Shown here one piece after another: positions 1 through 64,000 of a stretch of 64,000 nucleotides of DNA. Numbering within the stretch: the stretch's first letter is position 1; every line of letters starts with the position of its first letter. Location: contig JAQYLT010000006.1 in the NCBI GenBank assembly GCA_028719885.1, forward strand, positions 1 through 64,000, read 5' to 3'. A model generated the notes under the pieces. That model did no database searches, was not told the origin of the DNA, and saw only the letters and a list, made by a program, of their open reading frames with translations. This DNA is from Bacillota bacterium (GTDB lineage: Bacteria; Bacillota; Clostridia; Oscillospirales; Oscillospiraceae). Position numbers and translations under genes: made by a program.

Positions 1-110
1 AGGGCGCCTGGCTGTCCCCCGCCGAAACATGGCAAATATATGAGCATTTCCGTTAAAACGAACCCGGTTCATAACCTGGAGCAAGCGGCGGAGGCAAGCC
101 CCCGCCCTAC
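1..110. repeat. Truncated copy of a ~113-bp inverted-repeat element (REP/BIME-like); left end cut by the window edge
   Basis: Starts AGGGCGCCTGGCTGTCCCCCGCCG (GT of GTAG missing) and ends CGGCGGAGGCAAGCCCCCGCCCTAC; about 80 bp of the interior matches the reverse complement of 31955..32067 with one mismatch seen. Confidence 0.8.
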
Positions 111-250
111 GGTATGTACCATTTTCCCATACGACAAACACATCGCCAAATTCCAATTTGCTGGGCAGTACCGGCGGAGGGGCAGCCCACTTACTTCGCC
201 TGAAAACGACAATCCCCCTGCCCGATTTGATGGGGCAGGGGGAAAATAGA

Positions 251-1633
251 TTATTTGCTCAGGTAGGCATCGATGGCCGCAGCGCCCTTCTTACCGGCGC
301 CCATAGCCAGGATGACGGTGGCAGCGCCAGTGACTGCGTCGCCGCCGGCGAAGACGCCCTCACGGGTGGTCATCACCTGCTCGTCCACGATCAGGCAGCC
401 CTTGCGGTTGGTATCCAGGCCGGGGGTGGTGGAGCGAATCAGGGGGTTGGGGCTGGTGCCCAGGGCCATGATCACGGTGTCCACATCCAGCACGAACTCG
501 CTGCCGGGAACCTCCACAGGACGGCGGCGTCCGGAGGCATCGGGCTCACCCAGCTCCATGCGGATGCACTTCATGCCGCAGACCCGGCCATTCTCGTCGC
601 CGATGATCTCCACGGGGTTGCACAGGGTCTTGAACTCAATACCCTCTTCCTTGGCGTGGTGCTGCTCCTCTTTCCGGGCGGGCATTTCGGCCTCACCCCG
701 GCGGTAGACGATGTATACATGCTCCGCGCCCAGACGCATGGCGCAGCGGGCGCCGTCCATGGCCACGTTGCCGCCGCCCACCACGGCCACCGCCTTGGAC
801 TGGATGATGGGCGTGTCGGAATTTTCGTCGTAGGCCTTCATCAGGTTGGTACGGGTCAGATATTCGTTGGCGGAGAGCACGCCCTTGAGGGACTCGCCGG
901 GGATGTTCATGAACATGGGCAGACCGGCGCCGGAACCGACGAACACCGCCTGATAGCCCATCTCGAACAGCTCGTCGATGGTGAGCACCCGGCCGATGAC
1001 CATGTTGGTCATGATCTCAACGCCCTGGGCTTCCAGCTTGCTCACCTCGTTGGCCACGATGGCCTTGGGCAGACGGAACTCAGGGATGCCATAGACCAGC
1101 ACGCCGCCGGCGGTATGCAGGGCCTCGAACAGGGTGACCTGGTAGCCTTTCTTGGCCAGGTCGGAGGCGCAGGTCAAACCGGCAGGGCCGGAACCCACCA
1201 CCGCCACCTTTTTGCCGTTGGACTGGGTCTTCTCAGGCATGGCGTTCACATTTTCCCGGTACCAGTCGGCCACGAACCGCTCCAGCCGTCCGATGGCCAC
1301 GGGTTCCCCCTTGATGCCCCGGACGCAGCGGGCTTCGCACTGGGTCTCCTGGGGGCAGACACGGCCGCTGAGGGCGGGCAGGGCATTGGTGGAGGTGATG
1401 ATCTCATAGGCGGCCTTGAAGTCGCCCTCGGCCACCTTGGAGATGAATTCGGGAATCCGCACATTCACAGGGCAGCCTTCCACGCACTTGGGATTCTTGC
1501 AGTTCAAGCAGCGTCCGGCCTCTTCCATGGCCATTTCGGGGGTGTAGCCCAGGGCAACCTCTTTGAAGTTCCGGGCCCGAACCTGGGGCTCCTGCTCGGG
1601 CATGGGCGTTTTGGTGAGAGTCATATTCGCCAT
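251..1633 (-). CDS. NADPH-dependent glutamate synthase small-subunit-like flavoprotein (GltD/NfnB-type)
   Basis: CLNCKNPKCVEGCPV and CPQETQCEARC FeS cysteines, GSGPAGLTCA FAD motif, NAD(P)-binding GGGNVAMD; adjacent to an NfnA-like gene. Confidence 0.92.
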   Translation of the reverse strand: MANMTLTKTPMPEQEPQVRARNFKEVALGYTPEMAMEEAGRCLNCKNPKCVEGCPVNVRIPEFISKVAEGDFKAAYEIITSTNALPALSGRVCPQETQCEARCVRGIKGEPVAIGRLERFVADWYRENVNAMPEKTQSNGKKVAVVGSGPAGLTCASDLAKKGYQVTLFEALHTAGGVLVYGIPEFRLPKAIVANEVSKLEAQGVEIMTNMVIGRVLTIDELFEMGYQAVFVGSGAGLPMFMNIPGESLKGVLSANEYLTRTNLMKAYDENSDTPIIQSKAVAVVGGGNVAMDGARCAMRLGAEHVYIVYRRGEAEMPARKEEQHHAKEEGIEFKTLCNPVEIIGDENGRVCGMKCIRMELGEPDASGRRRPVEVPGSEFVLDVDTVIMALGTSPNPLIRSTTPGLDTNRKGCLIVDEQVMTTREGVFAGGDAVTGAATVILAMGAGKKGAAAIDAYLSK

Positions 1634-1646
1634 TTCCGTATCCTCC

Positions 1647-2501
1647 TTATTTGATCAGGGCCTTGCCCATGGCTTCTATGCGGCAGACATGGTCCTTACT
1701 GACCTCTGCCTCCCGGTCCCGGTAGATGCCGTTGCGGCTCATGAGCTCGGCAAAATCCACCTTGTGACCGTCGAACTCGGGGCCGTCCACGCAGGCGAAC
1801 TTGGTCTCGCCGCCCACGGTGACCCGGCAGCCGCCACACATGCCGGTGCCGTCCACCATGATGGGGTTCAGGGACACCACGGTGTGCACGCCAAAGGGCT
1901 CAGTGGTCTTGCACACGAATTTCATCATGGGAACAGGTCCGATGGCCAGCACCTCGTCGTACTGGATGCCGCTTTCCAGCAGCTGCTGCAGCTTCACGGT
2001 GCCGAAGCCCTTTTCGCCGTAGGAGCCGTCGTCGGTCATCAGGTACAGGTTGGTGGAGGCGGCCTTAAACTCCTCCTCCAGGATGACGATATCCTTGGAG
2101 CGGAAGCCGATGATCACGTCCACAATGGCGCCAGCCTCCAGAAAGGCCTTGGCAGCAGGCAGGGCAATGGCGCAGCCCACGCCGCCGCCAACCACACAGA
2201 CCCGCTTCTTGTTTTCCACATCGGTGGGACGACCCAGGGGGCCCACAAAATCCCGGATGTAGTCGCCCTCGTTCAGAGCGCCCAGGGCGTTGGTGGAGAA
2301 GCCCACCTTCTGAAAGATGATGGTCACGGTGCCCTTTTCCCGGTCGCAGCCGGCGATGGTCAGAGGCACCCGCTCGCCCTGCTCATCCACGCGGAAGATG
2401 ATAAACTGACCGGCCTTTGCCTTTTTGGCCACGAAAGGCGCTTCGATGTCCATCATGGTAACCGCAGAGTTCAGTTCCTTTTTACGAACGATTTTATACA
2501 T
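1647..2501 (-). CDS. Sulfide dehydrogenase/ferredoxin-NADP+ reductase subunit alpha (NfnA-like FAD/NAD-binding protein)
   Basis: MYKIVRKKELNSAVTMMDIEAP start; C-terminal GTGMCGGCRVTVGGETKFACVDGPEFDGH cluster-binding motif; ORF called to 2555 but MYKIVRK at 2501 is the likely start. Confidence 0.9.
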   Translation of the reverse strand: MYKIVRKKELNSAVTMMDIEAPFVAKKAKAGQFIIFRVDEQGERVPLTIAGCDREKGTVTIIFQKVGFSTNALGALNEGDYIRDFVGPLGRPTDVENKKRVCVVGGGVGCAIALPAAKAFLEAGAIVDVIIGFRSKDIVILEEEFKAASTNLYLMTDDGSYGEKGFGTVKLQQLLESGIQYDEVLAIGPVPMMKFVCKTTEPFGVHTVVSLNPIMVDGTGMCGGCRVTVGGETKFACVDGPEFDGHKVDFAELMSRNGIYRDREAEVSKDHVCRIEAMGKALIK

Positions 2502-2725
2502 ATTGCGTTCCGTCCTTTTTGTAAAGTATTCGGTGGCTGGTTTTCGGGTAGTCATCTTACATTATAAAGGGCCGTATCGTATTTGTCAAAAGAAATCTTA
2601 GAAATTTGTTAATATATACCAGAAACGTGCAGAAACAGAGCCGTTCCATCCATATCAGCCAACACCGTGTCACGTTTCTGACGAGACATCCGCATAATAC
2701 CGAAAGGAGCGTTTACCGAATTTTC

Positions 2726-3114
2726 GTAGGGAATGCATTTATGCATTCCGCCCTGGTCGCAAGTCCCCAGGGGTTATTGAATCGAAAAATGTTGTGTTTT
2801 GCGTAGGGAACGGATTTATCCGTTCCAAAAGGCTGATGAACATCCATGGTTCGTTGAACGGGGAATGGTCCGTACACACCCTTGGGAATGGGCTTGCTCA
2901 TTCCGTCGGCGAAGCCGCTTTTGCGGATGTTTTTATTATGAATTCGGCTGGATATTCGGATAACTTGACCCTTTTTCAAATAATTGGGTGCGGTAATTCC
3001 GCTTCGCGGTCGGAACGGATAAATCCGTTCCCTACGAAAAGAATCAACATTTTCTCATTCAAGGCACCGGCGCAAAACCATTACCCAGACGGAATGCATA
3101 AATGCATTCCCTAC
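2726..3114. repeat. REP/BIME-like cluster (hairpins 2730-2749, 2807-2826, 2885-2904, 3012-3031, 3091-3110)
   Basis: GTAG+GGAATGCATTTATGCATTCC; GTAG+GGAACGGATTTATCCGTTCC; inverse copies ending CTAC; includes 233-bp element 2803..3035. Confidence 0.9.
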
Positions 3115-3204
3115 GAATTGTTCGTTAACGAAAGCACAATTTATTGCACGAACATACACAGCCGGGCCGTCCCTTGCAAGCAGGGGCGGCCCGGAAAGCT
3201 TTGA

Positions 3205-5571
3205 TTAATACTGAGTGGGCTGGATGTGCCAGATTTCCTCGGCGTACTGACGGATGGTCCGGTCGGAGGAGAACTTGGCGCCGCTGGCGATGTTCATCAG
3301 GCACTTACGGCCAAAGCTCAGCCGGTCGGCGTAGTCAGCGTTGACCTTCAGCTTGGTGTCGATATAGGAGGCGTAATCCAGCAGGACAAAGTAGTGGTCG
3401 GGCTTATGCCAGGAGGCACCGTCCAGCAGGGCATGGTACAGCTCCCGCTGGGCATCGTCGGTGGGCACGGTGCCGTCCACCAGGGTGTCGATGGCCCGGT
3501 GCAGGTAGGGATTGCTGTTGTAGATATCCCGGGCCACATAGCTGTCCTTGCAGGCGTTGATCTGCTCCACGGTGTGACCGAAGATATACTCGTTCTCCAT
3601 GCCGGCCTCCTGAGCGATCTCCACATTGGCGCCGTCCAGGGTGCCCAGGGTCACGGCGCCGTTCAGCATCAGCTTCATGTTGCCGGTGCCGGAGGCCTCG
3701 GTGCCCGCAGGAGAAATCTGCTCGGAGATATCGGCGGCGGGGATGATATGCTCGGCGTAGGAGCAGTTGTAGTTCTGAACGAAGACCACCTTCAGCTTAT
3801 CCGCCACGGCAGGATCGTTGTTGATCATTCGGGCCAGCCGGTTGATATAGCGGATGATGGCCTTGGCCCGGGCGTAGCCGGGGGCGGACTTGGCGCCGAA
3901 GATAAAGGCGGTGGGCTGGAAATCGGGCAGCTCGCCGTTTTTCAGCCGGAAGTAGATATCCGCAATGGACAGGGCGTTCATCAGCTGCCGCTTGTACTCA
4001 TGCAGCCGCTTCACCTGCACATCGAAAATGAAATCAGGGTTCAGCTGCACATCCTCTTTTTCGGCGATGATCTTGCACAGCTGCTCTTTCTTGGTGCGCT
4101 TCACGGCGTTGAACTGGCGGACCATATCGTCGTCGATCATAGGCTTGAGCTTTGCCAGCTTGTCCATGTCCTTCAGGAAGTCGCCGCCCACCCGATACTT
4201 GATCAGCTGGGTCAGCTCCGGATTGCACAGGCCCAGCCAGCGCCGGGGGGTGACACCGTTGGTCTTGTTCTGGAACCGCTGGGGGAACATGTGGTACCAG
4301 TCCTTGAAGCAGTCATCCTTCAGAATCTGGGTGTGGATGGCGGCCACGCCGTTGACATAGGAGCCCACGTAGATGCTGAGGTTGGCCATATGGGCGGTGT
4401 TGTCCTTCACGATGAACAGGCCCGGATTCTCTTTCTTCAGCCGCTCATCAATGCGGAGGATGATGTCCACGATCTCGGGCACCACGCTGCGGAGCAGATC
4501 CAGGGGCCACTTTTCCAGGGCCTCGCTCATGACGGTGTGGTTGGTGTAGGAGAAGGTGCGCTGGGCGATGGAGAAGCTCTGCTCGAAGTCCATGCCCTCC
4601 AGCATCAGCAGACGGATGAGCTCGGGGATGGACATGGCGGGATGGGTATCGTTCAGCTGCACGGCATAGAAGTCGGCAAAGTGGGACAGGTCGCTGCCGT
4701 GGGCCACCTTAAAGGTTCGCAGCATATCCTGCAGGGAAGCGGAGGACAGCACATACTGCTGCTTGATGCGAAGCCGCTTGCCCTCCCAGGTGGAGTCGTT
4801 GGGGTACAGCACCCGGGTGATGTCCTCGGCCTTGTTCTTCTCCGCCAGAGCCCGGAGGTAATCCTGGTCGTTGAAGGCGCTGAAGTCCAGGGGGGTCTCG
4901 GGCTCGCACTGCCACAGCCGCAGGGTGTTGATGTTATTGGTGCCGTAGCCGATGACGGGCACGTCGTAGGGCACGGCCAGCACAGTATGGTCGGGGAATT
5001 TCACCTTGACGGTGTGGTTATACCGGCGATAGGACCAGGGGTCGCCGTACTTGCTCCAGTCGTCGGCGGCCTCTTTCTGGCTGCCCTCGGCGTCGAAGCT
5101 CTGCTTGAACAGGCCGTATTTATACCGCAGGCCGTAGCCGGACAGAGGGATGTTGATGGAAGCGGCGGAGTCCAGGAAGCAGGCAGCCAGACGGCCCAGA
5201 CCGCCGTTGCCCAGGGCGGCATCCTCGATATCCTCCAGCACCGCCAGGTCCACGCCCCGGGAGGCGAAGAGCTGCTTCATCTCGTCCAGGATGCCCAGGT
5301 TGTAGAGGTTGGAGTACACCAGGCGGCCAATGAGATACTCGGCGGAGATGTAGTAGGCCTTCCGCTCATGGAGACGGGCCCGCTTGCTGTTGCTCCAATT
5401 GTCGGCAATGGACATCATCACCGCCTGACCCAGGGCCTCGTGGAGCTCCTGGGGGGTGGCCTCCTGCAAGGACACGTCGTAGGTGTACTTCAGCTGGGAC
5501 TCCGTCCATTTGAGAATGTTCATGCAGTTATAGCTCATTTTTCTTCTCCAATCTTTCAAAGCGATATTCAC
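3205..5571 (-). CDS. glgP: Glycogen/starch/alpha-glucan phosphorylase
   Basis: 788 aa; EASGTGNMKLMLNGAVTLGTLDGANVEI pyridoxal-phosphate site, AALGNGGLGRLAACFLDSAA. Confidence 0.96.
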   Translation of the reverse strand: MNIALKDWRRKMSYNCMNILKWTESQLKYTYDVSLQEATPQELHEALGQAVMMSIADNWSNSKRARLHERKAYYISAEYLIGRLVYSNLYNLGILDEMKQLFASRGVDLAVLEDIEDAALGNGGLGRLAACFLDSAASINIPLSGYGLRYKYGLFKQSFDAEGSQKEAADDWSKYGDPWSYRRYNHTVKVKFPDHTVLAVPYDVPVIGYGTNNINTLRLWQCEPETPLDFSAFNDQDYLRALAEKNKAEDITRVLYPNDSTWEGKRLRIKQQYVLSSASLQDMLRTFKVAHGSDLSHFADFYAVQLNDTHPAMSIPELIRLLMLEGMDFEQSFSIAQRTFSYTNHTVMSEALEKWPLDLLRSVVPEIVDIILRIDERLKKENPGLFIVKDNTAHMANLSIYVGSYVNGVAAIHTQILKDDCFKDWYHMFPQRFQNKTNGVTPRRWLGLCNPELTQLIKYRVGGDFLKDMDKLAKLKPMIDDDMVRQFNAVKRTKKEQLCKIIAEKEDVQLNPDFIFDVQVKRLHEYKRQLMNALSIADIYFRLKNGELPDFQPTAFIFGAKSAPGYARAKAIIRYINRLARMINNDPAVADKLKVVFVQNYNCSYAEHIIPAADISEQISPAGTEASGTGNMKLMLNGAVTLGTLDGANVEIAQEAGMENEYIFGHTVEQINACKDSYVARDIYNSNPYLHRAIDTLVDGTVPTDDAQRELYHALLDGASWHKPDHYFVLLDYASYIDTKLKVNADYADRLSFGRKCLMNIASGAKFSSDRTIRQYAEEIWHIQPTQY

Positions 5572-5608
5572 TGGGATTTATCATTTGTTCCCTACGGGAT
5601 TGTATTTG

Positions 5609-7120
5609 TCATTCCGCCTTCTCGGCAGCGGGCTTCTTGGGCTCCTGATTGCCCAGGCGGGCATACAGGGTGGTGAGATGGTGAATCTTCTCAGCCAGGT
5701 TGTCTGTTATCATACCATCTTTTGCCCGCCATGTCCAGTTGGAATTTGTGGTTCCGGGGAAATTCATTCTGGCCTCGGCTCCCAAATCCAGGTAATCCTG
5801 GAGGGGCACCACGCAGGTATCGGAAACGCTGCTCATGGCGGTGCGGATGACACCCCAGACCATGCCCTCTTCCTGGCTCAGGCGCATATATTCCGTGGCG
5901 TATTTCTGCATCTCGGGGGTGCCGCTTTCCAGCCACTGCCGGGTGGTCATGTTGTCGTGGGTACCGGTGTAGCACACGGAGCAGGCGGTGTAGGTGTGGG
6001 GCAGGTAGTCGGAGGGCTCTCTGGAATCAAAGGCGAACTGCAGCACCTTCATGCCGGGATAGCCGGAGGCATCCCGCAGGTCCAGCACATCCTGGGTCAG
6101 GTAACCCAAATCCTCGGCGATGAGCTTTAGCTCCGGCAGGGCCTTTTTCACGGCGGAGATAAAGTCCATCCCCGGTCCGGTGATCCACTGGCCGCCCCTT
6201 GCAGTCTCATCCCCAAAGGGTACGGACCAGTAGCCCGCAAAGGCCCGGAAATGGTCCATCCGCACCACATCATAGAGCTTGCCCGCAGCCTCCAGCCGGC
6301 GAATCCACCAGCTGTAGCCGTCAGCGGCCAGCACATCCCAACGGTACAGGGGGTTGCCCCAGAGCTGACCGTCGGCAGAGAAGGCATCCGGCGGGCACCC
6401 GGCCACGGCCTTGGGGTCCAGCTTCTCGTCCATCTGGAACAGCTCCGGGCTGCTCCAGGCCTCCACGGAATCCCGGGGCACGTAGATGGGCACATCACCG
6501 ATGATGGAGATGCCGTTCTGGTTGGCGTATTCATGCAGGGCATTCCACTGCTGGAAGAACAGGTACTGGACAAAGCTATAGAAGCTGATTTCCTCTTTCA
6601 GCTCTCCCCGGGCGGCCCAGATGGCGTCGGGGTCCCGGAATTTCAGCTTTTCCTCCCACTGATACCAGGGCTTGCCGCCGAATTTGTTTTTCAGGGCCAT
6701 GAACAGGGCAAAATCCGGAAGCCAGCTGCCGTTTTCGGTGCAGAAGGCCTCGTAGCCTGCATCCGGGGTGAACCGCCCGAAGGCCAGACGCAGCACCTTG
6801 AGCCGGCTGTTGTACAGCAGACCGAAGTCCGCCTTTTCCTCGGTGACATTCCAGCGGATGCCGTCCAGCTCCTCCTGCTTGAGCAGCCCCTGCTTCACCA
6901 GGGCATCCAGGTCGATGAGGTAGTGGTTGCCCGCAAAAGTGGAGCAGGACTGATAGGGGGAATCGCCGAAGCCGGTGGGAGTCAGGGGCAGAATCTGCCA
7001 GTTGCTCTGACCGGCCTTTTTCAGGAAATCCACAAACTTGTAAGCCTGCTCGCCCATGGTGCCCACGCCGTATTTGCCAGGCAGGCTGGTTATGTGCATC
7101 AGAATACCGCTGCTTCTCAT
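5609..7120 (-). CDS. malQ: 4-alpha-glucanotransferase
   Basis: MRSSGILMHITSLPGKYGVGTMG, WQILPLTPTGFGDSPYQS, VRMDHFRAFAGYWSVP, YTGTHDNMTTRQW. Confidence 0.96.
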   Translation of the reverse strand: MRSSGILMHITSLPGKYGVGTMGEQAYKFVDFLKKAGQSNWQILPLTPTGFGDSPYQSCSTFAGNHYLIDLDALVKQGLLKQEELDGIRWNVTEEKADFGLLYNSRLKVLRLAFGRFTPDAGYEAFCTENGSWLPDFALFMALKNKFGGKPWYQWEEKLKFRDPDAIWAARGELKEEISFYSFVQYLFFQQWNALHEYANQNGISIIGDVPIYVPRDSVEAWSSPELFQMDEKLDPKAVAGCPPDAFSADGQLWGNPLYRWDVLAADGYSWWIRRLEAAGKLYDVVRMDHFRAFAGYWSVPFGDETARGGQWITGPGMDFISAVKKALPELKLIAEDLGYLTQDVLDLRDASGYPGMKVLQFAFDSREPSDYLPHTYTACSVCYTGTHDNMTTRQWLESGTPEMQKYATEYMRLSQEEGMVWGVIRTAMSSVSDTCVVPLQDYLDLGAEARMNFPGTTNSNWTWRAKDGMITDNLAEKIHHLTTLYARLGNQEPKKPAAEKAE

Positions 7121-7419
7121 GAAAAATTACCTCAGTTTCTTGTCAAAATAAAATGGCAGCTTCCCGGCCCGGCGGCACCGGACCGTCTGTTCCGGAAAGT
7201 TTCGTATAGTTTCGTACATATATAAATTAATGTATTTCAAAGGATTTGTCAAGGGAAAGTATGGGGAACGAAAAAGAATTTCCGCATTACTCAGAAATTT
7301 CCAGGGAATCAGGAAGAATTACAGCGAATTATACAGGATTTTGCCATTGACCTAAAACAGTTGTGCAAGGAAATGGGAATTTGCAGGCTTCGCCCAACGG
7401 GATACGTTCCAACGTGTGC

Positions 7420-7567
7420 GTAGGGAACGCATTCATGCGTTCCGAAAGATTGCTTCATTGGAATGGTTCGTTGGATGGTAATTGTAATGCATTTGGGGGG
7501 CGTTTACCCATTCAGCTTACCGATTTGAAAACAAACCTTAAGCGGAATGCATGAATGCATTCCCTAC
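7420..7567. repeat. REP/BIME-like element pair (148 bp)
   Basis: GTAG+GGAACGCATTCATGCGTTCC at 7420-7443 and inverse GGAATGCATGAATGCATTCC+CTAC at 7544-7567. Confidence 0.88.
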
Positions 7568-7745
7568 GAAACATCCCTGCAAACGCCCATTTCCCCACGG
7601 CCGCGTGAACCCAATCACAAACGGCAGAAAAATGTCGGAGGAAAAAGCTTTTCTTTTTTTCAAGCTGTGCTATGATAGGTAGAGTTTCGTTTCGGTTTAG
7701 AAATCCATGGCAGAATAAGGAAAAAGGTGAAAGGAGGCTTCGGCC

Positions 7746-8522
7746 ATGGAGCACATCGAAGAGCCGCTGCTTTGCAAAATCATCCGCCGGGCGGTGGACC
7801 TGGTCTATCCCGCCATGGAGCTGGAGGGCCTTTCCAATCTGCCGGAGGAGCCCTGCATTGTCGTGGGCAACCATGCCCAGATTCACGGGCCCATCATCAC
7901 CGAGGAGCGCCTGCCCTTTCCCCACTACACCTGGTGTGCCTGGCAGATGATGGACAAAAATGAGGTCTCTGACTATGCCTTTGAGGACTTCTGGTCCGAC
8001 AAGCCCAAGAATACCCAGTGGTTTTTCCGTCTGGCAAGCCGGCTGATCAAATATCCCGCGGTGTACATCATGACCCACGCCAGGACCATCCCCGTCTACC
8101 ACGACAGCCGCTGCCTGACCACCTTCCGCCGCTCCCTGGAAAAGCTCCAGGGCGGCTTCCATCTGGTGATTTTCCCCGAATGCCGGAGAGAATATAACAA
8201 CATCCTCTACGATTTTCAGGACCGGTTCATCGACCTGGCCCGGATGTACTACAACAAAACCGGCAAGCGGCTTTCTTTCGTGCCCATGTACCTGGCCCCC
8301 AAGCTGAAAAAGATCGTCTTCGGCCAGGGCATTGTCTTCGACCCGGATGCCCCCAAGGATGCGGAGCGCCGGCGCATCAAGCAGGCGCTGATGGATTCCA
8401 TCACTTCCATGGCCTGTGCCCAGCCCCTGCACACCGTCATTCCCTACCGGAACATTTCTTCCAAGCAATATCCCAAAAATCTGCCCTGCGAGGTGTATGA
8501 AGTTGAAAAGACTGATGGTTGA
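7746..8522 (+). CDS. Putative 1-acyl-sn-glycerol-3-phosphate acyltransferase-like protein (PlsC-like)
   Basis: CIVVGNHAQIHGPI acyltransferase-like NH-x-Q motif and FPECRREYN downstream block; followed by PAP2 gene. Confidence 0.6.
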   Translation: MEHIEEPLLCKIIRRAVDLVYPAMELEGLSNLPEEPCIVVGNHAQIHGPIITEERLPFPHYTWCAWQMMDKNEVSDYAFEDFWSDKPKNTQWFFRLASRLIKYPAVYIMTHARTIPVYHDSRCLTTFRRSLEKLQGGFHLVIFPECRREYNNILYDFQDRFIDLARMYYNKTGKRLSFVPMYLAPKLKKIVFGQGIVFDPDAPKDAERRRIKQALMDSITSMACAQPLHTVIPYRNISSKQYPKNLPCEVYEVEKTDG

Positions 8523-9186
8523 CTATCGGCAGTTCCGCCTCTCCCGGATGGGGGAGCCCCAATTTGCCCATGTGAAGCTGTGGTTTACATGGCTGATCTA
8601 TTTCGCCCTGTATTTTTTGACGGAAAATCTGATCCCGGCGGAAAAATGCCATGTCGTCCACTGCTTTTTAGACGATATCATCCCATTTAATGAGTTTTTC
8701 CTGATTTTCTATGTGGGCTGGTACGTGCTGGTGTTCGGAAGTCTTCTGTACTATTTCCTCTATGACGTGAAGCGGTTCCGGCAGCTGGACCTTTACATCT
8801 TCGTCACCCAGATGGTTGCCATGGCCTGCTACATCTTCTTCCCCAGCCGCCAGGACCTGCGGCCGGAGGTCTTCCCCCGGGAGAATTTCTTCACCTGGGT
8901 GCTGGGCCTGATTTACACCTTCGATACCAACACCGGGGTCTGCCCGTCGCTCCATGTGGCCTATTCCCTGGCCATTGTCAGCGTAATGGTAAAGGACGAA
9001 AACCTGAGTAAGCCTCTTAAGCTGTTTGTCACCGTCTTCTCCATTCTGGTGTGCCTGTCCACCGCCTTTGTGAAGCAGCACTCCGTGGTGGATATTCTTG
9101 CCGCCCTCCCCGTGGTGCTGCTGGGGGAAATCCTCATCTACGGAAAAGCCTATTGGGCCCCCAAGCTCCACCGGATTCACGCCTGA
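8497..9186 (+). CDS. PAP2 superfamily phosphatase-like membrane protein
   Basis: CPSLHVAYSLAIV and KQHSVVDILAALP match PAP2 motifs; start chosen at 8497 (or 8515) within ORF 8416..9186. Confidence 0.8.
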   Translation: MKLKRLMVDYRQFRLSRMGEPQFAHVKLWFTWLIYFALYFLTENLIPAEKCHVVHCFLDDIIPFNEFFLIFYVGWYVLVFGSLLYYFLYDVKRFRQLDLYIFVTQMVAMACYIFFPSRQDLRPEVFPRENFFTWVLGLIYTFDTNTGVCPSLHVAYSLAIVSVMVKDENLSKPLKLFVTVFSILVCLSTAFVKQHSVVDILAALPVVLLGEILIYGKAYWAPKLHRIHA

Positions 9187-9202
9187 GGGGCTGTCCGACG
9201 GG

Positions 9203-9430
9203 TCAGATTTTGGTAAACACGAATTTTTGAATCAAGCCGTCGCATACGGCGTGGATGGTGACACTGTCGCCGCTGCCCTGGGCGGTAATCTGGATGTCGG
9301 TCCCCTTGAGGACGGTTTTCACATATTCCGCCGGGTCATCGCAGGTCACCTCCTCAAAAAACACATCCCGCATCTGATTGTTTCGGCACAGGTTCTTGAT
9401 CTCCCGCACCAGCTCATATTCCGCCATCAT
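9203..9430 (-). CDS. Hypothetical protein, 75 aa
   Basis: Intact ORF between PAP2 and Na/Pi transporter genes; no family recognised. Confidence 0.5.
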   Translation of the reverse strand: MMAEYELVREIKNLCRNNQMRDVFFEEVTCDDPAEYVKTVLKGTDIQITAQGSGDSVTIHAVCDGLIQKFVFTKI

Positions 9431-9474
9431 GATCGCTTCCTTTCTTACTGTAGCTTGGTTTGACAGATTGAAGT

Positions 9475-9508
9475 CACAGCCCCCCTTTGTGCAAAGGGGG
9501 GCTGTAGG
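9475..9508 (-). terminator. Strong hairpin downstream of the Na/Pi transporter (candidate terminator)
   Basis: ACAGCCCCCCTTT-GTGC-AAAGGGGGGCTGT perfect inverted repeat; T-tract is weak. Confidence 0.5.
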
Positions 9509-9515
9509 ATTGTTT

Positions 9516-11144
9516 TCAGAACATTTTTCCGCTCTGCTGGACCACGGCAGCCTCCGCGATGTTGATGGAGTGGCCGCCGATTCGGTTCAGGCTGTTGAGC
9601 ACCTCGCCGAACATGATGCCCGCCTCGGCAGAGCACTCCCCCGCCCGGAGCCGGTCCATGTGGTTCTGCTGGGCCTGCTTGGCCTTTTTCCGGTTTTCCC
9701 GCTCCAGCCGGGCCAGATGCTTCAATTCGTCGATGCTGATGTTCTGGCTGTAAAACCGGGCGGTGGCGTTGGAGTAAAGCTCTTTCACATTGTCGTAGAG
9801 CTCCAGGGCTTCATTCCTGGCCACCTCGGAATAGGCCACATTCTTTTCGGTGCTGCGCTCATTCACATGGAGCAGATGCTCGGCATAGTCGCCGATGCGC
9901 TCCAGGTCGTTCAGTGCCTGGTAGACCCGGTTGACATACATGGCCTCCTGGGTGGACAGCTCATGGACATTGAATTTCACCAGATAGTCACTGATGGCAT
10001 CGGTGAGGTAATCGATGACGGATTCGTTTTCCGTAATGGTCTGGGCGTTGCGGACCTGATTGTTCAGCACCCCATCCATGGCCAGGCTGATGTTCTCCCC
10101 CACCAGCTTGCTCATCCGGTCCACCTCGCTGCGGATCTGCAACAGGGAAACGCTGGGGTTGCCCACCAGATTCACGTCGATGAATTCCAGCCGGGCGGCA
10201 TCCTCGTGCTTCTGCTTGGGAATCAGCTTATAGGTGAGCTTTACCACCAGATTGGTGCAGGGCAGCAGGATGACCGCAGAAACCACCTTGAAGAGGATGT
10301 GCACCACCGACACCTGGAACATGGGGTCCGGGATCAGCCGCTCCACCAGCTCGGTATAGGGCAGGAACATGGTGACCAGGGTCATGATCACGCCGCCCAC
10401 CACGTTGTAGATCAGATAAATCATGGCGGCCCGCTTGGCATTGTTCCGGGCGCTCATGGAGGCCAGGATGGTGGGCATGGCGGAGCCGATGTTGATGCCG
10501 CAGATGAGATAAGAGGCAAAGTGCAGCGGCATCAGTCCCTGGAGCGCCAGGGCCTGCAGAATACCCACGGCAGCAGAGGAGGACTGAATCACCGCACAAA
10601 TCAGCGCACCCACCAGGATGCCCAGAATGGGGCTCTTGGCACCGGCGATAAAATTCTGGAACCAAGCCACCTGGCCCAGGGGCTTCATGGCGCCGCTCAT
10701 GGTGTGCAGGCCCTGGAACAGAAGGCCAAAGCCCAGAATGACCTGACCGATGTGCTTGACCTTGGCCTTTTTGGAATAGAGCATCATAAAGGCGCCCACG
10801 CAGATGCAGAAAGGAGCAATGCCGGACACATCCAGGGCGATGAGAATGCTGGTGATGGTGGTACCGATGTTGGCACCGAAGATGACGCCGGTGGCCTGAG
10901 CCAGGTCCATGATGCCGGCGTTGATAAAGCCCATGACCATCACGGTGGTAGCGGAGGACGACTGAATCACAACGGTGACAAACACGCCCAGCAAAAAGCC
11001 CAAAAAGCGGTTTCTGGTAAGCTTTTCCAGCAAATCCTTCATCTTTGAGCCAGCTGCCAGCTCCAGGCCGTCGCCCATGTACTTCATGCCGAACAGGAAC
11101 GCACCCAGGCCGCCCAGCAGCTCCACAAGGTTGGTTACAGTCAT
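9516..11144 (-). CDS. Na/Pi cotransporter family protein (NptA/PhoU-domain type)
   Basis: GAFLFGMKYMGDGLE, VVIQSSSATTVMVMGF and repeat AVIQSSSAAVGILQ; C-terminal PhoU-like helices. Confidence 0.93.
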   Translation of the reverse strand: MTVTNLVELLGGLGAFLFGMKYMGDGLELAAGSKMKDLLEKLTRNRFLGFLLGVFVTVVIQSSSATTVMVMGFINAGIMDLAQATGVIFGANIGTTITSILIALDVSGIAPFCICVGAFMMLYSKKAKVKHIGQVILGFGLLFQGLHTMSGAMKPLGQVAWFQNFIAGAKSPILGILVGALICAVIQSSSAAVGILQALALQGLMPLHFASYLICGINIGSAMPTILASMSARNNAKRAAMIYLIYNVVGGVIMTLVTMFLPYTELVERLIPDPMFQVSVVHILFKVVSAVILLPCTNLVVKLTYKLIPKQKHEDAARLEFIDVNLVGNPSVSLLQIRSEVDRMSKLVGENISLAMDGVLNNQVRNAQTITENESVIDYLTDAISDYLVKFNVHELSTQEAMYVNRVYQALNDLERIGDYAEHLLHVNERSTEKNVAYSEVARNEALELYDNVKELYSNATARFYSQNISIDELKHLARLERENRKKAKQAQQNHMDRLRAGECSAEAGIMFGEVLNSLNRIGGHSINIAEAAVVQQSGKMF

Positions 11145-11421
11145 TCTCTATCCCTCCAAGGTGATGTATCTGGCGTTATCCCAATTTCTCCCATGATATC
11201 TAAGTATACCAAGTACCGGGCCGCATTGCAATTCTTTTTTTCAGTTTTTCATTCCAAAGCACCAGGGCCTTGCATTTTTCCCCGGAAGACTCTATAATAG
11301 CTTTGTATGTCTTTCTTTTTTCAGTCTCCCGTGCTGCACAGCTGTTGCAGGCTTCAGGCTGTCGGCTTTACGCAGCTTTATTGTTCTTTCGTGAATGAAC
11401 GGTATTTGTTCCGTTGTGTTC

Positions 11422-11553
11422 GGAACGCATTCATGCGTTCCGAAAGGTTCATGAACCACCAGGGTTCGACGAATCGCAAAACACAACATTTTATCGATTC
11501 AATAACGCCCGGTGATTTGCGACCAGGACGGAATGCATGAATGCATTCCCTAC
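11422..11553. repeat. REP/BIME-like element pair
   Basis: GGAACGCATTCATGCGTTCC at 11422-11441 (degenerate GTAG) and GGAATGCATGAATGCATTCC+CTAC at 11530-11553. Confidence 0.85.
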
Positions 11554-11628
11554 GAAAATTCGGTAAACGCCCCCTAAGCTGCTTAAAGCCGATAAGCACA
11601 TTTTGAAACATCAAATTGGAGGATCCCT

Positions 11629-12837
11629 ATGAAATACGATTTTACCACCATTATGGACCGGCGGGGAATGGATGCCATTGCCATGGAGCAGCCGCCCCAA
11701 ATGCCCAGCAAGCCCGGCTTCGACCTGATTCCCATGTGGGTGGCGGACATGAATTTCGCCACGGTGCCCACGGTGGTGGATGCCATGATTCGCCGTGCCC
11801 AGCACCCGGCCTTCGGCTATTTTTCCCTGCGGCAGGAGTATTATGACGGAATCCTCCGCTGGCACAAAACCCATCACAATGTGGATTTAAAGCCGGAGTA
11901 CATCAGCTATGCCAACGGTGTGCTGGGCGGGGTGGTCAGCGCCTTGAATGTGCTGTGCTCCAAAGGAGACAATGTGCTGGTCCACGCTCCCACCTATGTG
12001 GGCTTCACCCACGCCCTTGGGGACAATGGCTACAACATCGTCCACTCCCCTCTCCGGCAGGACGCAGAGGGCGTGTGGCGGATGGACTATGCGGACATGG
12101 AGGAAAAGATCGTCCAGAACAAGATCCACGCCGCCATTCTCTGCTCCCCCCACAACCCCTGCGGCCGGGTGTGGGAGCGCTGGGAGCTGGAGCAGGCCAT
12201 GGAGCTGTTCCAAAAGCACGATGTCTACGTCATCTCCGACGAAATCTGGTCCGACCTGATCCTGGAGGGCTATAAGCACATCCCCACCCAGACCGTGAGC
12301 CAGGACGCCAAAATGCGGACCGTGGCCATGTACGCCCCCAGCAAAACCTTTAATCTGGCGGGCCTGGTGGGCAGCTACAGCGTCATCTACAATTCCTGGC
12401 TCCGGGACCGGGTGCAGAAGGAGGCCGGGCTCTGCCACTACAACGAGCCCAACGTCATGTCCATGTACGCCCTCATCGGCGCCTACCAGGACGAGGGCTA
12501 TGAATGGCTGACGGAGCTGCGACAGGTACTCACCGGCAACGTGGACTTTGCATGCCGGTATATTGCCGAGCACTTTGAGGGCGTAAAGGTCAGCCGTCCC
12601 CAGGGCACCTACATGCTCTTTGCCGACTGCACCGACTGGTGCAAAAAGCATGGCAAAACCATCGACGATGTGGAGCAGGCCGCCTGGGCGGTGGGCGTGG
12701 CCTTCCAGGACGGACGGGCCTTCCACGGGCCCTGCCATGTCCGCATCAACCTGGCTCTGCCCCTGTCCCGGGTGGAGGAGGCCTTCCGGCGGCTGGATAA
12801 ATATGTATTCAATCCGGAAGAGGAGACAGCGCCGTGA
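11629..12837 (+). CDS. MalY/PatB-family PLP-dependent aminotransferase (cystathionine beta-lyase-like)
   Basis: FDLIPMWVADMNFATVPTV, NPCGRVW, SDEIWSDLIL, APSKTFNLAGL PLP lysine motif. Confidence 0.93.
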   Translation: MKYDFTTIMDRRGMDAIAMEQPPQMPSKPGFDLIPMWVADMNFATVPTVVDAMIRRAQHPAFGYFSLRQEYYDGILRWHKTHHNVDLKPEYISYANGVLGGVVSALNVLCSKGDNVLVHAPTYVGFTHALGDNGYNIVHSPLRQDAEGVWRMDYADMEEKIVQNKIHAAILCSPHNPCGRVWERWELEQAMELFQKHDVYVISDEIWSDLILEGYKHIPTQTVSQDAKMRTVAMYAPSKTFNLAGLVGSYSVIYNSWLRDRVQKEAGLCHYNEPNVMSMYALIGAYQDEGYEWLTELRQVLTGNVDFACRYIAEHFEGVKVSRPQGTYMLFADCTDWCKKHGKTIDDVEQAAWAVGVAFQDGRAFHGPCHVRINLALPLSRVEEAFRRLDKYVFNPEEETAP

Positions 12838-14372
12838 CCCGGGAGGCCCAAATCAAACGGCTGCGCTTCATCGCGGTGTGGGTATTTGCCTTTGGGCTGG
12901 TATTCCACGGCTACTGCTATCTGAATGGGAATTTGTCCCACGACAGCCTATACTCCCTCTATGAGGAGAGCCCGGAGCTGATGATCTCCGTGGGCCGATT
13001 CCTCCGGCCGGTGTACCGGCTGATTCGGGGCAATTTCACCCTGCCGGTGATCAACGGCTTTCTCAGCCTGGTGTTTCTTACTCTGGCAGCCTACTTTATT
13101 CTGGATATCCTGGACATCCGCAGCAAGGGGCTCACCGTGCTCTCCTGCGGCATCCTGGTGGGCAACACCACCGTGGCGCTAACCAACGCCACCTTTCTCC
13201 ACGACGCGGACGCCTATGCCCTGGCCCTGGTGCTGGCGGTTTTGGGCGTCTGGCTGAGTCGGGAGGGAAAGGGGCGGTTCTGGCTGTCCACCCTGCTGTA
13301 TTTCTGCTCTCTGGGCATCTACCAGGCCTACATTGACTGCGCCATCTATCTGATTTTGATGCTGGCCCTGCTGGCGCTGCTGGACGGAGCCGGGGTGAAA
13401 AAGGTCTATGGCCAAGCCCTCCGGCGGCTGCTGGAGGTGGCCGCAGCCATGGTTTTGTATTTTCTCGCCACCAAGCTGGTGCCGGCCATCACCGGCATCC
13501 GGGCCAACCGGGGCTACAACACCGTTTATTCCCTGTCGGAGCTGGATTTCAAGAGCCTATGGGAGCGGGCCGTGAATTTCTTCCGGGCGGAGGCGGTGTG
13601 GTTCTACTCCCCCGAGGCAAGGCTCAACCGGCTGATCTTCGGGGTGAATGTGGTCTTTGTCCTGCTGGCCGCCTGGCTGATCATTGGAAAGCTGCGGCAG
13701 GACAAGCGGGGCAAAGGGGTGTGCTGGGCGGCAGCAGGCATTGTGGCTGCCATTCCCTTTGGCATGAACGCCATCACCCTGCTGTCCAACCTGTACCACG
13801 CCCTCACCATCTATTCTTTCTTCCTTTCCTACCTGCTGGTCTTTGCCCTGGCGGAGCGCTGCCCCAGATGGAAGCTCTCCGTAAAAAGCAGCCACCTTGC
13901 CCGGGGGCTCTGCGGCATTCTGGCGGCGGTGCTGCTGTTTGACAGCTGCATCTACGCTCAGGAAATCTACCTGGAAAAGGAAATGGTGTCGGACGCCACC
14001 TTGTCGCTGTTCACCCGGCTCATTGACCGGATGGAGCAGACCCCGGGCTATGTGGTAAACGAGACCCCCATTGCCATTGTGGGGCGGCTCAGGCTGTCCG
14101 GGCTGCAGACGGAGCGGGAGGGCATGCCCAGCCCCGCCAACGGCATGGGCTACAGCTATGCCACCACCTATTTTGAAACCTACGAGAAATACGTCAACTA
14201 CTATCTGGGCTATCCGGCGGTGTTCCTCCGGGGGCCCAGGCTGCTGGAGCTGGAGGAAACCCAGACCGTGCAGCAAATGCCGGAATTCCCCGCAGAGGGC
14301 AGCGTGCTCATGGTGGAGGATGTGCTGGTGGTGAAATTCTCCCAGCCCTTCCACGAGGCGGAAATCTGCTGA
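12834..14372 (+). CDS. GtrII-like glucosyltransferase-domain membrane protein, paralog 1
   Basis: GTG start overlapping upstream stop; NGNLSHDSLYSLYEESPE, GRFLRPVYRLIRGNFTLPVINGF, HDADAYALAL, GIYQAYIDCAIY, C-terminal VLVVKFSQP. Confidence 0.72.
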   Translation: MTREAQIKRLRFIAVWVFAFGLVFHGYCYLNGNLSHDSLYSLYEESPELMISVGRFLRPVYRLIRGNFTLPVINGFLSLVFLTLAAYFILDILDIRSKGLTVLSCGILVGNTTVALTNATFLHDADAYALALVLAVLGVWLSREGKGRFWLSTLLYFCSLGIYQAYIDCAIYLILMLALLALLDGAGVKKVYGQALRRLLEVAAAMVLYFLATKLVPAITGIRANRGYNTVYSLSELDFKSLWERAVNFFRAEAVWFYSPEARLNRLIFGVNVVFVLLAAWLIIGKLRQDKRGKGVCWAAAGIVAAIPFGMNAITLLSNLYHALTIYSFFLSYLLVFALAERCPRWKLSVKSSHLARGLCGILAAVLLFDSCIYAQEIYLEKEMVSDATLSLFTRLIDRMEQTPGYVVNETPIAIVGRLRLSGLQTEREGMPSPANGMGYSYATTYFETYEKYVNYYLGYPAVFLRGPRLLELEETQTVQQMPEFPAEGSVLMVEDVLVVKFSQPFHEAEIC

Positions 14373-14397
14373 ACATCCAAGAAAACGAGGTACAACT

Positions 14398-15957
14398 ATG
14401 TGTGAATCAACCTGTCGCCTGAAAAACCGGCTGGACCTGGAAAGGCTCAAATGGATCGCCCTGTGCATTTTCTGCTTTGGCCTGGTGGCCCACGGCTACT
14501 GCTTTTTCAACGCCAATTTCTCCCATGACATCCTCTGGGACCTCTATGAGGAAAGCCCCGACTCCATGGTGGGCATGGGCCGGTATCTCAGGCCGGTGTA
14601 CCGGCTGATTCGAGGCAATTTCACCCTGCCCGCCTTCAACGGCTTTTTGGAGCTGGCGTTCATGACCCTTTCTGCCTATGTGATCACCGGGCTGCTGGGC
14701 ATTCGCAGCAAGGCCCTGGTGCTGCTCACCTGCGGCGTGCTCATCACCAACAGCACCATGTCCTTGATGAACGCCACCTTCCTCCACGATGCGGATGCCT
14801 ACGGCTTCGCCCTGGTGATGGTGGTGCTGGGGGTGTGGACGGCGGTAAACCAAAAAAGAGGACTGCTGATTTCCGTCGGCTTCTTCTTTGTCTCCCTGGG
14901 CATCTACCAGGCCTACATCAACTGCGCCATCTATCTGTTTCTGATGCTGGCCCTGCTGGCACTGCTCCGGGGGGATTCCGTGAAGCAGGTTTACATCAAA
15001 ACCATTCAAAGAATGCTGGCCATCGCCGCCGCCATGGTGCTCTACTACATCGGCCATGTTCTTGTTCTGAAAATCACCGGCATTCCGGAAAACAGCGCCT
15101 ACAACACCATCACCGATGTGACCAAGGGCGGGCTTTGGGACCTTGTCTCCCGGCTGTATTACATGCTCCGGGCGGAGGCATTGTGGTTCCTGGAGCCCAG
15201 CAGCTACCGGGAATGGCTGGTGGGACTGGTCAATGTTCTGCTGCTGGCCCTGGCAGTGGTTTCCCTGGTGGCCCTGGGCCGGCAGGAAAAACTGAAAAAG
15301 GCCAGCTGGCTGGGCATCCTGGGTATCCTGATTGCCATGCCTTTTGGCATGAACGCGGTGGCTCTGCTGTCCGGCGTATCCCACAGCGTCACCATTTTCC
15401 CGTTCTTTCTCTCCTATCCGCTGGTGTTCGCCCTGGCAGAGCGGTACCTCCAATTGCCCCTTTCCCATCGCCGGAAGCTGGGAGCTCAGGCTGCCGCCTT
15501 CTGTCTCACGGGGCTGATGCTCTTTGACAACTGCCTGTATTCCAACACCGCCTATCTGAAAAAGCAGCTGGAGGCCGACGCCACCTTGTCGGTGTTCACC
15601 CGGGTGCTGGAGCGGATGGAGCAGACTCCGGGCTATGTGGTAAGCGAGACCCCGGTGGCCATCATCGGCAGCCTGTCCGACTCCCCCCTGAGCAAGGAGC
15701 GGGAGGGCTTCCCGGTGAACGGTCTGGGCCTCTACACCAACTACAGCACCACCTATCTGAACACCCACCGGAAATACATCAGCTATTATCTGGGCTATCC
15801 CGCCGTTTTGGCCGACAACAATCTCCAGTGGAAGATGGAGCACAACCAGCTGGTGCTGGACATGCCCCTATTCCCGGAGCAGGGCAGCATTCAAATGGTG
15901 GAGGGCACCATGGTGGTGAAATTCTCCCAGCCCTACATCGAAGAAGACGGAGCGTAA
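14398..15957 (+). CDS. GtrII-like glucosyltransferase-domain membrane protein, paralog 2
   Basis: Shares NFSHDILWDLYEESPDS, GRYLRPVYRLIRGNFTLPAFNGF, HDADAYGFAL, GIYQAYINCAIY, MVVKFSQP with neighbours. Confidence 0.72.
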   Translation: MCESTCRLKNRLDLERLKWIALCIFCFGLVAHGYCFFNANFSHDILWDLYEESPDSMVGMGRYLRPVYRLIRGNFTLPAFNGFLELAFMTLSAYVITGLLGIRSKALVLLTCGVLITNSTMSLMNATFLHDADAYGFALVMVVLGVWTAVNQKRGLLISVGFFFVSLGIYQAYINCAIYLFLMLALLALLRGDSVKQVYIKTIQRMLAIAAAMVLYYIGHVLVLKITGIPENSAYNTITDVTKGGLWDLVSRLYYMLRAEALWFLEPSSYREWLVGLVNVLLLALAVVSLVALGRQEKLKKASWLGILGILIAMPFGMNAVALLSGVSHSVTIFPFFLSYPLVFALAERYLQLPLSHRRKLGAQAAAFCLTGLMLFDNCLYSNTAYLKKQLEADATLSVFTRVLERMEQTPGYVVSETPVAIIGSLSDSPLSKEREGFPVNGLGLYTNYSTTYLNTHRKYISYYLGYPAVLADNNLQWKMEHNQLVLDMPLFPEQGSIQMVEGTMVVKFSQPYIEEDGA

Positions 15958-15988
15958 TGACACAAATTGGAATTTGTCAGGATGCTTC

Positions 15989-16211
15989 GTAGGGAACGGA
16001 TTTATCCGTTCCGAAAGGTCGGTGAACCTCCGTAGTTCGTTGGATGGTATTTCACGCGCGTTTTCGCATGTTTCCCCATTCAATCCACCAATTCGAAACA
16101 ATAAGGGGGCGGAATGCATGAATGCATTCCCTACGCAAAAACCATCGTTTTTCGATTCGTCGAACCCTGGTGGTTCATGGACCTTTCGGAATGCATGAAT
16201 GCATTCCCTAC
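15989..16211. repeat. REP/BIME-like cluster inside the Gtr paralog array (hairpins 15993-16012, 16111-16130, 16188-16207)
   Basis: GTAG+GGAACGGATTTATCCGTTCC followed by two inverse units ending CTAC. Confidence 0.88.
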
Positions 16212-16290
16212 GAAACGTCCCCGCAAACACCAATTTACCGCGATTTACAAGCGGTTTTGCACCGATCAAAACATCCAAGGAGCATTTTAT

Positions 16291-17844
16291 ATGACCAACG
16301 AGAACCAAGCGCTCCGCCCCGGGGTGGACCTGAAGCGTCTGAAATTCATCTTCCTCTGGGTCTTCGCCTTCGGCCTGGTGGCCCACGGCTTCTGCTATTT
16401 CAACGGAAATTTCTCCCACGACAGTCTACGCTCCATTTACGAACCAGGCCCCTACGCAATGATTGCCGCAGGCCGCTACTGCCGGGCGATCTACCGGCTG
16501 ATTCGGGGGAATTTCACCCTGCCGGTGATTAACGGCTTCCTGTTTCTCGTCTTTTTGTCCCTGGCTGTCTACCTGCTGACGGATTTGCTTCCCATCCGGA
16601 AAAAGGTCCTGCTCATCCTTGCCTGCGGCATTCTCACAGTCAACAGCACCGTCTCCCTGATGAACGCCACCTACCTCCACGATGCGGATGCCTACGGCTT
16701 TGCCCTGCTGATGGCGGTGCTGGGTGCCTGGGTCGCGGTGAAGCTTCCCTGGGGTGCGCTGCTCTCTATTCCGTTCTACACGGTTTCTCTGGGCATTTAC
16801 CAGGCATATATCAACGTGATAATTTACCTGTGGCTGTTTCTGGCGCTGATGGAGCTGCTGAAAGGAACCCGGGTGCGGCAGGTTTATGCCATGACCTTTC
16901 TGCGGATGCTGTCCATCGCCGGCGGAATGGTGCTGTACTTTGTGGGACATTTGGTGGTTCTCTGGGTCACGGGAATCGACGAAGACCAGGGCTACAACAC
17001 AGTAACAGTAGTGGCCCAAATGGGCTTGGCCGGTCTACTCCAGCAGCTTCGCGTCACCCTGGAAGCCGGATTGAGCTGGTTCCTACAGCCAAGAGGGAAT
17101 TCTCCCGGGATGATTCGCCTGCTCAACATTTTGCTCATTCCCGTGCTGGCATATTCCCTGGTTGTCCTGGGAAAGCGAAACCATGTGCGTCCGGCGGGCT
17201 GGCTGGGAATCCTCGGGATTCTGGCTGCTATCCCTCTGGGGATGAATGCAACCGTTCTTCTCTCCGGCAGTTATCACCATATCACCATTTACGCTTCCTT
17301 TTTCACCTATCTGGCAGCAATTGTCCTGGCAGAGCAATGTCTGCAGCTGCCAAATCCTGCCCGCTCTGCCAGGGCCGTGCAGCTTGGCTGCAGCATTCTG
17401 CTGGGCATTCTGGTGTTTGACAGCTGCCTTTATTCCAACACCATCTACCTGAAAAAAGAGCTGGAAAGCCAGCAGACCCTGTCGGTATTCACTCGCATCA
17501 TCAATCAAATGGAGCAAACCGACGGCTATGTTCTGGGAGAAACTCCCATCGTTCTTGTGGGTGCCACCACCGAATCCCCGCTGAATGTAAAACGGGAGGG
17601 CTTCGACTACGGTGCCACCGGCCTGTGGTGCAGTCTCACGCCCACCTACTATCCCATCCCCCAAACCTACATAAGCTACTATTTGGGCTATCCCGCCGTT
17701 TTTGGCGATGGGGTGGACCAGTGGCGGGTGTCGGTTTCGGAAGAAATGCTGGAAATGCCCCTGTTCCCGGAGCCCGGCAGTGTTCGCATGATTGATGGGA
17801 TTATGGTTGTCAAGCTCTCTCATCCCATCATTCCCGCAAGCTAA
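16291..17844 (+). CDS. GtrII-like glucosyltransferase-domain membrane protein, paralog 3
   Basis: Start at AAGGAGCATTTTATATGACC; N-terminal extension of ORF 16114 is REP sequence; same conserved blocks as paralogs 1, 2 and 4. Confidence 0.72.
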   Translation: MTNENQALRPGVDLKRLKFIFLWVFAFGLVAHGFCYFNGNFSHDSLRSIYEPGPYAMIAAGRYCRAIYRLIRGNFTLPVINGFLFLVFLSLAVYLLTDLLPIRKKVLLILACGILTVNSTVSLMNATYLHDADAYGFALLMAVLGAWVAVKLPWGALLSIPFYTVSLGIYQAYINVIIYLWLFLALMELLKGTRVRQVYAMTFLRMLSIAGGMVLYFVGHLVVLWVTGIDEDQGYNTVTVVAQMGLAGLLQQLRVTLEAGLSWFLQPRGNSPGMIRLLNILLIPVLAYSLVVLGKRNHVRPAGWLGILGILAAIPLGMNATVLLSGSYHHITIYASFFTYLAAIVLAEQCLQLPNPARSARAVQLGCSILLGILVFDSCLYSNTIYLKKELESQQTLSVFTRIINQMEQTDGYVLGETPIVLVGATTESPLNVKREGFDYGATGLWCSLTPTYYPIPQTYISYYLGYPAVFGDGVDQWRVSVSEEMLEMPLFPEPGSVRMIDGIMVVKLSHPIIPAS

Positions 17845-17869
17845 TCAAAACATCCAAGGAGCATTTTAT

Positions 17870-19426
17870 ATGACCAACAAGAACCAAGCGCTCCGCCCCG
17901 GGGTGGACCTGAAAAAACTGAAATTCATCTTCCTCTGGGTCTTCGCTTTCGGCCTGGTGGCCCACGGCTTCTGCTATTTTAACGGGAACTTCTCCCACGA
18001 CAGCCTGTTTTCCATCTACGAGGAAAGTCCGGACATCAACATCGCCGTGGGAAGATTCCTCCGGCCGGTGTACCGGATGCTCCGGGGCAATTTCGCCCTG
18101 CCGGTCATCAACGGCTTTTTGTCCCTGGTCTACCTGTCTCTGGCCATTTATCTGCTTTCCGACATTATGGAAATTCGCCGGAAAAACTTTCTGGCCCTGA
18201 CCTGCGGCCTGCTTTCCACCAATGTCACCTTTTCCCTGATGAACGCCACCTATTTCCACGATTCCGACGCCTACATGCTCTCCCTGCTGCTGGCGCTGGG
18301 AGGCGTTTGGGTGGCCCTGCGGCTGCGGCACGGGATTTGCTGGTCCGTGCTTTTCTACTTCTGCTCCCTGGGCATCTACCAGGCCTACATCGACGCAGCC
18401 ATCTATGTGTTTTTGATGCTGGCCCTGGTTCGGCTGCTGCAAGGGGAGCGGGTAAAGAGGGTGTATCTGGAGAGCCTGCAATATCTGCTGGCCATTGCTG
18501 CGGCCATGGTGCTGTATTACATCGGCATCAAGGTGACCCAGCATTTCGCCAACCTGTCCGACGGTGCCTACTATAACACCTTGTCCAACGTCACCGCCCT
18601 TTCCCTGGGCTCCGTCTTCCAGCGTCTGTTCACCTGCCTCTTTGCCGATGCCGCCTGGTTCCTGGTGCCCAGCGGCCACAGCATCCCGGTGGTAACGGTG
18701 GTGAATGTCCTGATGCTGCTGGCGGCGGTGTGGATGGTAATCGGGCTGATTCGGTTCCGCCATCTCCCCACTGCATCGGTTTTCGGCATTCTGGGGGTGC
18801 TGGCAGCCATTCCCTTTGGCATGAACGCCATCACCGTGATTTCCGATATGTACCACGCCCTCACCCTGTATGCGTTGTATTTTTCCTACGTGTGGGTGCT
18901 GGTGCTGGCGGAGCTGTATCTCGCCACCGGGAAGCCCGCCGCCCAAAGGGGAAAGCTGGCCTGCGCCATTCTGGCGGGCATCCTGATTTTCGACGGGTGC
19001 CTGTTCTCCAACGAGTCCTATCTGAAAAAGGAGCTGGAAAACTCCGCCACATTGTCGGTGTTCACCCGCATACTCAGCCGGATGGAGAGCACCCCGGGCT
19101 TTGTCCCCGGGCAGACCCGGGTGGCCTTTGTGGGACTGCTGCTGGACGGCCCCCTGTCCTACGGAAGCCCCGGCTTCTGCTACACCAACACCGGCATGGG
19201 CCACAGCTTCAACGTCTCCTATCACGACACCTACGAAACCTACCTGAGCTACTACCTGGGCTACCCCGTGGACTGCGTGGACAGCACGGAAATTATAGAA
19301 TATGAGCAGATGGAGCAGGTTACCGCCATGCCCCTCTTCCCCGCTGAGGGCAGCATTCAGATGATCGATGATGTGCTGGTGGTGAAATTCTCCCACATTC
19401 AGGAGGAAGAGGAAGCGGTGGAATAA
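17870..19426 (+). CDS. GtrII-like glucosyltransferase-domain membrane protein, paralog 4
   Basis: Start MTNKNQALRPGVDLKKLKF with the same RBS context as paralog 3; YEESPDINIAVGRFLRPVYRMLRGNFALPVINGF, HDSDAYMLSL. Confidence 0.72.
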   Translation: MTNKNQALRPGVDLKKLKFIFLWVFAFGLVAHGFCYFNGNFSHDSLFSIYEESPDINIAVGRFLRPVYRMLRGNFALPVINGFLSLVYLSLAIYLLSDIMEIRRKNFLALTCGLLSTNVTFSLMNATYFHDSDAYMLSLLLALGGVWVALRLRHGICWSVLFYFCSLGIYQAYIDAAIYVFLMLALVRLLQGERVKRVYLESLQYLLAIAAAMVLYYIGIKVTQHFANLSDGAYYNTLSNVTALSLGSVFQRLFTCLFADAAWFLVPSGHSIPVVTVVNVLMLLAAVWMVIGLIRFRHLPTASVFGILGVLAAIPFGMNAITVISDMYHALTLYALYFSYVWVLVLAELYLATGKPAAQRGKLACAILAGILIFDGCLFSNESYLKKELENSATLSVFTRILSRMESTPGFVPGQTRVAFVGLLLDGPLSYGSPGFCYTNTGMGHSFNVSYHDTYETYLSYYLGYPVDCVDSTEIIEYEQMEQVTAMPLFPAEGSIQMIDDVLVVKFSHIQEEEEAVE

Positions 19427-19512
19427 TCGGAGCCGCCCCGGTTCCCGGTATGTCAGCAGGCCCGAAAATCCGGATCGTAGCAGCTTGTTACAACGAAAAC
19501 CAGATGTTTTCC

Positions 19513-19745
19513 GTAGGGCTTAGGCTGTCCCCCGCCCTATCGGTTGAGCAATTACCGCAGGACGTTAAGTGGCAAAATGTTACGCCTTGTCCGTAGGGAA
19601 TGGGCTTGCTCATTCCGTCTGCGTTAGCAGCATTTCCCCGCCAAGTTTCCACAAAATGTAAGGAAAAGCCGATAAATTCCAATTATCCCACGAGAAATCT
19701 GGTTCAAAAGCGCTTCGCGACGGATGGAGCAAGCCCCATCCCTAC
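19513..19745. repeat. REP-like cluster with CTTG-loop hairpin variants (19597-19616, 19722-19741)
   Basis: GTAG+GGAATGGGCTTGCTCATTCC and inverse GGATGGAGCAAGCCCCATCC+CTAC; also GTAGGGCTTAGGCTGTCCCCCGCC at 19513. Confidence 0.8.
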
Positions 19746-19865
19746 GATGGGTGCATCCGTTCATTCGCAAAAGGACAATTAATCTGCGTAAAGCCAATAA
19801 CCAAAACTGCGGTCATCGCGGAACCAAATCGCCAAACAAAAATATTTTTCTTTCCAAAGAGCCTG

Positions 19866-19894
19866 TTGTTTTCTGGGAGAGAATGTGCTATAAT
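19866..19894 (+). promoter_or_regulatory. Sigma70-type promoter for the DivIVA-like gene
   Basis: TTGTTT - 17 nt - TATAAT, 33 nt upstream of ATG. Confidence 0.6.
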
Positions 19895-19927
19895 CTGATA
19901 AAATGCACTTTCTGGGAGGATTTTTTC

Positions 19928-20506
19928 ATGATGGAACAGCCCACTCAGTTCCGTTCCTCTTTGGGCGGCTTCAATCGGGAAGATGTGGTCCGCTATATGG
20001 AATTCATCAACAACAAGCACGCTGCCCAGGTGGCCCAGCTGACCAGTGAGCTGGAATACCTCCGGGGAAAGCAGGATACCCTGGACTCCAACCGGGTCTC
20101 CCAGCTGGAAAAGCAGCTCACCGCCGCCCAGGCGGAAAATGAGGTCCTCAAGCATCGGGTTGCCGCCCTGGAGCGCAGCTTAGAGGAAGCCAACGCCGCT
20201 CTGTCCCAGTCCGCCCCGGCAGCCGCGCCGGTACTGCCCTCCGAGTCCGAGCTGGAAGCCTACCGCCGGGCCGAACGGGTGGAGCGGGTGGCCAAGGAGC
20301 GGGCCCGTCAGGTGGGGCAGCAGACCGCAGGCGCCCTGGCACAAATCTCTCAGCAGATGGACCAGGTATCCGCCGCGCTCTCCGAAACCGCCGAAGAGAT
20401 GTCCCAGCAGCTGACCCAGCTTCAGGAGGCGGTTGCCATGAGCCGTCAGGCCCTGGACACCGCTGCCGGCATGGCCGAAGCCATGAACGCCGAAACGGAA
20501 GCATAA
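19928..20506 (+). CDS. DivIVA-like coiled-coil protein
   Basis: FRSSLGGFNREDVVRYMEFINNKHAAQV N-terminus, long coiled coil. Confidence 0.6.
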   Translation: MMEQPTQFRSSLGGFNREDVVRYMEFINNKHAAQVAQLTSELEYLRGKQDTLDSNRVSQLEKQLTAAQAENEVLKHRVAALERSLEEANAALSQSAPAAAPVLPSESELEAYRRAERVERVAKERARQVGQQTAGALAQISQQMDQVSAALSETAEEMSQQLTQLQEAVAMSRQALDTAAGMAEAMNAETEA

Positions 20507-20517
20507 CAAAATCACCC

Positions 20518-20554
20518 TTGAGGGCCCGTTCCCCTGGAATGGCCCTCTTTTTTT
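20518..20554 (+). terminator. Rho-independent terminator
   Basis: GAGGGCC...GGCCCTC followed by TTTTTTT. Confidence 0.85.
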
Positions 20555-20567
20555 GGAGGCAAATTGG

Positions 20568-21572
20568 ATGAACGTGTCAAAGCCCCGCTATTATGACGAT
20601 TTTCACTGTCTTGCCGGAAGCTGCCCGGACAGCTGCTGCAAGGAATGGGATGTGGATGTGGACGAAGCCTCCGCCGCCAACTACCGCAGCCTCCCCGGCC
20701 CGCTGGGAGATCGGCTCCGCCAGGTGCTGCAGGACTCAGACGGCGGCACCGTGATGACCATTGAAGAAGGCCGCTGCCCCATGTGGCGTCCGGACGGCCT
20801 GTGCCGCATTCAGGCAGAGCTGGGAGAGCAGGCCCTGTGCCGGGTCTGCCGCCAGTTCCCCCGGCTGCGCCACGACTACGGCAGCTTCGCGGAGCTGGGG
20901 CTGGAGCTCAGCTGCCCGGAGGCAGCCAGGCTGATTCTGTCCGAAGCAAAGGGAGAAACCGTCCGCTTTGACGACGGTCATCCGCCGGAGGAGGGCTGCG
21001 ACCAGGAGGCCCTTGCCATTCTGCTGGAAACCCGGGAAAAGGCCCTCTCCCTGCTGGACCGGGCGGACAATCCCGGCGACGGGCTTACCCTGCTGCTGCT
21101 CTACGGCTTCCAGGCCCAGGAGCAGCTGGACGGCGGGGAGGAAGAGGAATTCTCCCCGGCGGAAGCGCTGAAAACCGCCGCCGCCCTGAAACGGGAGCCG
21201 GATATTCCGGGCTTTCTGGACTATTTCAAACATCTGGAAATTCTCACGGAGCAGTGGAAAAAGCTGCTGAACCAGCCCCACAGCCCATCCCTGCCGCCCC
21301 AGACCAGGAATCTGGCCCGGTACCTGACAGAGCGGTACTGGCTCCAGGCGGTGAGCGACTACGACCTGGTCTGCCGGGTGAAATTCATTGTCATCAGCTG
21401 CCTGCTGGTGGGGCTGCTGGGGGGAAATTTCACCCGCACCGCCCAGCTGTTTTCCAAGGAAATCGAAAACGATGCCGACAATGTGGATGCCATTCTGGAC
21501 GCCGCCTACGAAGTCCGGGCCTTTGCCGACGACCGGCTGCTGGGCATGCTCCAAATGGGGAAAGGGGATTGA
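20568..21572 (+). CDS. Flagellin lysine-N-methylase (FliB)-like cysteine-rich protein
   Basis: PRYYDDFHCLAGSCPDSCCKEWDVDVD, GRCPMWRPDGLCRIQAELGEQALCRVCRQFPR, LELSCPEAARLIL. Confidence 0.85.
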   Translation: MNVSKPRYYDDFHCLAGSCPDSCCKEWDVDVDEASAANYRSLPGPLGDRLRQVLQDSDGGTVMTIEEGRCPMWRPDGLCRIQAELGEQALCRVCRQFPRLRHDYGSFAELGLELSCPEAARLILSEAKGETVRFDDGHPPEEGCDQEALAILLETREKALSLLDRADNPGDGLTLLLLYGFQAQEQLDGGEEEEFSPAEALKTAAALKREPDIPGFLDYFKHLEILTEQWKKLLNQPHSPSLPPQTRNLARYLTERYWLQAVSDYDLVCRVKFIVISCLLVGLLGGNFTRTAQLFSKEIENDADNVDAILDAAYEVRAFADDRLLGMLQMGKGD

Positions 21573-21573
21573 C

Positions 21574-22509
21574 ATGGTACAGATTCTCACCATTCTGCTG
21601 CCCATCGCCGTGATGATCGGGGTGGGCGCCTGGTGCCGGGCCAGCGGCTTTCTCTCGGACACCGGCATTGAAAACATCAAAAAGCTGGTCACCAAAATCA
21701 TTCTGCCCGTGGCCATCTTCCACGCCCTGTCCACCGCGGATTATTCCGCCAAAACCGCCGTTGTGGTGGGACTGGTGTTTGCCGTGGAGCTGTTGACCTT
21801 TGGGGTGGGGTTTCTCCTCCGGCGGCTTCTTCCCGAGGCCTACGGAAAATACATTCCCTTTATGGTCTGCCTGTACGAGGGGGGCATGATCGCCTATCCC
21901 CTGTACGCCAATCTCTGCGGCAGCGAGAATCTGTCCAGAATGGCCATGCTGGATATCCCCGGGCTGCTCTTCGGCTTCTCCATATACATGGGGCTTTTGG
22001 AGGAAATGGAAACCGGGACCAAGCCCAGCGCCAAAAATCTGCTGCGGGACGCCCTGCGGAACCCCGCCTTTATCGCCAGTGCCGCCGGTGTGGTCTTCGG
22101 CCTCTGTGGCATCACCAAGGCGCTGCTGGCCAGTCCCTTTGGGGAGGCCTACCTCTCCGCCCAGCAGCTGCTCACCGCCCCCATGACGGCCATGATTCTT
22201 CTGGTGGTGGGCTACAGCCTGAAGCCGGACATCACCGACTGGAAGCCCTGCCTGCAAACCATTTTGCTGCGTCTGCTGGTCCAGGCCGGGGCCATTGCCC
22301 TTACCGTGGCGGGGCTGCGGCTGCTGGTACCTGGGGATGACCTGCTGATTCTGGCGGTGGTGATTTACATGTCCGCCCCCGCCACCTTCAGTATGCAGTC
22401 CTTCCTCCGCAGCCGTCAGGCCAGTGCCTACGCGGCGGCGGTGAGCTCTGTGTATGTGTTCATCAGCATCGCCGTGTACGCCGTGGCGGCGATGTTCCTG
22501 GCTGTTTAG
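21574..22509 (+). CDS. AEC-family transporter (auxin efflux carrier-like permease)
   Basis: MVQILTILLPIAVMIGVGAWCRASG, IENIKKLVTKIILPVAIFHAL, two-times-5 TM layout. Confidence 0.88.
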   Translation: MVQILTILLPIAVMIGVGAWCRASGFLSDTGIENIKKLVTKIILPVAIFHALSTADYSAKTAVVVGLVFAVELLTFGVGFLLRRLLPEAYGKYIPFMVCLYEGGMIAYPLYANLCGSENLSRMAMLDIPGLLFGFSIYMGLLEEMETGTKPSAKNLLRDALRNPAFIASAAGVVFGLCGITKALLASPFGEAYLSAQQLLTAPMTAMILLVVGYSLKPDITDWKPCLQTILLRLLVQAGAIALTVAGLRLLVPGDDLLILAVVIYMSAPATFSMQSFLRSRQASAYAAAVSSVYVFISIAVYAVAAMFLAV

Positions 22510-22525
22510 TTGAAAGGAGGCTGCC

Positions 22526-23659
22526 ATGAAGCTGCTCCACCTTTCCGACCTGCATCTGGGAAAACGACTGAACGAGTTTTCCCTGGTGGAGGATCAGAAA
22601 TATATCCTGAATCAAATCCTGGAAATCGTGGACCGAGAAACGCCGGACGCGTTGGTGATTGCCGGGGATGTTTACGACAAGGCCGTCCCCTCGGTGGAGG
22701 CGGTGGGCCTGTTCGACGATTTTCTGGTCCGGCTGGCGGAAAAAAGGCTGCCGGTTTTCGTCATCAGCGGCAACCACGATTCCCCGGAGCGAATCTCCTT
22801 TGGCTCCCGGCTGCTGGACATTTCCGGCATCCACCTGAGCCCGGTGTACAGCGGCCAGGTAGAGCCCATCACCTTACAGGATGAATTCGGCCCGGTGCAC
22901 TTCTATCTGCTGCCCTTTGTCAAGCCCATCCATGTGCGCCGGTTCTTCCCGGAGGAACCCACCGACACCTATTCCCAGGCCCTGTCCACCGCCATCGGCC
23001 ATCTGGAGCTGAACCGGCAGGAGCGGAATGTGCTGGTGACTCACCAGTTCGTCACCGGGGCGCTGCGGTCGGATTCCGAGGAAATCTCCCTGGGGGGCGC
23101 GGACCATGTGGACAGCAGTGTGTTCCGGGACTTTGACTATGTGGCCCTGGGGCACCTCCACGCTCCTCAGAATTGCGGCAGCGAGCATATCCGCTACTGC
23201 GGCACCCCCCTGAAGTATTCCTTTTCCGAGGCCAGGGACGAAAAATCCGTCACCATCGTTCAGCTGGGGGAGAAAGGCTCCCTTTCTGTCCGTACCACCG
23301 CATTGAAGCCGCTGCGGGAGCTGGTGGAGCTCCGGGGCAGCTTTGAAGAATTGACCTCCAGGGAATTCTACCAGGGCACCTCCTGGCAGGAGGACTACAC
23401 CCACCTGACCCTCACCGATGAAGAGGACATCCCCGACGCTCTGGGGAAGCTCCGCCTCATCTACCGGGGGCTCATGAAGCTGGACTACGACAATGCCCGC
23501 ACCCGGTCCAACGCAGAAATCACCGGGGAAACGGTGCAGCGGAACAAATCCCCTTTGGAGCTCTTCGCGGACTTTTATGAGCTGCAGAACAACCGGCCTA
23601 TGACGGCACAGCAGCTGGTATTTCTGGAAGAGCTCATCACCCGGATGGAGGAAAACTGA
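22526..23659 (+). CDS. sbcD: Exonuclease SbcCD subunit D
   Basis: MKLLHLSDLHLGKRL, IAGDVYDKAVPS, ISGNHDSPERI, ALGHLHAPQ metallophosphatase motifs; adjacent to sbcC. Confidence 0.96.
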   Translation: MKLLHLSDLHLGKRLNEFSLVEDQKYILNQILEIVDRETPDALVIAGDVYDKAVPSVEAVGLFDDFLVRLAEKRLPVFVISGNHDSPERISFGSRLLDISGIHLSPVYSGQVEPITLQDEFGPVHFYLLPFVKPIHVRRFFPEEPTDTYSQALSTAIGHLELNRQERNVLVTHQFVTGALRSDSEEISLGGADHVDSSVFRDFDYVALGHLHAPQNCGSEHIRYCGTPLKYSFSEARDEKSVTIVQLGEKGSLSVRTTALKPLRELVELRGSFEELTSREFYQGTSWQEDYTHLTLTDEEDIPDALGKLRLIYRGLMKLDYDNARTRSNAEITGETVQRNKSPLELFADFYELQNNRPMTAQQLVFLEELITRMEEN

Positions 23660-23661
23660 CC

Positions 23662-26600
23662 ATGAGGCCAACCAAGCTGACCCTTTCCGCCTTCGGCCCC
23701 TATGCGGGCCAGGCTGTTTTGAATATGGAGGATTTGGGGCGGCAGGGGCTGTACCTCATCACCGGCGACACCGGCGCGGGGAAAACCACCCTGTTCGACG
23801 CCATCACCTTCGCCCTCTACGGCGAGGCCAGCGGCGACAACCGGAGCCCGGGGATGTTCCGCTCCAAATACGCCGCACCGGAGACCCCCACCTTTGTGGA
23901 GCTGGAATTTGAATGCCGGGGGAAGCGCTACACCCTGCGCCGCTGCCCGGAATACCAGCGGCCCAAGCTCCACGGCACCGGCACCACCACCCAGCGCCCC
24001 GAGGCCTGGCTGCTGATGCCCGACGGGACCCCCATCACCAAACCCCGGGAGGTGGACGCCGCCGTGGGGGAGATTCTGGGACTGGACCGGAACCAGTTTA
24101 TGCAGATCGCTATGATCGCCCAGGGGGATTTTCTCAAGCTGCTGCTGGCCTCCACCGAGGACCGGAAGCAGATTTTCCGGAAGATTTTCAAGACCGATCT
24201 GTTCCAACAGCTTCAGGAAAGCCTGAAGCGGGAGTCCGGCAAGCTGGCTGACCGGTGCGCCGACGCCCGAAAGAGCGTGGAGCAGTACATTGCCGGGGTG
24301 CGCTGTGAAGAAGCGGACCCCCTCTATCCCCAGCTGCAGCTGGCCCAGGCGGGGAAGCTCCCCATGGAGGAAACCACCGCCCTCATCGCTCAGATTTTGG
24401 AGCAGGACAAGCTCCGCTCCCAGCAGCTGCAGGGGCAATTGGAGGAATTGGAGGAACAGCTGAAAGCCATCCACACCCGGCTGAATCAGGCCGCCCAGCA
24501 GCAAGAAAGCCGGCAGGCCCTCTGCCAAATGGAGCAGGAGCTGGCACAGCAGACGGCGCTTCTGGCCCAGGCAGCGGAAAAGCGGGCCCAGGAGCGCGGC
24601 CGCCAGCCCCAGCGGGAGGAACTCGCCCGGCAGATCGCCCTGCTGGAAGCCCAGCTGCCCCAGTACACCCTGCTGGAAAGCCAGCAGGAGAGCCGGAAAA
24701 CCCAGCAGCGGCAGCTGTCCGCCCATCAAGGGGAGCTGGAAGATCTCAAGGCAGAGGCCCGACAGCAGCAGACCCAACTGGAACAGCTTCGTCAAGAGTT
24801 GGATGCTCTGCAAAACGCCGGGGAGGAACAGCTCCGGCTGCTGGAACAAAAGAAAGACACCCTCACCCGGCTGGATGCTCTGAAGGCCTACGAAAGCCAG
24901 TGCCAACGGCTGGCCCAATTGGAGCACCGGCGGCAGCTGCTGGAAGCGGCGCTGGTCCAAAAGCAGCAGGAGGCAGAGCAGGCGGATTCCCTGGTGCAGC
25001 GCGCCGCCCTGCTGAAAAGCCGACTGCCGGCCTATGGGCTGCTGGAACAGAAGCAGAAAGCCGCCGCTGCCCTCCGGGAGCAGCTTCCCCGGCAGCAGGA
25101 GGACCTATCCCAACAGAAGCAGCGGCTGCTGACCCTGCAGCAGCAGTGGGACCGGGACCGACAGGCGCTGGACGCCCTGGCGGAGGTCCCCGGTCAGCGG
25201 GAGCGGCTGTCCGAAGAAAAAAACAAAACCCAGCGCCGAATTCGGCTGCTGGAGCAATCGAAAAAGCAAGCCGCCCAGCTGCAGCGGCTGAACGCTCAGC
25301 TGGAAGCTGCTCAGCAGCGCTACCGGGAGGCCGCCCAGGCGGAGCAAAAGGCCCAGCAGCGATACCTGGAATACAACACCGCCTTCCTTTCGGAGCAGGC
25401 GGGGATCCTGGCCCAGGAGCTCACCGAGGGGATGCCCTGCCGGGTGTGCGGCTCCCTGCACCACCCCAATCCCGCAAGGAAATCGGAGCATGCTCCCACG
25501 GAGGCCCAGCTGAATCAGGCCAGGGAGGAAGCCCACCGTGCCCAGGAGGAAATGGCCCGCCGGAGCCGGGACTGTGCCGGGCTGCTGGCCCAGAGGGACG
25601 CCCAGGAGCAGCAGCTGAACGCCTCCTTGGGGGAGCTGGAGCTGACGAACGAGGACATTCCCCAGCTTTCCCAGCTTCTGGACCGGGAGACAGGCCGCCT
25701 TTCGGAATTGGAGGCGGAATACACCCGGCAGAGCCGGAACCTGGAACGCAAGGAGCAGCTGGAGCAGCGGCAGCCTGAGCTGCAGCGGGAAATCACCGAG
25801 CTGACCCGGCAGACCGCCGCCCTGGAAGCAAGCCTCAGCGGCCTGCAGGAGCAGCTCCGTCTGGCCGACGGAGAGGCGGAGGAGCAAGCCCGGCAGCTGC
25901 CCTATGCCACCCGGGAGGAGGCAGAGCAGGAGATCGGCCGCTGCACCCAATTGGCCCGGCAGCTCACCCAGGCGCTGGAACAGGCCCGGCAGCAACGGGA
26001 GCAGACCAATCAGGACTGCGCGGGGGCCAAATCCGTGCTGGAACAGACGGCGGAAAACCTTTCCGCGCTGCTGGGAATCCAGCCGGGAAGCACCCTACAG
26101 CAGGAGGCAGCGGCACGGCTGGAGGAACTGAGCGCATTGCTTCGCCGGTTGGAGGAAGCCCTGCCCCAGGCGGAGGAAAAGCGCCGCCGGAAAAAGGAAT
26201 TGGAGGACGCCCTGCCCAAGCTCACCCGGCAGGTCCAGGAAAACGGGGCGCAAAGCCAGCGATTGGAAAACCGGATCGCGGGAGAGCTGGCTGCCCTGGA
26301 AGCCCTGGACCGGCAGCTATCCCAATTGTCCGGCAATCTGACCTATGAAACCCACCGGGCCGCCTGCCAGGCCTTAGAGGAAAAGCGCCGGAACCGGGAG
26401 GCTCTGGAACTGGCATTGGAGCAGGCGGAGCAGGAATACCGGGAGCGAAGTGAGGACCTGATTCGCATCCGTTCCGCTGCCCAGCAGCTGAAAAGCCAAT
26501 TGGAGGCGGCCCCCTCCATCGACCCGGAGGCAGAAACCGCCGCCCAAACTGCCGCCCTGGACACCCAGCGGCAGCTTCGCCTGGAAAAGCAGCGCTGCGA

Positions 26601-27228
26601 TGGCGCCATTGCGGTGAACGCCCCGGCGCTGAAAAGCATCCATCAGCGCCAGTCGGAGCTGACAGCCCTGGAGGCCCGGTACACCTGGGTCCGGTCGTTG
26701 TCCAACACCGCCAACGGCAATCTGCCGGGAAAAGAGAAAATCATGCTGGAAACCTACATCCAGATGACCTATTTTGACCGGATCCTCCGCCGGGCCAACC
26801 TGCGCCTGGGGGTGATGACCGACGGCCAGTACGAGCTGAAGCGCCGCACCGAGGCGGAGAACAACCGAAGCCAGAGCGGCTTGGAGCTGGATGTGCTGGA
26901 CCATTGGAGCGGCAGCCAGCGCAGTGTAAAGAGCCTGTCCGGCGGCGAGTCCTTTTTGGCCTCCCTGGCCCTGGCTCTGGGGCTGTCGGACGTGATCCAG
27001 TCCAGCGCCGGGGGCGTGCGGCTGGACACCATGTTTGTAGACGAGGGCTTCGGCTCCCTGGACGAGGACGCCCTGGACCAGGCCATGAAAGCCCTCATGG
27101 GGCTCACCGAGGGCAACCGGCTGGTGGGCATCATCTCCCACGTGGGGGAGCTGAAAAGCCGGATCGACCGGCAGATTCTGGTCACCAAGGACCGCTCCGG
27201 TGGCAGCAGCGCCAGAATCCTGGGATAA
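23662..27228 (+). CDS. sbcC: Exonuclease SbcCD subunit C (SMC-like ATPase)
   Basis: ITGDTGAGKTTLFDAI Walker A, zinc-hook MPCRVCGSLHHP, SGGESFLASLALALGLSD signature, long coiled coil. Confidence 0.97.
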   Translation: MRPTKLTLSAFGPYAGQAVLNMEDLGRQGLYLITGDTGAGKTTLFDAITFALYGEASGDNRSPGMFRSKYAAPETPTFVELEFECRGKRYTLRRCPEYQRPKLHGTGTTTQRPEAWLLMPDGTPITKPREVDAAVGEILGLDRNQFMQIAMIAQGDFLKLLLASTEDRKQIFRKIFKTDLFQQLQESLKRESGKLADRCADARKSVEQYIAGVRCEEADPLYPQLQLAQAGKLPMEETTALIAQILEQDKLRSQQLQGQLEELEEQLKAIHTRLNQAAQQQESRQALCQMEQELAQQTALLAQAAEKRAQERGRQPQREELARQIALLEAQLPQYTLLESQQESRKTQQRQLSAHQGELEDLKAEARQQQTQLEQLRQELDALQNAGEEQLRLLEQKKDTLTRLDALKAYESQCQRLAQLEHRRQLLEAALVQKQQEAEQADSLVQRAALLKSRLPAYGLLEQKQKAAAALREQLPRQQEDLSQQKQRLLTLQQQWDRDRQALDALAEVPGQRERLSEEKNKTQRRIRLLEQSKKQAAQLQRLNAQLEAAQQRYREAAQAEQKAQQRYLEYNTAFLSEQAGILAQELTEGMPCRVCGSLHHPNPARKSEHAPTEAQLNQAREEAHRAQEEMARRSRDCAGLLAQRDAQEQQLNASLGELELTNEDIPQLSQLLDRETGRLSELEAEYTRQSRNLERKEQLEQRQPELQREITELTRQTAALEASLSGLQEQLRLADGEAEEQARQLPYATREEAEQEIGRCTQLARQLTQALEQARQQREQTNQDCAGAKSVLEQTAENLSALLGIQPGSTLQQEAAARLEELSALLRRLEEALPQAEEKRRRKKELEDALPKLTRQVQENGAQSQRLENRIAGELAALEALDRQLSQLSGNLTYETHRAACQALEEKRRNREALELALEQAEQEYRERSEDLIRIRSAAQQLKSQLEAAPSIDPEAETAAQTAALDTQRQLRLEKQRCDGAIAVNAPALKSIHQRQSELTALEARYTWVRSLSNTANGNLPGKEKIMLETYIQMTYFDRILRRANLRLGVMTDGQYELKRRTEAENNRSQSGLELDVLDHWSGSQRSVKSLSGGESFLASLALALGLSDVIQSSAGGVRLDTMFVDEGFGSLDEDALDQAMKALMGLTEGNRLVGIISHVGELKSRIDRQILVTKDRSGGSSARILG

Positions 27229-27277
27229 AAACAATTCCGCCAGCGAATCGATAAATTGGAACCTGTAGAGGTGATTC

Positions 27278-27588
27278 GTAGGGAACGGATTTATCCGTTC
27301 CGAAATGTGGATCACCATCCATGGTTCGTTGAACGGGGAATGGTCCGTACACACCCTTGGGAATGGGCTTGCTCATTCCGTCGGCGAAGCCTGTTTTTCG
27401 AATGTTTTTATCATGAATTCGGCTAGATATTCGGATAACTTTACCCTTTGTCAAATAATTGGGTGCGTTAATTCCGCTTCGCGGGCGGAACGGATAAATC
27501 CGTTCCCTACGCAAAACACAACGTTTTTTCGATTCAATAACCCCCGGTGATTTGCGACCAGGGCGGAATGCATGAATTCATTCCCTAC
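27278..27588. repeat. REP/BIME-like cluster (hairpins 27282-27301, 27487-27506, 27565-27584)
   Basis: Contains a 233-bp element 27278..27510 near-identical to 2803..3035, plus an inverse unit ending CTAC. Confidence 0.9.
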
Positions 27589-27684
27589 GAAAAATCTTGC
27601 CAAATCCCAATTTGTCTTTTGCTGAGAAAGGCCGATCAGCAGATAAAATTTTTCACGATCTCACGTAAAAAGGAGCTGAACCCT

Positions 27685-28725
27685 TTGAAAATTCAAATCA
27701 TCCCGGTGCTCATGCTGTGCCTGCTGCTGTGCGCCTGCGGCGGCAAGGAACAGGTTCCCCCAACGCAGGTGCCATCCACAGAGCAGACCGAATTGCAGGA
27801 AACAACCCAGCCGGAAACAATTCAGCCGGTAACCACCCAATCAGCCCAGCCGCCGGTGATCACCAAGGACCCAACCGGTGAGAAGCTCTCCCCCGGCGGG
27901 AAGACCTGGTTCGTGGCCCACGCGGAGGGGGCCAGCATCCTCACCTGGGAATTCGTCTCCCCGGAGGGAACGGTGTACTCCGTCACGGAGGCCATGAGCC
28001 AAAACACCGGCCTGCAGGTGGACATCTCCAAGGAGGATACCGTCCAGGTGAGCAGTGTGCCCTTGTCGCTGAACGGCTGGTCCGTCCGGGCACGATTCGA
28101 CGGCCCCGGCGGCTCTGCCACCAGCCAGGAAGCGCTAATTACCGTAAGCCAGAGCGAGGGCGCCTATGATGCCGCTCTCCAGCGCTACCGGGAGGCCATG
28201 GCCCACCGGGAGGAAGGAGCCTGGGCCCAATACGATGTGAGCGAGATGATCCTCTACGCCCGGCATGTGGGCTACGCCAAAATCGACCTGGACAACGACG
28301 GCAGCCAGGAGCTGATCGTGGCCGGCATTGGCTACGACATCCCCCAGGAGCCCTATGTGTTTGAGATTTTTACCCTGGAAAACGGCGTCCCGATGACGGT
28401 GGGCAGGTCCTCGGCCCGCTCCCGGCTGTTCTTAATGGCCGACGGTAAAATTTACAACGAGGGCTCCAGCGGCGCGGCCAGCAGCAATTTCAGCGTGATG
28501 CAGTTCTCCGGCGGCCAGCTCCGGTTCCTCACCGGGCTGTACACCACCGACACCCTGGCTGACGGCAGCCCCAGCCCCTACACCTATTACTACACCACCT
28601 CCAACCAGTACGGCGACCTGACCCTGCTTGCCGGGGACAACGGCATGGAGGAAAAGGTGGCAGAAACCTTCCTTTCCAGCTGGCGGGATTCCATCACCCT
28701 GCCCCAGCTCTGCCTCATTGCGTAA
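27685..28725 (+). CDS. Hypothetical lipoprotein
   Basis: TTG start with AGGAG upstream; LKIQIIPVLMLCLLLCACGGKEQ lipobox. Confidence 0.65.
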   Translation: MKIQIIPVLMLCLLLCACGGKEQVPPTQVPSTEQTELQETTQPETIQPVTTQSAQPPVITKDPTGEKLSPGGKTWFVAHAEGASILTWEFVSPEGTVYSVTEAMSQNTGLQVDISKEDTVQVSSVPLSLNGWSVRARFDGPGGSATSQEALITVSQSEGAYDAALQRYREAMAHREEGAWAQYDVSEMILYARHVGYAKIDLDNDGSQELIVAGIGYDIPQEPYVFEIFTLENGVPMTVGRSSARSRLFLMADGKIYNEGSSGAASSNFSVMQFSGGQLRFLTGLYTTDTLADGSPSPYTYYYTTSNQYGDLTLLAGDNGMEEKVAETFLSSWRDSITLPQLCLIA

Positions 28726-28730
28726 AAAAC

Positions 28731-28760
28731 GAACCAGGGCCGAAAAGCCCTGGTTGTTTT
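28731..28760. terminator. Rho-independent terminator between convergent genes
   Basis: AACCAGGGC-CGAAAA-GCCCTGGTT followed by GTTTTAT. Confidence 0.85.
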
Positions 28761-28764
28761 ATAA

Positions 28765-30162
28765 TCAGTCATTGGAATCCTTGGGCAGGAGCACGTTCAG
28801 CAAAATGGCCACCAAGGCGGCGGGGACAATGCCGGAGCCGCCGAAAATCAGGCTGACCATCTGGGGTGCCTTAGCCAGCACCGCCGGATTGGCGCCGATA
28901 CCGTAGCCCAGCCCCAGGGCCACGGAGACAATGCTCAGGCTCCTGGCGGTGAGGGGCTCCCGGGTGATGAGCTGGATGCCGCTGACCACAATGGAGGAGA
29001 ACATCATCACCGCCGCGCCGCCCAGCACGGACTGGGGCATGATGGACACCAGAGCGCCCAGCTTGGGCACCAGGCCGCAGAGAATCAAAAACACCGCGCC
29101 GGTGGCCAGGGCCAGGCGGTTCACCACCTTGGTCATGGAAACCAGGCCCACATTCTGACTGAAGGAGGTATTGGGCAGTACGCCGAAGAGGGCGGCAAAG
29201 CTGGAGCCCAGGCCGTCGCAGATCACGCCGCCGGAGAGCTCCTTGTCGGTGGCCTCCCGGTTCATGCCGCCCATGGTCACACCGGAGATATCTCCCACGG
29301 TTTCCACAGCGGTGACAATGAACATAATCATCACCGGGGCAATGGCCCGCAGGTCAAACACGGGCTTCACGGGCATGAGCTTGGGGAAAGCGAACCAGGA
29401 GGCATCCGCCACCTTGCTCCAATTCAGCACCCAGGCCTTCGTCACCTCCGCGCCCTGGGCATTTACCGTGGTGGTGGGCAGCACCAGACCCATGAGGAAG
29501 GCCGCAATGTAGCCCACGATGATGCCGATGAGGATGGAGGAGGAGCTGATGATGCCTCCGGCCCGGTTCTTCAGCACCAGAATCACCACCAGCACCAGCA
29601 GGCCCAGCAGCAGATTTTCCATGGAGCCAAAGTCCGCCGCGCCGCTGCCGCCGCCAAAAGAATTGATGCCCACACCGATGAGGCTCAGGCCGATGGACAG
29701 CACCACGGTGCCGGTGACCACCGAGGGGAAGAATTTCCGCAGGGGCTTGAGGAAGAAGCCCAGCACCGCCTCAAACAGGCCGCCCAGAATGGAGGCACCC
29801 ATGATGGCACCGTAGGCCACCACGCTGCCGCCCATGGTTTTGGCCACGGAGTTGAACACCCCGATGAAGCCGGAGGAGGTGCCCATGATGATGGGGACCT
29901 TGCCGCCGATGGGACCGATGGAGAACAGCTGCACCAATGTCACCAGGCCCGCCACCAGCATGGCGTTTTGCAGCAGACTGATCTGCAGCTCGGCAAATTC
30001 CCCGCCCACCAGGCCGCAGGTGCCGGTGATGATCAGCAGCGGGGTCAGATTGCCCACGAACATGGCCAGCACATGCTGTAAGCCCAGGGGGATTGCCTGC
30101 TTCAGGGGCATTTTTCCGTCGAAGCGGAAGGCCTGATCGTCCAGGCAAAAACCGTTTTTCAT
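28765..30162 (-). CDS. NCS2-family purine/uracil permease
   Basis: PLKQAIPLGLQHVLAMFVGNLTPLLI, ALFGVLPNTSFSQNVGLVSMTKVVNR. Confidence 0.93.
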   Translation of the reverse strand: MKNGFCLDDQAFRFDGKMPLKQAIPLGLQHVLAMFVGNLTPLLIITGTCGLVGGEFAELQISLLQNAMLVAGLVTLVQLFSIGPIGGKVPIIMGTSSGFIGVFNSVAKTMGGSVVAYGAIMGASILGGLFEAVLGFFLKPLRKFFPSVVTGTVVLSIGLSLIGVGINSFGGGSGAADFGSMENLLLGLLVLVVILVLKNRAGGIISSSSILIGIIVGYIAAFLMGLVLPTTTVNAQGAEVTKAWVLNWSKVADASWFAFPKLMPVKPVFDLRAIAPVMIMFIVTAVETVGDISGVTMGGMNREATDKELSGGVICDGLGSSFAALFGVLPNTSFSQNVGLVSMTKVVNRLALATGAVFLILCGLVPKLGALVSIMPQSVLGGAAVMMFSSIVVSGIQLITREPLTARSLSIVSVALGLGYGIGANPAVLAKAPQMVSLIFGGSGIVPAALVAILLNVLLPKDSND

Positions 30163-30395
30163 ATTGTATCCTCTCTTTTTCTTTTTTGCAGGGACATTAT
30201 ACCAGAACCTGCCCCCGGTGTAAACCGGGATTTTCCGCCGCACTGAAAAAGAGAGGATTTTCTGCTGTCTGTTCGCGGTGTGGGGCTGGCATGTGGATTT
30301 TGGGAATGGCGCTGCCCGTTCTGGAAAAAATTTATTGGATACCGTCATAATGCCGGAATGATTCCTGATTTTTCCATAGAAATTATATGGACTGC

Positions 30396-30413
30396 TTGTT
30401 GAAAAATCAACAA
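30396..30413. promoter_or_regulatory. Perfect inverted repeat TTGTTGA-AAAA-TCAACAA, candidate operator overlapping the marR promoter
   Basis: 7-bp perfect arms overlapping the -35 box TTGAAA (30399-30404), 17 nt from TAAAAT (30422-30427). Confidence 0.6.
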
Positions 30414-30467
30414 CTATGTGTTAAAATACCGTTGTCATCCGGCCGCTGCCCAAAGGAGGAACACTGC

Positions 30468-30917
30468 ATGGACCGATTTGAGACCTTTACCGGCTCCATT
30501 CTGGAGCTGAACCGCTATCTGCAAAAGCTGAAGGACATCGAGATGAAGCCCTTCGGCCTGCGGGCCAATCATGTCATGTGCCTGTACCATCTGGGCAAGA
30601 ATCCCCAGGGGCTCACCGTCACGGAGATGGCGGAGGTCTGCCGGGAGGACAAGGCCGCCGTTTCCCGCTGCCTTTCCCAGTTGATTCAGCGGGGGCTGGT
30701 CAACGGCAATTTCCCGGAAAACAAGCGCTCCTACCGCACCCGGCTCACCCTGACGGATTCCGGCAGAGAGCTGGTGGAGCAGATCTATCAAAAGGTGGAC
30801 GCCGCCTTGATTGGCGGGAGCACCGGCATGACCCAGCAGCAGCGGGAAAATTTCTATGCCACCATGGAATTGATTATCAAAAACCTCTCCCGGTACATTG
30901 CCGACCGAGAGGAATGA
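30468..30917 (+). CDS. MarR-family transcriptional regulator
   Basis: LYHLGKNPQGLTVTEMAEVCREDKAAVSRCLSQLIQRGLV winged helix. Confidence 0.88.
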   Translation: MDRFETFTGSILELNRYLQKLKDIEMKPFGLRANHVMCLYHLGKNPQGLTVTEMAEVCREDKAAVSRCLSQLIQRGLVNGNFPENKRSYRTRLTLTDSGRELVEQIYQKVDAALIGGSTGMTQQQRENFYATMELIIKNLSRYIADREE

Positions 30918-30928
30918 AAGGAAAAGCT

Positions 30929-31771
30929 ATGGAAAAGATTCGCATTCTCACCGACTCCGGCTCGGACATCTGTGCACCGTTTCCCGAAAACCTCACCGTC
31001 ATTCCCCTGACCATCCACTTCGGCCCCGAGGAATACCGGGACGGTGAGACCATCGACCACAAAACCTTTTATGAAAAGCTCACTTCCGGCAGCGCGCTTC
31101 CCACCACCAGCCTGATTCCCCCGGGAGAATTTGAGCAGGCCTACAAAAAGGCCCAGGACGCCGGGGAGACGGTGATCGCCATTGTGCTCTCCAGCAAGCT
31201 CTCCGGCACCTACCAGAGCGCCGCCCTGGCCGCCGAGGGCTTCGACCATGTCTATGTGGTGGACAGCCTGAACGCCACCCTGGGAGAGCAGATTCTGGTG
31301 AAGTACGCGCTGCAGCTGGTGGAACGGGGCATGTCCGCCGCCGACATTGCCGCAGAGCTGGAGCGGGCCAAGTCCCATGTAAACCTGATGGGCCTGCCGG
31401 ATACGCTGGAATATCTCCACCGGGGAGGCCGGGTATCCAAGACCGTGGCGGTGCTGGGAGGTGCCCTCTCCATCAAGCCGGTGCTGCGGCTGGTGGACGG
31501 CGTGGTGGTGATGATCGGCAAGGCCCGGGGCTCCAAGAACGGCAACAACTACCTGATTCAGGAAGTGAACAAAAGCGGCGTGGATTTCTCCAAGCCCCTC
31601 TGCCTGGGCTACACCGGCCTGAGCGATGAGCTGTTGCAGCGCTACATTGCGGACAGCCGCCAGCTGTGGGAGGGCAAGGTGGATACGCTTCCCATCTCCA
31701 CCGTGGGCGCCACCATCGGCACCCATGTGGGCCCCGGCGCCATCGTCGTGGCGTTCTTCGACAACCAATAA
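30929..31771 (+). CDS. DegV-family (fatty-acid-binding, FakB-like) protein
   Basis: IRILTDSGSDIC, SGTYQSAALAA, VDSLNATLGEQ, HRGGRVSKT, GTHVGPGAIVVAFF. Confidence 0.92.
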   Translation: MEKIRILTDSGSDICAPFPENLTVIPLTIHFGPEEYRDGETIDHKTFYEKLTSGSALPTTSLIPPGEFEQAYKKAQDAGETVIAIVLSSKLSGTYQSAALAAEGFDHVYVVDSLNATLGEQILVKYALQLVERGMSAADIAAELERAKSHVNLMGLPDTLEYLHRGGRVSKTVAVLGGALSIKPVLRLVDGVVVMIGKARGSKNGNNYLIQEVNKSGVDFSKPLCLGYTGLSDELLQRYIADSRQLWEGKVDTLPISTVGATIGTHVGPGAIVVAFFDNQ

Positions 31772-31775
31772 AAAT

Positions 31776-31803
31776 CGGAGCCCGTAAGGGCTCCAAATTT
31801 TTT
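31776..31803 (+). terminator. Rho-independent terminator
   Basis: GGAGCCC-GTAA-GGGCTCC followed by AAATTTTTTA. Confidence 0.85.
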
Positions 31804-31876
31804 AGAGAGATTCTGGTTTTTTTGCTTATCGGCTTGACTCAGTCTGTTGTCAAATTGGTGTTTGCAGAGATGTTTC

Positions 31877-32147
31877 GTAGGGAACGGATTAATCCGTTCC
31901 GAAACACCGGTGAACATCCGAGGCTCGTTGAATAGGAAATGGTCCGGCAACACCGTAGGGCTTATGGCTGTCCCCCGCCGCTTGCCCCAGGTTATGAACC
32001 GGGTTCGTTTTAACGGAAATGCTCATATATTTGCCATGTTTCGGCGGGGGACAGCCAGGCGCCCTACGGTGTTATCCAATATTTTTCCATTCAATATACC
32101 CCTAATAAAAACGTTACCGCGGCGGAACGGATAAATCCGTTCCCTAC
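31877..32147. repeat. REP/BIME-like element containing a nested 113-bp element (31955..32067)
   Basis: Outer hairpins GTAG+GGAACGGATTAATCCGTTCC and GGAACGGATAAATCCGTTCC+CTAC; inner element bounded by CACCGTAGGG...CCCTACGGTG. Confidence 0.88.
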
Positions 32148-32226
32148 GCACACATTGGAACATATCCCGTTCAACGAACCCTGCAAAATTCCAATTTGCG
32201 TTCATTCGAGGAGCACAATTCATTTT

Positions 32227-33420
32227 TCAATCCACTGTGATGCCGTCGATCTTCTGGCGGGTTTCGCCTTCCGCAGTACGGTAGCGCTCCATTTCAACGT
32301 CCACGATCTCTTCACCGGCTTCATTAAAATACACGCGCTGATAGCCCACAAAGAGGCCATCCTCTGTAAAGGAATAGCGCTTCTCCACAAAGGGAATTCC
32401 CTCGTAGAAGTTAGTGCTTTCTTTCACATGAATGATTCCAACCTGGTCTTTCCACACATCCGTGATGTCCGTGGGGCTGAACTGCACCGCATAGTACGCC
32501 CAGGAAGAAAAATCACCGGCGACCCAATTCGTTGGGGTTACGCTTCCGTTGTCGATTTCATAGCCCTTTCCGTCCCGGAGCAGCTTGCCGCGAGTGGCTT
32601 TGGTGGTGCCGTCGGATTTGTAGCGATAGGTGATCTCTTCGTAAAAATCGTTCCCGCTGCGCCAGATTTCGCCAACCAGCTCGTGACTGTCAGCGTCGAT
32701 ACGTCCATGGAACTCCTCGTTGCGAAGATATTGCCAGATTTTGATATCATAGTCGGTGGAATCGATCAGCTGTGCAACGCCCGTCTCACATTCTTTCAGA
32801 AGAACATCCATTTCCTGATTCCAAATCTGGAATTTGCAGTAGCAGGGCTGTGTCTCGGTTCTTCCATCTTCCATGGTAACGGTGTAGTACCGTCCCAAGC
32901 GATAATAACCCTCAGGCAGTGCTCCGTAGCTGTCTGACCAATCGATATCAAAGCTGTCCTTCTGCTCCCATGCAACGGAAATAGTTTTGCTTTCTGCAGG
33001 TGTGAAAGTAAAAGGCTCTTTCAGAAGTCTCCAGTTGCTCCCATCGAAGGTTTCTAACCAAAAGCCCTCTTCCACAGTAAAGGAAGCATGACCCTCTCCG
33101 GATTCTTCAAAGGTTTGCCGCAGGCCGGTGGGGGTCACAGCTTCGCTGCCAATGCGGACATGCCAGGTTTTCTCCAGAAATTCCCACTGTCTTGAAACCA
33201 GGCCCAGGGGAAACTCCCGGTCGTAGTCTGTCTGATTGCTGGGAATTTCCGGTGTAACCTTTACAATGGTACAATCTGTGCTGGACGAAAGCTGCAATTG
33301 GGTGCTTTCCTCCGGGAGCGGCCGAATTTCCCGGGTATCGTTTTGCAGACTGCTGCAGCCGGTGAGAAGACCCAGGCAGAGCGCAGCCAGAAGCAGAATG
33401 GGGCGATGAGATATGTTCAT
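32227..33420 (-). CDS. Hypothetical lipoprotein
   Basis: MNISHRPILLLAALCLGLLTGCSSLQN lipobox signal. Confidence 0.7.
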   Translation of the reverse strand: MNISHRPILLLAALCLGLLTGCSSLQNDTREIRPLPEESTQLQLSSSTDCTIVKVTPEIPSNQTDYDREFPLGLVSRQWEFLEKTWHVRIGSEAVTPTGLRQTFEESGEGHASFTVEEGFWLETFDGSNWRLLKEPFTFTPAESKTISVAWEQKDSFDIDWSDSYGALPEGYYRLGRYYTVTMEDGRTETQPCYCKFQIWNQEMDVLLKECETGVAQLIDSTDYDIKIWQYLRNEEFHGRIDADSHELVGEIWRSGNDFYEEITYRYKSDGTTKATRGKLLRDGKGYEIDNGSVTPTNWVAGDFSSWAYYAVQFSPTDITDVWKDQVGIIHVKESTNFYEGIPFVEKRYSFTEDGLFVGYQRVYFNEAGEEIVDVEMERYRTAEGETRQKIDGITVD

Positions 33421-33451
33421 GATGCTTCCTCTTTTCTATGTTTTTGATTGT

Positions 33452-33913
33452 TTAAAGCAGCGAATACTGAATGGAGGCCACCAGGTTATTTTCCAGCAGC
33501 AGGACCATTTTTTCCGAGGCGGTTTGGACGGTACAGCGGTTTCCCTGGATGGCATCCTGGCCGAAGCACTGGCGCACCTGGGCGGCGGTATCCCCCACGG
33601 AGATCCCCTGGGGTGTTTCCAGGCTGTCGTCGGTGATGAGCAGGTTTAAAATCCGCTCCCCATCCCTGCCCTGATAGGTCCGCACATCCAGGCCGGAGAA
33701 GCGGTAGGTCTTCTCCACCCCTTTCCGGGAGGTGCCCCGCTGCTCCCCATAGCCAAAGGGAGCGCCCAGGGCTTCCAGCACCGGTGCGGCGGGTGCATCC
33801 AGGGCAATGACAGTCTGCGCCCGGGTGACGGAAAAATGGGTTGTGGGAATCTCCTGTTTCCCGCAGCCGCAGAGCAGCAGGCAGAGAAAAACGAGTGTGA
33901 GCATTGTTTTCAT
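33452..33913 (-). CDS. Hypothetical small lipoprotein
   Basis: MKTMLTLVFLCLLLCGCGKQE lipobox signal. Confidence 0.7.
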   Translation of the reverse strand: MKTMLTLVFLCLLLCGCGKQEIPTTHFSVTRAQTVIALDAPAAPVLEALGAPFGYGEQRGTSRKGVEKTYRFSGLDVRTYQGRDGERILNLLITDDSLETPQGISVGDTAAQVRQCFGQDAIQGNRCTVQTASEKMVLLLENNLVASIQYSLL

Positions 33914-33998
33914 GATGGAAGCCTCCCTTTTTGAGATATTAGAAACAGGATATCATGGTTTTTCGATTTGCCGAACCCTGGTGGTTTATGAACCTTTC

Positions 33999-34022
33999 GG
34001 AACGCATGAATGCGTTCCCTAC
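33999..34022 (-). repeat. Single REP-like unit with conserved flank
   Basis: GGAACGCATGAATGCGTTCC+CTAC; preceded by the module GAACCCTGGTGGTTTATGAACCTTTC. Confidence 0.8.
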
Positions 34023-34225
34023 GAACACAACGCAAAAGTGATATCCCGTATCTCACATCTTCTTGTGTGTTTGTCGCCTTTTTTGTGGATATTGGTAGTA
34101 TTTGCGGCGGCTTTCAATGTATTCCTGTTTTCCGGCGGAAGAAAATGCCATTTGGAAGCATCTGCCGAAGCGGATGCCCAGGGCCCAGGGCTCCCGGCGG
34201 TAGACAATGTGAATTCCGAAGATAG

Positions 34226-34303
34226 AAAAGCGCGTCAACTTCAGCACCTCCTTGGTTTTCTCCAGAATACCAAGAAGATGCATCGAAGTTGACGCGTTTT
34301 TGC
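34226..34303. terminator. Long nested hairpin, candidate bidirectional terminator
   Basis: CGCGTCAACTTC ... GAAGTTGACGCG with inner CTTGGT/ACCAAG stem; T-rich tails on both strands. Confidence 0.55.
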
Positions 34304-34315
34304 ATCAAAACTGTA

Positions 34316-35077
34316 TTATTTCCCGCCGTTATACACGGCAACGGTGGCTTGGCGGTCCCCTCGGATCACCCGCAGCTCCATCCAGGCGGAGCCGCCGGAG
34401 GCCATGCGGGACATCCATTTGTCGGCGGTGTGCTCGTCGTAATATTGCCGGGCGCCGCCCTCCAAAACCGGCTGCTCCTGTCCTTTCTCCGGGGTGGTGT
34501 CCAGCCCAAGATATTGAGCATAGCCCCGGAGCACATCATACCAGCTGGTTTTCGGCGCGGCGGAGCCTCCCGGGATCAGGCGGCTGCCGCTGTATTCCAC
34601 CTTGGCCAGCCTGCCGCTTTCCACATCCATGCAGGCATTCACCTGATAGTTGATGCCGGAAACGGAGAATTCGGCAATGCGGAAGCCGCTGACGGCCTGG
34701 CTGTCGAAGAGATAGTAGTAGTTGATGCGGTAGCGGGGACTGTCCTCCAGCAGGGCATCCAGCTGATCCGGCAGCACATTCAGCTCCGTCAGCTCCGTCA
34801 GCTGCTCCTGGAACTGGCGGAAGCCCGACCCGTCCCCCTGGTCCTGGGTTTCCTCGCTGATGTAGGTGAACAGCAGGTGCTCCCCCTCGCCGAAATAGTG
34901 CTCGGCGATCCGCTCCATCCGCCAGGTGTAGTCCGAGGAGCTCTGGGAGGTGATGGACAGGGGCTGGCCCTCCACGTCCAGTTCCGGCAGCGGGGCCGCC
35001 CGCAGCAGTACCTCCGGCGCAAATGCCCCCGCCGCCACCAGGACAGCCGCCAGGGCCAGAATCATCCATTTTTTCAT
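34316..35077 (-). CDS. Hypothetical exported/membrane-anchored protein in two-component operon
   Basis: MKKWMILALAAVLVAAGAFA signal/anchor; overlaps the upstream histidine kinase gene (ATGA). Confidence 0.65.
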   Translation of the reverse strand: MKKWMILALAAVLVAAGAFAPEVLLRAAPLPELDVEGQPLSITSQSSSDYTWRMERIAEHYFGEGEHLLFTYISEETQDQGDGSGFRQFQEQLTELTELNVLPDQLDALLEDSPRYRINYYYLFDSQAVSGFRIAEFSVSGINYQVNACMDVESGRLAKVEYSGSRLIPGGSAAPKTSWYDVLRGYAQYLGLDTTPEKGQEQPVLEGGARQYYDEHTADKWMSRMASGGSAWMELRVIRGDRQATVAVYNGGK

Positions 35078-36432
35078 TTCGCCACCTCCCGCAGCCGAAA
35101 GGTCACCACCGTGCCCCGGCCCAGCTTGCTTTCGTAGTGGAGCTGGGTGCCGTGGAGCTGGGCGATCCGCTGGGAGAGGGCCAGGCCCAGACCCGCGCCG
35201 CCCTCCGCCCGGGAGCGGGATTTATCCACCATGTAAAAGGGCTCTGTGATCCGCTTGATGGCCTCGGGGGGAATGCCCCGGCCCCGGTCCTTCACGGCGA
35301 AGCAGAAGCCCTCCGCCGTCCGCACCCCCAAAAGGGTGATTTTGCTGCCGGGCTGGGAGGCCTTTCGGGCGTTGTCCAGCAGGTTATAGAGCAGGATTTC
35401 CAGCAGGCTCCTCTCCCCCATCACCATCCGGTCCTCCACCCGCAGCTCCAGCACCAGCTGCCGCTGCTTCATGGGATAGGCCATGCTCTCCTCCACGCTT
35501 TTGGCCAGGGCCAGGGTGGAGAGCCGCTGCATCTGGGGCTGCTCATTTTCCAGGGAGAACAGCCGCAGCAGACTGTGGGACATGGTTTCCAGCCGCCGCC
35601 CCTCGGAGAAGATGAAGCTGGCCGCCTCAAACTGCTGTTCCTCCGGCAGCTTCCGGCTGCGTAGGGTGTCGGCGTAGCCGATGATGGAGGTGAGGGGGGT
35701 TTTTAGTTCGTGGGCAAAGGAGGCGGTGAAGTCCTTTTGCTGCTGGGTGGCCAGCTCCAAAGAGGCGATGTGCCGCTCCAGCTCCTCGGTCATCCGGTTG
35801 AACTGGGACGCCAGGATGCCAATCTCGTCATTGGTGTGCACATTGGCCCGGACGCTGTAGTTGCCCCCGGCGATTTGCCGGGTGGACCGGGACAGATTCC
35901 GGATGGGCGCCGTGAGCACGGCACTGAGGGCAAAGCCCGCCGCCAGGCTCACCGCCACGGCAATGAGATAAACGACTTTGTAGGTGAGCAGATACTGCGC
36001 CCGCAGACGGTACAGGTCGGACACATCCCGACGGCTCTCCAGAAAATATTTCCCCTGGTCCACGGAAAAGCCGCAGGTCACCACCAGCTCATAGTCCTCC
36101 TGCCCCTGGTCCGGCATCCGGACGATTTGATAATCCACATTTTTGCCGCTGCCCCCGCCGGTCACCAGGCGAAGCCGGTAGTCCCGAAAGGGGGAGATGG
36201 TCAGGGTTTCCTGGAGAGTGTCCGCCGTCACCTGGGCGGCGGTGCTGGTTCGCCGCTCCACCGCCATGGTGCCCAGCACGGAGCAAAGCAGCTGGTTTTC
36301 CTCCACCGCGGCAGTGATCTGGTGCTTCAGCTGGGCGTGAAACACCGAGGAAATGATGGCGTAGCCGCTGATGCTCAGGGTCAGCGATACAATGAGCACC
36401 ACGGAAAGGGTGATCTTGGCGGAAAGCTTCAT
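35074..36432 (-). CDS. Sensor histidine kinase (HAMP-containing)
   Basis: HAMP region, FAHELKTPLTSIIGYADTL H-box, GLGLALSQRIA G-box; start MKLSAKITLS at 36432. Confidence 0.92.
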   Translation of the reverse strand: MKLSAKITLSVVLIVSLTLSISGYAIISSVFHAQLKHQITAAVEENQLLCSVLGTMAVERRTSTAAQVTADTLQETLTISPFRDYRLRLVTGGGSGKNVDYQIVRMPDQGQEDYELVVTCGFSVDQGKYFLESRRDVSDLYRLRAQYLLTYKVVYLIAVAVSLAAGFALSAVLTAPIRNLSRSTRQIAGGNYSVRANVHTNDEIGILASQFNRMTEELERHIASLELATQQQKDFTASFAHELKTPLTSIIGYADTLRSRKLPEEQQFEAASFIFSEGRRLETMSHSLLRLFSLENEQPQMQRLSTLALAKSVEESMAYPMKQRQLVLELRVEDRMVMGERSLLEILLYNLLDNARKASQPGSKITLLGVRTAEGFCFAVKDRGRGIPPEAIKRITEPFYMVDKSRSRAEGGAGLGLALSQRIAQLHGTQLHYESKLGRGTVVTFRLREVAK

Positions 36433-37088
36433 CCGTCTCCCTCCAGCCGGTAGCCAACCTTGTGGATGGCGCAGAGCCGGTGCTGCCAGTCCAGCTTCTT
36501 CCGCAGCCGCTGCACATGCAGGTCCACGGTGCGGGTGTCGCCCATATAGTCCGATTCCCACACCCGCTCATAGATGGTCTCCCGGAACAGGGCCACGTTC
36601 TGATTCTGTAAAAACAGCAGCAGAAGATCGTATTCCTTTCTGGTCAGGGTCACAGGGACCCCGGCCTTGGTCACCAGCATGGATTCGGTGTCCACGGTTA
36701 CATCTCCCAGGGTATAGACGGTGCTGGCCTTGCCCGCCCGCCGGAGCACGGACTCTACCCGGGCGATCAGCTCCACAATTTCAAAGGGCTTTACCAGATA
36801 GTCGTCCGCCCCGGCCCGCAGGCCCTGCACCCGGTCCTGGACACTGCCCTTGGCGGTGATGAAAATCACCGGGGTGCCGGTGGGCTTGATCTGCCCCAGC
36901 AGCTCGTAGCCGTCGATGCCCGGCAGCATGATGTCCAGCAGTACCAGATCGTAGCTGTGCTCCGCAATGAGGTCCGCGGCGGTGAGCCCGTCGTAGGCCC
37001 GGGTGCAGCTGTAGCCGCTGGCGGATAAATTCCAGTCAATGAGATTGGCAATGGGCTTCTCATCTTCCACAATCAGGATTTTTGTCAT
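36429..37088 (-). CDS. Winged-helix DNA-binding response regulator (OmpR-type)
   Basis: MTKILIVEDEKPIANL, LVLLDIMLPGIDG, LTRKEYDLLLLF, YMGDTRTVDLHVQRLRKKL. Confidence 0.93.
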   Translation of the reverse strand: MTKILIVEDEKPIANLIDWNLSASGYSCTRAYDGLTAADLIAEHSYDLVLLDIMLPGIDGYELLGQIKPTGTPVIFITAKGSVQDRVQGLRAGADDYLVKPFEIVELIARVESVLRRAGKASTVYTLGDVTVDTESMLVTKAGVPVTLTRKEYDLLLLFLQNQNVALFRETIYERVWESDYMGDTRTVDLHVQRLRKKLDWQHRLCAIHKVGYRLEGDG

Positions 37089-37176
37089 ATTTCTTCCCCT
37101 CCATCCCAAAGGATAGGAAACCTTTGTATCACATTTGCATCATTTTGGGATGCAGGATTGAAAACGCAGCCTGTTT

Positions 37177-38649
37177 TCAGCGGCGCTCTGTTGTCCTGCC
37201 GAAGATAATCCAGCCAATGAGGCCCAGGAAGGCAATCGCCACAGCGGACCAGCTCAGCAGGTACACCGTCCCCTTGGAGGCGAACAAATCCCAGTAGCCC
37301 TTGCAGTAAATCACCACCACGATCACCGGCAGCACCCAGGTCATATACCCCCGGAGCCACTTGGGGAAGCCCAGGCCCCTGCCGGTGTTTGCCTCCGCCA
37401 GGAAATTCTCCCAGCCCCAGCCCCGGCGGCGGATGCAGAAGGCCAGATACACCAAAGAGCCCAGGGGCAGCAGATTGTAGGAGACCAAAAAGTCCTCCAA
37501 ATCCAGAATGACGGAGCCGGGGCCCAGGGGCTGAAAACCGGACAGGACGTTAAAGCCCAGCACGCAGGGAATGGACAGCACCACAATGGCCACGAAGTTC
37601 ACCGCCACAGCCTTGCCCCTGCCCCATTTCCACAAATCCATGGAGCAGGCCAGGATGTTTTCAAACACCGCCACCACCGTGGAAACGGAGGCAAAGGACA
37701 TAAACAGGAAGAACAGCGCCCCCCAGATGCGGCCTCCGGCCATCTGGATAAAGATGTTGGGCAGGGTGATGAAAATCAGCGAGGGGCCCGCATCCGGCTC
37801 AATGCCGAAACTGAAGCAGGCAGGGATGATGATGAGCCCCGCCATCAGGGCCACAAAGGTATCCAGCATGGTGACGCTGAGGGCATCCCCGGTTAAGGTG
37901 GCGGATTTCTCCTTATAGCTGCCGCAGATGGCCATGGAGCCGATGCCCAGGCTCAGGGTGAAAAAGGCCTGGCTCATGGCGGCGAAGATCACGTTGCCCA
38001 CCCCCTGCTCTGCCATGGCCCGGAAATTGGGAACCAGATAGAATTTTACGCCCTCCATGGCCCCGGGCAGCAGCAGGGAATGGACTGCCAGCACCACAAT
38101 CAGCCCCAGCAGGCCCAGCATCATCACCTTGGTAATCCGCTCCACCCCTTTTACCACGCCCAGGGCGCAGATGCCAAAGGAAATGGCCGTGGCCAGCACC
38201 GCCCAGAAGAGCATCACCCAGGGGCTTGCCGTGAGGGAGGCGAACTGGCTGGCAACCTGCTCCGTCGTCATGGCGGCAGAGAATTCCCCCACCAGGCACT
38301 TCCAGAAATAGCACATCATCCACCCGGCCACGGTGGTGTAGAACATCATCAGCAGGTAATTTCCCGCCATGCCCAGGGGGCCGTAGCGGTGGAAATTGCC
38401 GCCCTCCGCCTGCAGGGCCTGAAAGGAGGCGGCGCAGCTTTTCCGGCTGGCCCGTCCCACGGCAAATTCGCACACCAGGATGGGAAAGCCCAGAATGGCC
38501 AAAAACAGCAGATAGATGAGGATGAAGGCGGCGCCGCCGAATTTCCCGCAGATGTAGGGGAATTTCCAAACGTTGCCGATGCCCACGGCGCACCCGGCGG
38601 AGACCAGAACAAAGCCCAGCCGGGAACTGAAGGTTTCTCGGTTTTTCAT
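37177..38649 (-). CDS. Sodium-dependent transporter (neurotransmitter:sodium symporter family)
   Basis: FSSRLGFVLVSAGCAVGIGNVWKFPYICG, GKFGGAAFILIYL. Confidence 0.93.
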   Translation of the reverse strand: MKNRETFSSRLGFVLVSAGCAVGIGNVWKFPYICGKFGGAAFILIYLLFLAILGFPILVCEFAVGRASRKSCAASFQALQAEGGNFHRYGPLGMAGNYLLMMFYTTVAGWMMCYFWKCLVGEFSAAMTTEQVASQFASLTASPWVMLFWAVLATAISFGICALGVVKGVERITKVMMLGLLGLIVVLAVHSLLLPGAMEGVKFYLVPNFRAMAEQGVGNVIFAAMSQAFFTLSLGIGSMAICGSYKEKSATLTGDALSVTMLDTFVALMAGLIIIPACFSFGIEPDAGPSLIFITLPNIFIQMAGGRIWGALFFLFMSFASVSTVVAVFENILACSMDLWKWGRGKAVAVNFVAIVVLSIPCVLGFNVLSGFQPLGPGSVILDLEDFLVSYNLLPLGSLVYLAFCIRRRGWGWENFLAEANTGRGLGFPKWLRGYMTWVLPVIVVVIYCKGYWDLFASKGTVYLLSWSAVAIAFLGLIGWIIFGRTTERR

Positions 38650-38675
38650 GAAAACAGCTCCTTGTTTTTTTGTTC

Positions 38676-38704
38676 AGTATAGCGCATATCGGAGGAAATG
38701 GCAA
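38676..38704 (-). promoter_or_regulatory. Sigma70-type promoter for the sodium-dependent transporter
   Basis: Minus strand TTGCCA - 17 nt - TATACT, just upstream of AAGGAGCTGTTTTCATG. Confidence 0.65.
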
Positions 38705-38734
38705 CAAAAAAACGTCCCTCAAAGAAGGACGTTC
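38704..38734 (-). terminator. Rho-independent terminator upstream of the transporter promoter
   Basis: Minus strand AACGTCC-TTCTTTGA-GGGACGTTTTTTT. Confidence 0.75.
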
Positions 38735-38846
38735 CCGATGGCGATAGCAGCGCCGCATACCAGCGCTTTTCCACATGGGACAAATTCTAACTTAGGTCAT
38801 CGGCTTTATGCAGCTTTATTATCCTTTCGTTAACGAACAATTCAAG

Positions 38847-39145
38847 GGAATGCATTTATGCATTCCGCCTGGGGAATGGTTTTGCGTCGGTGCATTGAAT
38901 GGGAAAATGTTGATTCTTTTCGTAGGGAACGGATTTATCCGTTCCGACTGGTAACGTTTTCATGGGGGGCACGTTGAATGGGAAAATGTTGAAAAAAGGA
39001 CTCTGTTACCATCCAACGGACCATGAATGTTAACCGACGTTTCGGAACGGATAAATCCGTTCCCTACGCAAACACCGGAAAGTGTACCATTCAACGTACC
39101 GCCCAAAAATCGTTACCTATCGGAATACATAAATGCATTCCCTAC
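38847..39145. repeat. REP/BIME-like cluster (hairpins 38847-38866, 38926-38945, 39044-39063, 39122-39141)
   Basis: GTAG+GGAACGGATTTATCCGTTCC at 38922 and inverse units ending CTAC. Confidence 0.88.
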
Positions 39146-39214
39146 GAAAATTCGGTAAACGCTTCTTATGCTGCGAAAATCCGATAACCAAATCTTTACT
39201 TTATTTCAAGACAT

Positions 39215-40264
39215 TCAGCTTGCAGAAACAGGGATGTAATAGAACGTCTGAATGGTGGGTTTGCCATTGGAGTCCAGCTCCCAGCCCTTGTGGAACATCA
39301 AAGATTCCACCTGACTGATATCCAGAATGGCATCGTATATATCGAGCTCTGTAAAGTAGATCATGTTCTCCTGATCCTCAAAGCCGGAGGTGCCGCCGCC
39401 GCAGATGTGCTCGCTGCCGTCCTTCATGCGGACACCGCAGACTGCCTGAGGAAGCTCCACCAGCTCGTCCCAGCCCTCCCAGTAATCATCTACCTGATAT
39501 CGGGCACGGATGGTCTTCTGTCCAATTTCCGCATCCAGCAGGATCACGCCGCTGTCACCAATTTTGGCATTGGGAGTGATGGAGATGCTGTCGCTGGTGC
39601 CGGTCAGGGTCCACTTCAGTTCCCAGTTGCCCTCTACCTGGGGCACGGGCATACCTGCCTTCTGGTCAGACTGGAAATCGATACTGAGGAAGGTTACGGT
39701 GATTTCCTTACCCATATACCTGCCATCCGTTTCTTGAAAGCTGATATAGTGGGTATATTCCAGGCTTCCGTCAGTGGTGCCGTCAAAGAACCAGCCAGAC
39801 TGACTTACGTAAAAATCCTGTTTTCCGTCAATGGTGACCGTGGGCCAGACAGCGGGTGATTTACCTTCCGGCAGATCAAAGCCATCGATCCGGAAGATGA
39901 TCTCTGCATGGTAATTGTCCACAATGGTCTGCACCGCGGTGATGGTAATGCCCTGATCGGTGACGGACAGAACCTCGTTGGGATTCTCCTTGGTTTCCTC
40001 CAGCATCACGGACAGACCGCTCTTTTCTGCTTGCTCCTTTACATCCTGAGAGGGGTTATAACGGGTTTGGGCGGTAGTGGACCAGCGGGTATAGACTGCC
40101 GCGGCGGTCATGGTGCCCATGATCAGCGTTGCCGCCAGAAGAAACAGCAGCTTCTTTTTGCCGGAAATACCAGCTCGATTTTTCTGAAATTTGCCAAATT
40201 CCGCTTCTTTGATCAAATCCGCATCCAGATTCTGGATTCCCTTAAGCATATCCTTTCCTGTCAT
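39215..40264 (-). CDS. DUF4179-type putative anti-sigma factor/membrane protein
   Basis: Single N-terminal TM (KKLLFLLAATLIMGTMTAAAVY), overlaps sigma factor gene by ATGA; DUF4179-like layout. Confidence 0.7.
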   Translation of the reverse strand: MTGKDMLKGIQNLDADLIKEAEFGKFQKNRAGISGKKKLLFLLAATLIMGTMTAAAVYTRWSTTAQTRYNPSQDVKEQAEKSGLSVMLEETKENPNEVLSVTDQGITITAVQTIVDNYHAEIIFRIDGFDLPEGKSPAVWPTVTIDGKQDFYVSQSGWFFDGTTDGSLEYTHYISFQETDGRYMGKEITVTFLSIDFQSDQKAGMPVPQVEGNWELKWTLTGTSDSISITPNAKIGDSGVILLDAEIGQKTIRARYQVDDYWEGWDELVELPQAVCGVRMKDGSEHICGGGTSGFEDQENMIYFTELDIYDAILDISQVESLMFHKGWELDSNGKPTIQTFYYIPVSAS

Positions 40265-40815
40265 ACGTGAATACCCTCCTTTTTCAGGTAAGATGCCAAT
40301 TTGCTTCTTGTCCGTGACAGCCGCATCAGAACAGCGCTCTGGCTGAGTTCATAGCGCAGGGCAATCTCGCTGACGCTGTCCCCATACCAGTAGCGTCTGA
40401 CGAAAATCATCCGGTTTTCCGGTGTCTGTCCGTGCAGAAAGCTGCTTACCAGGCTGCTGATTTCGCCGCTGTCCACAGTCTCGTCTTGCCAGGAGCTTGG
40501 AATACATTCCTCCATTTCCTGCGTCAAGGCAACAACCTCCGCGTTCCGTTTGGCGGCATTGTTCCAGTCCAGCCTGCCAAAGGAAAAATAGCGGCAGATT
40601 TTTGCCAAGTATGCAAAGAAATGCTCCGGCCTCGTAGGCGGAATTGTGTCCCACGCCTTCAGATAGGTGTCATTCACACACTCCTGTGCGTCCTCGTTGT
40701 TCCGGACGATATTCGCCGCCAGCCCCAACAGACGTGTCCCATACTTGTGGGCTGTCTGCTGGATGGCATCTTCATTCCGGGTGAAGAACAGTTTGATTAT
40801 CTGATTGTCATTCAC
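40261..40815 (-). CDS. Sigma-70 family (ECF-like) RNA polymerase sigma factor
   Basis: NIVRNNEDAQECVNDTYLKAWDTIPP region 2 and RRYWYGDSVSEIALRYELSQSAVLMRLSRTRSKL region 4; GTG start at 40815 proposed. Confidence 0.88.
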   Translation of the reverse strand: MNDNQIIKLFFTRNEDAIQQTAHKYGTRLLGLAANIVRNNEDAQECVNDTYLKAWDTIPPTRPEHFFAYLAKICRYFSFGRLDWNNAAKRNAEVVALTQEMEECIPSSWQDETVDSGEISSLVSSFLHGQTPENRMIFVRRYWYGDSVSEIALRYELSQSAVLMRLSRTRSKLASYLKKEGIHV

Positions 40816-40993
40816 TGACCACACCTCCTGTGTTTTGCTCTTCACCCTAATTGAGGGATTCTTATCTGGAAACCTAACACATTTCTGCAAAAAATTCAAT
40901 GCCTCTTCGAAAAATGCACCACCCGGTTTGTGCGGACTTTACAGGGGTATAGACATTCCGCTAGAGCATACCTCAAGTCTACGCATTTAGGCC

Positions 40994-41023
40994 AAAAAAT
41001 CGTTGCGGCGCAACGACTTTTTC
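40994..41023. terminator. Bidirectional hairpin terminator candidate
   Basis: AAAAAATCGTTGCG-GC-GCAACGACTTTTT. Confidence 0.65.
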
Positions 41024-41171
41024 TCCCCATTTTTTGGGGATAGGAATATTCGGGAGTCGAAAATCGCAAGAAAAAACCATTGTGATACAAGCAGTTTTTC
41101 GCTGCTATTTTTCTACATCACAGTTCCTTCCCATGCTATTGACCCCCACTCCCAATGTGATATAAGTATAC

Positions 41172-41223
41172 GTCAAAAGCAAATAATCCAAGCCCTGCAT
41201 CCCACGGGATTGGGCTTGGATTA
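41172..41223 (-). terminator. Terminator candidate downstream of the SecB-like cassette
   Basis: Minus strand TAATCCAAGCCC...GGGCTTGGATTA perfect 12-bp arms then TTTGCTTTTG. Confidence 0.65.
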
Positions 41224-41260
41224 AGTGACTACTATATTACAACATTCATTGAATAACGCA

Positions 41261-41671
41261 TTAAGGTTTATTGCATTCTTTTAACATATTTCTCACATTA
41301 AATACTGGTAAGACAACAGGTACAGTCTCCGGCTGTGCAGTCAACAGAGTAACTTCACTTCGCAAATACGGCATCAGAATAGCCACCGTATTTTTACTTA
41401 TTAAATCCGATTTTATATCTTGCTGAAGTTCATCTGCATGATCAAGGAAGAAAAATCCGGTAATACTGATTTCAATCTCATATTCGCCTTGCTTGCAACC
41501 ATTCAAGACTAAAGTGCTTCGATAAAACTCAGCATTATCCCTTTTAGATATATTGGATTCAATTGAAAATTCAAACTCCTTATCACTTTTGAACCCAATC
41601 CGTTTAAACTCTATTTTGTCAAAAACAACCTTATCCAGTCTTAGCACGCTTTTAATTCCAGAGCTTTCCAT
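41261..41671 (-). CDS. SecB-like chaperone family protein
   Basis: SLSLDKVVFDKIEF-type beta strands and C-terminal block NTVAILMPYLRSEVTLLTAQPETVPVVLPVFNVRNML resembling the SecB PYLR...LP-hydrophobic-N signature. Confidence 0.6.
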   Translation of the reverse strand: MESSGIKSVLRLDKVVFDKIEFKRIGFKSDKEFEFSIESNISKRDNAEFYRSTLVLNGCKQGEYEIEISITGFFFLDHADELQQDIKSDLISKNTVAILMPYLRSEVTLLTAQPETVPVVLPVFNVRNMLKECNKP

Positions 41672-41682
41672 TTTAAATCTCC

Positions 41683-42354
41683 CTACGCCGCAAGGTCTCT
41701 AGCCGTTGCCTGAGGTGTATACGTGTTGTATAAAGATTCTTCTGTAATCGAAGATGTGATGATTGGATGAACCAGCGATTGCAAGCTCTCACTATATTGC
41801 TCATCATTGCAATTAGTCGTTAAAGAAACATTGGACTTTATAACACGGGATTCCAGTTTGATATATTGTTTAATTTCCTGATTCTGCATTTCCAGCCAGC
41901 AATTCTCAATCGGAACATCTATCGAAATGGGGTGTTCAAAGTCATCGGGGTCATAGAACCTTTGGCGAATTCCATCAGCGTATGCTCGAACATCACTGTC
42001 AAGAATTTCAAATAAAGCCCCCTCGTCGGGGAGAACCATAGTGTTAATATCTGTAGTTTTTAATTCAGTTACGACATCAGTGTCTACTTCTTCTCCGGAA
42101 TGTATCAACCATAATGTTTTGCTAAGCATAAATACATCACGCATGGAAATTTTTCCAAATAACATGGCATAAAGCCTGAAAAAAGGAATTTTAACTACAT
42201 AATAGTCAAATATGCCAGTATCAATGCAAAGGCAAACATAGTATTCTTCACCATTCTTGCACACAAAGAAAATCGGAATTCCATTATATTCCACAAGAAC
42301 GTGGTCAAGGATCAAGTCTTTACCCATTATGCGAAAGCAAACAGTATTATCCAT
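41683..42354 (-). CDS. Hypothetical protein, middle gene of SecB-like cassette
   Basis: 223-aa intact ORF; 2-nt gap to upstream ORF and 11-nt gap to the SecB-like gene; N-terminal region VEYNGIPIFFVCKNGEEYYVCLCID. Confidence 0.75.
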   Translation of the reverse strand: MDNTVCFRIMGKDLILDHVLVEYNGIPIFFVCKNGEEYYVCLCIDTGIFDYYVVKIPFFRLYAMLFGKISMRDVFMLSKTLWLIHSGEEVDTDVVTELKTTDINTMVLPDEGALFEILDSDVRAYADGIRQRFYDPDDFEHPISIDVPIENCWLEMQNQEIKQYIKLESRVIKSNVSLTTNCNDEQYSESLQSLVHPIITSSITEESLYNTYTPQATARDLAA

Positions 42355-42356
42355 TT

Positions 42357-42848
42357 CTATCCCTCCTTGTCTTCCCTTATTTGAAACCCACTCACATCAG
42401 TTCCCTCATAGAGCCACCAACAAACATGTCCGTCGCTTATTCTCGTTTGTTGCGGCCCTCCTTCTTGAAATACGTAGCCTTCTGCCAATTTCTTTTTGGG
42501 ATTTGGGAAATGCATCTGCTGCCTCACTTTTTCTTCTGATAAATACGAGGAGGCACCATAATATAGAGGGTACTTAGTAATGTCCGAAACCCCGCGAGGC
42601 AAACGTTTAGGGGTTTTATTCAGCTCAAAATACGACCTAAAATCGTCAATCGTAACTTCTCGAAAATCTTCTTTTTCCCGTTCAACCGCTCTGTACGTTT
42701 TTATTGGTTCGTACAAAAATTGTGTGTCATCAGGTAGTAATACTTCCCCATTTATTAATTTATCCCTTAGTATTACCGGAAATCGTTTATAAAATTCCTT
42801 GACTTCTTCAGCACTGCTTGTCATCTTTTTTACCCTGTTTGTACACAT
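42357..42848 (-). CDS. Hypothetical protein, first gene of SecB-like cassette
   Basis: 163-aa intact ORF (or ~156 aa from MTSSAEEV), co-directional and tightly linked to the next two genes; no family recognised. Confidence 0.75.
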   Translation of the reverse strand: MCTNRVKKMTSSAEEVKEFYKRFPVILRDKLINGEVLLPDDTQFLYEPIKTYRAVEREKEDFREVTIDDFRSYFELNKTPKRLPRGVSDITKYPLYYGASSYLSEEKVRQQMHFPNPKKKLAEGYVFQEGGPQQTRISDGHVCWWLYEGTDVSGFQIREDKEG

Positions 42849-42892
42849 AATTTACGAAAATTACAGATGATTTTATTGCGAATTTCAAGAAA

Positions 42893-42898
42893 ATTATA
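42893..42898 (-). promoter_or_regulatory. Extended -10 promoter element for the SecB-like cassette
   Basis: Minus strand TGTGGTATAAT about 45 nt upstream of the first ORF; no clear -35. Confidence 0.4.
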
Positions 42899-43087
42899 CC
42901 ACAAAAAAGAACATTTAATAGACTTGCAAATAAGGAAAATATAAGATATAATATAAGTTTATTTAATTCACTAAACCGTACATAAAATACAGCACAATCT
43001 AACAGGCAAACTACACTGCTTTACTAATTGTATTCACTCACTCCCCCTTAGTATGTCAGTGTTATTATGTTATCTCAAAAATAGAAA

Positions 43088-43126
43088 TAACCCGAACCTC
43101 TCTTCTACTGAGATAAGGTTCGGATT
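43088..43126 (-). terminator. Terminator downstream of tRNA-Arg
   Basis: Minus strand CCGAACCT...AGGTTCGG then GTTATTTCTATTTTTG. Confidence 0.7.
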
Positions 43127-43135
43127 ATCTTGCCT

Positions 43136-43211
43136 TGGTACGCCAGAAGGGACTCGAACCCCCAACCCTCGGAACCGGAATCCGATGCTCTATCCATTGA
43201 GCCACTGGCGC
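43136..43211 (-). tRNA. tRNA-Arg (anticodon CCG)
   Basis: GCGCCAGTGGCTCAATGGATAGAGCATCGGATTCCGGTTCCGAGGGTTGGGGGTTCGAGTCCCTTCTGGCGTACCA cloverleaf with encoded CCA. Confidence 0.93.
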
Positions 43212-43419
43212 ATTTGCCTTCAGCTCAGCTATTATAGCAGGAAAATTCCACTTTGTAAAGAGGCAGGAGGAAAAATATTTTGCGCTGATCGGTTTGCCAC
43301 AGCAGAACATTTTATTCTGCCGATTGAATCGGTGGGGCTGAGAAATGCACAAAAGCAGGGAGCCGGGGAGGGTCTTATTCATCATATATCCACAAAAAAT
43401 AGAAATCCTGCATATCGCA

Positions 43420-43447
43420 TTGACTTTCATGCAGAAAAGAGTATAAT
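43420..43447 (+). promoter_or_regulatory. Sigma70-type promoter of the arg operon
   Basis: TTGACT - 16 nt - TATAAT. Confidence 0.7.
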
Positions 43448-43450
43448 AAT

Positions 43451-43464
43451 CGCATATTTATTCA
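43451..43464 (+). promoter_or_regulatory. Candidate ARG box (ArgR/AhrC operator)
   Basis: CGCATATTTATTCA matches TGAATWWWWATTCA at 12/14, directly downstream of the -10. Confidence 0.4.
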
Positions 43465-43495
43465 CTCCCAGAAATATCCAGAGAGGAAATCTGTC

Positions 43496-44425
43496 ATGAC
43501 AAAGATTTTCATTGACGGCAGCGCCGGAACCACCGGGCTGCGGATCGGGCAGCGGCTGGCTCAGCGGAGGGATTTGCAGCTGCTCACCCTCCCGGAGGCC
43601 CTGCGAAAGGACGACAGCGCCCGGAAAGACATGCTGAACCAGGCGGATGTGGCTTTCCTCTGCCTGCCGGATGCTGCGGCTGTGGAGGCGGCGGCCATGG
43701 TGGAAAACCCGAACACCGTCATCATCGACACCTCCACCGCCCACCGAACCAACGATGGCTGGGTTTACGGCTTCCCGGAGCTCACCGGCCAGCGGGAAAA
43801 GCTGCAAAAGGCCAAGCGAATTGCCAACCCCGGCTGCCACGCCAGCGGCTTCATCGCCCTGGCCGCGCCCCTGGTGGAGCAGGGCATCATTCCCAAGGAG
43901 GCCGGGCTCAGCTGCTTCTCCCTCACCGGCTACTCCGGCGGCGGCAAGAAGATGATCGCCGATTACGAAGCCCGTCCGGAAATGCTGGCGCCGCCCCGCA
44001 TGTACGGCCTGGGGCAGAATCACAAGCACCTGCCGGAGATGCAGAAAATCTGCGATCTGGAGCATGAGCCCATCTTCTGCCCCATCGTCAGCTCCTACTA
44101 TGCCGGCATGCAGGTGGTGATTCCCCTGTTCCCCCGGGCGCTCCACTGCAGCAAGGAGGACATTGAGGCCATCTACCGAAGCTATTACCCCGGAAAAATC
44201 GTCCGACCCCTGTCCGGCGGGGACGAGCAGGGCTTTCTGAATGCCGGTGGCCGGGCCGGGCTGGACGATATGGTCATCAGCGTATTCGGAAACGCCGACC
44301 GGGTCACTCTGGTCTCCCGGTTTGACAATTTGGGAAAAGGCGCCTCCGGAGCGGCCATCCAGAACATGAATCTGGTGCTGGGGCTGCCGGAGGAAACAGG
44401 ATTGAATTTGGAGGACGCAATATGA
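43496..44425 (+). CDS. argC: N-acetyl-gamma-glutamyl-phosphate reductase
   Basis: TKIFIDGSAGTTGLRIGQRL, NPGCHASGFIALAAPL, HKHLPEM; followed by argJ-argB-argD. Confidence 0.93.
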   Translation: MTKIFIDGSAGTTGLRIGQRLAQRRDLQLLTLPEALRKDDSARKDMLNQADVAFLCLPDAAAVEAAAMVENPNTVIIDTSTAHRTNDGWVYGFPELTGQREKLQKAKRIANPGCHASGFIALAAPLVEQGIIPKEAGLSCFSLTGYSGGGKKMIADYEARPEMLAPPRMYGLGQNHKHLPEMQKICDLEHEPIFCPIVSSYYAGMQVVIPLFPRALHCSKEDIEAIYRSYYPGKIVRPLSGGDEQGFLNAGGRAGLDDMVISVFGNADRVTLVSRFDNLGKGASGAAIQNMNLVLGLPEETGLNLEDAI

Positions 44426-45636
44426 AGTTAATCGAAGGCGGCGTCTGCGCCGCGAAGGGCTTTACCGCCAACGGCATCCACTGCGGCATTCGGAAAAACC
44501 GGACCAAGCGGGACCTGGCCCTGATCTACAGCGAGAAAAAGGCCGCCGCCGCGGCGGTTTATACCACGAATTTGGTGAAAGGCGCGCCGCTGATCGTGAC
44601 CAAAGAGCATCTGTCCGACGGCACCGCCCAGGCCATCATCTGCAACAGTGGCAACGCCAACACCTGCAACGCCAACGGCATCCAGATCGCCCAGGAAATG
44701 AGCCAGCTGCTTGGTCAGGCCCTGGCCATCTCTCCGGAGGATGTGGTGGTGGCCTCCACCGGGGTCATCGGTCAGCCCATGGAGATTACCCCCATTGCCG
44801 CAGGCATTCCGGAGCTGATTGCCGGACTGACGGAAAGCGGCAGCGACCGGGCCGCCGAGGGCATCATGACCACCGACACCGTGAAAAAGGAAGTGGCGGT
44901 GGAATTCACCCTGGGTGAGAAGACCTGCCGCATCGGCGGCATCGCCAAGGGCAGCGGCATGATCCACCCCAACATGGCCACCATGCTGGTATTCATCACC
45001 ACGGATGTGGCCATCAGCCCCCGGCTGCTGCAAAAGGCCCTTTCCAGCGACATTGCGGAAACCTTTAACATGGTCAGCGTGGACGGGGACACCTCCACCA
45101 ACGACATGGTCACCGTGCTGGCCAACGGCATGGCGGGCAACCCGGAAATCACCCAGGAAAATGAGGACTTCAACCTCTTTATGAAGGCGCTGAACACCGT
45201 CACCGTCCACCTGTGCCGCTGCATCGCCGGTGACGGAGAAGGCGCCACCAAGCTGCTGGAATGCCATGTCACCGGGGCCGACACCTTGGAGACCGCCAGG
45301 ACGGTAGCCAAAAGCGTGATTTGCTCCAGCCTGCTGAAGGCAGCCATGTTCGGCGCGGATGCCAACTGGGGCCGGGTGCTCTGCGCCATCGGCTACAGCG
45401 GTGCCCAGGTGGATGTGGGCAAAATCGATGTGGCCTTCCAGAGCAAGGCGGGCACCATTGCCGTGTGCCAAAACGGCGCCGGGCTGGACTTTTCCGAGGA
45501 GCTGGCCAAAACCATCCTGCTGGAAAAGGAGATCACCATTCTGGTGGAGCTGAACAGCGGGGACGCCGCCTCTACCGCCTGGGGCTGCGATCTGACCTAC
45601 GACTATGTGAAAATCAACGGCGACTACCGGACATAA
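44422..45636 (+). CDS. argJ: Bifunctional glutamate N-acetyltransferase/amino-acid acetyltransferase
   Basis: GGVCAAKGFTANGIHCG, GSGMIHPNMATMLVFITTD autoprocessing site. Confidence 0.96.
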   Translation: MKLIEGGVCAAKGFTANGIHCGIRKNRTKRDLALIYSEKKAAAAAVYTTNLVKGAPLIVTKEHLSDGTAQAIICNSGNANTCNANGIQIAQEMSQLLGQALAISPEDVVVASTGVIGQPMEITPIAAGIPELIAGLTESGSDRAAEGIMTTDTVKKEVAVEFTLGEKTCRIGGIAKGSGMIHPNMATMLVFITTDVAISPRLLQKALSSDIAETFNMVSVDGDTSTNDMVTVLANGMAGNPEITQENEDFNLFMKALNTVTVHLCRCIAGDGEGATKLLECHVTGADTLETARTVAKSVICSSLLKAAMFGADANWGRVLCAIGYSGAQVDVGKIDVAFQSKAGTIAVCQNGAGLDFSEELAKTILLEKEITILVELNSGDAASTAWGCDLTYDYVKINGDYRT

Positions 45637-45650
45637 CCGAGGAGAAGACC

Positions 45651-46514
45651 ATGGAAGAGAGAATATCCAATTCCCAGCGGGCGGAGGTGCTGACGGAGGC
45701 CCTGCCCTATATTCGGCGGTACAACGGCAAAACCGTGGTGATCAAATACGGCGGCAATGCCATGATCAACGATCAGCTGAAGCAGCAGGTGATGGAGGAC
45801 ATCGTCCTGCTGTGGCTCATTGGCATCCGGGTGGTGCTGGTTCACGGCGGCGGGCCGGAGATCAATGAGCTGATGAACCGGCTGGGCAAGAAGCCCGTGT
45901 TCGTGGACGGTCTGCGGGTCACCGACAAGGAGACCGTGGACATTGTGCAGATGGTTCTGGCGGGCAAGGTGAACAAGACCCTGGTGGGCCTGCTGGAGAC
46001 AAAAGGCGGCAAGGCCATCGGGCTTTCCGGCATGGACGGGCGGCTCATTGAATGCGTGCCCAAGGATGAGCGGCTGGGCTATGTGGGAGACATTGTAAAA
46101 ATCAACATTGAACCGGTGGAGGATCTGCTGTCCAAGGGCTACATCCCCGTGATCTCCACCCTGGGCTGTGACCGGGCGGGCAGCGCCTACAACATCAACG
46201 GCGACACCGCCGCCGCCCACATCGCGGGAGCTCTAAAGGCCGAACGACTGATCATGATGACGGATGTGGCCGGTGTGCTCATGGACAAGGACGACCCCGC
46301 CACCCTGGTGCCCCAGCTCACCGTGAGCCAAGCCCAGGACCTGAAGGCGCAGAATGTCATCTCCGGAGGCATGATCCCCAAGGTGGACTGCTGCGTGGAT
46401 GCCATCCGGGCGGGGGTCAAGCATGTGGTTATGATGGACGGACGGGTGCCCCACTCCATTCTCATGGAGCTGCTCACCGACGAGGGCGCGGGCACCATGG
46501 TCACCCAGGGATAG
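45651..46514 (+). CDS. argB: Acetylglutamate kinase
   Basis: TVVIKYGGNAMI, VLVHGGGPEINELM, INGDTAAAHIAGALKAERLIMMTDVAGVL. Confidence 0.97.
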   Translation: MEERISNSQRAEVLTEALPYIRRYNGKTVVIKYGGNAMINDQLKQQVMEDIVLLWLIGIRVVLVHGGGPEINELMNRLGKKPVFVDGLRVTDKETVDIVQMVLAGKVNKTLVGLLETKGGKAIGLSGMDGRLIECVPKDERLGYVGDIVKINIEPVEDLLSKGYIPVISTLGCDRAGSAYNINGDTAAAHIAGALKAERLIMMTDVAGVLMDKDDPATLVPQLTVSQAQDLKAQNVISGGMIPKVDCCVDAIRAGVKHVVMMDGRVPHSILMELLTDEGAGTMVTQG

Positions 46515-46524
46515 GAGAGGAAAT

Positions 46525-47703
46525 ATGGACATTCAAAGCATGGACAAAGAATACATTGCCGGTACCTACAACCGGTTTCCCATTACCATCGTCTCCGGCA
46601 AGGGCAGCCTGGTTTACGACGAGACGGGCAAGGAATACGTGGACATGGGCTCCGGCATCGGCGTGACCAGCTTCGGCATCGCGGATGAAGCCTGGCAGCA
46701 GGCCATCATTCATCAGATCGGCCAGGTGCAGCACATGTCCAACCTGTACTACACCCAGCCCTGCGCCCAGCTTGCAAAGCTCCTGTGTGAAAAAACCGGG
46801 ATGAAGAAGGTATTCTTCTCTAATTCCGGTGCGGAGGCCAACGAGTGCGCCATCAAGGCGGCAAGGAAGTACGCCTGCGACAAGTACGGCCCCCAGCGGC
46901 ACCTGATCGTCACCCTGAAAAACAGCTTCCATGGCCGCACCCTCACCACCCTGGCCGCCACCGGGCAGGACCACTACCACGAGCTGTTCCAGCCCCTGAC
47001 CCCCGGTTTCCTCAGCGTGGACGCCGGTGACCTGGAAACCATTCGGTACCTGGCCACCCAGGGAAAAATCGCCGGTGTGCTGATGGAGTGCATCCAGGGA
47101 GAGGGCGGTGTGCTGCCGGTGAGCCGGGAATTTGCTCAGGGTCTGGCAGAGCTGTGCGCCAAGGAGGACATCCTGCTGATGGTGGACGAGGTGCAGACCG
47201 GCAACGGACGCACCGGGGCCCTCTACGCCTACATGAATTACGGATTGAAGCCCGACGTGGTATCCACCGCCAAGGGTCTGGCAGGGGGACTGCCCCTGGG
47301 GGCCACCCTGCTGGGAGAAAAGGCGGAGAAGGTTCTGGGCTTCGGCGACCACGGCTCCACCTTTGGAGGAAACCCCGTCAGCTGCGCCGCGGCGGTGAGC
47401 ATTCTCTCCCGGCTGGATGACGCCCTCCTGGCCCAGGTGAGAGAAAAGGGCGATTGGCTGAAGGAGGCCTTCTCCGGTGCTCCGGGAATTGAAGCGGTCA
47501 CCGGCATGGGATTGATGCTGGGCCTGAAAACCACAAAGCCCGCCGCCCAGGTGGTGAAAGACTGCATGGAGCAGGGGGTGCTCTGCCTCACCGCCAAGGA
47601 TAAGGTCCGGCTGCTGCCCGCCCTGAACATCCCCTGGGAGCAGCTGCAGCGGGCCGCCCAGGTAATCAAAGCCGCCTGCGCCGCCCCAAACCAGGCAGTG
47701 TGA
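46525..47703 (+). CDS. argD: Acetylornithine aminotransferase
   Basis: YVDMGSGIGVTSFG, FFSNSGAEANECAIKAARKY, LLMVDEVQTGNGRTG, PLGATLLGEKA. Confidence 0.95.
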   Translation: MDIQSMDKEYIAGTYNRFPITIVSGKGSLVYDETGKEYVDMGSGIGVTSFGIADEAWQQAIIHQIGQVQHMSNLYYTQPCAQLAKLLCEKTGMKKVFFSNSGAEANECAIKAARKYACDKYGPQRHLIVTLKNSFHGRTLTTLAATGQDHYHELFQPLTPGFLSVDAGDLETIRYLATQGKIAGVLMECIQGEGGVLPVSREFAQGLAELCAKEDILLMVDEVQTGNGRTGALYAYMNYGLKPDVVSTAKGLAGGLPLGATLLGEKAEKVLGFGDHGSTFGGNPVSCAAAVSILSRLDDALLAQVREKGDWLKEAFSGAPGIEAVTGMGLMLGLKTTKPAAQVVKDCMEQGVLCLTAKDKVRLLPALNIPWEQLQRAAQVIKAACAAPNQAV

Positions 47704-47818
47704 TCCATTGGTGTTTGGCGCCTGTATCTTGCCATTGAGATGAACCGCCCGAGGATTTGACATTTCTGTCAGTCCGTCGTATAATTGCTCCATTATGTCC
47801 AATATGGAGGTATTCCCC

Positions 47819-48517
47819 ATGAAGAAATTGATCCCTCTCCTGCTTGCGCTGCTGCTTGTCTTTCCCCTGACCGCCCTTGCCCAGGGTACGGGAAAGGATG
47901 AAGCAGCCAGCCTGAGCGTTGGCGATATCGTGACCTTGGGCCATTACGAGCAGGACGGCGTGATTCAAAACGGAGAGGAACCAATTGAATGGATCGTGCT
48001 GGATGTGGATGCTGCCGAAAGAAAAGCGCTGGTCATCAGCAAATACAGCCTGGATCGGCTCCTTTACCACAGCAAGTATGAACCGGTTACCTGGGAGACC
48101 TGCGATCTTCGCGGGGTGCTCAACGGTGAATTCCTGAACACCGTCTTCAGCAGTGAAGAAATCGATGGGATTCTGGATTCCCAGCTGCATACAGAAGACA
48201 ACACCGCAAAAGGCACAAAGGGCGGAAATGACACCGTGGATCGGGTGTTTTTGCTGAGCGCGGAAGAAGCAGAGAAGTATTTCTCATCGGAGGAAGACCG
48301 GATTGGCGTGCCAAGTGCATACCTGCTCCAGCTGTGCGCTTATACCAATGGACTGGAGAGCACCTCCAGTGTCTATTGGCTTCGGACCCCCGGAGATACC
48401 CAGGCACATGCTGCCTATGTATTGGGCGGACGTGTCAATCTGGGAGGCTGGGCCGGCAATGTGCACAAGCTGCCCATCCGCCCCGCGATGTGGATTTCCA
48501 TGGACGCCGCTTCCTGA
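47819..48517 (+). CDS. Secreted DUF6273-like domain protein
   Basis: MKKLIPLLLALLLVFPLTALAQG signal; GDIVTLGHYEQDG...PIEWIVLDVD...ALVISKYSLD...WETCDLRGVLNGEFL. Confidence 0.8.
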   Translation: MKKLIPLLLALLLVFPLTALAQGTGKDEAASLSVGDIVTLGHYEQDGVIQNGEEPIEWIVLDVDAAERKALVISKYSLDRLLYHSKYEPVTWETCDLRGVLNGEFLNTVFSSEEIDGILDSQLHTEDNTAKGTKGGNDTVDRVFLLSAEEAEKYFSSEEDRIGVPSAYLLQLCAYTNGLESTSSVYWLRTPGDTQAHAAYVLGGRVNLGGWAGNVHKLPIRPAMWISMDAAS

Positions 48518-48561
48518 ATCGGATAGACGGTTTTTCTCAAAAAGGACAGACCAAGCGTAAC

Positions 48562-48602
48562 AAAAGAGGAAACAGCTTTTCGCGACTGTTTTCTCTTTTT
48601 CT
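48562..48602 (+). terminator. Rho-independent terminator
   Basis: AAAAGAGGAAACAG...CTGTTTTCTCTTTTT. Confidence 0.7.
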
Positions 48603-48607
48603 GTTAA

Positions 48608-49516
48608 TCAGGATATTGCGGAATCCAGATAGGCGTTTTGTATCTCCATTGCGATATCCATGTAGTTATCCATCAGCTTCCCTGCCCATTTTTCGTAAAC
48701 GCTGTAGGAATCCCCCGCCGAATACATTTGCTCCGCCATTTTCCCGATGCCCTCGTTACAGATAGACGACAGCTCTCCAACCTTGTTGTTGCAAATCAAT
48801 GCCAGCCGTCCGATGTCGGATATGCCCGCCGCCTCAGAACGATAGGATGCAACCAGGCCGGGGACCGCATCTTTCATTTTCTGTGTGTATGTATTCAGAA
48901 TGCTTTCATAGGAAGACAGACTGCCCGTTGGCTTCTCTGTCGGCTGTTTTTCCTCTGTGCCCTCGGAAACGGCGATCTTGTTTCCGTCCACATATTCACT
49001 GCTTTCATCCTGCCTCACATAGATCAAGGGGTCCTGATTCGCTTTGGCTGCTCCGGTCATTGGGTCGTACTCGGCCAGCACAAATGTATTTTCATCGACC
49101 ACGCTCAGAATATGCTTTGTATTGCCGGAATAGGCCTCCTCCCGCAATTCCCCGTCTTTCAGCACCGTTTTGGTGCGCCGTGTTAACAAAAAGCAGTCTT
49201 TCTTTGTTTGAATCGGGGTATATTCCCCCTGATAAATCCACAAATCAAAATGTGTGAAGGTGCCGTCTTCCTGGAAAGAAAGATAGACACTGTCGTAAAG
49301 GTCCGCCAAACCGGCCGCGTCATGGATGTCGATCACCTTATTTTGGTAATATACCGCTCCAACCGTCCATGTTCCTCCCAGGATGTCGAACCCCTCAGCC
49401 GCTGCTGTGGTTTTCTCCTCTGCCCTTGTTTCCGAGGCGGAAGCTGCGTACCCCGTTGCGTCAAAGGCGGTCAGCAGCAGCACAAGCGCCAATGCAAGGA
49501 TGGTTATTCTCTTCAT
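48608..49516 (-). CDS. Hypothetical secreted protein
   Basis: MKRITILALALVLLLTAFDATGYAASA signal peptide. Confidence 0.65.
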   Translation of the reverse strand: MKRITILALALVLLLTAFDATGYAASASETRAEEKTTAAAEGFDILGGTWTVGAVYYQNKVIDIHDAAGLADLYDSVYLSFQEDGTFTHFDLWIYQGEYTPIQTKKDCFLLTRRTKTVLKDGELREEAYSGNTKHILSVVDENTFVLAEYDPMTGAAKANQDPLIYVRQDESSEYVDGNKIAVSEGTEEKQPTEKPTGSLSSYESILNTYTQKMKDAVPGLVASYRSEAAGISDIGRLALICNNKVGELSSICNEGIGKMAEQMYSAGDSYSVYEKWAGKLMDNYMDIAMEIQNAYLDSAIS

Positions 49517-49570
49517 ATTTCCCTCCATTACGCAGGCAGCCGGGTACACTTTGCACCCGGCTGCAGTTTT

Positions 49571-50731
49571 TTATTTGAAAGAATATCCGTTTTCGCCTGG
49601 GAGCTTGGTGATGTTCGCGGGCGTGCACACATCACCGTAGTGGAGCAGCACGGGCTTGCCGTCGATCACATTGAAGAACCAATTGCCTCCGTGTCTCATT
49701 TCGGTATCGAATCCGCCGAAATTCAGCTGATAGCTGGCAGAATATCCACTGCCGCCATACCAATAGTAGTCACCGGGAGCGCCATTGAGCGCGGCTGCGG
49801 CAGATTCGGAGGTGATGGTATTTCCATCGATGTGTGCATAGAAAATGTTGTGGCCGAATTTGGTGTTGCTGTCCAGCGTCCAGAAGCCCTGCAAGCCTTC
49901 GGCAATCTCTTCCGGGGTAAAATAAGTACCATGCTCCAATGCCGCCGTGCCGTCTGCATAGGTGTAGGGAATCACCAGCGGGCTGCCGTCAGCCAGGGTA
50001 ACGGTAATGGCGGTGTCGTCCAGGGTGTAGGCAAAATGATTCACCGCACCCTCATGCCTGCCGTTGCCGTCAAAGGAAACCTGGGAAATCGTCGCCGCGG
50101 AATCAGAGAAAGCAATGGAATTCAGTACCGTGTCCCCACCGCCGTTGAAATACCAGACGTTCTGGGCCAGGGATCCTACAACCTCCCCATATTTCTCCAG
50201 ATCCGGCCCGGCCAAGGCAGAGGCTTCCTCACGCAGGGCTTGGAGGATCGAGAAGGAGACATCCAACCTGCTGCTCTTCCCATCCTCCTGCCAGCCGGAA
50301 AAGCTGCCTTCCAGATTACGCAGTTCATCCATGGATTGCAGGGCGGTATGCACAGGCTGCGTGTCCTCCGCTACCATATAAGCATATTTTCCGGCCCGGC
50401 CAGCCTCCAAAGAGACCGTTCCGCCTTCCATGGTAACATACGCTTTTTCATCATTCAGGTAGAAATTTCCCGGATTCAACTTAATGACATGATTTGTCTT
50501 GTTCTTAAAGCGGAAGGTGACATATTTTTCATTCTGTGCGCCTTCCCACCAGTTGACATTCTTTTCATAAAAGTTGATCAACTCAATGGTCACATTCTCA
50601 TCATCCGCAACGATCACATTTTCAAAGGTGATCACATCGTCATCCGCCGCCGCTTTCCCGGCACCGAAAGCGCAGAAAGAGAGTACCATCACAAGCGCCA
50701 GGAGAAATGCCAGTGTTCGTTTCTGTTTCAT
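49571..50731 (-). CDS. Hypothetical secreted protein
   Basis: MKQKRTLAFLLALVMVLSFCAFGAGKAAAD signal peptide. Confidence 0.7.
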   Translation of the reverse strand: MKQKRTLAFLLALVMVLSFCAFGAGKAAADDDVITFENVIVADDENVTIELINFYEKNVNWWEGAQNEKYVTFRFKNKTNHVIKLNPGNFYLNDEKAYVTMEGGTVSLEAGRAGKYAYMVAEDTQPVHTALQSMDELRNLEGSFSGWQEDGKSSRLDVSFSILQALREEASALAGPDLEKYGEVVGSLAQNVWYFNGGGDTVLNSIAFSDSAATISQVSFDGNGRHEGAVNHFAYTLDDTAITVTLADGSPLVIPYTYADGTAALEHGTYFTPEEIAEGLQGFWTLDSNTKFGHNIFYAHIDGNTITSESAAAALNGAPGDYYWYGGSGYSASYQLNFGGFDTEMRHGGNWFFNVIDGKPVLLHYGDVCTPANITKLPGENGYSFK

Positions 50732-50980
50732 TTGTTTTGCCTCCTCAAGAATTAAAAAGTGTTCCAAACAGCTGCAAGGATTCTACCTTTATTTTACACG
50801 TTTTATTTTGGGAAAACAATTAACTGGCTGCATAGGTTTTCAAAAATATTTTTCATGATAAATCCAACATTTTTTCACTATTTTTTGCATATTATCTAAT
50901 TATTTTATCTGTTTTTGAAGTCTGTGGGATAAGCGCATGAAAAATACCTGCCAGCCACAGGCAGGCTCAAAGCGCCGCAA

Positions 50981-51014
50981 AAGAAAATCCCCGAAAGCCA
51001 GGCTTCCGGGGGAT
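50981..51014 (-). terminator. Rho-independent terminator
   Basis: Minus strand ATCCCCCGGAAGCC-TGGCTTTCGGGGATTTTC. Confidence 0.75.
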
Positions 51015-51028
51015 CAATTGTCTGTCAG

Positions 51029-51385
51029 TCAGTTTGTTGTTTTCTTCGCGGTGTTGATGGAGGCAATCAGGAGCTTTTTCAGTTCCTGGCAGTCTTTTAG
51101 CAGGGACTCTCCCATCTCTGCCGAGAGATACTCAGAGGCCAAAAGGAGCTTTAACCAGTATTCTGTTTCCGCCGTCTCTTTCAGAGCAATATGCAGCTTT
51201 GCCACGAAATCCGCCTTGCTCTGTCCATAATTTGCTTCGTGAATATTGGCACCAATACTTGTACCGCTGCGGACGATCTGCTTAGAGATGACTGTTTCTT
51301 TTTTTGTTTTGAGCAAATACTGCTGCAGCTTAATAATCCGTGCCGCAAAATCAATGGACTTGTCAATCAAAATGTTTTCACGCAT
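51029..51385 (-). CDS. Four-helix bundle protein (TIGR02436/S23-like)
   Basis: DKSIDFAARIIKLQQYL, RSGTSIGANIHEANYGQSKADFVAKLHIALKETAETEYWLKLL. Confidence 0.92.
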   Translation of the reverse strand: MRENILIDKSIDFAARIIKLQQYLLKTKKETVISKQIVRSGTSIGANIHEANYGQSKADFVAKLHIALKETAETEYWLKLLLASEYLSAEMGESLLKDCQELKKLLIASINTAKKTTN

Positions 51386-51445
51386 TCAGGTATCCCCTTT
51401 TTTCGCTTTTCTCCATGCTATCACACAATCTCAGATATTGCAATT

Positions 51446-51555
51446 CTTCATTATTCATCAGCGAAGCGGCTTCATTATTCATTATTCATTATTCATTCAG
51501 AAAATCCTGTCATGAAATGAATAATGAAGGATGAATAATGAAAAATGAATAATAC
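51446..51555. repeat. AT-rich inverted and tandem repeat (ATTATTC heptamers)
   Basis: TTCATTATTCATCAGCGAAGCGGCTTCATTATTCATTATTCATTATTCATT with inverse ATGAATAATGAAGGATGAATAATGAAAAATGAATAAT. Confidence 0.75.
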
Positions 51556-51596
51556 AAGCAGAAAATCCTGCCGAAAAATCGACAGGATTTTCTGCT
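51555..51596 (-). terminator. Hairpin terminator candidate downstream of the tRNA pair
   Basis: AAGCAGAAAATCCTG ... CAGGATTTTCTGCTT, perfect 15-bp arms. Confidence 0.65.
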
Positions 51597-51672
51597 TGGT
51601 GACCCGCCGGAGATTCGAACTCCGGACCCACTGCTTAAAAGGCAGTTGCTCTGCCGACTGAGCTAGCGGATC
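51597..51672 (-). tRNA. tRNA-Lys (anticodon TTT)
   Basis: GATCCGCTAGCTCAGTCGGCAGAGCAACTGCCTTTTAAGCAGTGGGTCCGGAGTTCGAATCTCCGGCGGGTCACCA. Confidence 0.95.
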
Positions 51673-51678
51673 AAAAAA

Positions 51679-51753
51679 TGGCTGGGATGGCCGGATTTGA
51701 ACCGACGAATGCCAGAGTCAAAGTCTGGTGCCTTACCGCTTGGCGACATCCCA
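51679..51753 (-). tRNA. tRNA-Gln (anticodon TTG)
   Basis: TGGGATGTCGCCAAGCGGTAAGGCACCAGACTTTGACTCTGGCATTCGTCGGTTCGAATCCGGCCATCCCAGCCA. Confidence 0.95.
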
Positions 51754-51869
51754 ATATCTTGGTGCGTCGCGCCCCTGGTCGGACACACGGAGCATTATAT
51801 CATGGGTCATTGAATTTTGCAATCCTTTTTTTCAATATTTTCTTTCCAGATGGATTTCCGGGAAAATCA

Positions 51870-51907
51870 CCAATCCCCCGCAGTCTTAAAAAGCCCCGGG
51901 GGATTGG
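51870..51907 (-). terminator. Hairpin downstream of the nucleoside hydrolase gene, candidate terminator
   Basis: CCAATCCCCCG ... CGGGGGATTGG perfect arms; modest T-tract. Confidence 0.5.
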
Positions 51908-51948
51908 CATGGAGAGAGGAAAAAGGAAAGAAAAAGATTCAAAAAAAC

Positions 51949-52908
51949 TTATTTCGTCAGCTTCGCCGTCAGGTCCGCGGCGATGGGGTCTTTTTTCACA
52001 TAGTACACATACCCGATGGGGTGCCGGTTGGGGTCCATGCCATAGGTCCGGTCGTCCTGGGGAATGGGGCTGGGAATGGTCCGCATGAGCATGGTGTCGC
52101 CCCCCAGCACCCAGGCCACGGCCACCACATCCCACAAGGGCTTACTCCAATCCTCGTAGGAAAATTTCACCTTGGCGTACTCATAGGTGCTGTCAAGCAG
52201 GTAGTTGCACAGGGCGTTTTTATCCCGGAAGCGGTATTCCAGCTCCGGCTTTCCAAAACGGAATTCGGACACAACCCCCATGCAGGGCAGCTGCACCACC
52301 GCCGCGCCGCTGCCGTAAATCACCCGGGCGGCAGCCAGGTCCTGCTTCATATTGAATTCGTCGCAGCCGCCGTAGTGCTGGGCATGGCCCCCCAGCCAGA
52401 CGATGACCACCCGCTTGGCCATTTCCGGCTCCAGCAGCAGGGCCGAGGCCACGTTGGTGCCGGCGGCGATGGCCAGGATATACAGCGGGTGCTCCGGGGT
52501 GTATTCCCGGGAAATTTCCGCCATGGCCCGGGCGGCGGGGGAATCCACTGGGGTCACCTCATCCGGCAGATACCGGTCCGAGCCCCGGTAGACCCGGTCC
52601 TTCAGCTCCGGGGCCCCCAGCAGGTCCAGGACCTTGAAAATCTCCCGGTAGCTCTTTTCCATGCCGTCCCCCGGGCTGGAGGAGCGGAGGATACCGGTGG
52701 AGGGGTCCCGGTAAAAGGGGGCGGCGGTGATGCCCCGGATGGTCAGCCGGTCCTGGGAGCGCACCAGGTAGGACAGGGCGAACTGGTCGTCGATCTCGTT
52801 ATAGGTGTCCGAGTCCAGAATCACATCCGCCTTTCCCCGGGGCAGATTCAGCCGCCGAAGCAGCTCGCTGGCGTCCGGCTGGGGAAAAATACTGGATAAT
52901 GTTTTCAT
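51949..52908 (-). CDS. Nucleoside hydrolase
   Basis: ADVILDSDTYNEIDDQFALSYLV Asp-rich motif, IAAGTNVASALLLEPEMAKRVVIVWLGGH. Confidence 0.92.
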   Translation of the reverse strand: MKTLSSIFPQPDASELLRRLNLPRGKADVILDSDTYNEIDDQFALSYLVRSQDRLTIRGITAAPFYRDPSTGILRSSSPGDGMEKSYREIFKVLDLLGAPELKDRVYRGSDRYLPDEVTPVDSPAARAMAEISREYTPEHPLYILAIAAGTNVASALLLEPEMAKRVVIVWLGGHAQHYGGCDEFNMKQDLAAARVIYGSGAAVVQLPCMGVVSEFRFGKPELEYRFRDKNALCNYLLDSTYEYAKVKFSYEDWSKPLWDVVAVAWVLGGDTMLMRTIPSPIPQDDRTYGMDPNRHPIGYVYYVKKDPIAADLTAKLTK

Positions 52909-52909
52909 A

Positions 52910-53800
52910 TCAAGCCTCCTGCAGCGCTGCCAGCACCTCTGCCCGGGTGGGAATGGAGCTGGCCGCCCCCTGGCGGGTCACCGCAATGGCGGAGGCCATG
53001 GCGGCTTCTTTCATGCACTGCTCCATGCTGTCGCCCCGGGCCATGCCGGCAAGCAGATAGCCGGTAAAGGTATCCCCCGCGCCGGTGGTGTCCACGGCGG
53101 TGACAGGATAGGCTTTCTGGTGAATCCTCTGGCCGTTTCCGGAATAGACGGAGCCCTGGGAACCCAGGGTCAGCACCACCTGGGCCTGGGGATACAGGGT
53201 GTGCATCCTTTCCAGAATCCGCTCCGGCTGGGTTTCCCCGGTGATGCGGCAGCCCTCGTCCTCGTTCATGATGAACAGGAAAATCTTGCTCAGGTCGCAG
53301 GCCAGCACCGCCTCATTCATGGGGGAGGGATTCAGGGCGATGGGGATGCTCTTTTCATAGGCCCGGTCCACCAGGTAGGGAAGCTGGTTGATTTCATTTT
53401 GCAGCAGCAGCATATCCTGATTGCCGAAGCCACTGAGTACCTGGTCGCAGTATTCCGGGGTATTGGCCCGGTTGGCCCCGCCCACCAGGACGATGCTGTT
53501 CTGCCCCTTTTGGTCCACCTGAATAAAGGCGGTGCCGGAGCTGCCGGGTACGGTTTTCAGCCAGGTGCAGTCCGCGCCGCTTTCCAGCAGCAGCGCCCGG
53601 AGGAATTCTCCGTCGGAGCCGATCATGCCGGCGTGGTAAACCGTTCCGCCGGCCCGGGCCAGGGCCAGGGACTGATTCATGCCCTTTCCCCCGGGAAACC
53701 GGGTGAAGCTGGTGGAGTCGATGGTCTGGCCGGGCTGCACGATGTGCTCCACGGCGCAGACGCAGTCAATATTCAAAGAACCGAAATTCAAAATTGCCAT
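52910..53800 (-). CDS. PfkB-family carbohydrate kinase (ribokinase-like)
   Basis: RFPGGKGMNQSLALARAGG, AVDTTGAGDTFTGYLLAGMA. Confidence 0.92.
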   Translation of the reverse strand: MAILNFGSLNIDCVCAVEHIVQPGQTIDSTSFTRFPGGKGMNQSLALARAGGTVYHAGMIGSDGEFLRALLLESGADCTWLKTVPGSSGTAFIQVDQKGQNSIVLVGGANRANTPEYCDQVLSGFGNQDMLLLQNEINQLPYLVDRAYEKSIPIALNPSPMNEAVLACDLSKIFLFIMNEDEGCRITGETQPERILERMHTLYPQAQVVLTLGSQGSVYSGNGQRIHQKAYPVTAVDTTGAGDTFTGYLLAGMARGDSMEQCMKEAAMASAIAVTRQGAASSIPTRAEVLAALQEA

Positions 53801-53818
53801 ATGCCACTCCCCGCTTCG

Positions 53819-54781
53819 TTACAGATTGCAGCAGGCCACAAAGTGCCCGGGGGTAACCTCACGCAGCTGGGGGATTCCGGCGGCGCACGCCTCGCAGCTG
53901 CATCCGCAGCGCTTGCGGAAGCGGCATTCCTCCGGCAGATTGATGGGAGAGACCACCTCGCCCTGAATCAGGGGCTCATCCTTCTTCTCCCGGATTTCCG
54001 GCACGGGAATGGCGGAGAGCAGCGCCTTGGTGTAAGGATGCAGGGGGTTGCGGAACAGCTCGTCCACCGGGGCCTTTTCCACCACGCTGCCCAGGTACAT
54101 CACCGCGATTTCATCGGCGAAGTGATTCACAACAGACAGATTGTGGGTGATGAAAATGTAGGTCAGCCCCCGCTCCCGCTGCAGGTCTTTCAGAAGGTTC
54201 AGAATCTGGGCCTGGATGGAAACGTCCAAAGCGGAAACCGGCTCGTCGCAGACGATCAGCTTGGGATTCAGCGCCAGGGCTCGGGCGATGCCGATTCTCT
54301 GCCGTCGGCCGCCGTCCAGCTCATGAGGGTAGGCGTTGTACAGCCGGTGGGCCAGGCCCACGGTGTCCATCAGATCCAGGATGTACTTTTCCTTTTTCTG
54401 CTCCAGCTCCCGGCCGCTGCCCTCCAGAATTTTGTGGTAATTCAGAGGCTCCGCAATCAGCTCACTGACGGTCATACGGGGGTCCAGGGAGGAAAATGGG
54501 TCCTGGAAAATAATCTGCATATCCCGGCGGAGCTTGGTCATCTCCCGGCTGCTGAGCTTGGTGATGTCCTTTCCCTCGAAAAAAATCTGGCCGGAGGTAG
54601 GCTCGATGAGCCGCAGGATGGTCCGCCCGGTGGAGGACTTGCCGCAGCCGGATTCGCCCACAATGCCCAGGGTCTTTCCCCGCTCAATGGAGAAATTCAC
54701 ATTATCCACGGCGTGAACATTGCCCTTGGGGGATTTGAAATATTTTTTCAGGTTTTTAACTTCCAGAATGATATCGGCCAT
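53819..54781 (-). CDS. Oligopeptide-type ABC transporter ATP-binding protein (OppF/DppF-like)
   Basis: GIVGESGCGKSSTGRTIL Walker A, HELDGGRRQRIGIARALALNPKLIVCDEP. Confidence 0.94.
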   Translation of the reverse strand: MADIILEVKNLKKYFKSPKGNVHAVDNVNFSIERGKTLGIVGESGCGKSSTGRTILRLIEPTSGQIFFEGKDITKLSSREMTKLRRDMQIIFQDPFSSLDPRMTVSELIAEPLNYHKILEGSGRELEQKKEKYILDLMDTVGLAHRLYNAYPHELDGGRRQRIGIARALALNPKLIVCDEPVSALDVSIQAQILNLLKDLQRERGLTYIFITHNLSVVNHFADEIAVMYLGSVVEKAPVDELFRNPLHPYTKALLSAIPVPEIREKKDEPLIQGEVVSPINLPEECRFRKRCGCSCEACAAGIPQLREVTPGHFVACCNL

Positions 54782-54784
54782 GGC

Positions 54785-55840
54785 TCAGTACCCCCTTTGG
54801 ATGTGGAACGCGGGATCAAGATAGGCGGAGCACGCCGCGTAGTGGGTGTCCGAAAAATGCTGGATGTGTACGTCGCCGCTGCGGCAGGCGTCGGTGGCGT
54901 AGGCGCACCGGTCGGCAAAGGCGCAGCCCTTGGGCAGATTGGCCGGGTCCGGCATCAGGCCGGGGATGGGCTGGAGCTTCTGCTGGCGGCTGTTGATGTT
55001 GGGCAGGGAATTGAACAGGCCCTCGGTGTAGGGGTGCTTGGTCTGGTTGAACACCTCTTCCAGGGTGCCATATTCCACAATCCGGCCGGCGTACATCACC
55101 GCCACCTCGTCGCACAGCTCTGCCACAACGCCAAGGTCGTGGGTAATCATAATCAGGGAGGTGTCGTTTTTCTCCTTCAGGTCCTTCATCATCCGCAGGA
55201 TCTGGGCCTGAATGGTCACGTCCAGGGCGGAGGTGGGCTCATCGGCAATGAGGACAGTGGGATTGCAGGCCAGGGCAATGGCGATGCCCACCCGCTGCCG
55301 CATACCGCCGGAGAACTGATGGGGGTACTCCCCCACCCGGTTGGGATCGATGCCCACCATGGCCAGCATCTTCTTTGCCTCCTCCAGGGCTTCCTTTTCA
55401 GAGAGGTGCCGGTGGAGGATGATGCTCTCGGCGATCTGCTCTCCCACGGACATCACCGGGTTCAGGGAGGTCATGGGGTCCTGGAAGATCATGGCGATTT
55501 CGCTGCCCCGGACGTTTTGCAGCTCCGCCGGGGTGAGCTGACGCATATCCAGGCCGTTGACCTTAACGGTTCCGGACTTCACCACCCCGGGAGGGTCGGG
55601 GACCATGTTCATCAAGGCCAGCATAGCGGTGGTTTTTCCGGCGCCGGTTTCCCCCACCAGGCCCAGGGTGTGCTTTTTCGCCAGGGAGAAGCTGATGCCG
55701 TTTACCGCCTCCACGGTTTCGGAGGAGGTGACATACTGCACCACCAGGTTTTCCACCTCCACGGCGGCATCCATTTTCTGACGCTTTTTCTCCAGGGATT
55801 CCTCGGAATTGCCCCGGGTCAGTTTTTTGAAAATACTCAT
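54785..55840 (-). CDS. Oligopeptide-type ABC transporter ATP-binding protein (OppD/DppD-like)
   Basis: GLVGETGAGKTTAMLALM, HQFSGGMRQRVGIAIALACNPTVLIADEPTSALDVT. Confidence 0.94.
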   Translation of the reverse strand: MSIFKKLTRGNSEESLEKKRQKMDAAVEVENLVVQYVTSSETVEAVNGISFSLAKKHTLGLVGETGAGKTTAMLALMNMVPDPPGVVKSGTVKVNGLDMRQLTPAELQNVRGSEIAMIFQDPMTSLNPVMSVGEQIAESIILHRHLSEKEALEEAKKMLAMVGIDPNRVGEYPHQFSGGMRQRVGIAIALACNPTVLIADEPTSALDVTIQAQILRMMKDLKEKNDTSLIMITHDLGVVAELCDEVAVMYAGRIVEYGTLEEVFNQTKHPYTEGLFNSLPNINSRQQKLQPIPGLMPDPANLPKGCAFADRCAYATDACRSGDVHIQHFSDTHYAACSAYLDPAFHIQRGY

Positions 55841-55850
55841 ATGGCCCACC

Positions 55851-56738
55851 TCATCTTTTTAGCTTGGGGTCCAGGGCGTCCCGCAGGCCGTCGCCCACCA
55901 GGTTGATGACCATGACGGTAATCATAATGGCCAGGCCGGGGAACAGGCACATGTGCTGGGCCCGGGTCAGGAAGGATTTGGATGCGCTGAGCAGTGCGCC
56001 CCACTCGGGAGTGGGCAGGGGTACGCCCAGACCGATGTAGCTCAGGCCGGCGGCGGAGATGATGGCGGTGCCCACCCGCAGGGTTGCCTGAACCAGAATG
56101 GGAGAGAAGCAGTTGGGCAGCACGTGCTTCAAAAGAATGGTGGTGGTGGGAGCGCCAATGGCCCGGGCGGACTCAATATAGTCGTTGTTTCTTGTGACCA
56201 TCACCGAGGCCCGGGTAATCCGGGTGAACACCGGTATGGCGCTGATGGAAAGGGCGATAATCAGGTTTATCATGCTGGTGCCCATGATGGAAACCAGGAT
56301 GATGGTCATCAGCAGGCTGGGGATGATGGTAAAGGTATCCACAAACCGCATTAAAATGGTGTCGAATTTTCCGCCGATGTAGCCGGAGGCGGCGCCCACA
56401 GGCACGCCCACCAGCAGGCCAATGACCACGGAGGAGAAGCCGATGATCAGGGAGTAGCGGGTGCCGTAGCCGATACGGGCCAGCATATCCCGGCCGAAAT
56501 TATCCGTGCCGAAAGGATGCTCGGCGCAGGGGCTGATGAGCCGGGCCTTGGAGTTGGTGGCGATGATGTCCTGCTCGTAGTCCCAGATCACGTCGGCGAA
56601 GATGGCAATGAGAATCAAAAGAATGAGAATGACCAGGCCCACCATGGCGCCCTTGTTCCGCCGGAACTGCTTCCAGACCTCCAGGGCCCGGTTCTGCTTG
56701 ACGCTGGCCGCTGCCGCGGAGCTTTGTTTTTTTGCCAT
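55851..56738 (-). CDS. Oligopeptide-type ABC transporter permease (OppC/DppC-like)
   Basis: HPFGTDNFGRDMLARIGYGTRYSLIIG, SARAIGAPTTTILLKHVLPN; start MAKKQSSAA at 56738. Confidence 0.93.
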   Translation of the reverse strand: MAKKQSSAAAASVKQNRALEVWKQFRRNKGAMVGLVILILLILIAIFADVIWDYEQDIIATNSKARLISPCAEHPFGTDNFGRDMLARIGYGTRYSLIIGFSSVVIGLLVGVPVGAASGYIGGKFDTILMRFVDTFTIIPSLLMTIILVSIMGTSMINLIIALSISAIPVFTRITRASVMVTRNNDYIESARAIGAPTTTILLKHVLPNCFSPILVQATLRVGTAIISAAGLSYIGLGVPLPTPEWGALLSASKSFLTRAQHMCLFPGLAIMITVMVINLVGDGLRDALDPKLKR

Positions 56739-56751
56739 TGTCTCCACCTCC

Positions 56752-57684
56752 TCAGCTCTTGGAATACTGGGCTTTGATTCTGGGGTCCAGGAAAGCGTAG
56801 ACAATGTCCACGATGAGCAGGACCACGGAAACAAATATCGCCAGCATGATGATGAAGCCGGTCACAACCTCAAAGTCACTTTTCAGAATGGAGTCCACCA
56901 GGAAGCTGCCCACGCCGGGGAGGGCGAACACCCGCTCGGTGAGCACGGCGCCGCCGATGAGGGTGGAAACCTGGATGCCGATCATGGTGACGATGGGAAT
57001 CTGGGCATTTTTCAGGGCGTGCTTCATGATGATCCGGCGCTCACTGACACCCTTGGACCGGGCGGTGCGGAGGTAGTCCTGCTTCAGAACGTCCAGCATG
57101 GCAGAGCGGGTGGTTCTGGTCAGGGCGGCCATGTTGCCGGTGCCGCAGGTGAAGGCCGGCAGAATGAAGCTCTTCCAGCTGGCCGCGCCGGTGGAGGGAA
57201 GCCAGCCCAGCTTCACGGAGAAGAGGATAATCAGCAGCAGACCCAGCCAGAAGTTGGGCATGGCCAGACCCACAAAGGAAAGGGTGGAGGCGGCGGTATC
57301 CACCAGGGTGTTTTCTTTCACCGCCGCGATGATGCCCAGGGGGAGGGACAGAATCACAGTGACCAGCACCGAGGAGGCAGCCAGCATCAATGTGGTGGGG
57401 AATTTCTTAAAGAACAAATCCCAAACGGGCATGTTGTTGGCGTAGCTGGTGCCCAGGTCCCGGCGGAGCACCCCGGCCATATACCGGACGTAGCGCACCA
57501 GCAGGGGGTCATTCAGCCCGTGAGCCTCCCGGTATTCCTCCAGCTGTTCGTCGGAGGCGCCGTCGCCCAGGGCGGTGACGGCGGCATCGGTGGGCACAAA
57601 GTCCATGATGAAGAACACAATCAGCGAAACGGCAATGACCACGGGAATAATCATCAAAATTCGCTTCAAAACATATTTGAGCAT
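56752..57684 (-). CDS. Oligopeptide-type ABC transporter permease (OppB/DppB-like)
   Basis: MLKYVLKRILMIIPVVIAVSLIVFFIMDFVPTD, DYLRTARSKGVSERRIIMKHALKNA. Confidence 0.94.
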   Translation of the reverse strand: MLKYVLKRILMIIPVVIAVSLIVFFIMDFVPTDAAVTALGDGASDEQLEEYREAHGLNDPLLVRYVRYMAGVLRRDLGTSYANNMPVWDLFFKKFPTTLMLAASSVLVTVILSLPLGIIAAVKENTLVDTAASTLSFVGLAMPNFWLGLLLIILFSVKLGWLPSTGAASWKSFILPAFTCGTGNMAALTRTTRSAMLDVLKQDYLRTARSKGVSERRIIMKHALKNAQIPIVTMIGIQVSTLIGGAVLTERVFALPGVGSFLVDSILKSDFEVVTGFIIMLAIFVSVVLLIVDIVYAFLDPRIKAQYSKS

Positions 57685-57780
57685 GATTTCTCTCCTTTTG
57701 CAAATTTCCGGATGGTGCGGAAAGACAGAAAGGGGTGGGGAAGTTGGATATTCCTCCTTCCCCACCGGCATTGCTGTGGA

Positions 57781-59292
57781 TTATTCAGTCACGTAGCAGT
57801 AGGAGAAGTCAACGTCCACGGCCTGAGCATTCAGGTTCACGCCGCCAAAGTTCTTGGAGCCGATGCAGAACAGGTTGGCAGTTGCCAGGGCAACGCCGGG
57901 AACCTCCTCCGCCACATACTGCTGCAGGTCGGCGTACTTCGCCAGCATTTCCTCGTAGGTGCCGCTGGCCAGAACGTCCGCCAGCTTCTCGTCGAATTCG
58001 GGATTGGCGTAGTTCATGAAGGAGCGGGTGGCGCCGGTCTTCAGGTACTCGATCATGACGGTGATGATGCCGCCGTACTGGCTGGTGCAGTTGATGGCCA
58101 TGTCGTAGCCATTGTCCTCGCGGATGGCCTTGGTGAAGCCGGTCTGGGCCCACTCCTGGATCTCCACGTTGATGCCCGCGTCTCTCAGGTTGCTCTGGAG
58201 CATTTCGGCCACGGGGATGTACTTGGCAAAGGTGTACAGCTTCAGGGTGATGCCGCCCAGTCCGTTTTCCTCCAGCAGGGCCTTGGCGCCCTCGGGGTCG
58301 TACTTGTAGGCGTCAACATCGGTGTAACCCACAGCCACGGGGCTGATGAAGTTGTCGCAGAGGGTGCCGCAGAGGCCGTCCTCGTAGCACACGGCCAGGA
58401 TGTCCTCCCGGTTGACGGACATGGCCACGGCCTGACGGACGATCTTGTTGGAGCCGTACTCGGTGTTGGCGTTGAAGCCGGCGTAGACAACCTGGATGTT
58501 GCTGGCGGAGAACACGTTGTAGTTATCGGGGTCGTAGATGAAGTTCACAATATCGGAGGGGTTGCCGTCGTACATGGCGTCGATGTCGCCGGACTGGAGG
58601 GCCAGGGCCCGGGAGCTGGCGTCGGTGATCACCACAAAGGTGATGGATTCGGTGACGGGCTTCTCACCCCAGTAGTCCTCGAAGCGGCGGATGGTCCAGG
58701 ACACGCCGGTTTCCACGGAGTCGAAGTAGTAGGGGCCGGTGCCGATCTTCTGGCCTTCCAGGATGCCCATGGTTTCGCAGGCGGTCTTGCTCAGGATGTC
58801 CTGGGCGGCGTAGTTCAGCCAGTCGGCGGAGGGAGCCTTCAGCTTAAAGGTGACCTGATAGGGAGCGTCCACAACCACCTCGTCCACGTAGGCGATGCCG
58901 GAGATGGCCTGGGAAACACCCTCGTTGGAGGTGGTGGAGCAGTAGTCCCAGGTGAACTTTACGTCCTCGGCGGTGAAGTCACTGCCGTCGTGGAATTTCA
59001 CACCCTCCCGCAGGGTAAAGGTCCATTCGGTAGCGGTATCGTTGGAGGTCCATTCGGTAGCCAGCTCCGCCACGGCGGTGCCGTCGGTCTGGATGGCAAC
59101 CAGGCCGTTGAAGGTGGAGTTGCAGGTCTGGGTGGTCACGGTGGCGGTGCCGGCATAGCGGCAGGCTACGGTCAGGTCAGCCAGGGTGCCGATGCGGATG
59201 TCTTTCTTGTAGCCGGGGTCGGCCATGGCGGTGACGCTGCAAAGGGTGACAACCATTGCCACAACCAGCATCAGGGAGAGGAGCTTTTTCAT
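57781..59292 (-). CDS. ABC transporter substrate-binding protein (family 5)
   Basis: MKKLLSLMLVVAMVVTLCSVTAMA signal; WTFTLREGVKFHDGSDFTAEDVKFTWDY. Confidence 0.95.
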   Translation of the reverse strand: MKKLLSLMLVVAMVVTLCSVTAMADPGYKKDIRIGTLADLTVACRYAGTATVTTQTCNSTFNGLVAIQTDGTAVAELATEWTSNDTATEWTFTLREGVKFHDGSDFTAEDVKFTWDYCSTTSNEGVSQAISGIAYVDEVVVDAPYQVTFKLKAPSADWLNYAAQDILSKTACETMGILEGQKIGTGPYYFDSVETGVSWTIRRFEDYWGEKPVTESITFVVITDASSRALALQSGDIDAMYDGNPSDIVNFIYDPDNYNVFSASNIQVVYAGFNANTEYGSNKIVRQAVAMSVNREDILAVCYEDGLCGTLCDNFISPVAVGYTDVDAYKYDPEGAKALLEENGLGGITLKLYTFAKYIPVAEMLQSNLRDAGINVEIQEWAQTGFTKAIREDNGYDMAINCTSQYGGIITVMIEYLKTGATRSFMNYANPEFDEKLADVLASGTYEEMLAKYADLQQYVAEEVPGVALATANLFCIGSKNFGGVNLNAQAVDVDFSYCYVTE

Positions 59293-59384
59293 GTTGATTC
59301 CATCCTTTTCTTTTTGTATTTTATTTTTTGTGCCTATCGGCTCTCGCCGGTAATCCGATAAATTGGCGTTTGTTGAGACATTTC

Positions 59385-59687
59385 GTAGGGAATGCATTTA
59401 TGCATTCCACCCTGGTCGCACACTGCCGGGGGTTATTGAATCAAAAAAACGTGGTGTTTTGCGTAGGGAACGGATTCAGACCTTCCAAAACGCTGGTGAA
59501 CATCCGTGGTTTGTTGGATGGTAACGGGTTCCATTTTTTCCCAACAATTATCCATTCAACACACCCTGATAAAGACGTTACCGAGCGGAATGCATGAATG
59601 CATTCCCTACGCAAAATTCATCGTTTTACAATTCGTTGAACCTTTGTGGCCTATGAACCTTTCGGAACGCATGAATGCGTTCCCTAC
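59385..59687. repeat. REP/BIME-like cluster (hairpins 59389-59408, degenerate 59467-59486, 59587-59606, 59664-59683)
   Basis: GTAG+GGAATGCATTTATGCATTCC and inverse units ending CTAC, between the substrate-binding-protein and LacI genes. Confidence 0.88.
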
Positions 59688-59763
59688 GAACACATACTGA
59701 CAAATTCCAATCTATCTGACTACCGTATCAAGTCGATCTGCACGGATTCACAAAATCCTATGG

Positions 59764-60804
59764 TTACTTTCCCAGGCGCTCGGAGCCCCGGAGGACGATG
59801 TCGTTGCTCAGCACCATTTTCCGCCGGGCGTGGGAGGATTGAATCTGCCCGGTGATCCGGTCCTGCAAAAGGCCCATGGCTTCCTCCGCCAGCTGCTTCA
59901 CAGGCCGCTCCACCAGGGACAGCTCCGTGCCCGTGTGCATCACCCAGGGATACCACTGCCAGCGCTCGATTTCATCGAAGCCCAGGATGGAGATGTCCGT
60001 CCCCACCTTCAGGCCGTGCTCGCAGATGCTCTGCAGGGCGCCCAGGGTGGAAAAATTGTTGGAGGTGAACACGGCGGTGGGTCGATCCGGCAGGTCCAGC
60101 AGCTGATTGGTCTGCTCGTAGGCCATCTGGAGCTTGAAATTGCCGATTCGGACATATTCCTTGGGAACTTCAATTCCGTTCGCCGCCAGCGCCCGGCGGT
60201 AGCCCTGCAAGCGGGAGAAGCCGGGGGAGGAACGCTGGGGACCGGCGATGGTGGCGATTTTCCGGTGCCCTGCCCGGATGAGCACCTGCACCGCCCGGTA
60301 GGCATCCTCTTCGTCGTCGGTGAACACACTGTCGAACACGGCATTGCCGATGCGCCGGTCGATGAGCACCACGGGCACATGGGCCTGCTCGATTTCCAGC
60401 AGGTAACGCTCTGTTTCCTTGTCCTCACCGGAGAGAGGAATCATGATGATGCCCTTGAGGTTCTGCTCCTTCACCGTTTCCAGGAATCGATGCTCCCGCT
60501 CCGGCATTTCGTCGGTGTTGAAGAGGAACACATTGTAGCGGTACCGGTCGGCGATCTGGGTGACGCATTTGGTGATGGCGCCGAAAAAGGGATTGTCCAT
60601 ATCCGGGACGAAGAGACCGATGTTGTTGGATACGTTCTGGGAGCTCAGATTCTTGGCGGCCAGGTTGGGAATGTAGTGCTGCTCCTGCACCACCTGGAGC
60701 ACCCGCAGCCGGGTTTCCGCCTTCACCGGAGCGGTACCGTTGAGCACCCGGGAGACTGTGGCCGGGGAGACGCCGGCGCATTTTGCAATTTCGTATATAT
60801 TCAT
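59764..60804 (-). CDS. LacI-family transcriptional regulator
   Basis: MNIYEIAKCAGVSPATVSRVLNGTAPVKAETRLRV HTH, periplasmic-binding-like sensor domain. Confidence 0.94.
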   Translation of the reverse strand: MNIYEIAKCAGVSPATVSRVLNGTAPVKAETRLRVLQVVQEQHYIPNLAAKNLSSQNVSNNIGLFVPDMDNPFFGAITKCVTQIADRYRYNVFLFNTDEMPEREHRFLETVKEQNLKGIIMIPLSGEDKETERYLLEIEQAHVPVVLIDRRIGNAVFDSVFTDDEEDAYRAVQVLIRAGHRKIATIAGPQRSSPGFSRLQGYRRALAANGIEVPKEYVRIGNFKLQMAYEQTNQLLDLPDRPTAVFTSNNFSTLGALQSICEHGLKVGTDISILGFDEIERWQWYPWVMHTGTELSLVERPVKQLAEEAMGLLQDRITGQIQSSHARRKMVLSNDIVLRGSERLGK

Positions 60805-60839
60805 ACGCACCTCATTGGTTGGCTTGTGGAAGAAACTTG

Positions 60840-60853
60840 TGAAATCGCTTTCA
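60840..60853. promoter_or_regulatory. Candidate LacI-family operator
   Basis: TGAAATCGCTTTCA, near-palindrome with central CG typical of LacI/GalR operators, 36 nt upstream of the lacI-family start. Confidence 0.5.
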
Positions 60854-61000
60854 TTTATGTAAAAATCATATCACGCCAATTCTTTCCTGTCAATTCGCTA
60901 TATCAGACAACGTTTTTCTTCAGAATATGTATACATTTACCAAGGATTTCCCTACAAAACCGCATTTTTATGAAACATTTATGAAAGTTTTCATGAAACA

Positions 61001-61033
61001 GAAAATCCCCCCGGCAGCCACCGGGGGGATCGT
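61001..61033 (-). terminator. Rho-independent terminator downstream of the helicase
   Basis: Minus strand ATCCCCCCGGTGGCTGCCGGGGGGATTTTCTGTTTC. Confidence 0.75.
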
Positions 61034-61086
61034 TTGGGAGATGGATTTTTGTCAAATTCCAATTTGCCGCGGGATGGGTTGGGAAA

Positions 61087-63321
61087 TTATTCCCCAGGCT
61101 GCCAGCTCAGGACCGTCCGGCGCATTTCCTCCGGCTCCAGCACGCCATAGGCAAAGCCCTTTTTCACCAATTCCTCCGGCAAATATTCGTCGTATTTGTC
61201 AAAGAGAGGCAGCTCCTTGGGGTACACCAGCTCCATGGGGTCAATGGGCTTCCGGGCCTCCTGGGCGGTGATGCGGTAGAATTCCGCGGCGCTGACCTTC
61301 ATGGTAAACTGCATGTAGTAGGGCCGGGCGGAGTCCAGATTTTTAAGCCCCAGCCGGTCGCCGCACTTGATTTTCAGAAACCGCTCCATGGCCAAAAAGG
61401 CGTAGGTCCCCACCCAGGGCAGCAGGCACCACATGTTGCCCCCCAGGTTGATCAGGGGCGTCCTCCCCGCCTGGGAGTGGGCAGCGGTGAACCGGGCCTG
61501 CTCCAGCCGGGCCACAGCGTTTTTCATCAGATAGGGATAGGACCGGTCCTCCAGCAGCACCTGGCGCATCCGCTGCAAAATTTTGGTGTGCAGGTCCCCG
61601 GGGCACTGGCCGAAGTAGGCTGGGATGGAGCCCTTGACCTGCTCACAGTACACCAGATGCCGCTTGTGGTCCACGTCCAGCACCGTCCACACATGTCCGG
61701 CGATGGCCAGCTTTTCTCCCACCGGCGGCGGCAGCACCACGGTGCCCAGCTCCTGAGCATCGCTGCGGACGGTGTATTCCTCGTTCTCCTGGAACACGCC
61801 GTAGAACTTAAAGGAGTTCACCACCCGCTCTCCCGCCAGGCCCACGATCAGGCCGCCCTGCTCCGTACGCTGAATGTGGTCCGTCTCCACAAGATGCCGC
61901 AGCAGCAGCTTAAAATCCTCCTGGCTCACCCGGTGGAAGTAGTGCAGCGGCAGCACCCGCTCCGCCAAGGCCCTGGGGGACAGCTCCCCGCAGGAGGCCA
62001 GGGTGGACATGGTTTGATGGTATAGTAAGCTGTAGGGCAGCCGGTCAAGCCTGGGCGGCTCCACCCAGCGCTCCTCCAAATACAGCTGCACCAGGGCGAT
62101 GCCCTGCAAAAGCTTCCAGGGGATCGTGGCGGGCAGCATGGCCCGGGCCTCCGGCTCGTCCTCCCGCATGACGAACCACATTTCCGGAGGGCTCTCCCGC
62201 CTTCCGGTGCGGCCCATGCGCTGCAGGAAAGAGGAAACCGTCCAGGGGGCGTCGATTTGAAAGGCCCGTTCCAGCCGGCCGATGTCAATGCCCAGCTCCA
62301 ATGTGGCGGTGGTAACGGTGGTCATGAACTGGGAATCGTCCTTCATGATTTCCTCGGCGGTCTCCCGGTAGGAGGCGGAGAGGTTGCCGTGGTGGATGAG
62401 GAACCGGTCCCGCTCGTGATTTAATTCACAGTATTGCCGCAGGGTGGTGGTGACGGTTTCGCATTCCTCCCGGGAGTTGACGAACACCAGGCACTTTTTC
62501 CCCCGGGTGTGCTCGAAGATGTAGCCCAGCCCCGGGTCGGCGTTTTGGGGAGCATCGTCGGTTTTTTCCTCCAACACCGGCAGAGCCTGGATGTCCGTCC
62601 GGTCCTCGGCGGCCTGGACATTCTTCACATAGAAATGCTCCATGCTCAGCCGCCATTTGCTCCCCTTGGCGTCGATTTTCGGAATGATGGTCTTTCTTCC
62701 GGTGCCCAGGGACAGGAATTCCCCGCATTTTTCCGGGTCGCCGATGGTGGCGGACAGGCCGATCCGCCTGGGATTCACCCCCGCCAATCGGCTTAAGCGC
62801 TCAATGAGGCACAGGGTCTGCCCGCCCCGGTCCCCCCGGAGCAGGGAGTGGACCTCGTCAATCACCACGAAGCGCAGATCCCCAAAGAGCTTGGGGACGG
62901 CGGAGTGCTTGTGCAGCAGCATGGCTTCCAGCGACTCCGGGGTGATTTGCAGAATGCCGGAGGGATGCTTCATGAGCCTGGCCTTGTGGCTCTGGGCCAC
63001 ATCCCCGTGCCAGTGCCACACCGGGATATCCGCCTCGGCGCAGAGCTCATTCAGCCGGAGGAACTGGTCGTTGATCAGCGCCTTTAACGGCCCGATGTAG
63101 ATGGCTCCCACGGAGGCGGGGGGATTTTCAGAGAATAACGTGATGATGGGAAAGAAGGCCGCCTCGGTTTTGCCGGAGGCGGTGGAGGCGGTGAGCAGCA
63201 GATTTTCGTCGGTGTTGAAGATGGCATCCGCTGCCGCCACCTGAATGGCCCGGAGGCTCTCCCAATTGTTCCGGTAGATATAGTCCTGAACAAAGGGGGC
63301 GTAACGCTGGAATGCTCCCAT
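61087..63321 (-). CDS. DEAD/DEAH-box superfamily 2 helicase
   Basis: ASTASGKTEAAFFP motif I, VVIDEVHSLL motif II, GLSATIGDP motif III, QRMGRTGRRE motif VI. Confidence 0.92.
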   Translation of the reverse strand: MGAFQRYAPFVQDYIYRNNWESLRAIQVAAADAIFNTDENLLLTASTASGKTEAAFFPIITLFSENPPASVGAIYIGPLKALINDQFLRLNELCAEADIPVWHWHGDVAQSHKARLMKHPSGILQITPESLEAMLLHKHSAVPKLFGDLRFVVIDEVHSLLRGDRGGQTLCLIERLSRLAGVNPRRIGLSATIGDPEKCGEFLSLGTGRKTIIPKIDAKGSKWRLSMEHFYVKNVQAAEDRTDIQALPVLEEKTDDAPQNADPGLGYIFEHTRGKKCLVFVNSREECETVTTTLRQYCELNHERDRFLIHHGNLSASYRETAEEIMKDDSQFMTTVTTATLELGIDIGRLERAFQIDAPWTVSSFLQRMGRTGRRESPPEMWFVMREDEPEARAMLPATIPWKLLQGIALVQLYLEERWVEPPRLDRLPYSLLYHQTMSTLASCGELSPRALAERVLPLHYFHRVSQEDFKLLLRHLVETDHIQRTEQGGLIVGLAGERVVNSFKFYGVFQENEEYTVRSDAQELGTVVLPPPVGEKLAIAGHVWTVLDVDHKRHLVYCEQVKGSIPAYFGQCPGDLHTKILQRMRQVLLEDRSYPYLMKNAVARLEQARFTAAHSQAGRTPLINLGGNMWCLLPWVGTYAFLAMERFLKIKCGDRLGLKNLDSARPYYMQFTMKVSAAEFYRITAQEARKPIDPMELVYPKELPLFDKYDEYLPEELVKKGFAYGVLEPEEMRRTVLSWQPGE

Positions 63322-63331
63322 AAGCTACCTC

Positions 63332-64000
63332 TTAAATGTCAAATTCCGCAAACTGGCCGTCGGCGGCTTCCTCGTTCACCGCATTCTGGGCATAGGTGAA
63401 CTGATCGCTGCCCAGCAGGGTCCGGACCTTGACATCGGGGTTCTGGTAGATGATGTCCAGCACCTGAATGAAGTCCCGGATGACCTCCCGAGGGGTGATG
63501 TGGGTGTCCGCGCCGATGCGTCCGAATTCAATTTCGATGAAATCCACCATGTCCTGCTGGGTAACGATCTGGGGATATTCATACAGCCCCGCGTGGATGT
63601 CCGCCAGCTTTTCCACCAGAATCAGCATTTCCTCCCCGGTCAGGGGCTGGAGACGGATCACCGGAGAGAGCAGGTCCTTGTGCTCCCCGGTAAAATGCCC
63701 CTCCGCCAACCGGGAACGCAGGGCCTCGTAGCTGTAAACCCCCCGGCGGGGGTCCTCCATGCACTGCGGCGTGCCGCAGAGGATGAAGCCCAAATACTGG
63801 GCCTTGCCCTGCATGGCGTCGTTATACAGGGTGAGGATTTTTTCGTAGTTGTACTGCCGGGTGATGGCATTGGGGATTTTATAGATGTTCACCAACTCGT
63901 CGATGAGCACCAGCATTCCGGCGTAGCCCGCCTGCTTCAAAAAGGCGGCGAAGAGCTTTAAATATTCGTACCAGTCCTCGTCGGTGATGACGATGTTCAC
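63332..64000 (-). CDS. BrxD-like (DUF2791/BrxC_BrxD-type) ATP-binding protein, 5' part beyond the window
   Basis: AGMLVLIDELVNIYKI Walker-B-like, GFILCGTPQCMEDPRRGVYSYEALRSRLAEG; ORF open at right edge. Confidence 0.72.
   Translation of the reverse strand: MNIVITDEDWYEYLKLFAAFLKQAGYAGMLVLIDELVNIYKIPNAITRQYNYEKILTLYNDAMQGKAQYLGFILCGTPQCMEDPRRGVYSYEALRSRLAEGHFTGEHKDLLSPVIRLQPLTGEEMLILVEKLADIHAGLYEYPQIVTQQDMVDFIEIEFGRIGADTHITPREVIRDFIQVLDIIYQNPDVKVRTLLGSDQFTYAQNAVNEEAADGQFAEFDI

Follow-up and report, generated by a model that had tools for sequence, protein, structure and literature searches.

The window analysed here, a stretch of 64,000 nucleotides from the genome of a gut bacterium of the Clostridia (Bacillota), carries at 31877–32147 an element bounded by GTAG and CTAC that encloses a second unit with the same boundaries. 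The question that this locus raises is whether the inner unit is a discrete module and, if so, how it came to lie where it does. Read directly, the outer element opens with the letters GTAGGGAACGGATTAATCCGTTCC and closes with GGAACGGATAAATCCGTTCCCTAC, while the inner unit spans 31955–32067 (113 nt, GTAGGGCTTATGGCTGTCCCCCGCC...GGCGGGGGACAGCCAGGCGCCCTAC) and has CAACACC as its left and GGTGTTA as its right neighbour. These coordinates and flanks, as well as the inverse copy of the inner unit at 1–110, had been given in a first-pass annotation of the same DNA, and all of them match the sequence. The palindrome at the locus reaches past the outer element, spanning 31852–32197 (AAATTGG...CCAATTT), and is intergenic, between a DegV-family gene ending at 31771 and a convergent, opposite-strand gene ending at 32227. 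The whole 346-nt stack folds into a single hairpin, and the arrangement is concentric, every opening repeat preceding every closing repeat. The parts are as follows.

31852..31876, +: outermost shell, left arm (AAATTGGTGTTTG...TTTC), recognised from the AAATTGGAATTTG-type motif beside CGTAGGG and from the layout
31877..31900, +: outer REP, left; GTAG plus the GGAACGGAT hairpin, family A
31901..31954, +: left arm of the host (54 nt); its final ~9 nt (GGCAACACC, 31946–31954) belong with the cargo and not with the host
31955..32067, +: REPIN-like inner unit of 113 nt (GTAG...CTAC), assigned to family B
31955..31979, +: left end of the inner unit, REP-type, a diverged form of GTAGGGCGGGGGCTTGCCCCCGCC
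32043..32067, -: right end of the inner unit, REP-type
32068..32123, +: right arm of the host (56 nt); its initial ~8 nt (GGTGTTAT) belong with the cargo
32124..32147, -: outer REP, right (GGAACGGATAAATCCGTTCCCTAC)
32148..32197, +: outermost shell, right arm, terminating AAATTCCAATTT
1..110, -: second copy of the inner unit, truncated by the contig start, in another host palindrome (GGTATGTACC...AAATTCCAATTT); 96% identity over 100 nt, the assembly breaking at the repeat

The ends of the outer element (family A) consist of GTAG and the perfect hairpin GGAACGGATTTATCCGTTCC, with the variants GGAATGCAT.. and GGAACGCAT.., whereas those of the inner unit (family B) run from GTAG plus GGCGGGGGCTTGCCCCCGCC. 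The family B stems are mutated in the window's inner copy and intact on one side at two other loci (L010 and L011). A third type, C (GTAGGGAATGGGCTTGCTCATTCC), begins in other hosts at the same position. The palindrome of 20–40 nt with GTAG at one end that characterises the GTAG REP superfamily is found in A and in the less mutated B copies. Two inverted REPs with a spacer, able to form a hairpin as in REPINs, are present in both families, with interiors of 96–103 nt (A) and 60–63 nt (B), and so is a high intergenic copy number. In the 2.86-Mb genome the inner unit matches at 39 places (100 to ~71% identity, many of them to one end only), the outer element minus its insert matches 115 stretches, ~40 of them essentially full length, and the window copies lie between predicted genes. 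A hairpin scan returned 27 GTAG-plus-hairpin units in the window and 1 in a block-shuffled copy. An Rfam scan of the window reported tRNAs only, with no known RNA family at the elements. As to the earlier label, REP/BIME, a classical BIME is not present, the order being nested and not tandem alternating. Nor is there the direct target-site duplication expected of a MITE of a DDE transposon: CAACACC and GGTGTTA are inverted and not direct repeats, and no direct repeat was seen by eye at other B copies. We read the locus as a REPIN nested within the tip of another REPIN, both being non-coding, GTAG-tagged REP dimers, with a probability of roughly two in three.

Around A or B elements, the outermost shell carries AAATTGGAATTTG and the inverse of this motif at its opposite ends, and a AAATTGGAATTTG-type motif adjoining CGTAGGG has 137 matches in the same genome. 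Within the window AAATTGGAATTTG is found at 148, 15964, 31852 and 59360, with a further arm (CATATCGGCTTGACTCAGC..) recurring beyond it, and in several species of the genus (L311–L321) it flanks REP elements of differing families.

The first-pass annotation regarded the locus as direct evidence of a discrete insertable module. The locus alone is insufficient for that, and it is the comparison between copies that carries the claim. Nests and insert-free elements are both found in the window, where "(" stands for an opening REP and ")" for a closing one:

2726..3114: nest A( A( type-C cargo )A )A
7420..7567: A REPIN without insert, 148 nt, for comparison
15989..16134: A REPIN without insert, with an extra right arm reaching 16211
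27278..27510: A element with type-C cargo, a 233-nt composite that recurs in the genome
59385..59687: nest A( A( )A )A, arms 54/53 nt

The outer element without its insert, which the annotation had proposed to look for, was found as 50 insert-free A elements in a non-redundant sample (at least 50, the count referring to the sampled part of the genome), so that outer copies do not all carry the same internal sequence, the finding it had named as fatal to its claim. The inner unit is also present in an unrelated host palindrome. The window B unit and a copy elsewhere in the genome (C69:40073, L002) are 95% identical over 113 nt while lying in different host palindromes, and identity ends 3 nt beyond GTAG/CTAC, that is, after ACC before GTAG and GGT after CTAC. 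Family B copies were seen in A hosts and in AAATTGG..GGTATACC hosts, and the arms of A hosts are found beside B, C or A cargo and also in elements that carry none. As judged from these sequences, the view of the inner unit as a discrete module, and not as an integral part of the outer element, is supported, and from the comparison of copies we infer an insertion event at this locus. An orthologous empty site was not available in relatives, in which the flanking DegV gene has only ~70–74% DNA identity and the intergenic region is unalignable.

As for the exact junction, the changeover between host and insert is found ~8–10 nt outside GTAG/CTAC and not at GTAG/CTAC. Host arms, compared by alignment with the halves of A elements that lack an insert, show high identity along the arm, which drops to background over the last 8–10 nt before GTAG. 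Since arm homology ends there, the exchanged unit comprises ~130 nt (roughly 31946–32075) and not 113. Filled and empty hosts differ in the 8–10 nt beside the insert, so that the sequences do not show insertion cleanly at GTAG. After the arm ...GTTGAATGGAAAAATGTTG three continuations were seen: GACAACACC followed by B, ATTCTTTTC followed by A, and an empty loop. Exchange takes place at GTAG too, as three B copies that carry A-type tails show. The nearest empty copies (L032 and L033; 93% identity to the outer element) read AACACCGTAGGGCTTATCCAAC and retain GTAGGGCTTAT, which belongs to the insert as its left end. Exactly this arrangement results when the DNA between a TTAT of the insert and the TTAT of GGTGTTATCC is deleted; these copies are scars and not virgin sites. 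Other remnants are kept at three further loci (L034, L035 and L036), and small deletions erode filled sites.

To describe nesting across the genome, opening and closing REPs were written as brackets in 113 distinct clusters, 50 of them with at least three REPs; these were drawn from sampled stretches, search matches and pattern searches, partly by looking for the elements themselves, so that the counts describe composition and not genome-wide density. The order ")(" is seen in 4 of the 50 larger clusters, against 30.5 expected at random orientation, and the minimum in 10,000 random draws was 16; related copies enter these statistics, in which independent events are not counted. The three REP families nest as strict brackets, up to three or four layers deep, with the cargo in the middle (tip) of the host hairpin. 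The distance from the host REP to the inner GTAG is 51–56 nt in 73 of the 77 arms (mean 53.99, sd 0.93), and a value of ~54 nt is common to the host/cargo pairs AA, AB, AC, BC and BB. Nests are one-sided in 34 cases and balanced in 12, so loss of arms is frequent; it probably takes place between GTAGGG direct repeats. The assembly is a draft of metagenome type, in which single mosaics may be misjoined.

A search with the pattern A-REP, 48–60 nt, GTAGGG returned 132 matches in the same genome. The same pattern is present in 4 of 135 other genomes of the genus, with 2–4 matches each, most of those listed being other arrangements (short REP pairs followed by GTAGG). With 132 matches against almost none in 135 genomes, dense regular stacking is specific to this lineage. 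Looser nests are present in one relative (G002), in another (G145, L317) a AAATTGGAATTTG shell encloses a stack of other REPs, and the AAATTGGAATTTG motif beside CGTAGGG occurs with other cargo in ten further genomes. In another species, a B-family REPIN (G047 C163, L321) has the same ACC/GGT flanks and a similar interior.

Nests also recur as whole elements. The 233-nt A–C composite is repeated, with ~18 near-full-length copies of the C stretch (88–100%), and the flanks vary among copies, meeting the element between C and GTAG on one side and between CTAC and G on the other. This composite is without one host arm, C replacing the arm and not forming a symmetric insert. Composites are multi-copy and bounded by the outermost GTAG/CTAC, and the best reading of these sequences is that they were amplified as units.

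We then turn to the enzymes that could have moved these elements. RAYT-like Y1 genes were found in 71 of 121 genomes of the genus by means of a separate RAYT alignment, as RAYTs score low with the PF01797 model; two full-length PF01797 matches (L162 and L164) were rejected as RAYTs, their sequences resembling ordinary IS200 transposases. The HUH motif (MPNHIH or MPDHIH) is conserved in the RAYTs, and GTAG hairpins lie near 30 of the 34 RAYT loci inspected. In the relative G002 (L287), a RAYT gene is flanked on both sides by GTAG plus GGAACGGATTTATCCGTTCC, the family-A REP, which makes the outer REP of the locus a RAYT terminal repeat in a sister species. A-type REPs were also seen at the RAYT loci L284 and L286, the genomes with such REPs at RAYT genes being G002, G113 and G017. 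A B-like REP (GGCGGGGGCTTGCTCCCGCC) lies near a RAYT in a single case (G100, L285). The assembly of the genome under study (96.5% complete) yielded no RAYT cognate to A or B; its RAYTs comprise one gene with an internal stop, which a third type of REP flanks and interrupts, together with two 3′ remnants. The family-A enzyme of this genome may have been lost, may be unassembled or may act from elsewhere.

Mobilisation of the class to which both REP dimers belong is attributed to RAYTs, which are single-strand transposases (HUH/Y1). RAYTs act on single-stranded REP substrates, cutting near the REP at CT or CA (PMC8266576). In the mechanism that we propose, REPINs would have entered the loop at the apex of older REPIN hairpins in a few founding events. 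This loop is the likeliest part of the hairpin to become single-stranded on folding of the lagging strand or of a cruciform, and HUH cleavage would be possible there. The position of the cargo is most simply accounted for if, during replication, one REPIN entered another at its exposed tip, and the constant 54 nt would derive from the half length of the host (interiors of 96–103 nt) plus a few nucleotides carried along. Composites would then have spread as units, and at a later stage arms would have been lost or swapped between GTAGGG direct repeats and some inserts deleted between short repeats. The sequences show the position of the cargo, its modularity, the copies of composites and the decay of filled sites. 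Transposition as such is not among the observations, the best reading of which is one of nested RAYT-related REPINs that were joined at the tip, multiplied in composite form and later eroded; insertion at the tip by a single-strand route is what we infer from them. A more general proposal, in which REPINs land preferentially at the hairpin tips of other REPINs, the host determines the distance and the concentric stacks spread as new, larger elements, is put forward tentatively, as the odds are on the whole against it.

It may also be that nesting happened only once or very few times in the ancestry of these elements and that everything else spread through amplification of composites and recombination between GTAGGG direct repeats, without the tip being a recurrent target, an explanation that we deem rather unlikely. 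It is consistent with the C composite being a clear single lineage, with the few tail types of the A-cargo joints (TGTGTTTTGC, GATTCTTTTC and TGATTTTTGC) and with the frequent one-sided loss of arms; joints between host arms and cargo come mostly from few lineages, and independent nesting events may be few. Several unrelated joints were nevertheless seen: B sits in A arms and in AAATTGG hosts, A in three or more types of arm, C in B and B in B. Wherever a REP element is the host, the distance is ~54 nt, and recombination alone does not explain an equal distance for different cargo families. As to how many founding events there were, the small set of tail types speaks for few and the variety of joints for more than one.

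The remaining explanations fare worse. The fact that the 346-nt stack folds into one hairpin would agree with an inner segment integral to one long element, an idea that is hardly credible because it is refuted by the 50 insert-free outer copies and by the inner unit in other hosts. Arms of different loci, when combined, look palindromic, as they would if insertion inversely copied flanking DNA (fold-back synthesis) and shells were made from outside sequence. Within a locus, however, the flanks of A elements are less complementary than random pairs (4.91 vs. 5.55 of 12; 0.2% of 2,000 permutations were as low, a fraction of 0.002), and fold-back duplication was therefore rejected as very improbable. 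The low complementarity may instead reflect selection against long perfect palindromes. Contigs do break within B copies (at the starts of C6 and C13), and single mosaics may be chimeric, as expected if a short-read metagenome assembler had joined repeats into false nests; yet 132 pattern matches and an arm-length sd below 1 nt are unlike random misjoins, and nests are mostly shorter than 400 bp, which leaves such an artefact with next to no likelihood.

It was already known that REP dimers are mobile units (PMC3116915) and that GTAG repeats occur also within palindromes (PMC3733652). With REPINs, our elements share two inverted GTAG-tagged REPs with a spacer, many intergenic copies and an association with RAYTs in the genus, but the ordered clusters described there are tandem (PMC3116915), whereas here they are concentric, with constant 54-nt arms, in a Clostridia host. 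The REP dimers of Anabaena variabilis GTAG-15 and T. roseum GTAG-23 are likewise central in a longer palindrome. In A. variabilis, REP-free target palindromes were not found (PMC3733652), while here insert-free hosts exist; as compared with GTAG-15 and GTAG-23, the host itself is here a REP dimer of another family. BIMEs are also mosaics of several REP types with differing spacers, in alternating REP order (PMC2817692) and not in the strict bracket nesting found here. IS elements that target REPs also place a mobile element inside a REP structure (PMC3733652, PMC3116915), with the difference that here the insert is itself a non-coding REP dimer. Firmicutes were not listed among the carrier phyla in the 2013 survey of GTAG repeats (PMC3733652), and no concentric REPIN stacks with a fixed arm length were met in the literature searched, in which coverage of subscription journals was slight. 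The choice of insertion sites by REPINs is poorly known, and a genome with more than 100 nests at one distance would preserve a natural record of how targets were chosen, how composites formed and how they decayed. The joint 8–10 nt outside GTAG predicts where the enzyme would cut.

Some further observations were made along the analysis. In two RAYT loci (1437–2149 of L031, G000 C19, and L260), copies of the gene's own REP (GGACACCC...GGGTGTCC) lie within and around the frame, and in the RAYT of the genome under study one internal copy terminates it (..SRIVGTPVPGCP, then the stop). Two other REP-bounded units (L289, G000 C78:123485, and L290, C77:4383) hold only the last ~69 RAYT residues and are possible intermediates between a REPtron and a REPIN. 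The density of GTAG hairpins differs within the genome, with 3 per 100 kb in positions 1–100000 of contig C76 (L177–L181) and 54 on C49; C76 may be a recent island or a misbinned contig, or the gradient may be real. In the window, 12834–19426 holds four consecutive tandem paralogous genes of ~510–580 aa, in which the repeat families D1, D2, D6 and D11 recur at a spacing of ~1.58–1.89 kb and with ~60–80% identity.
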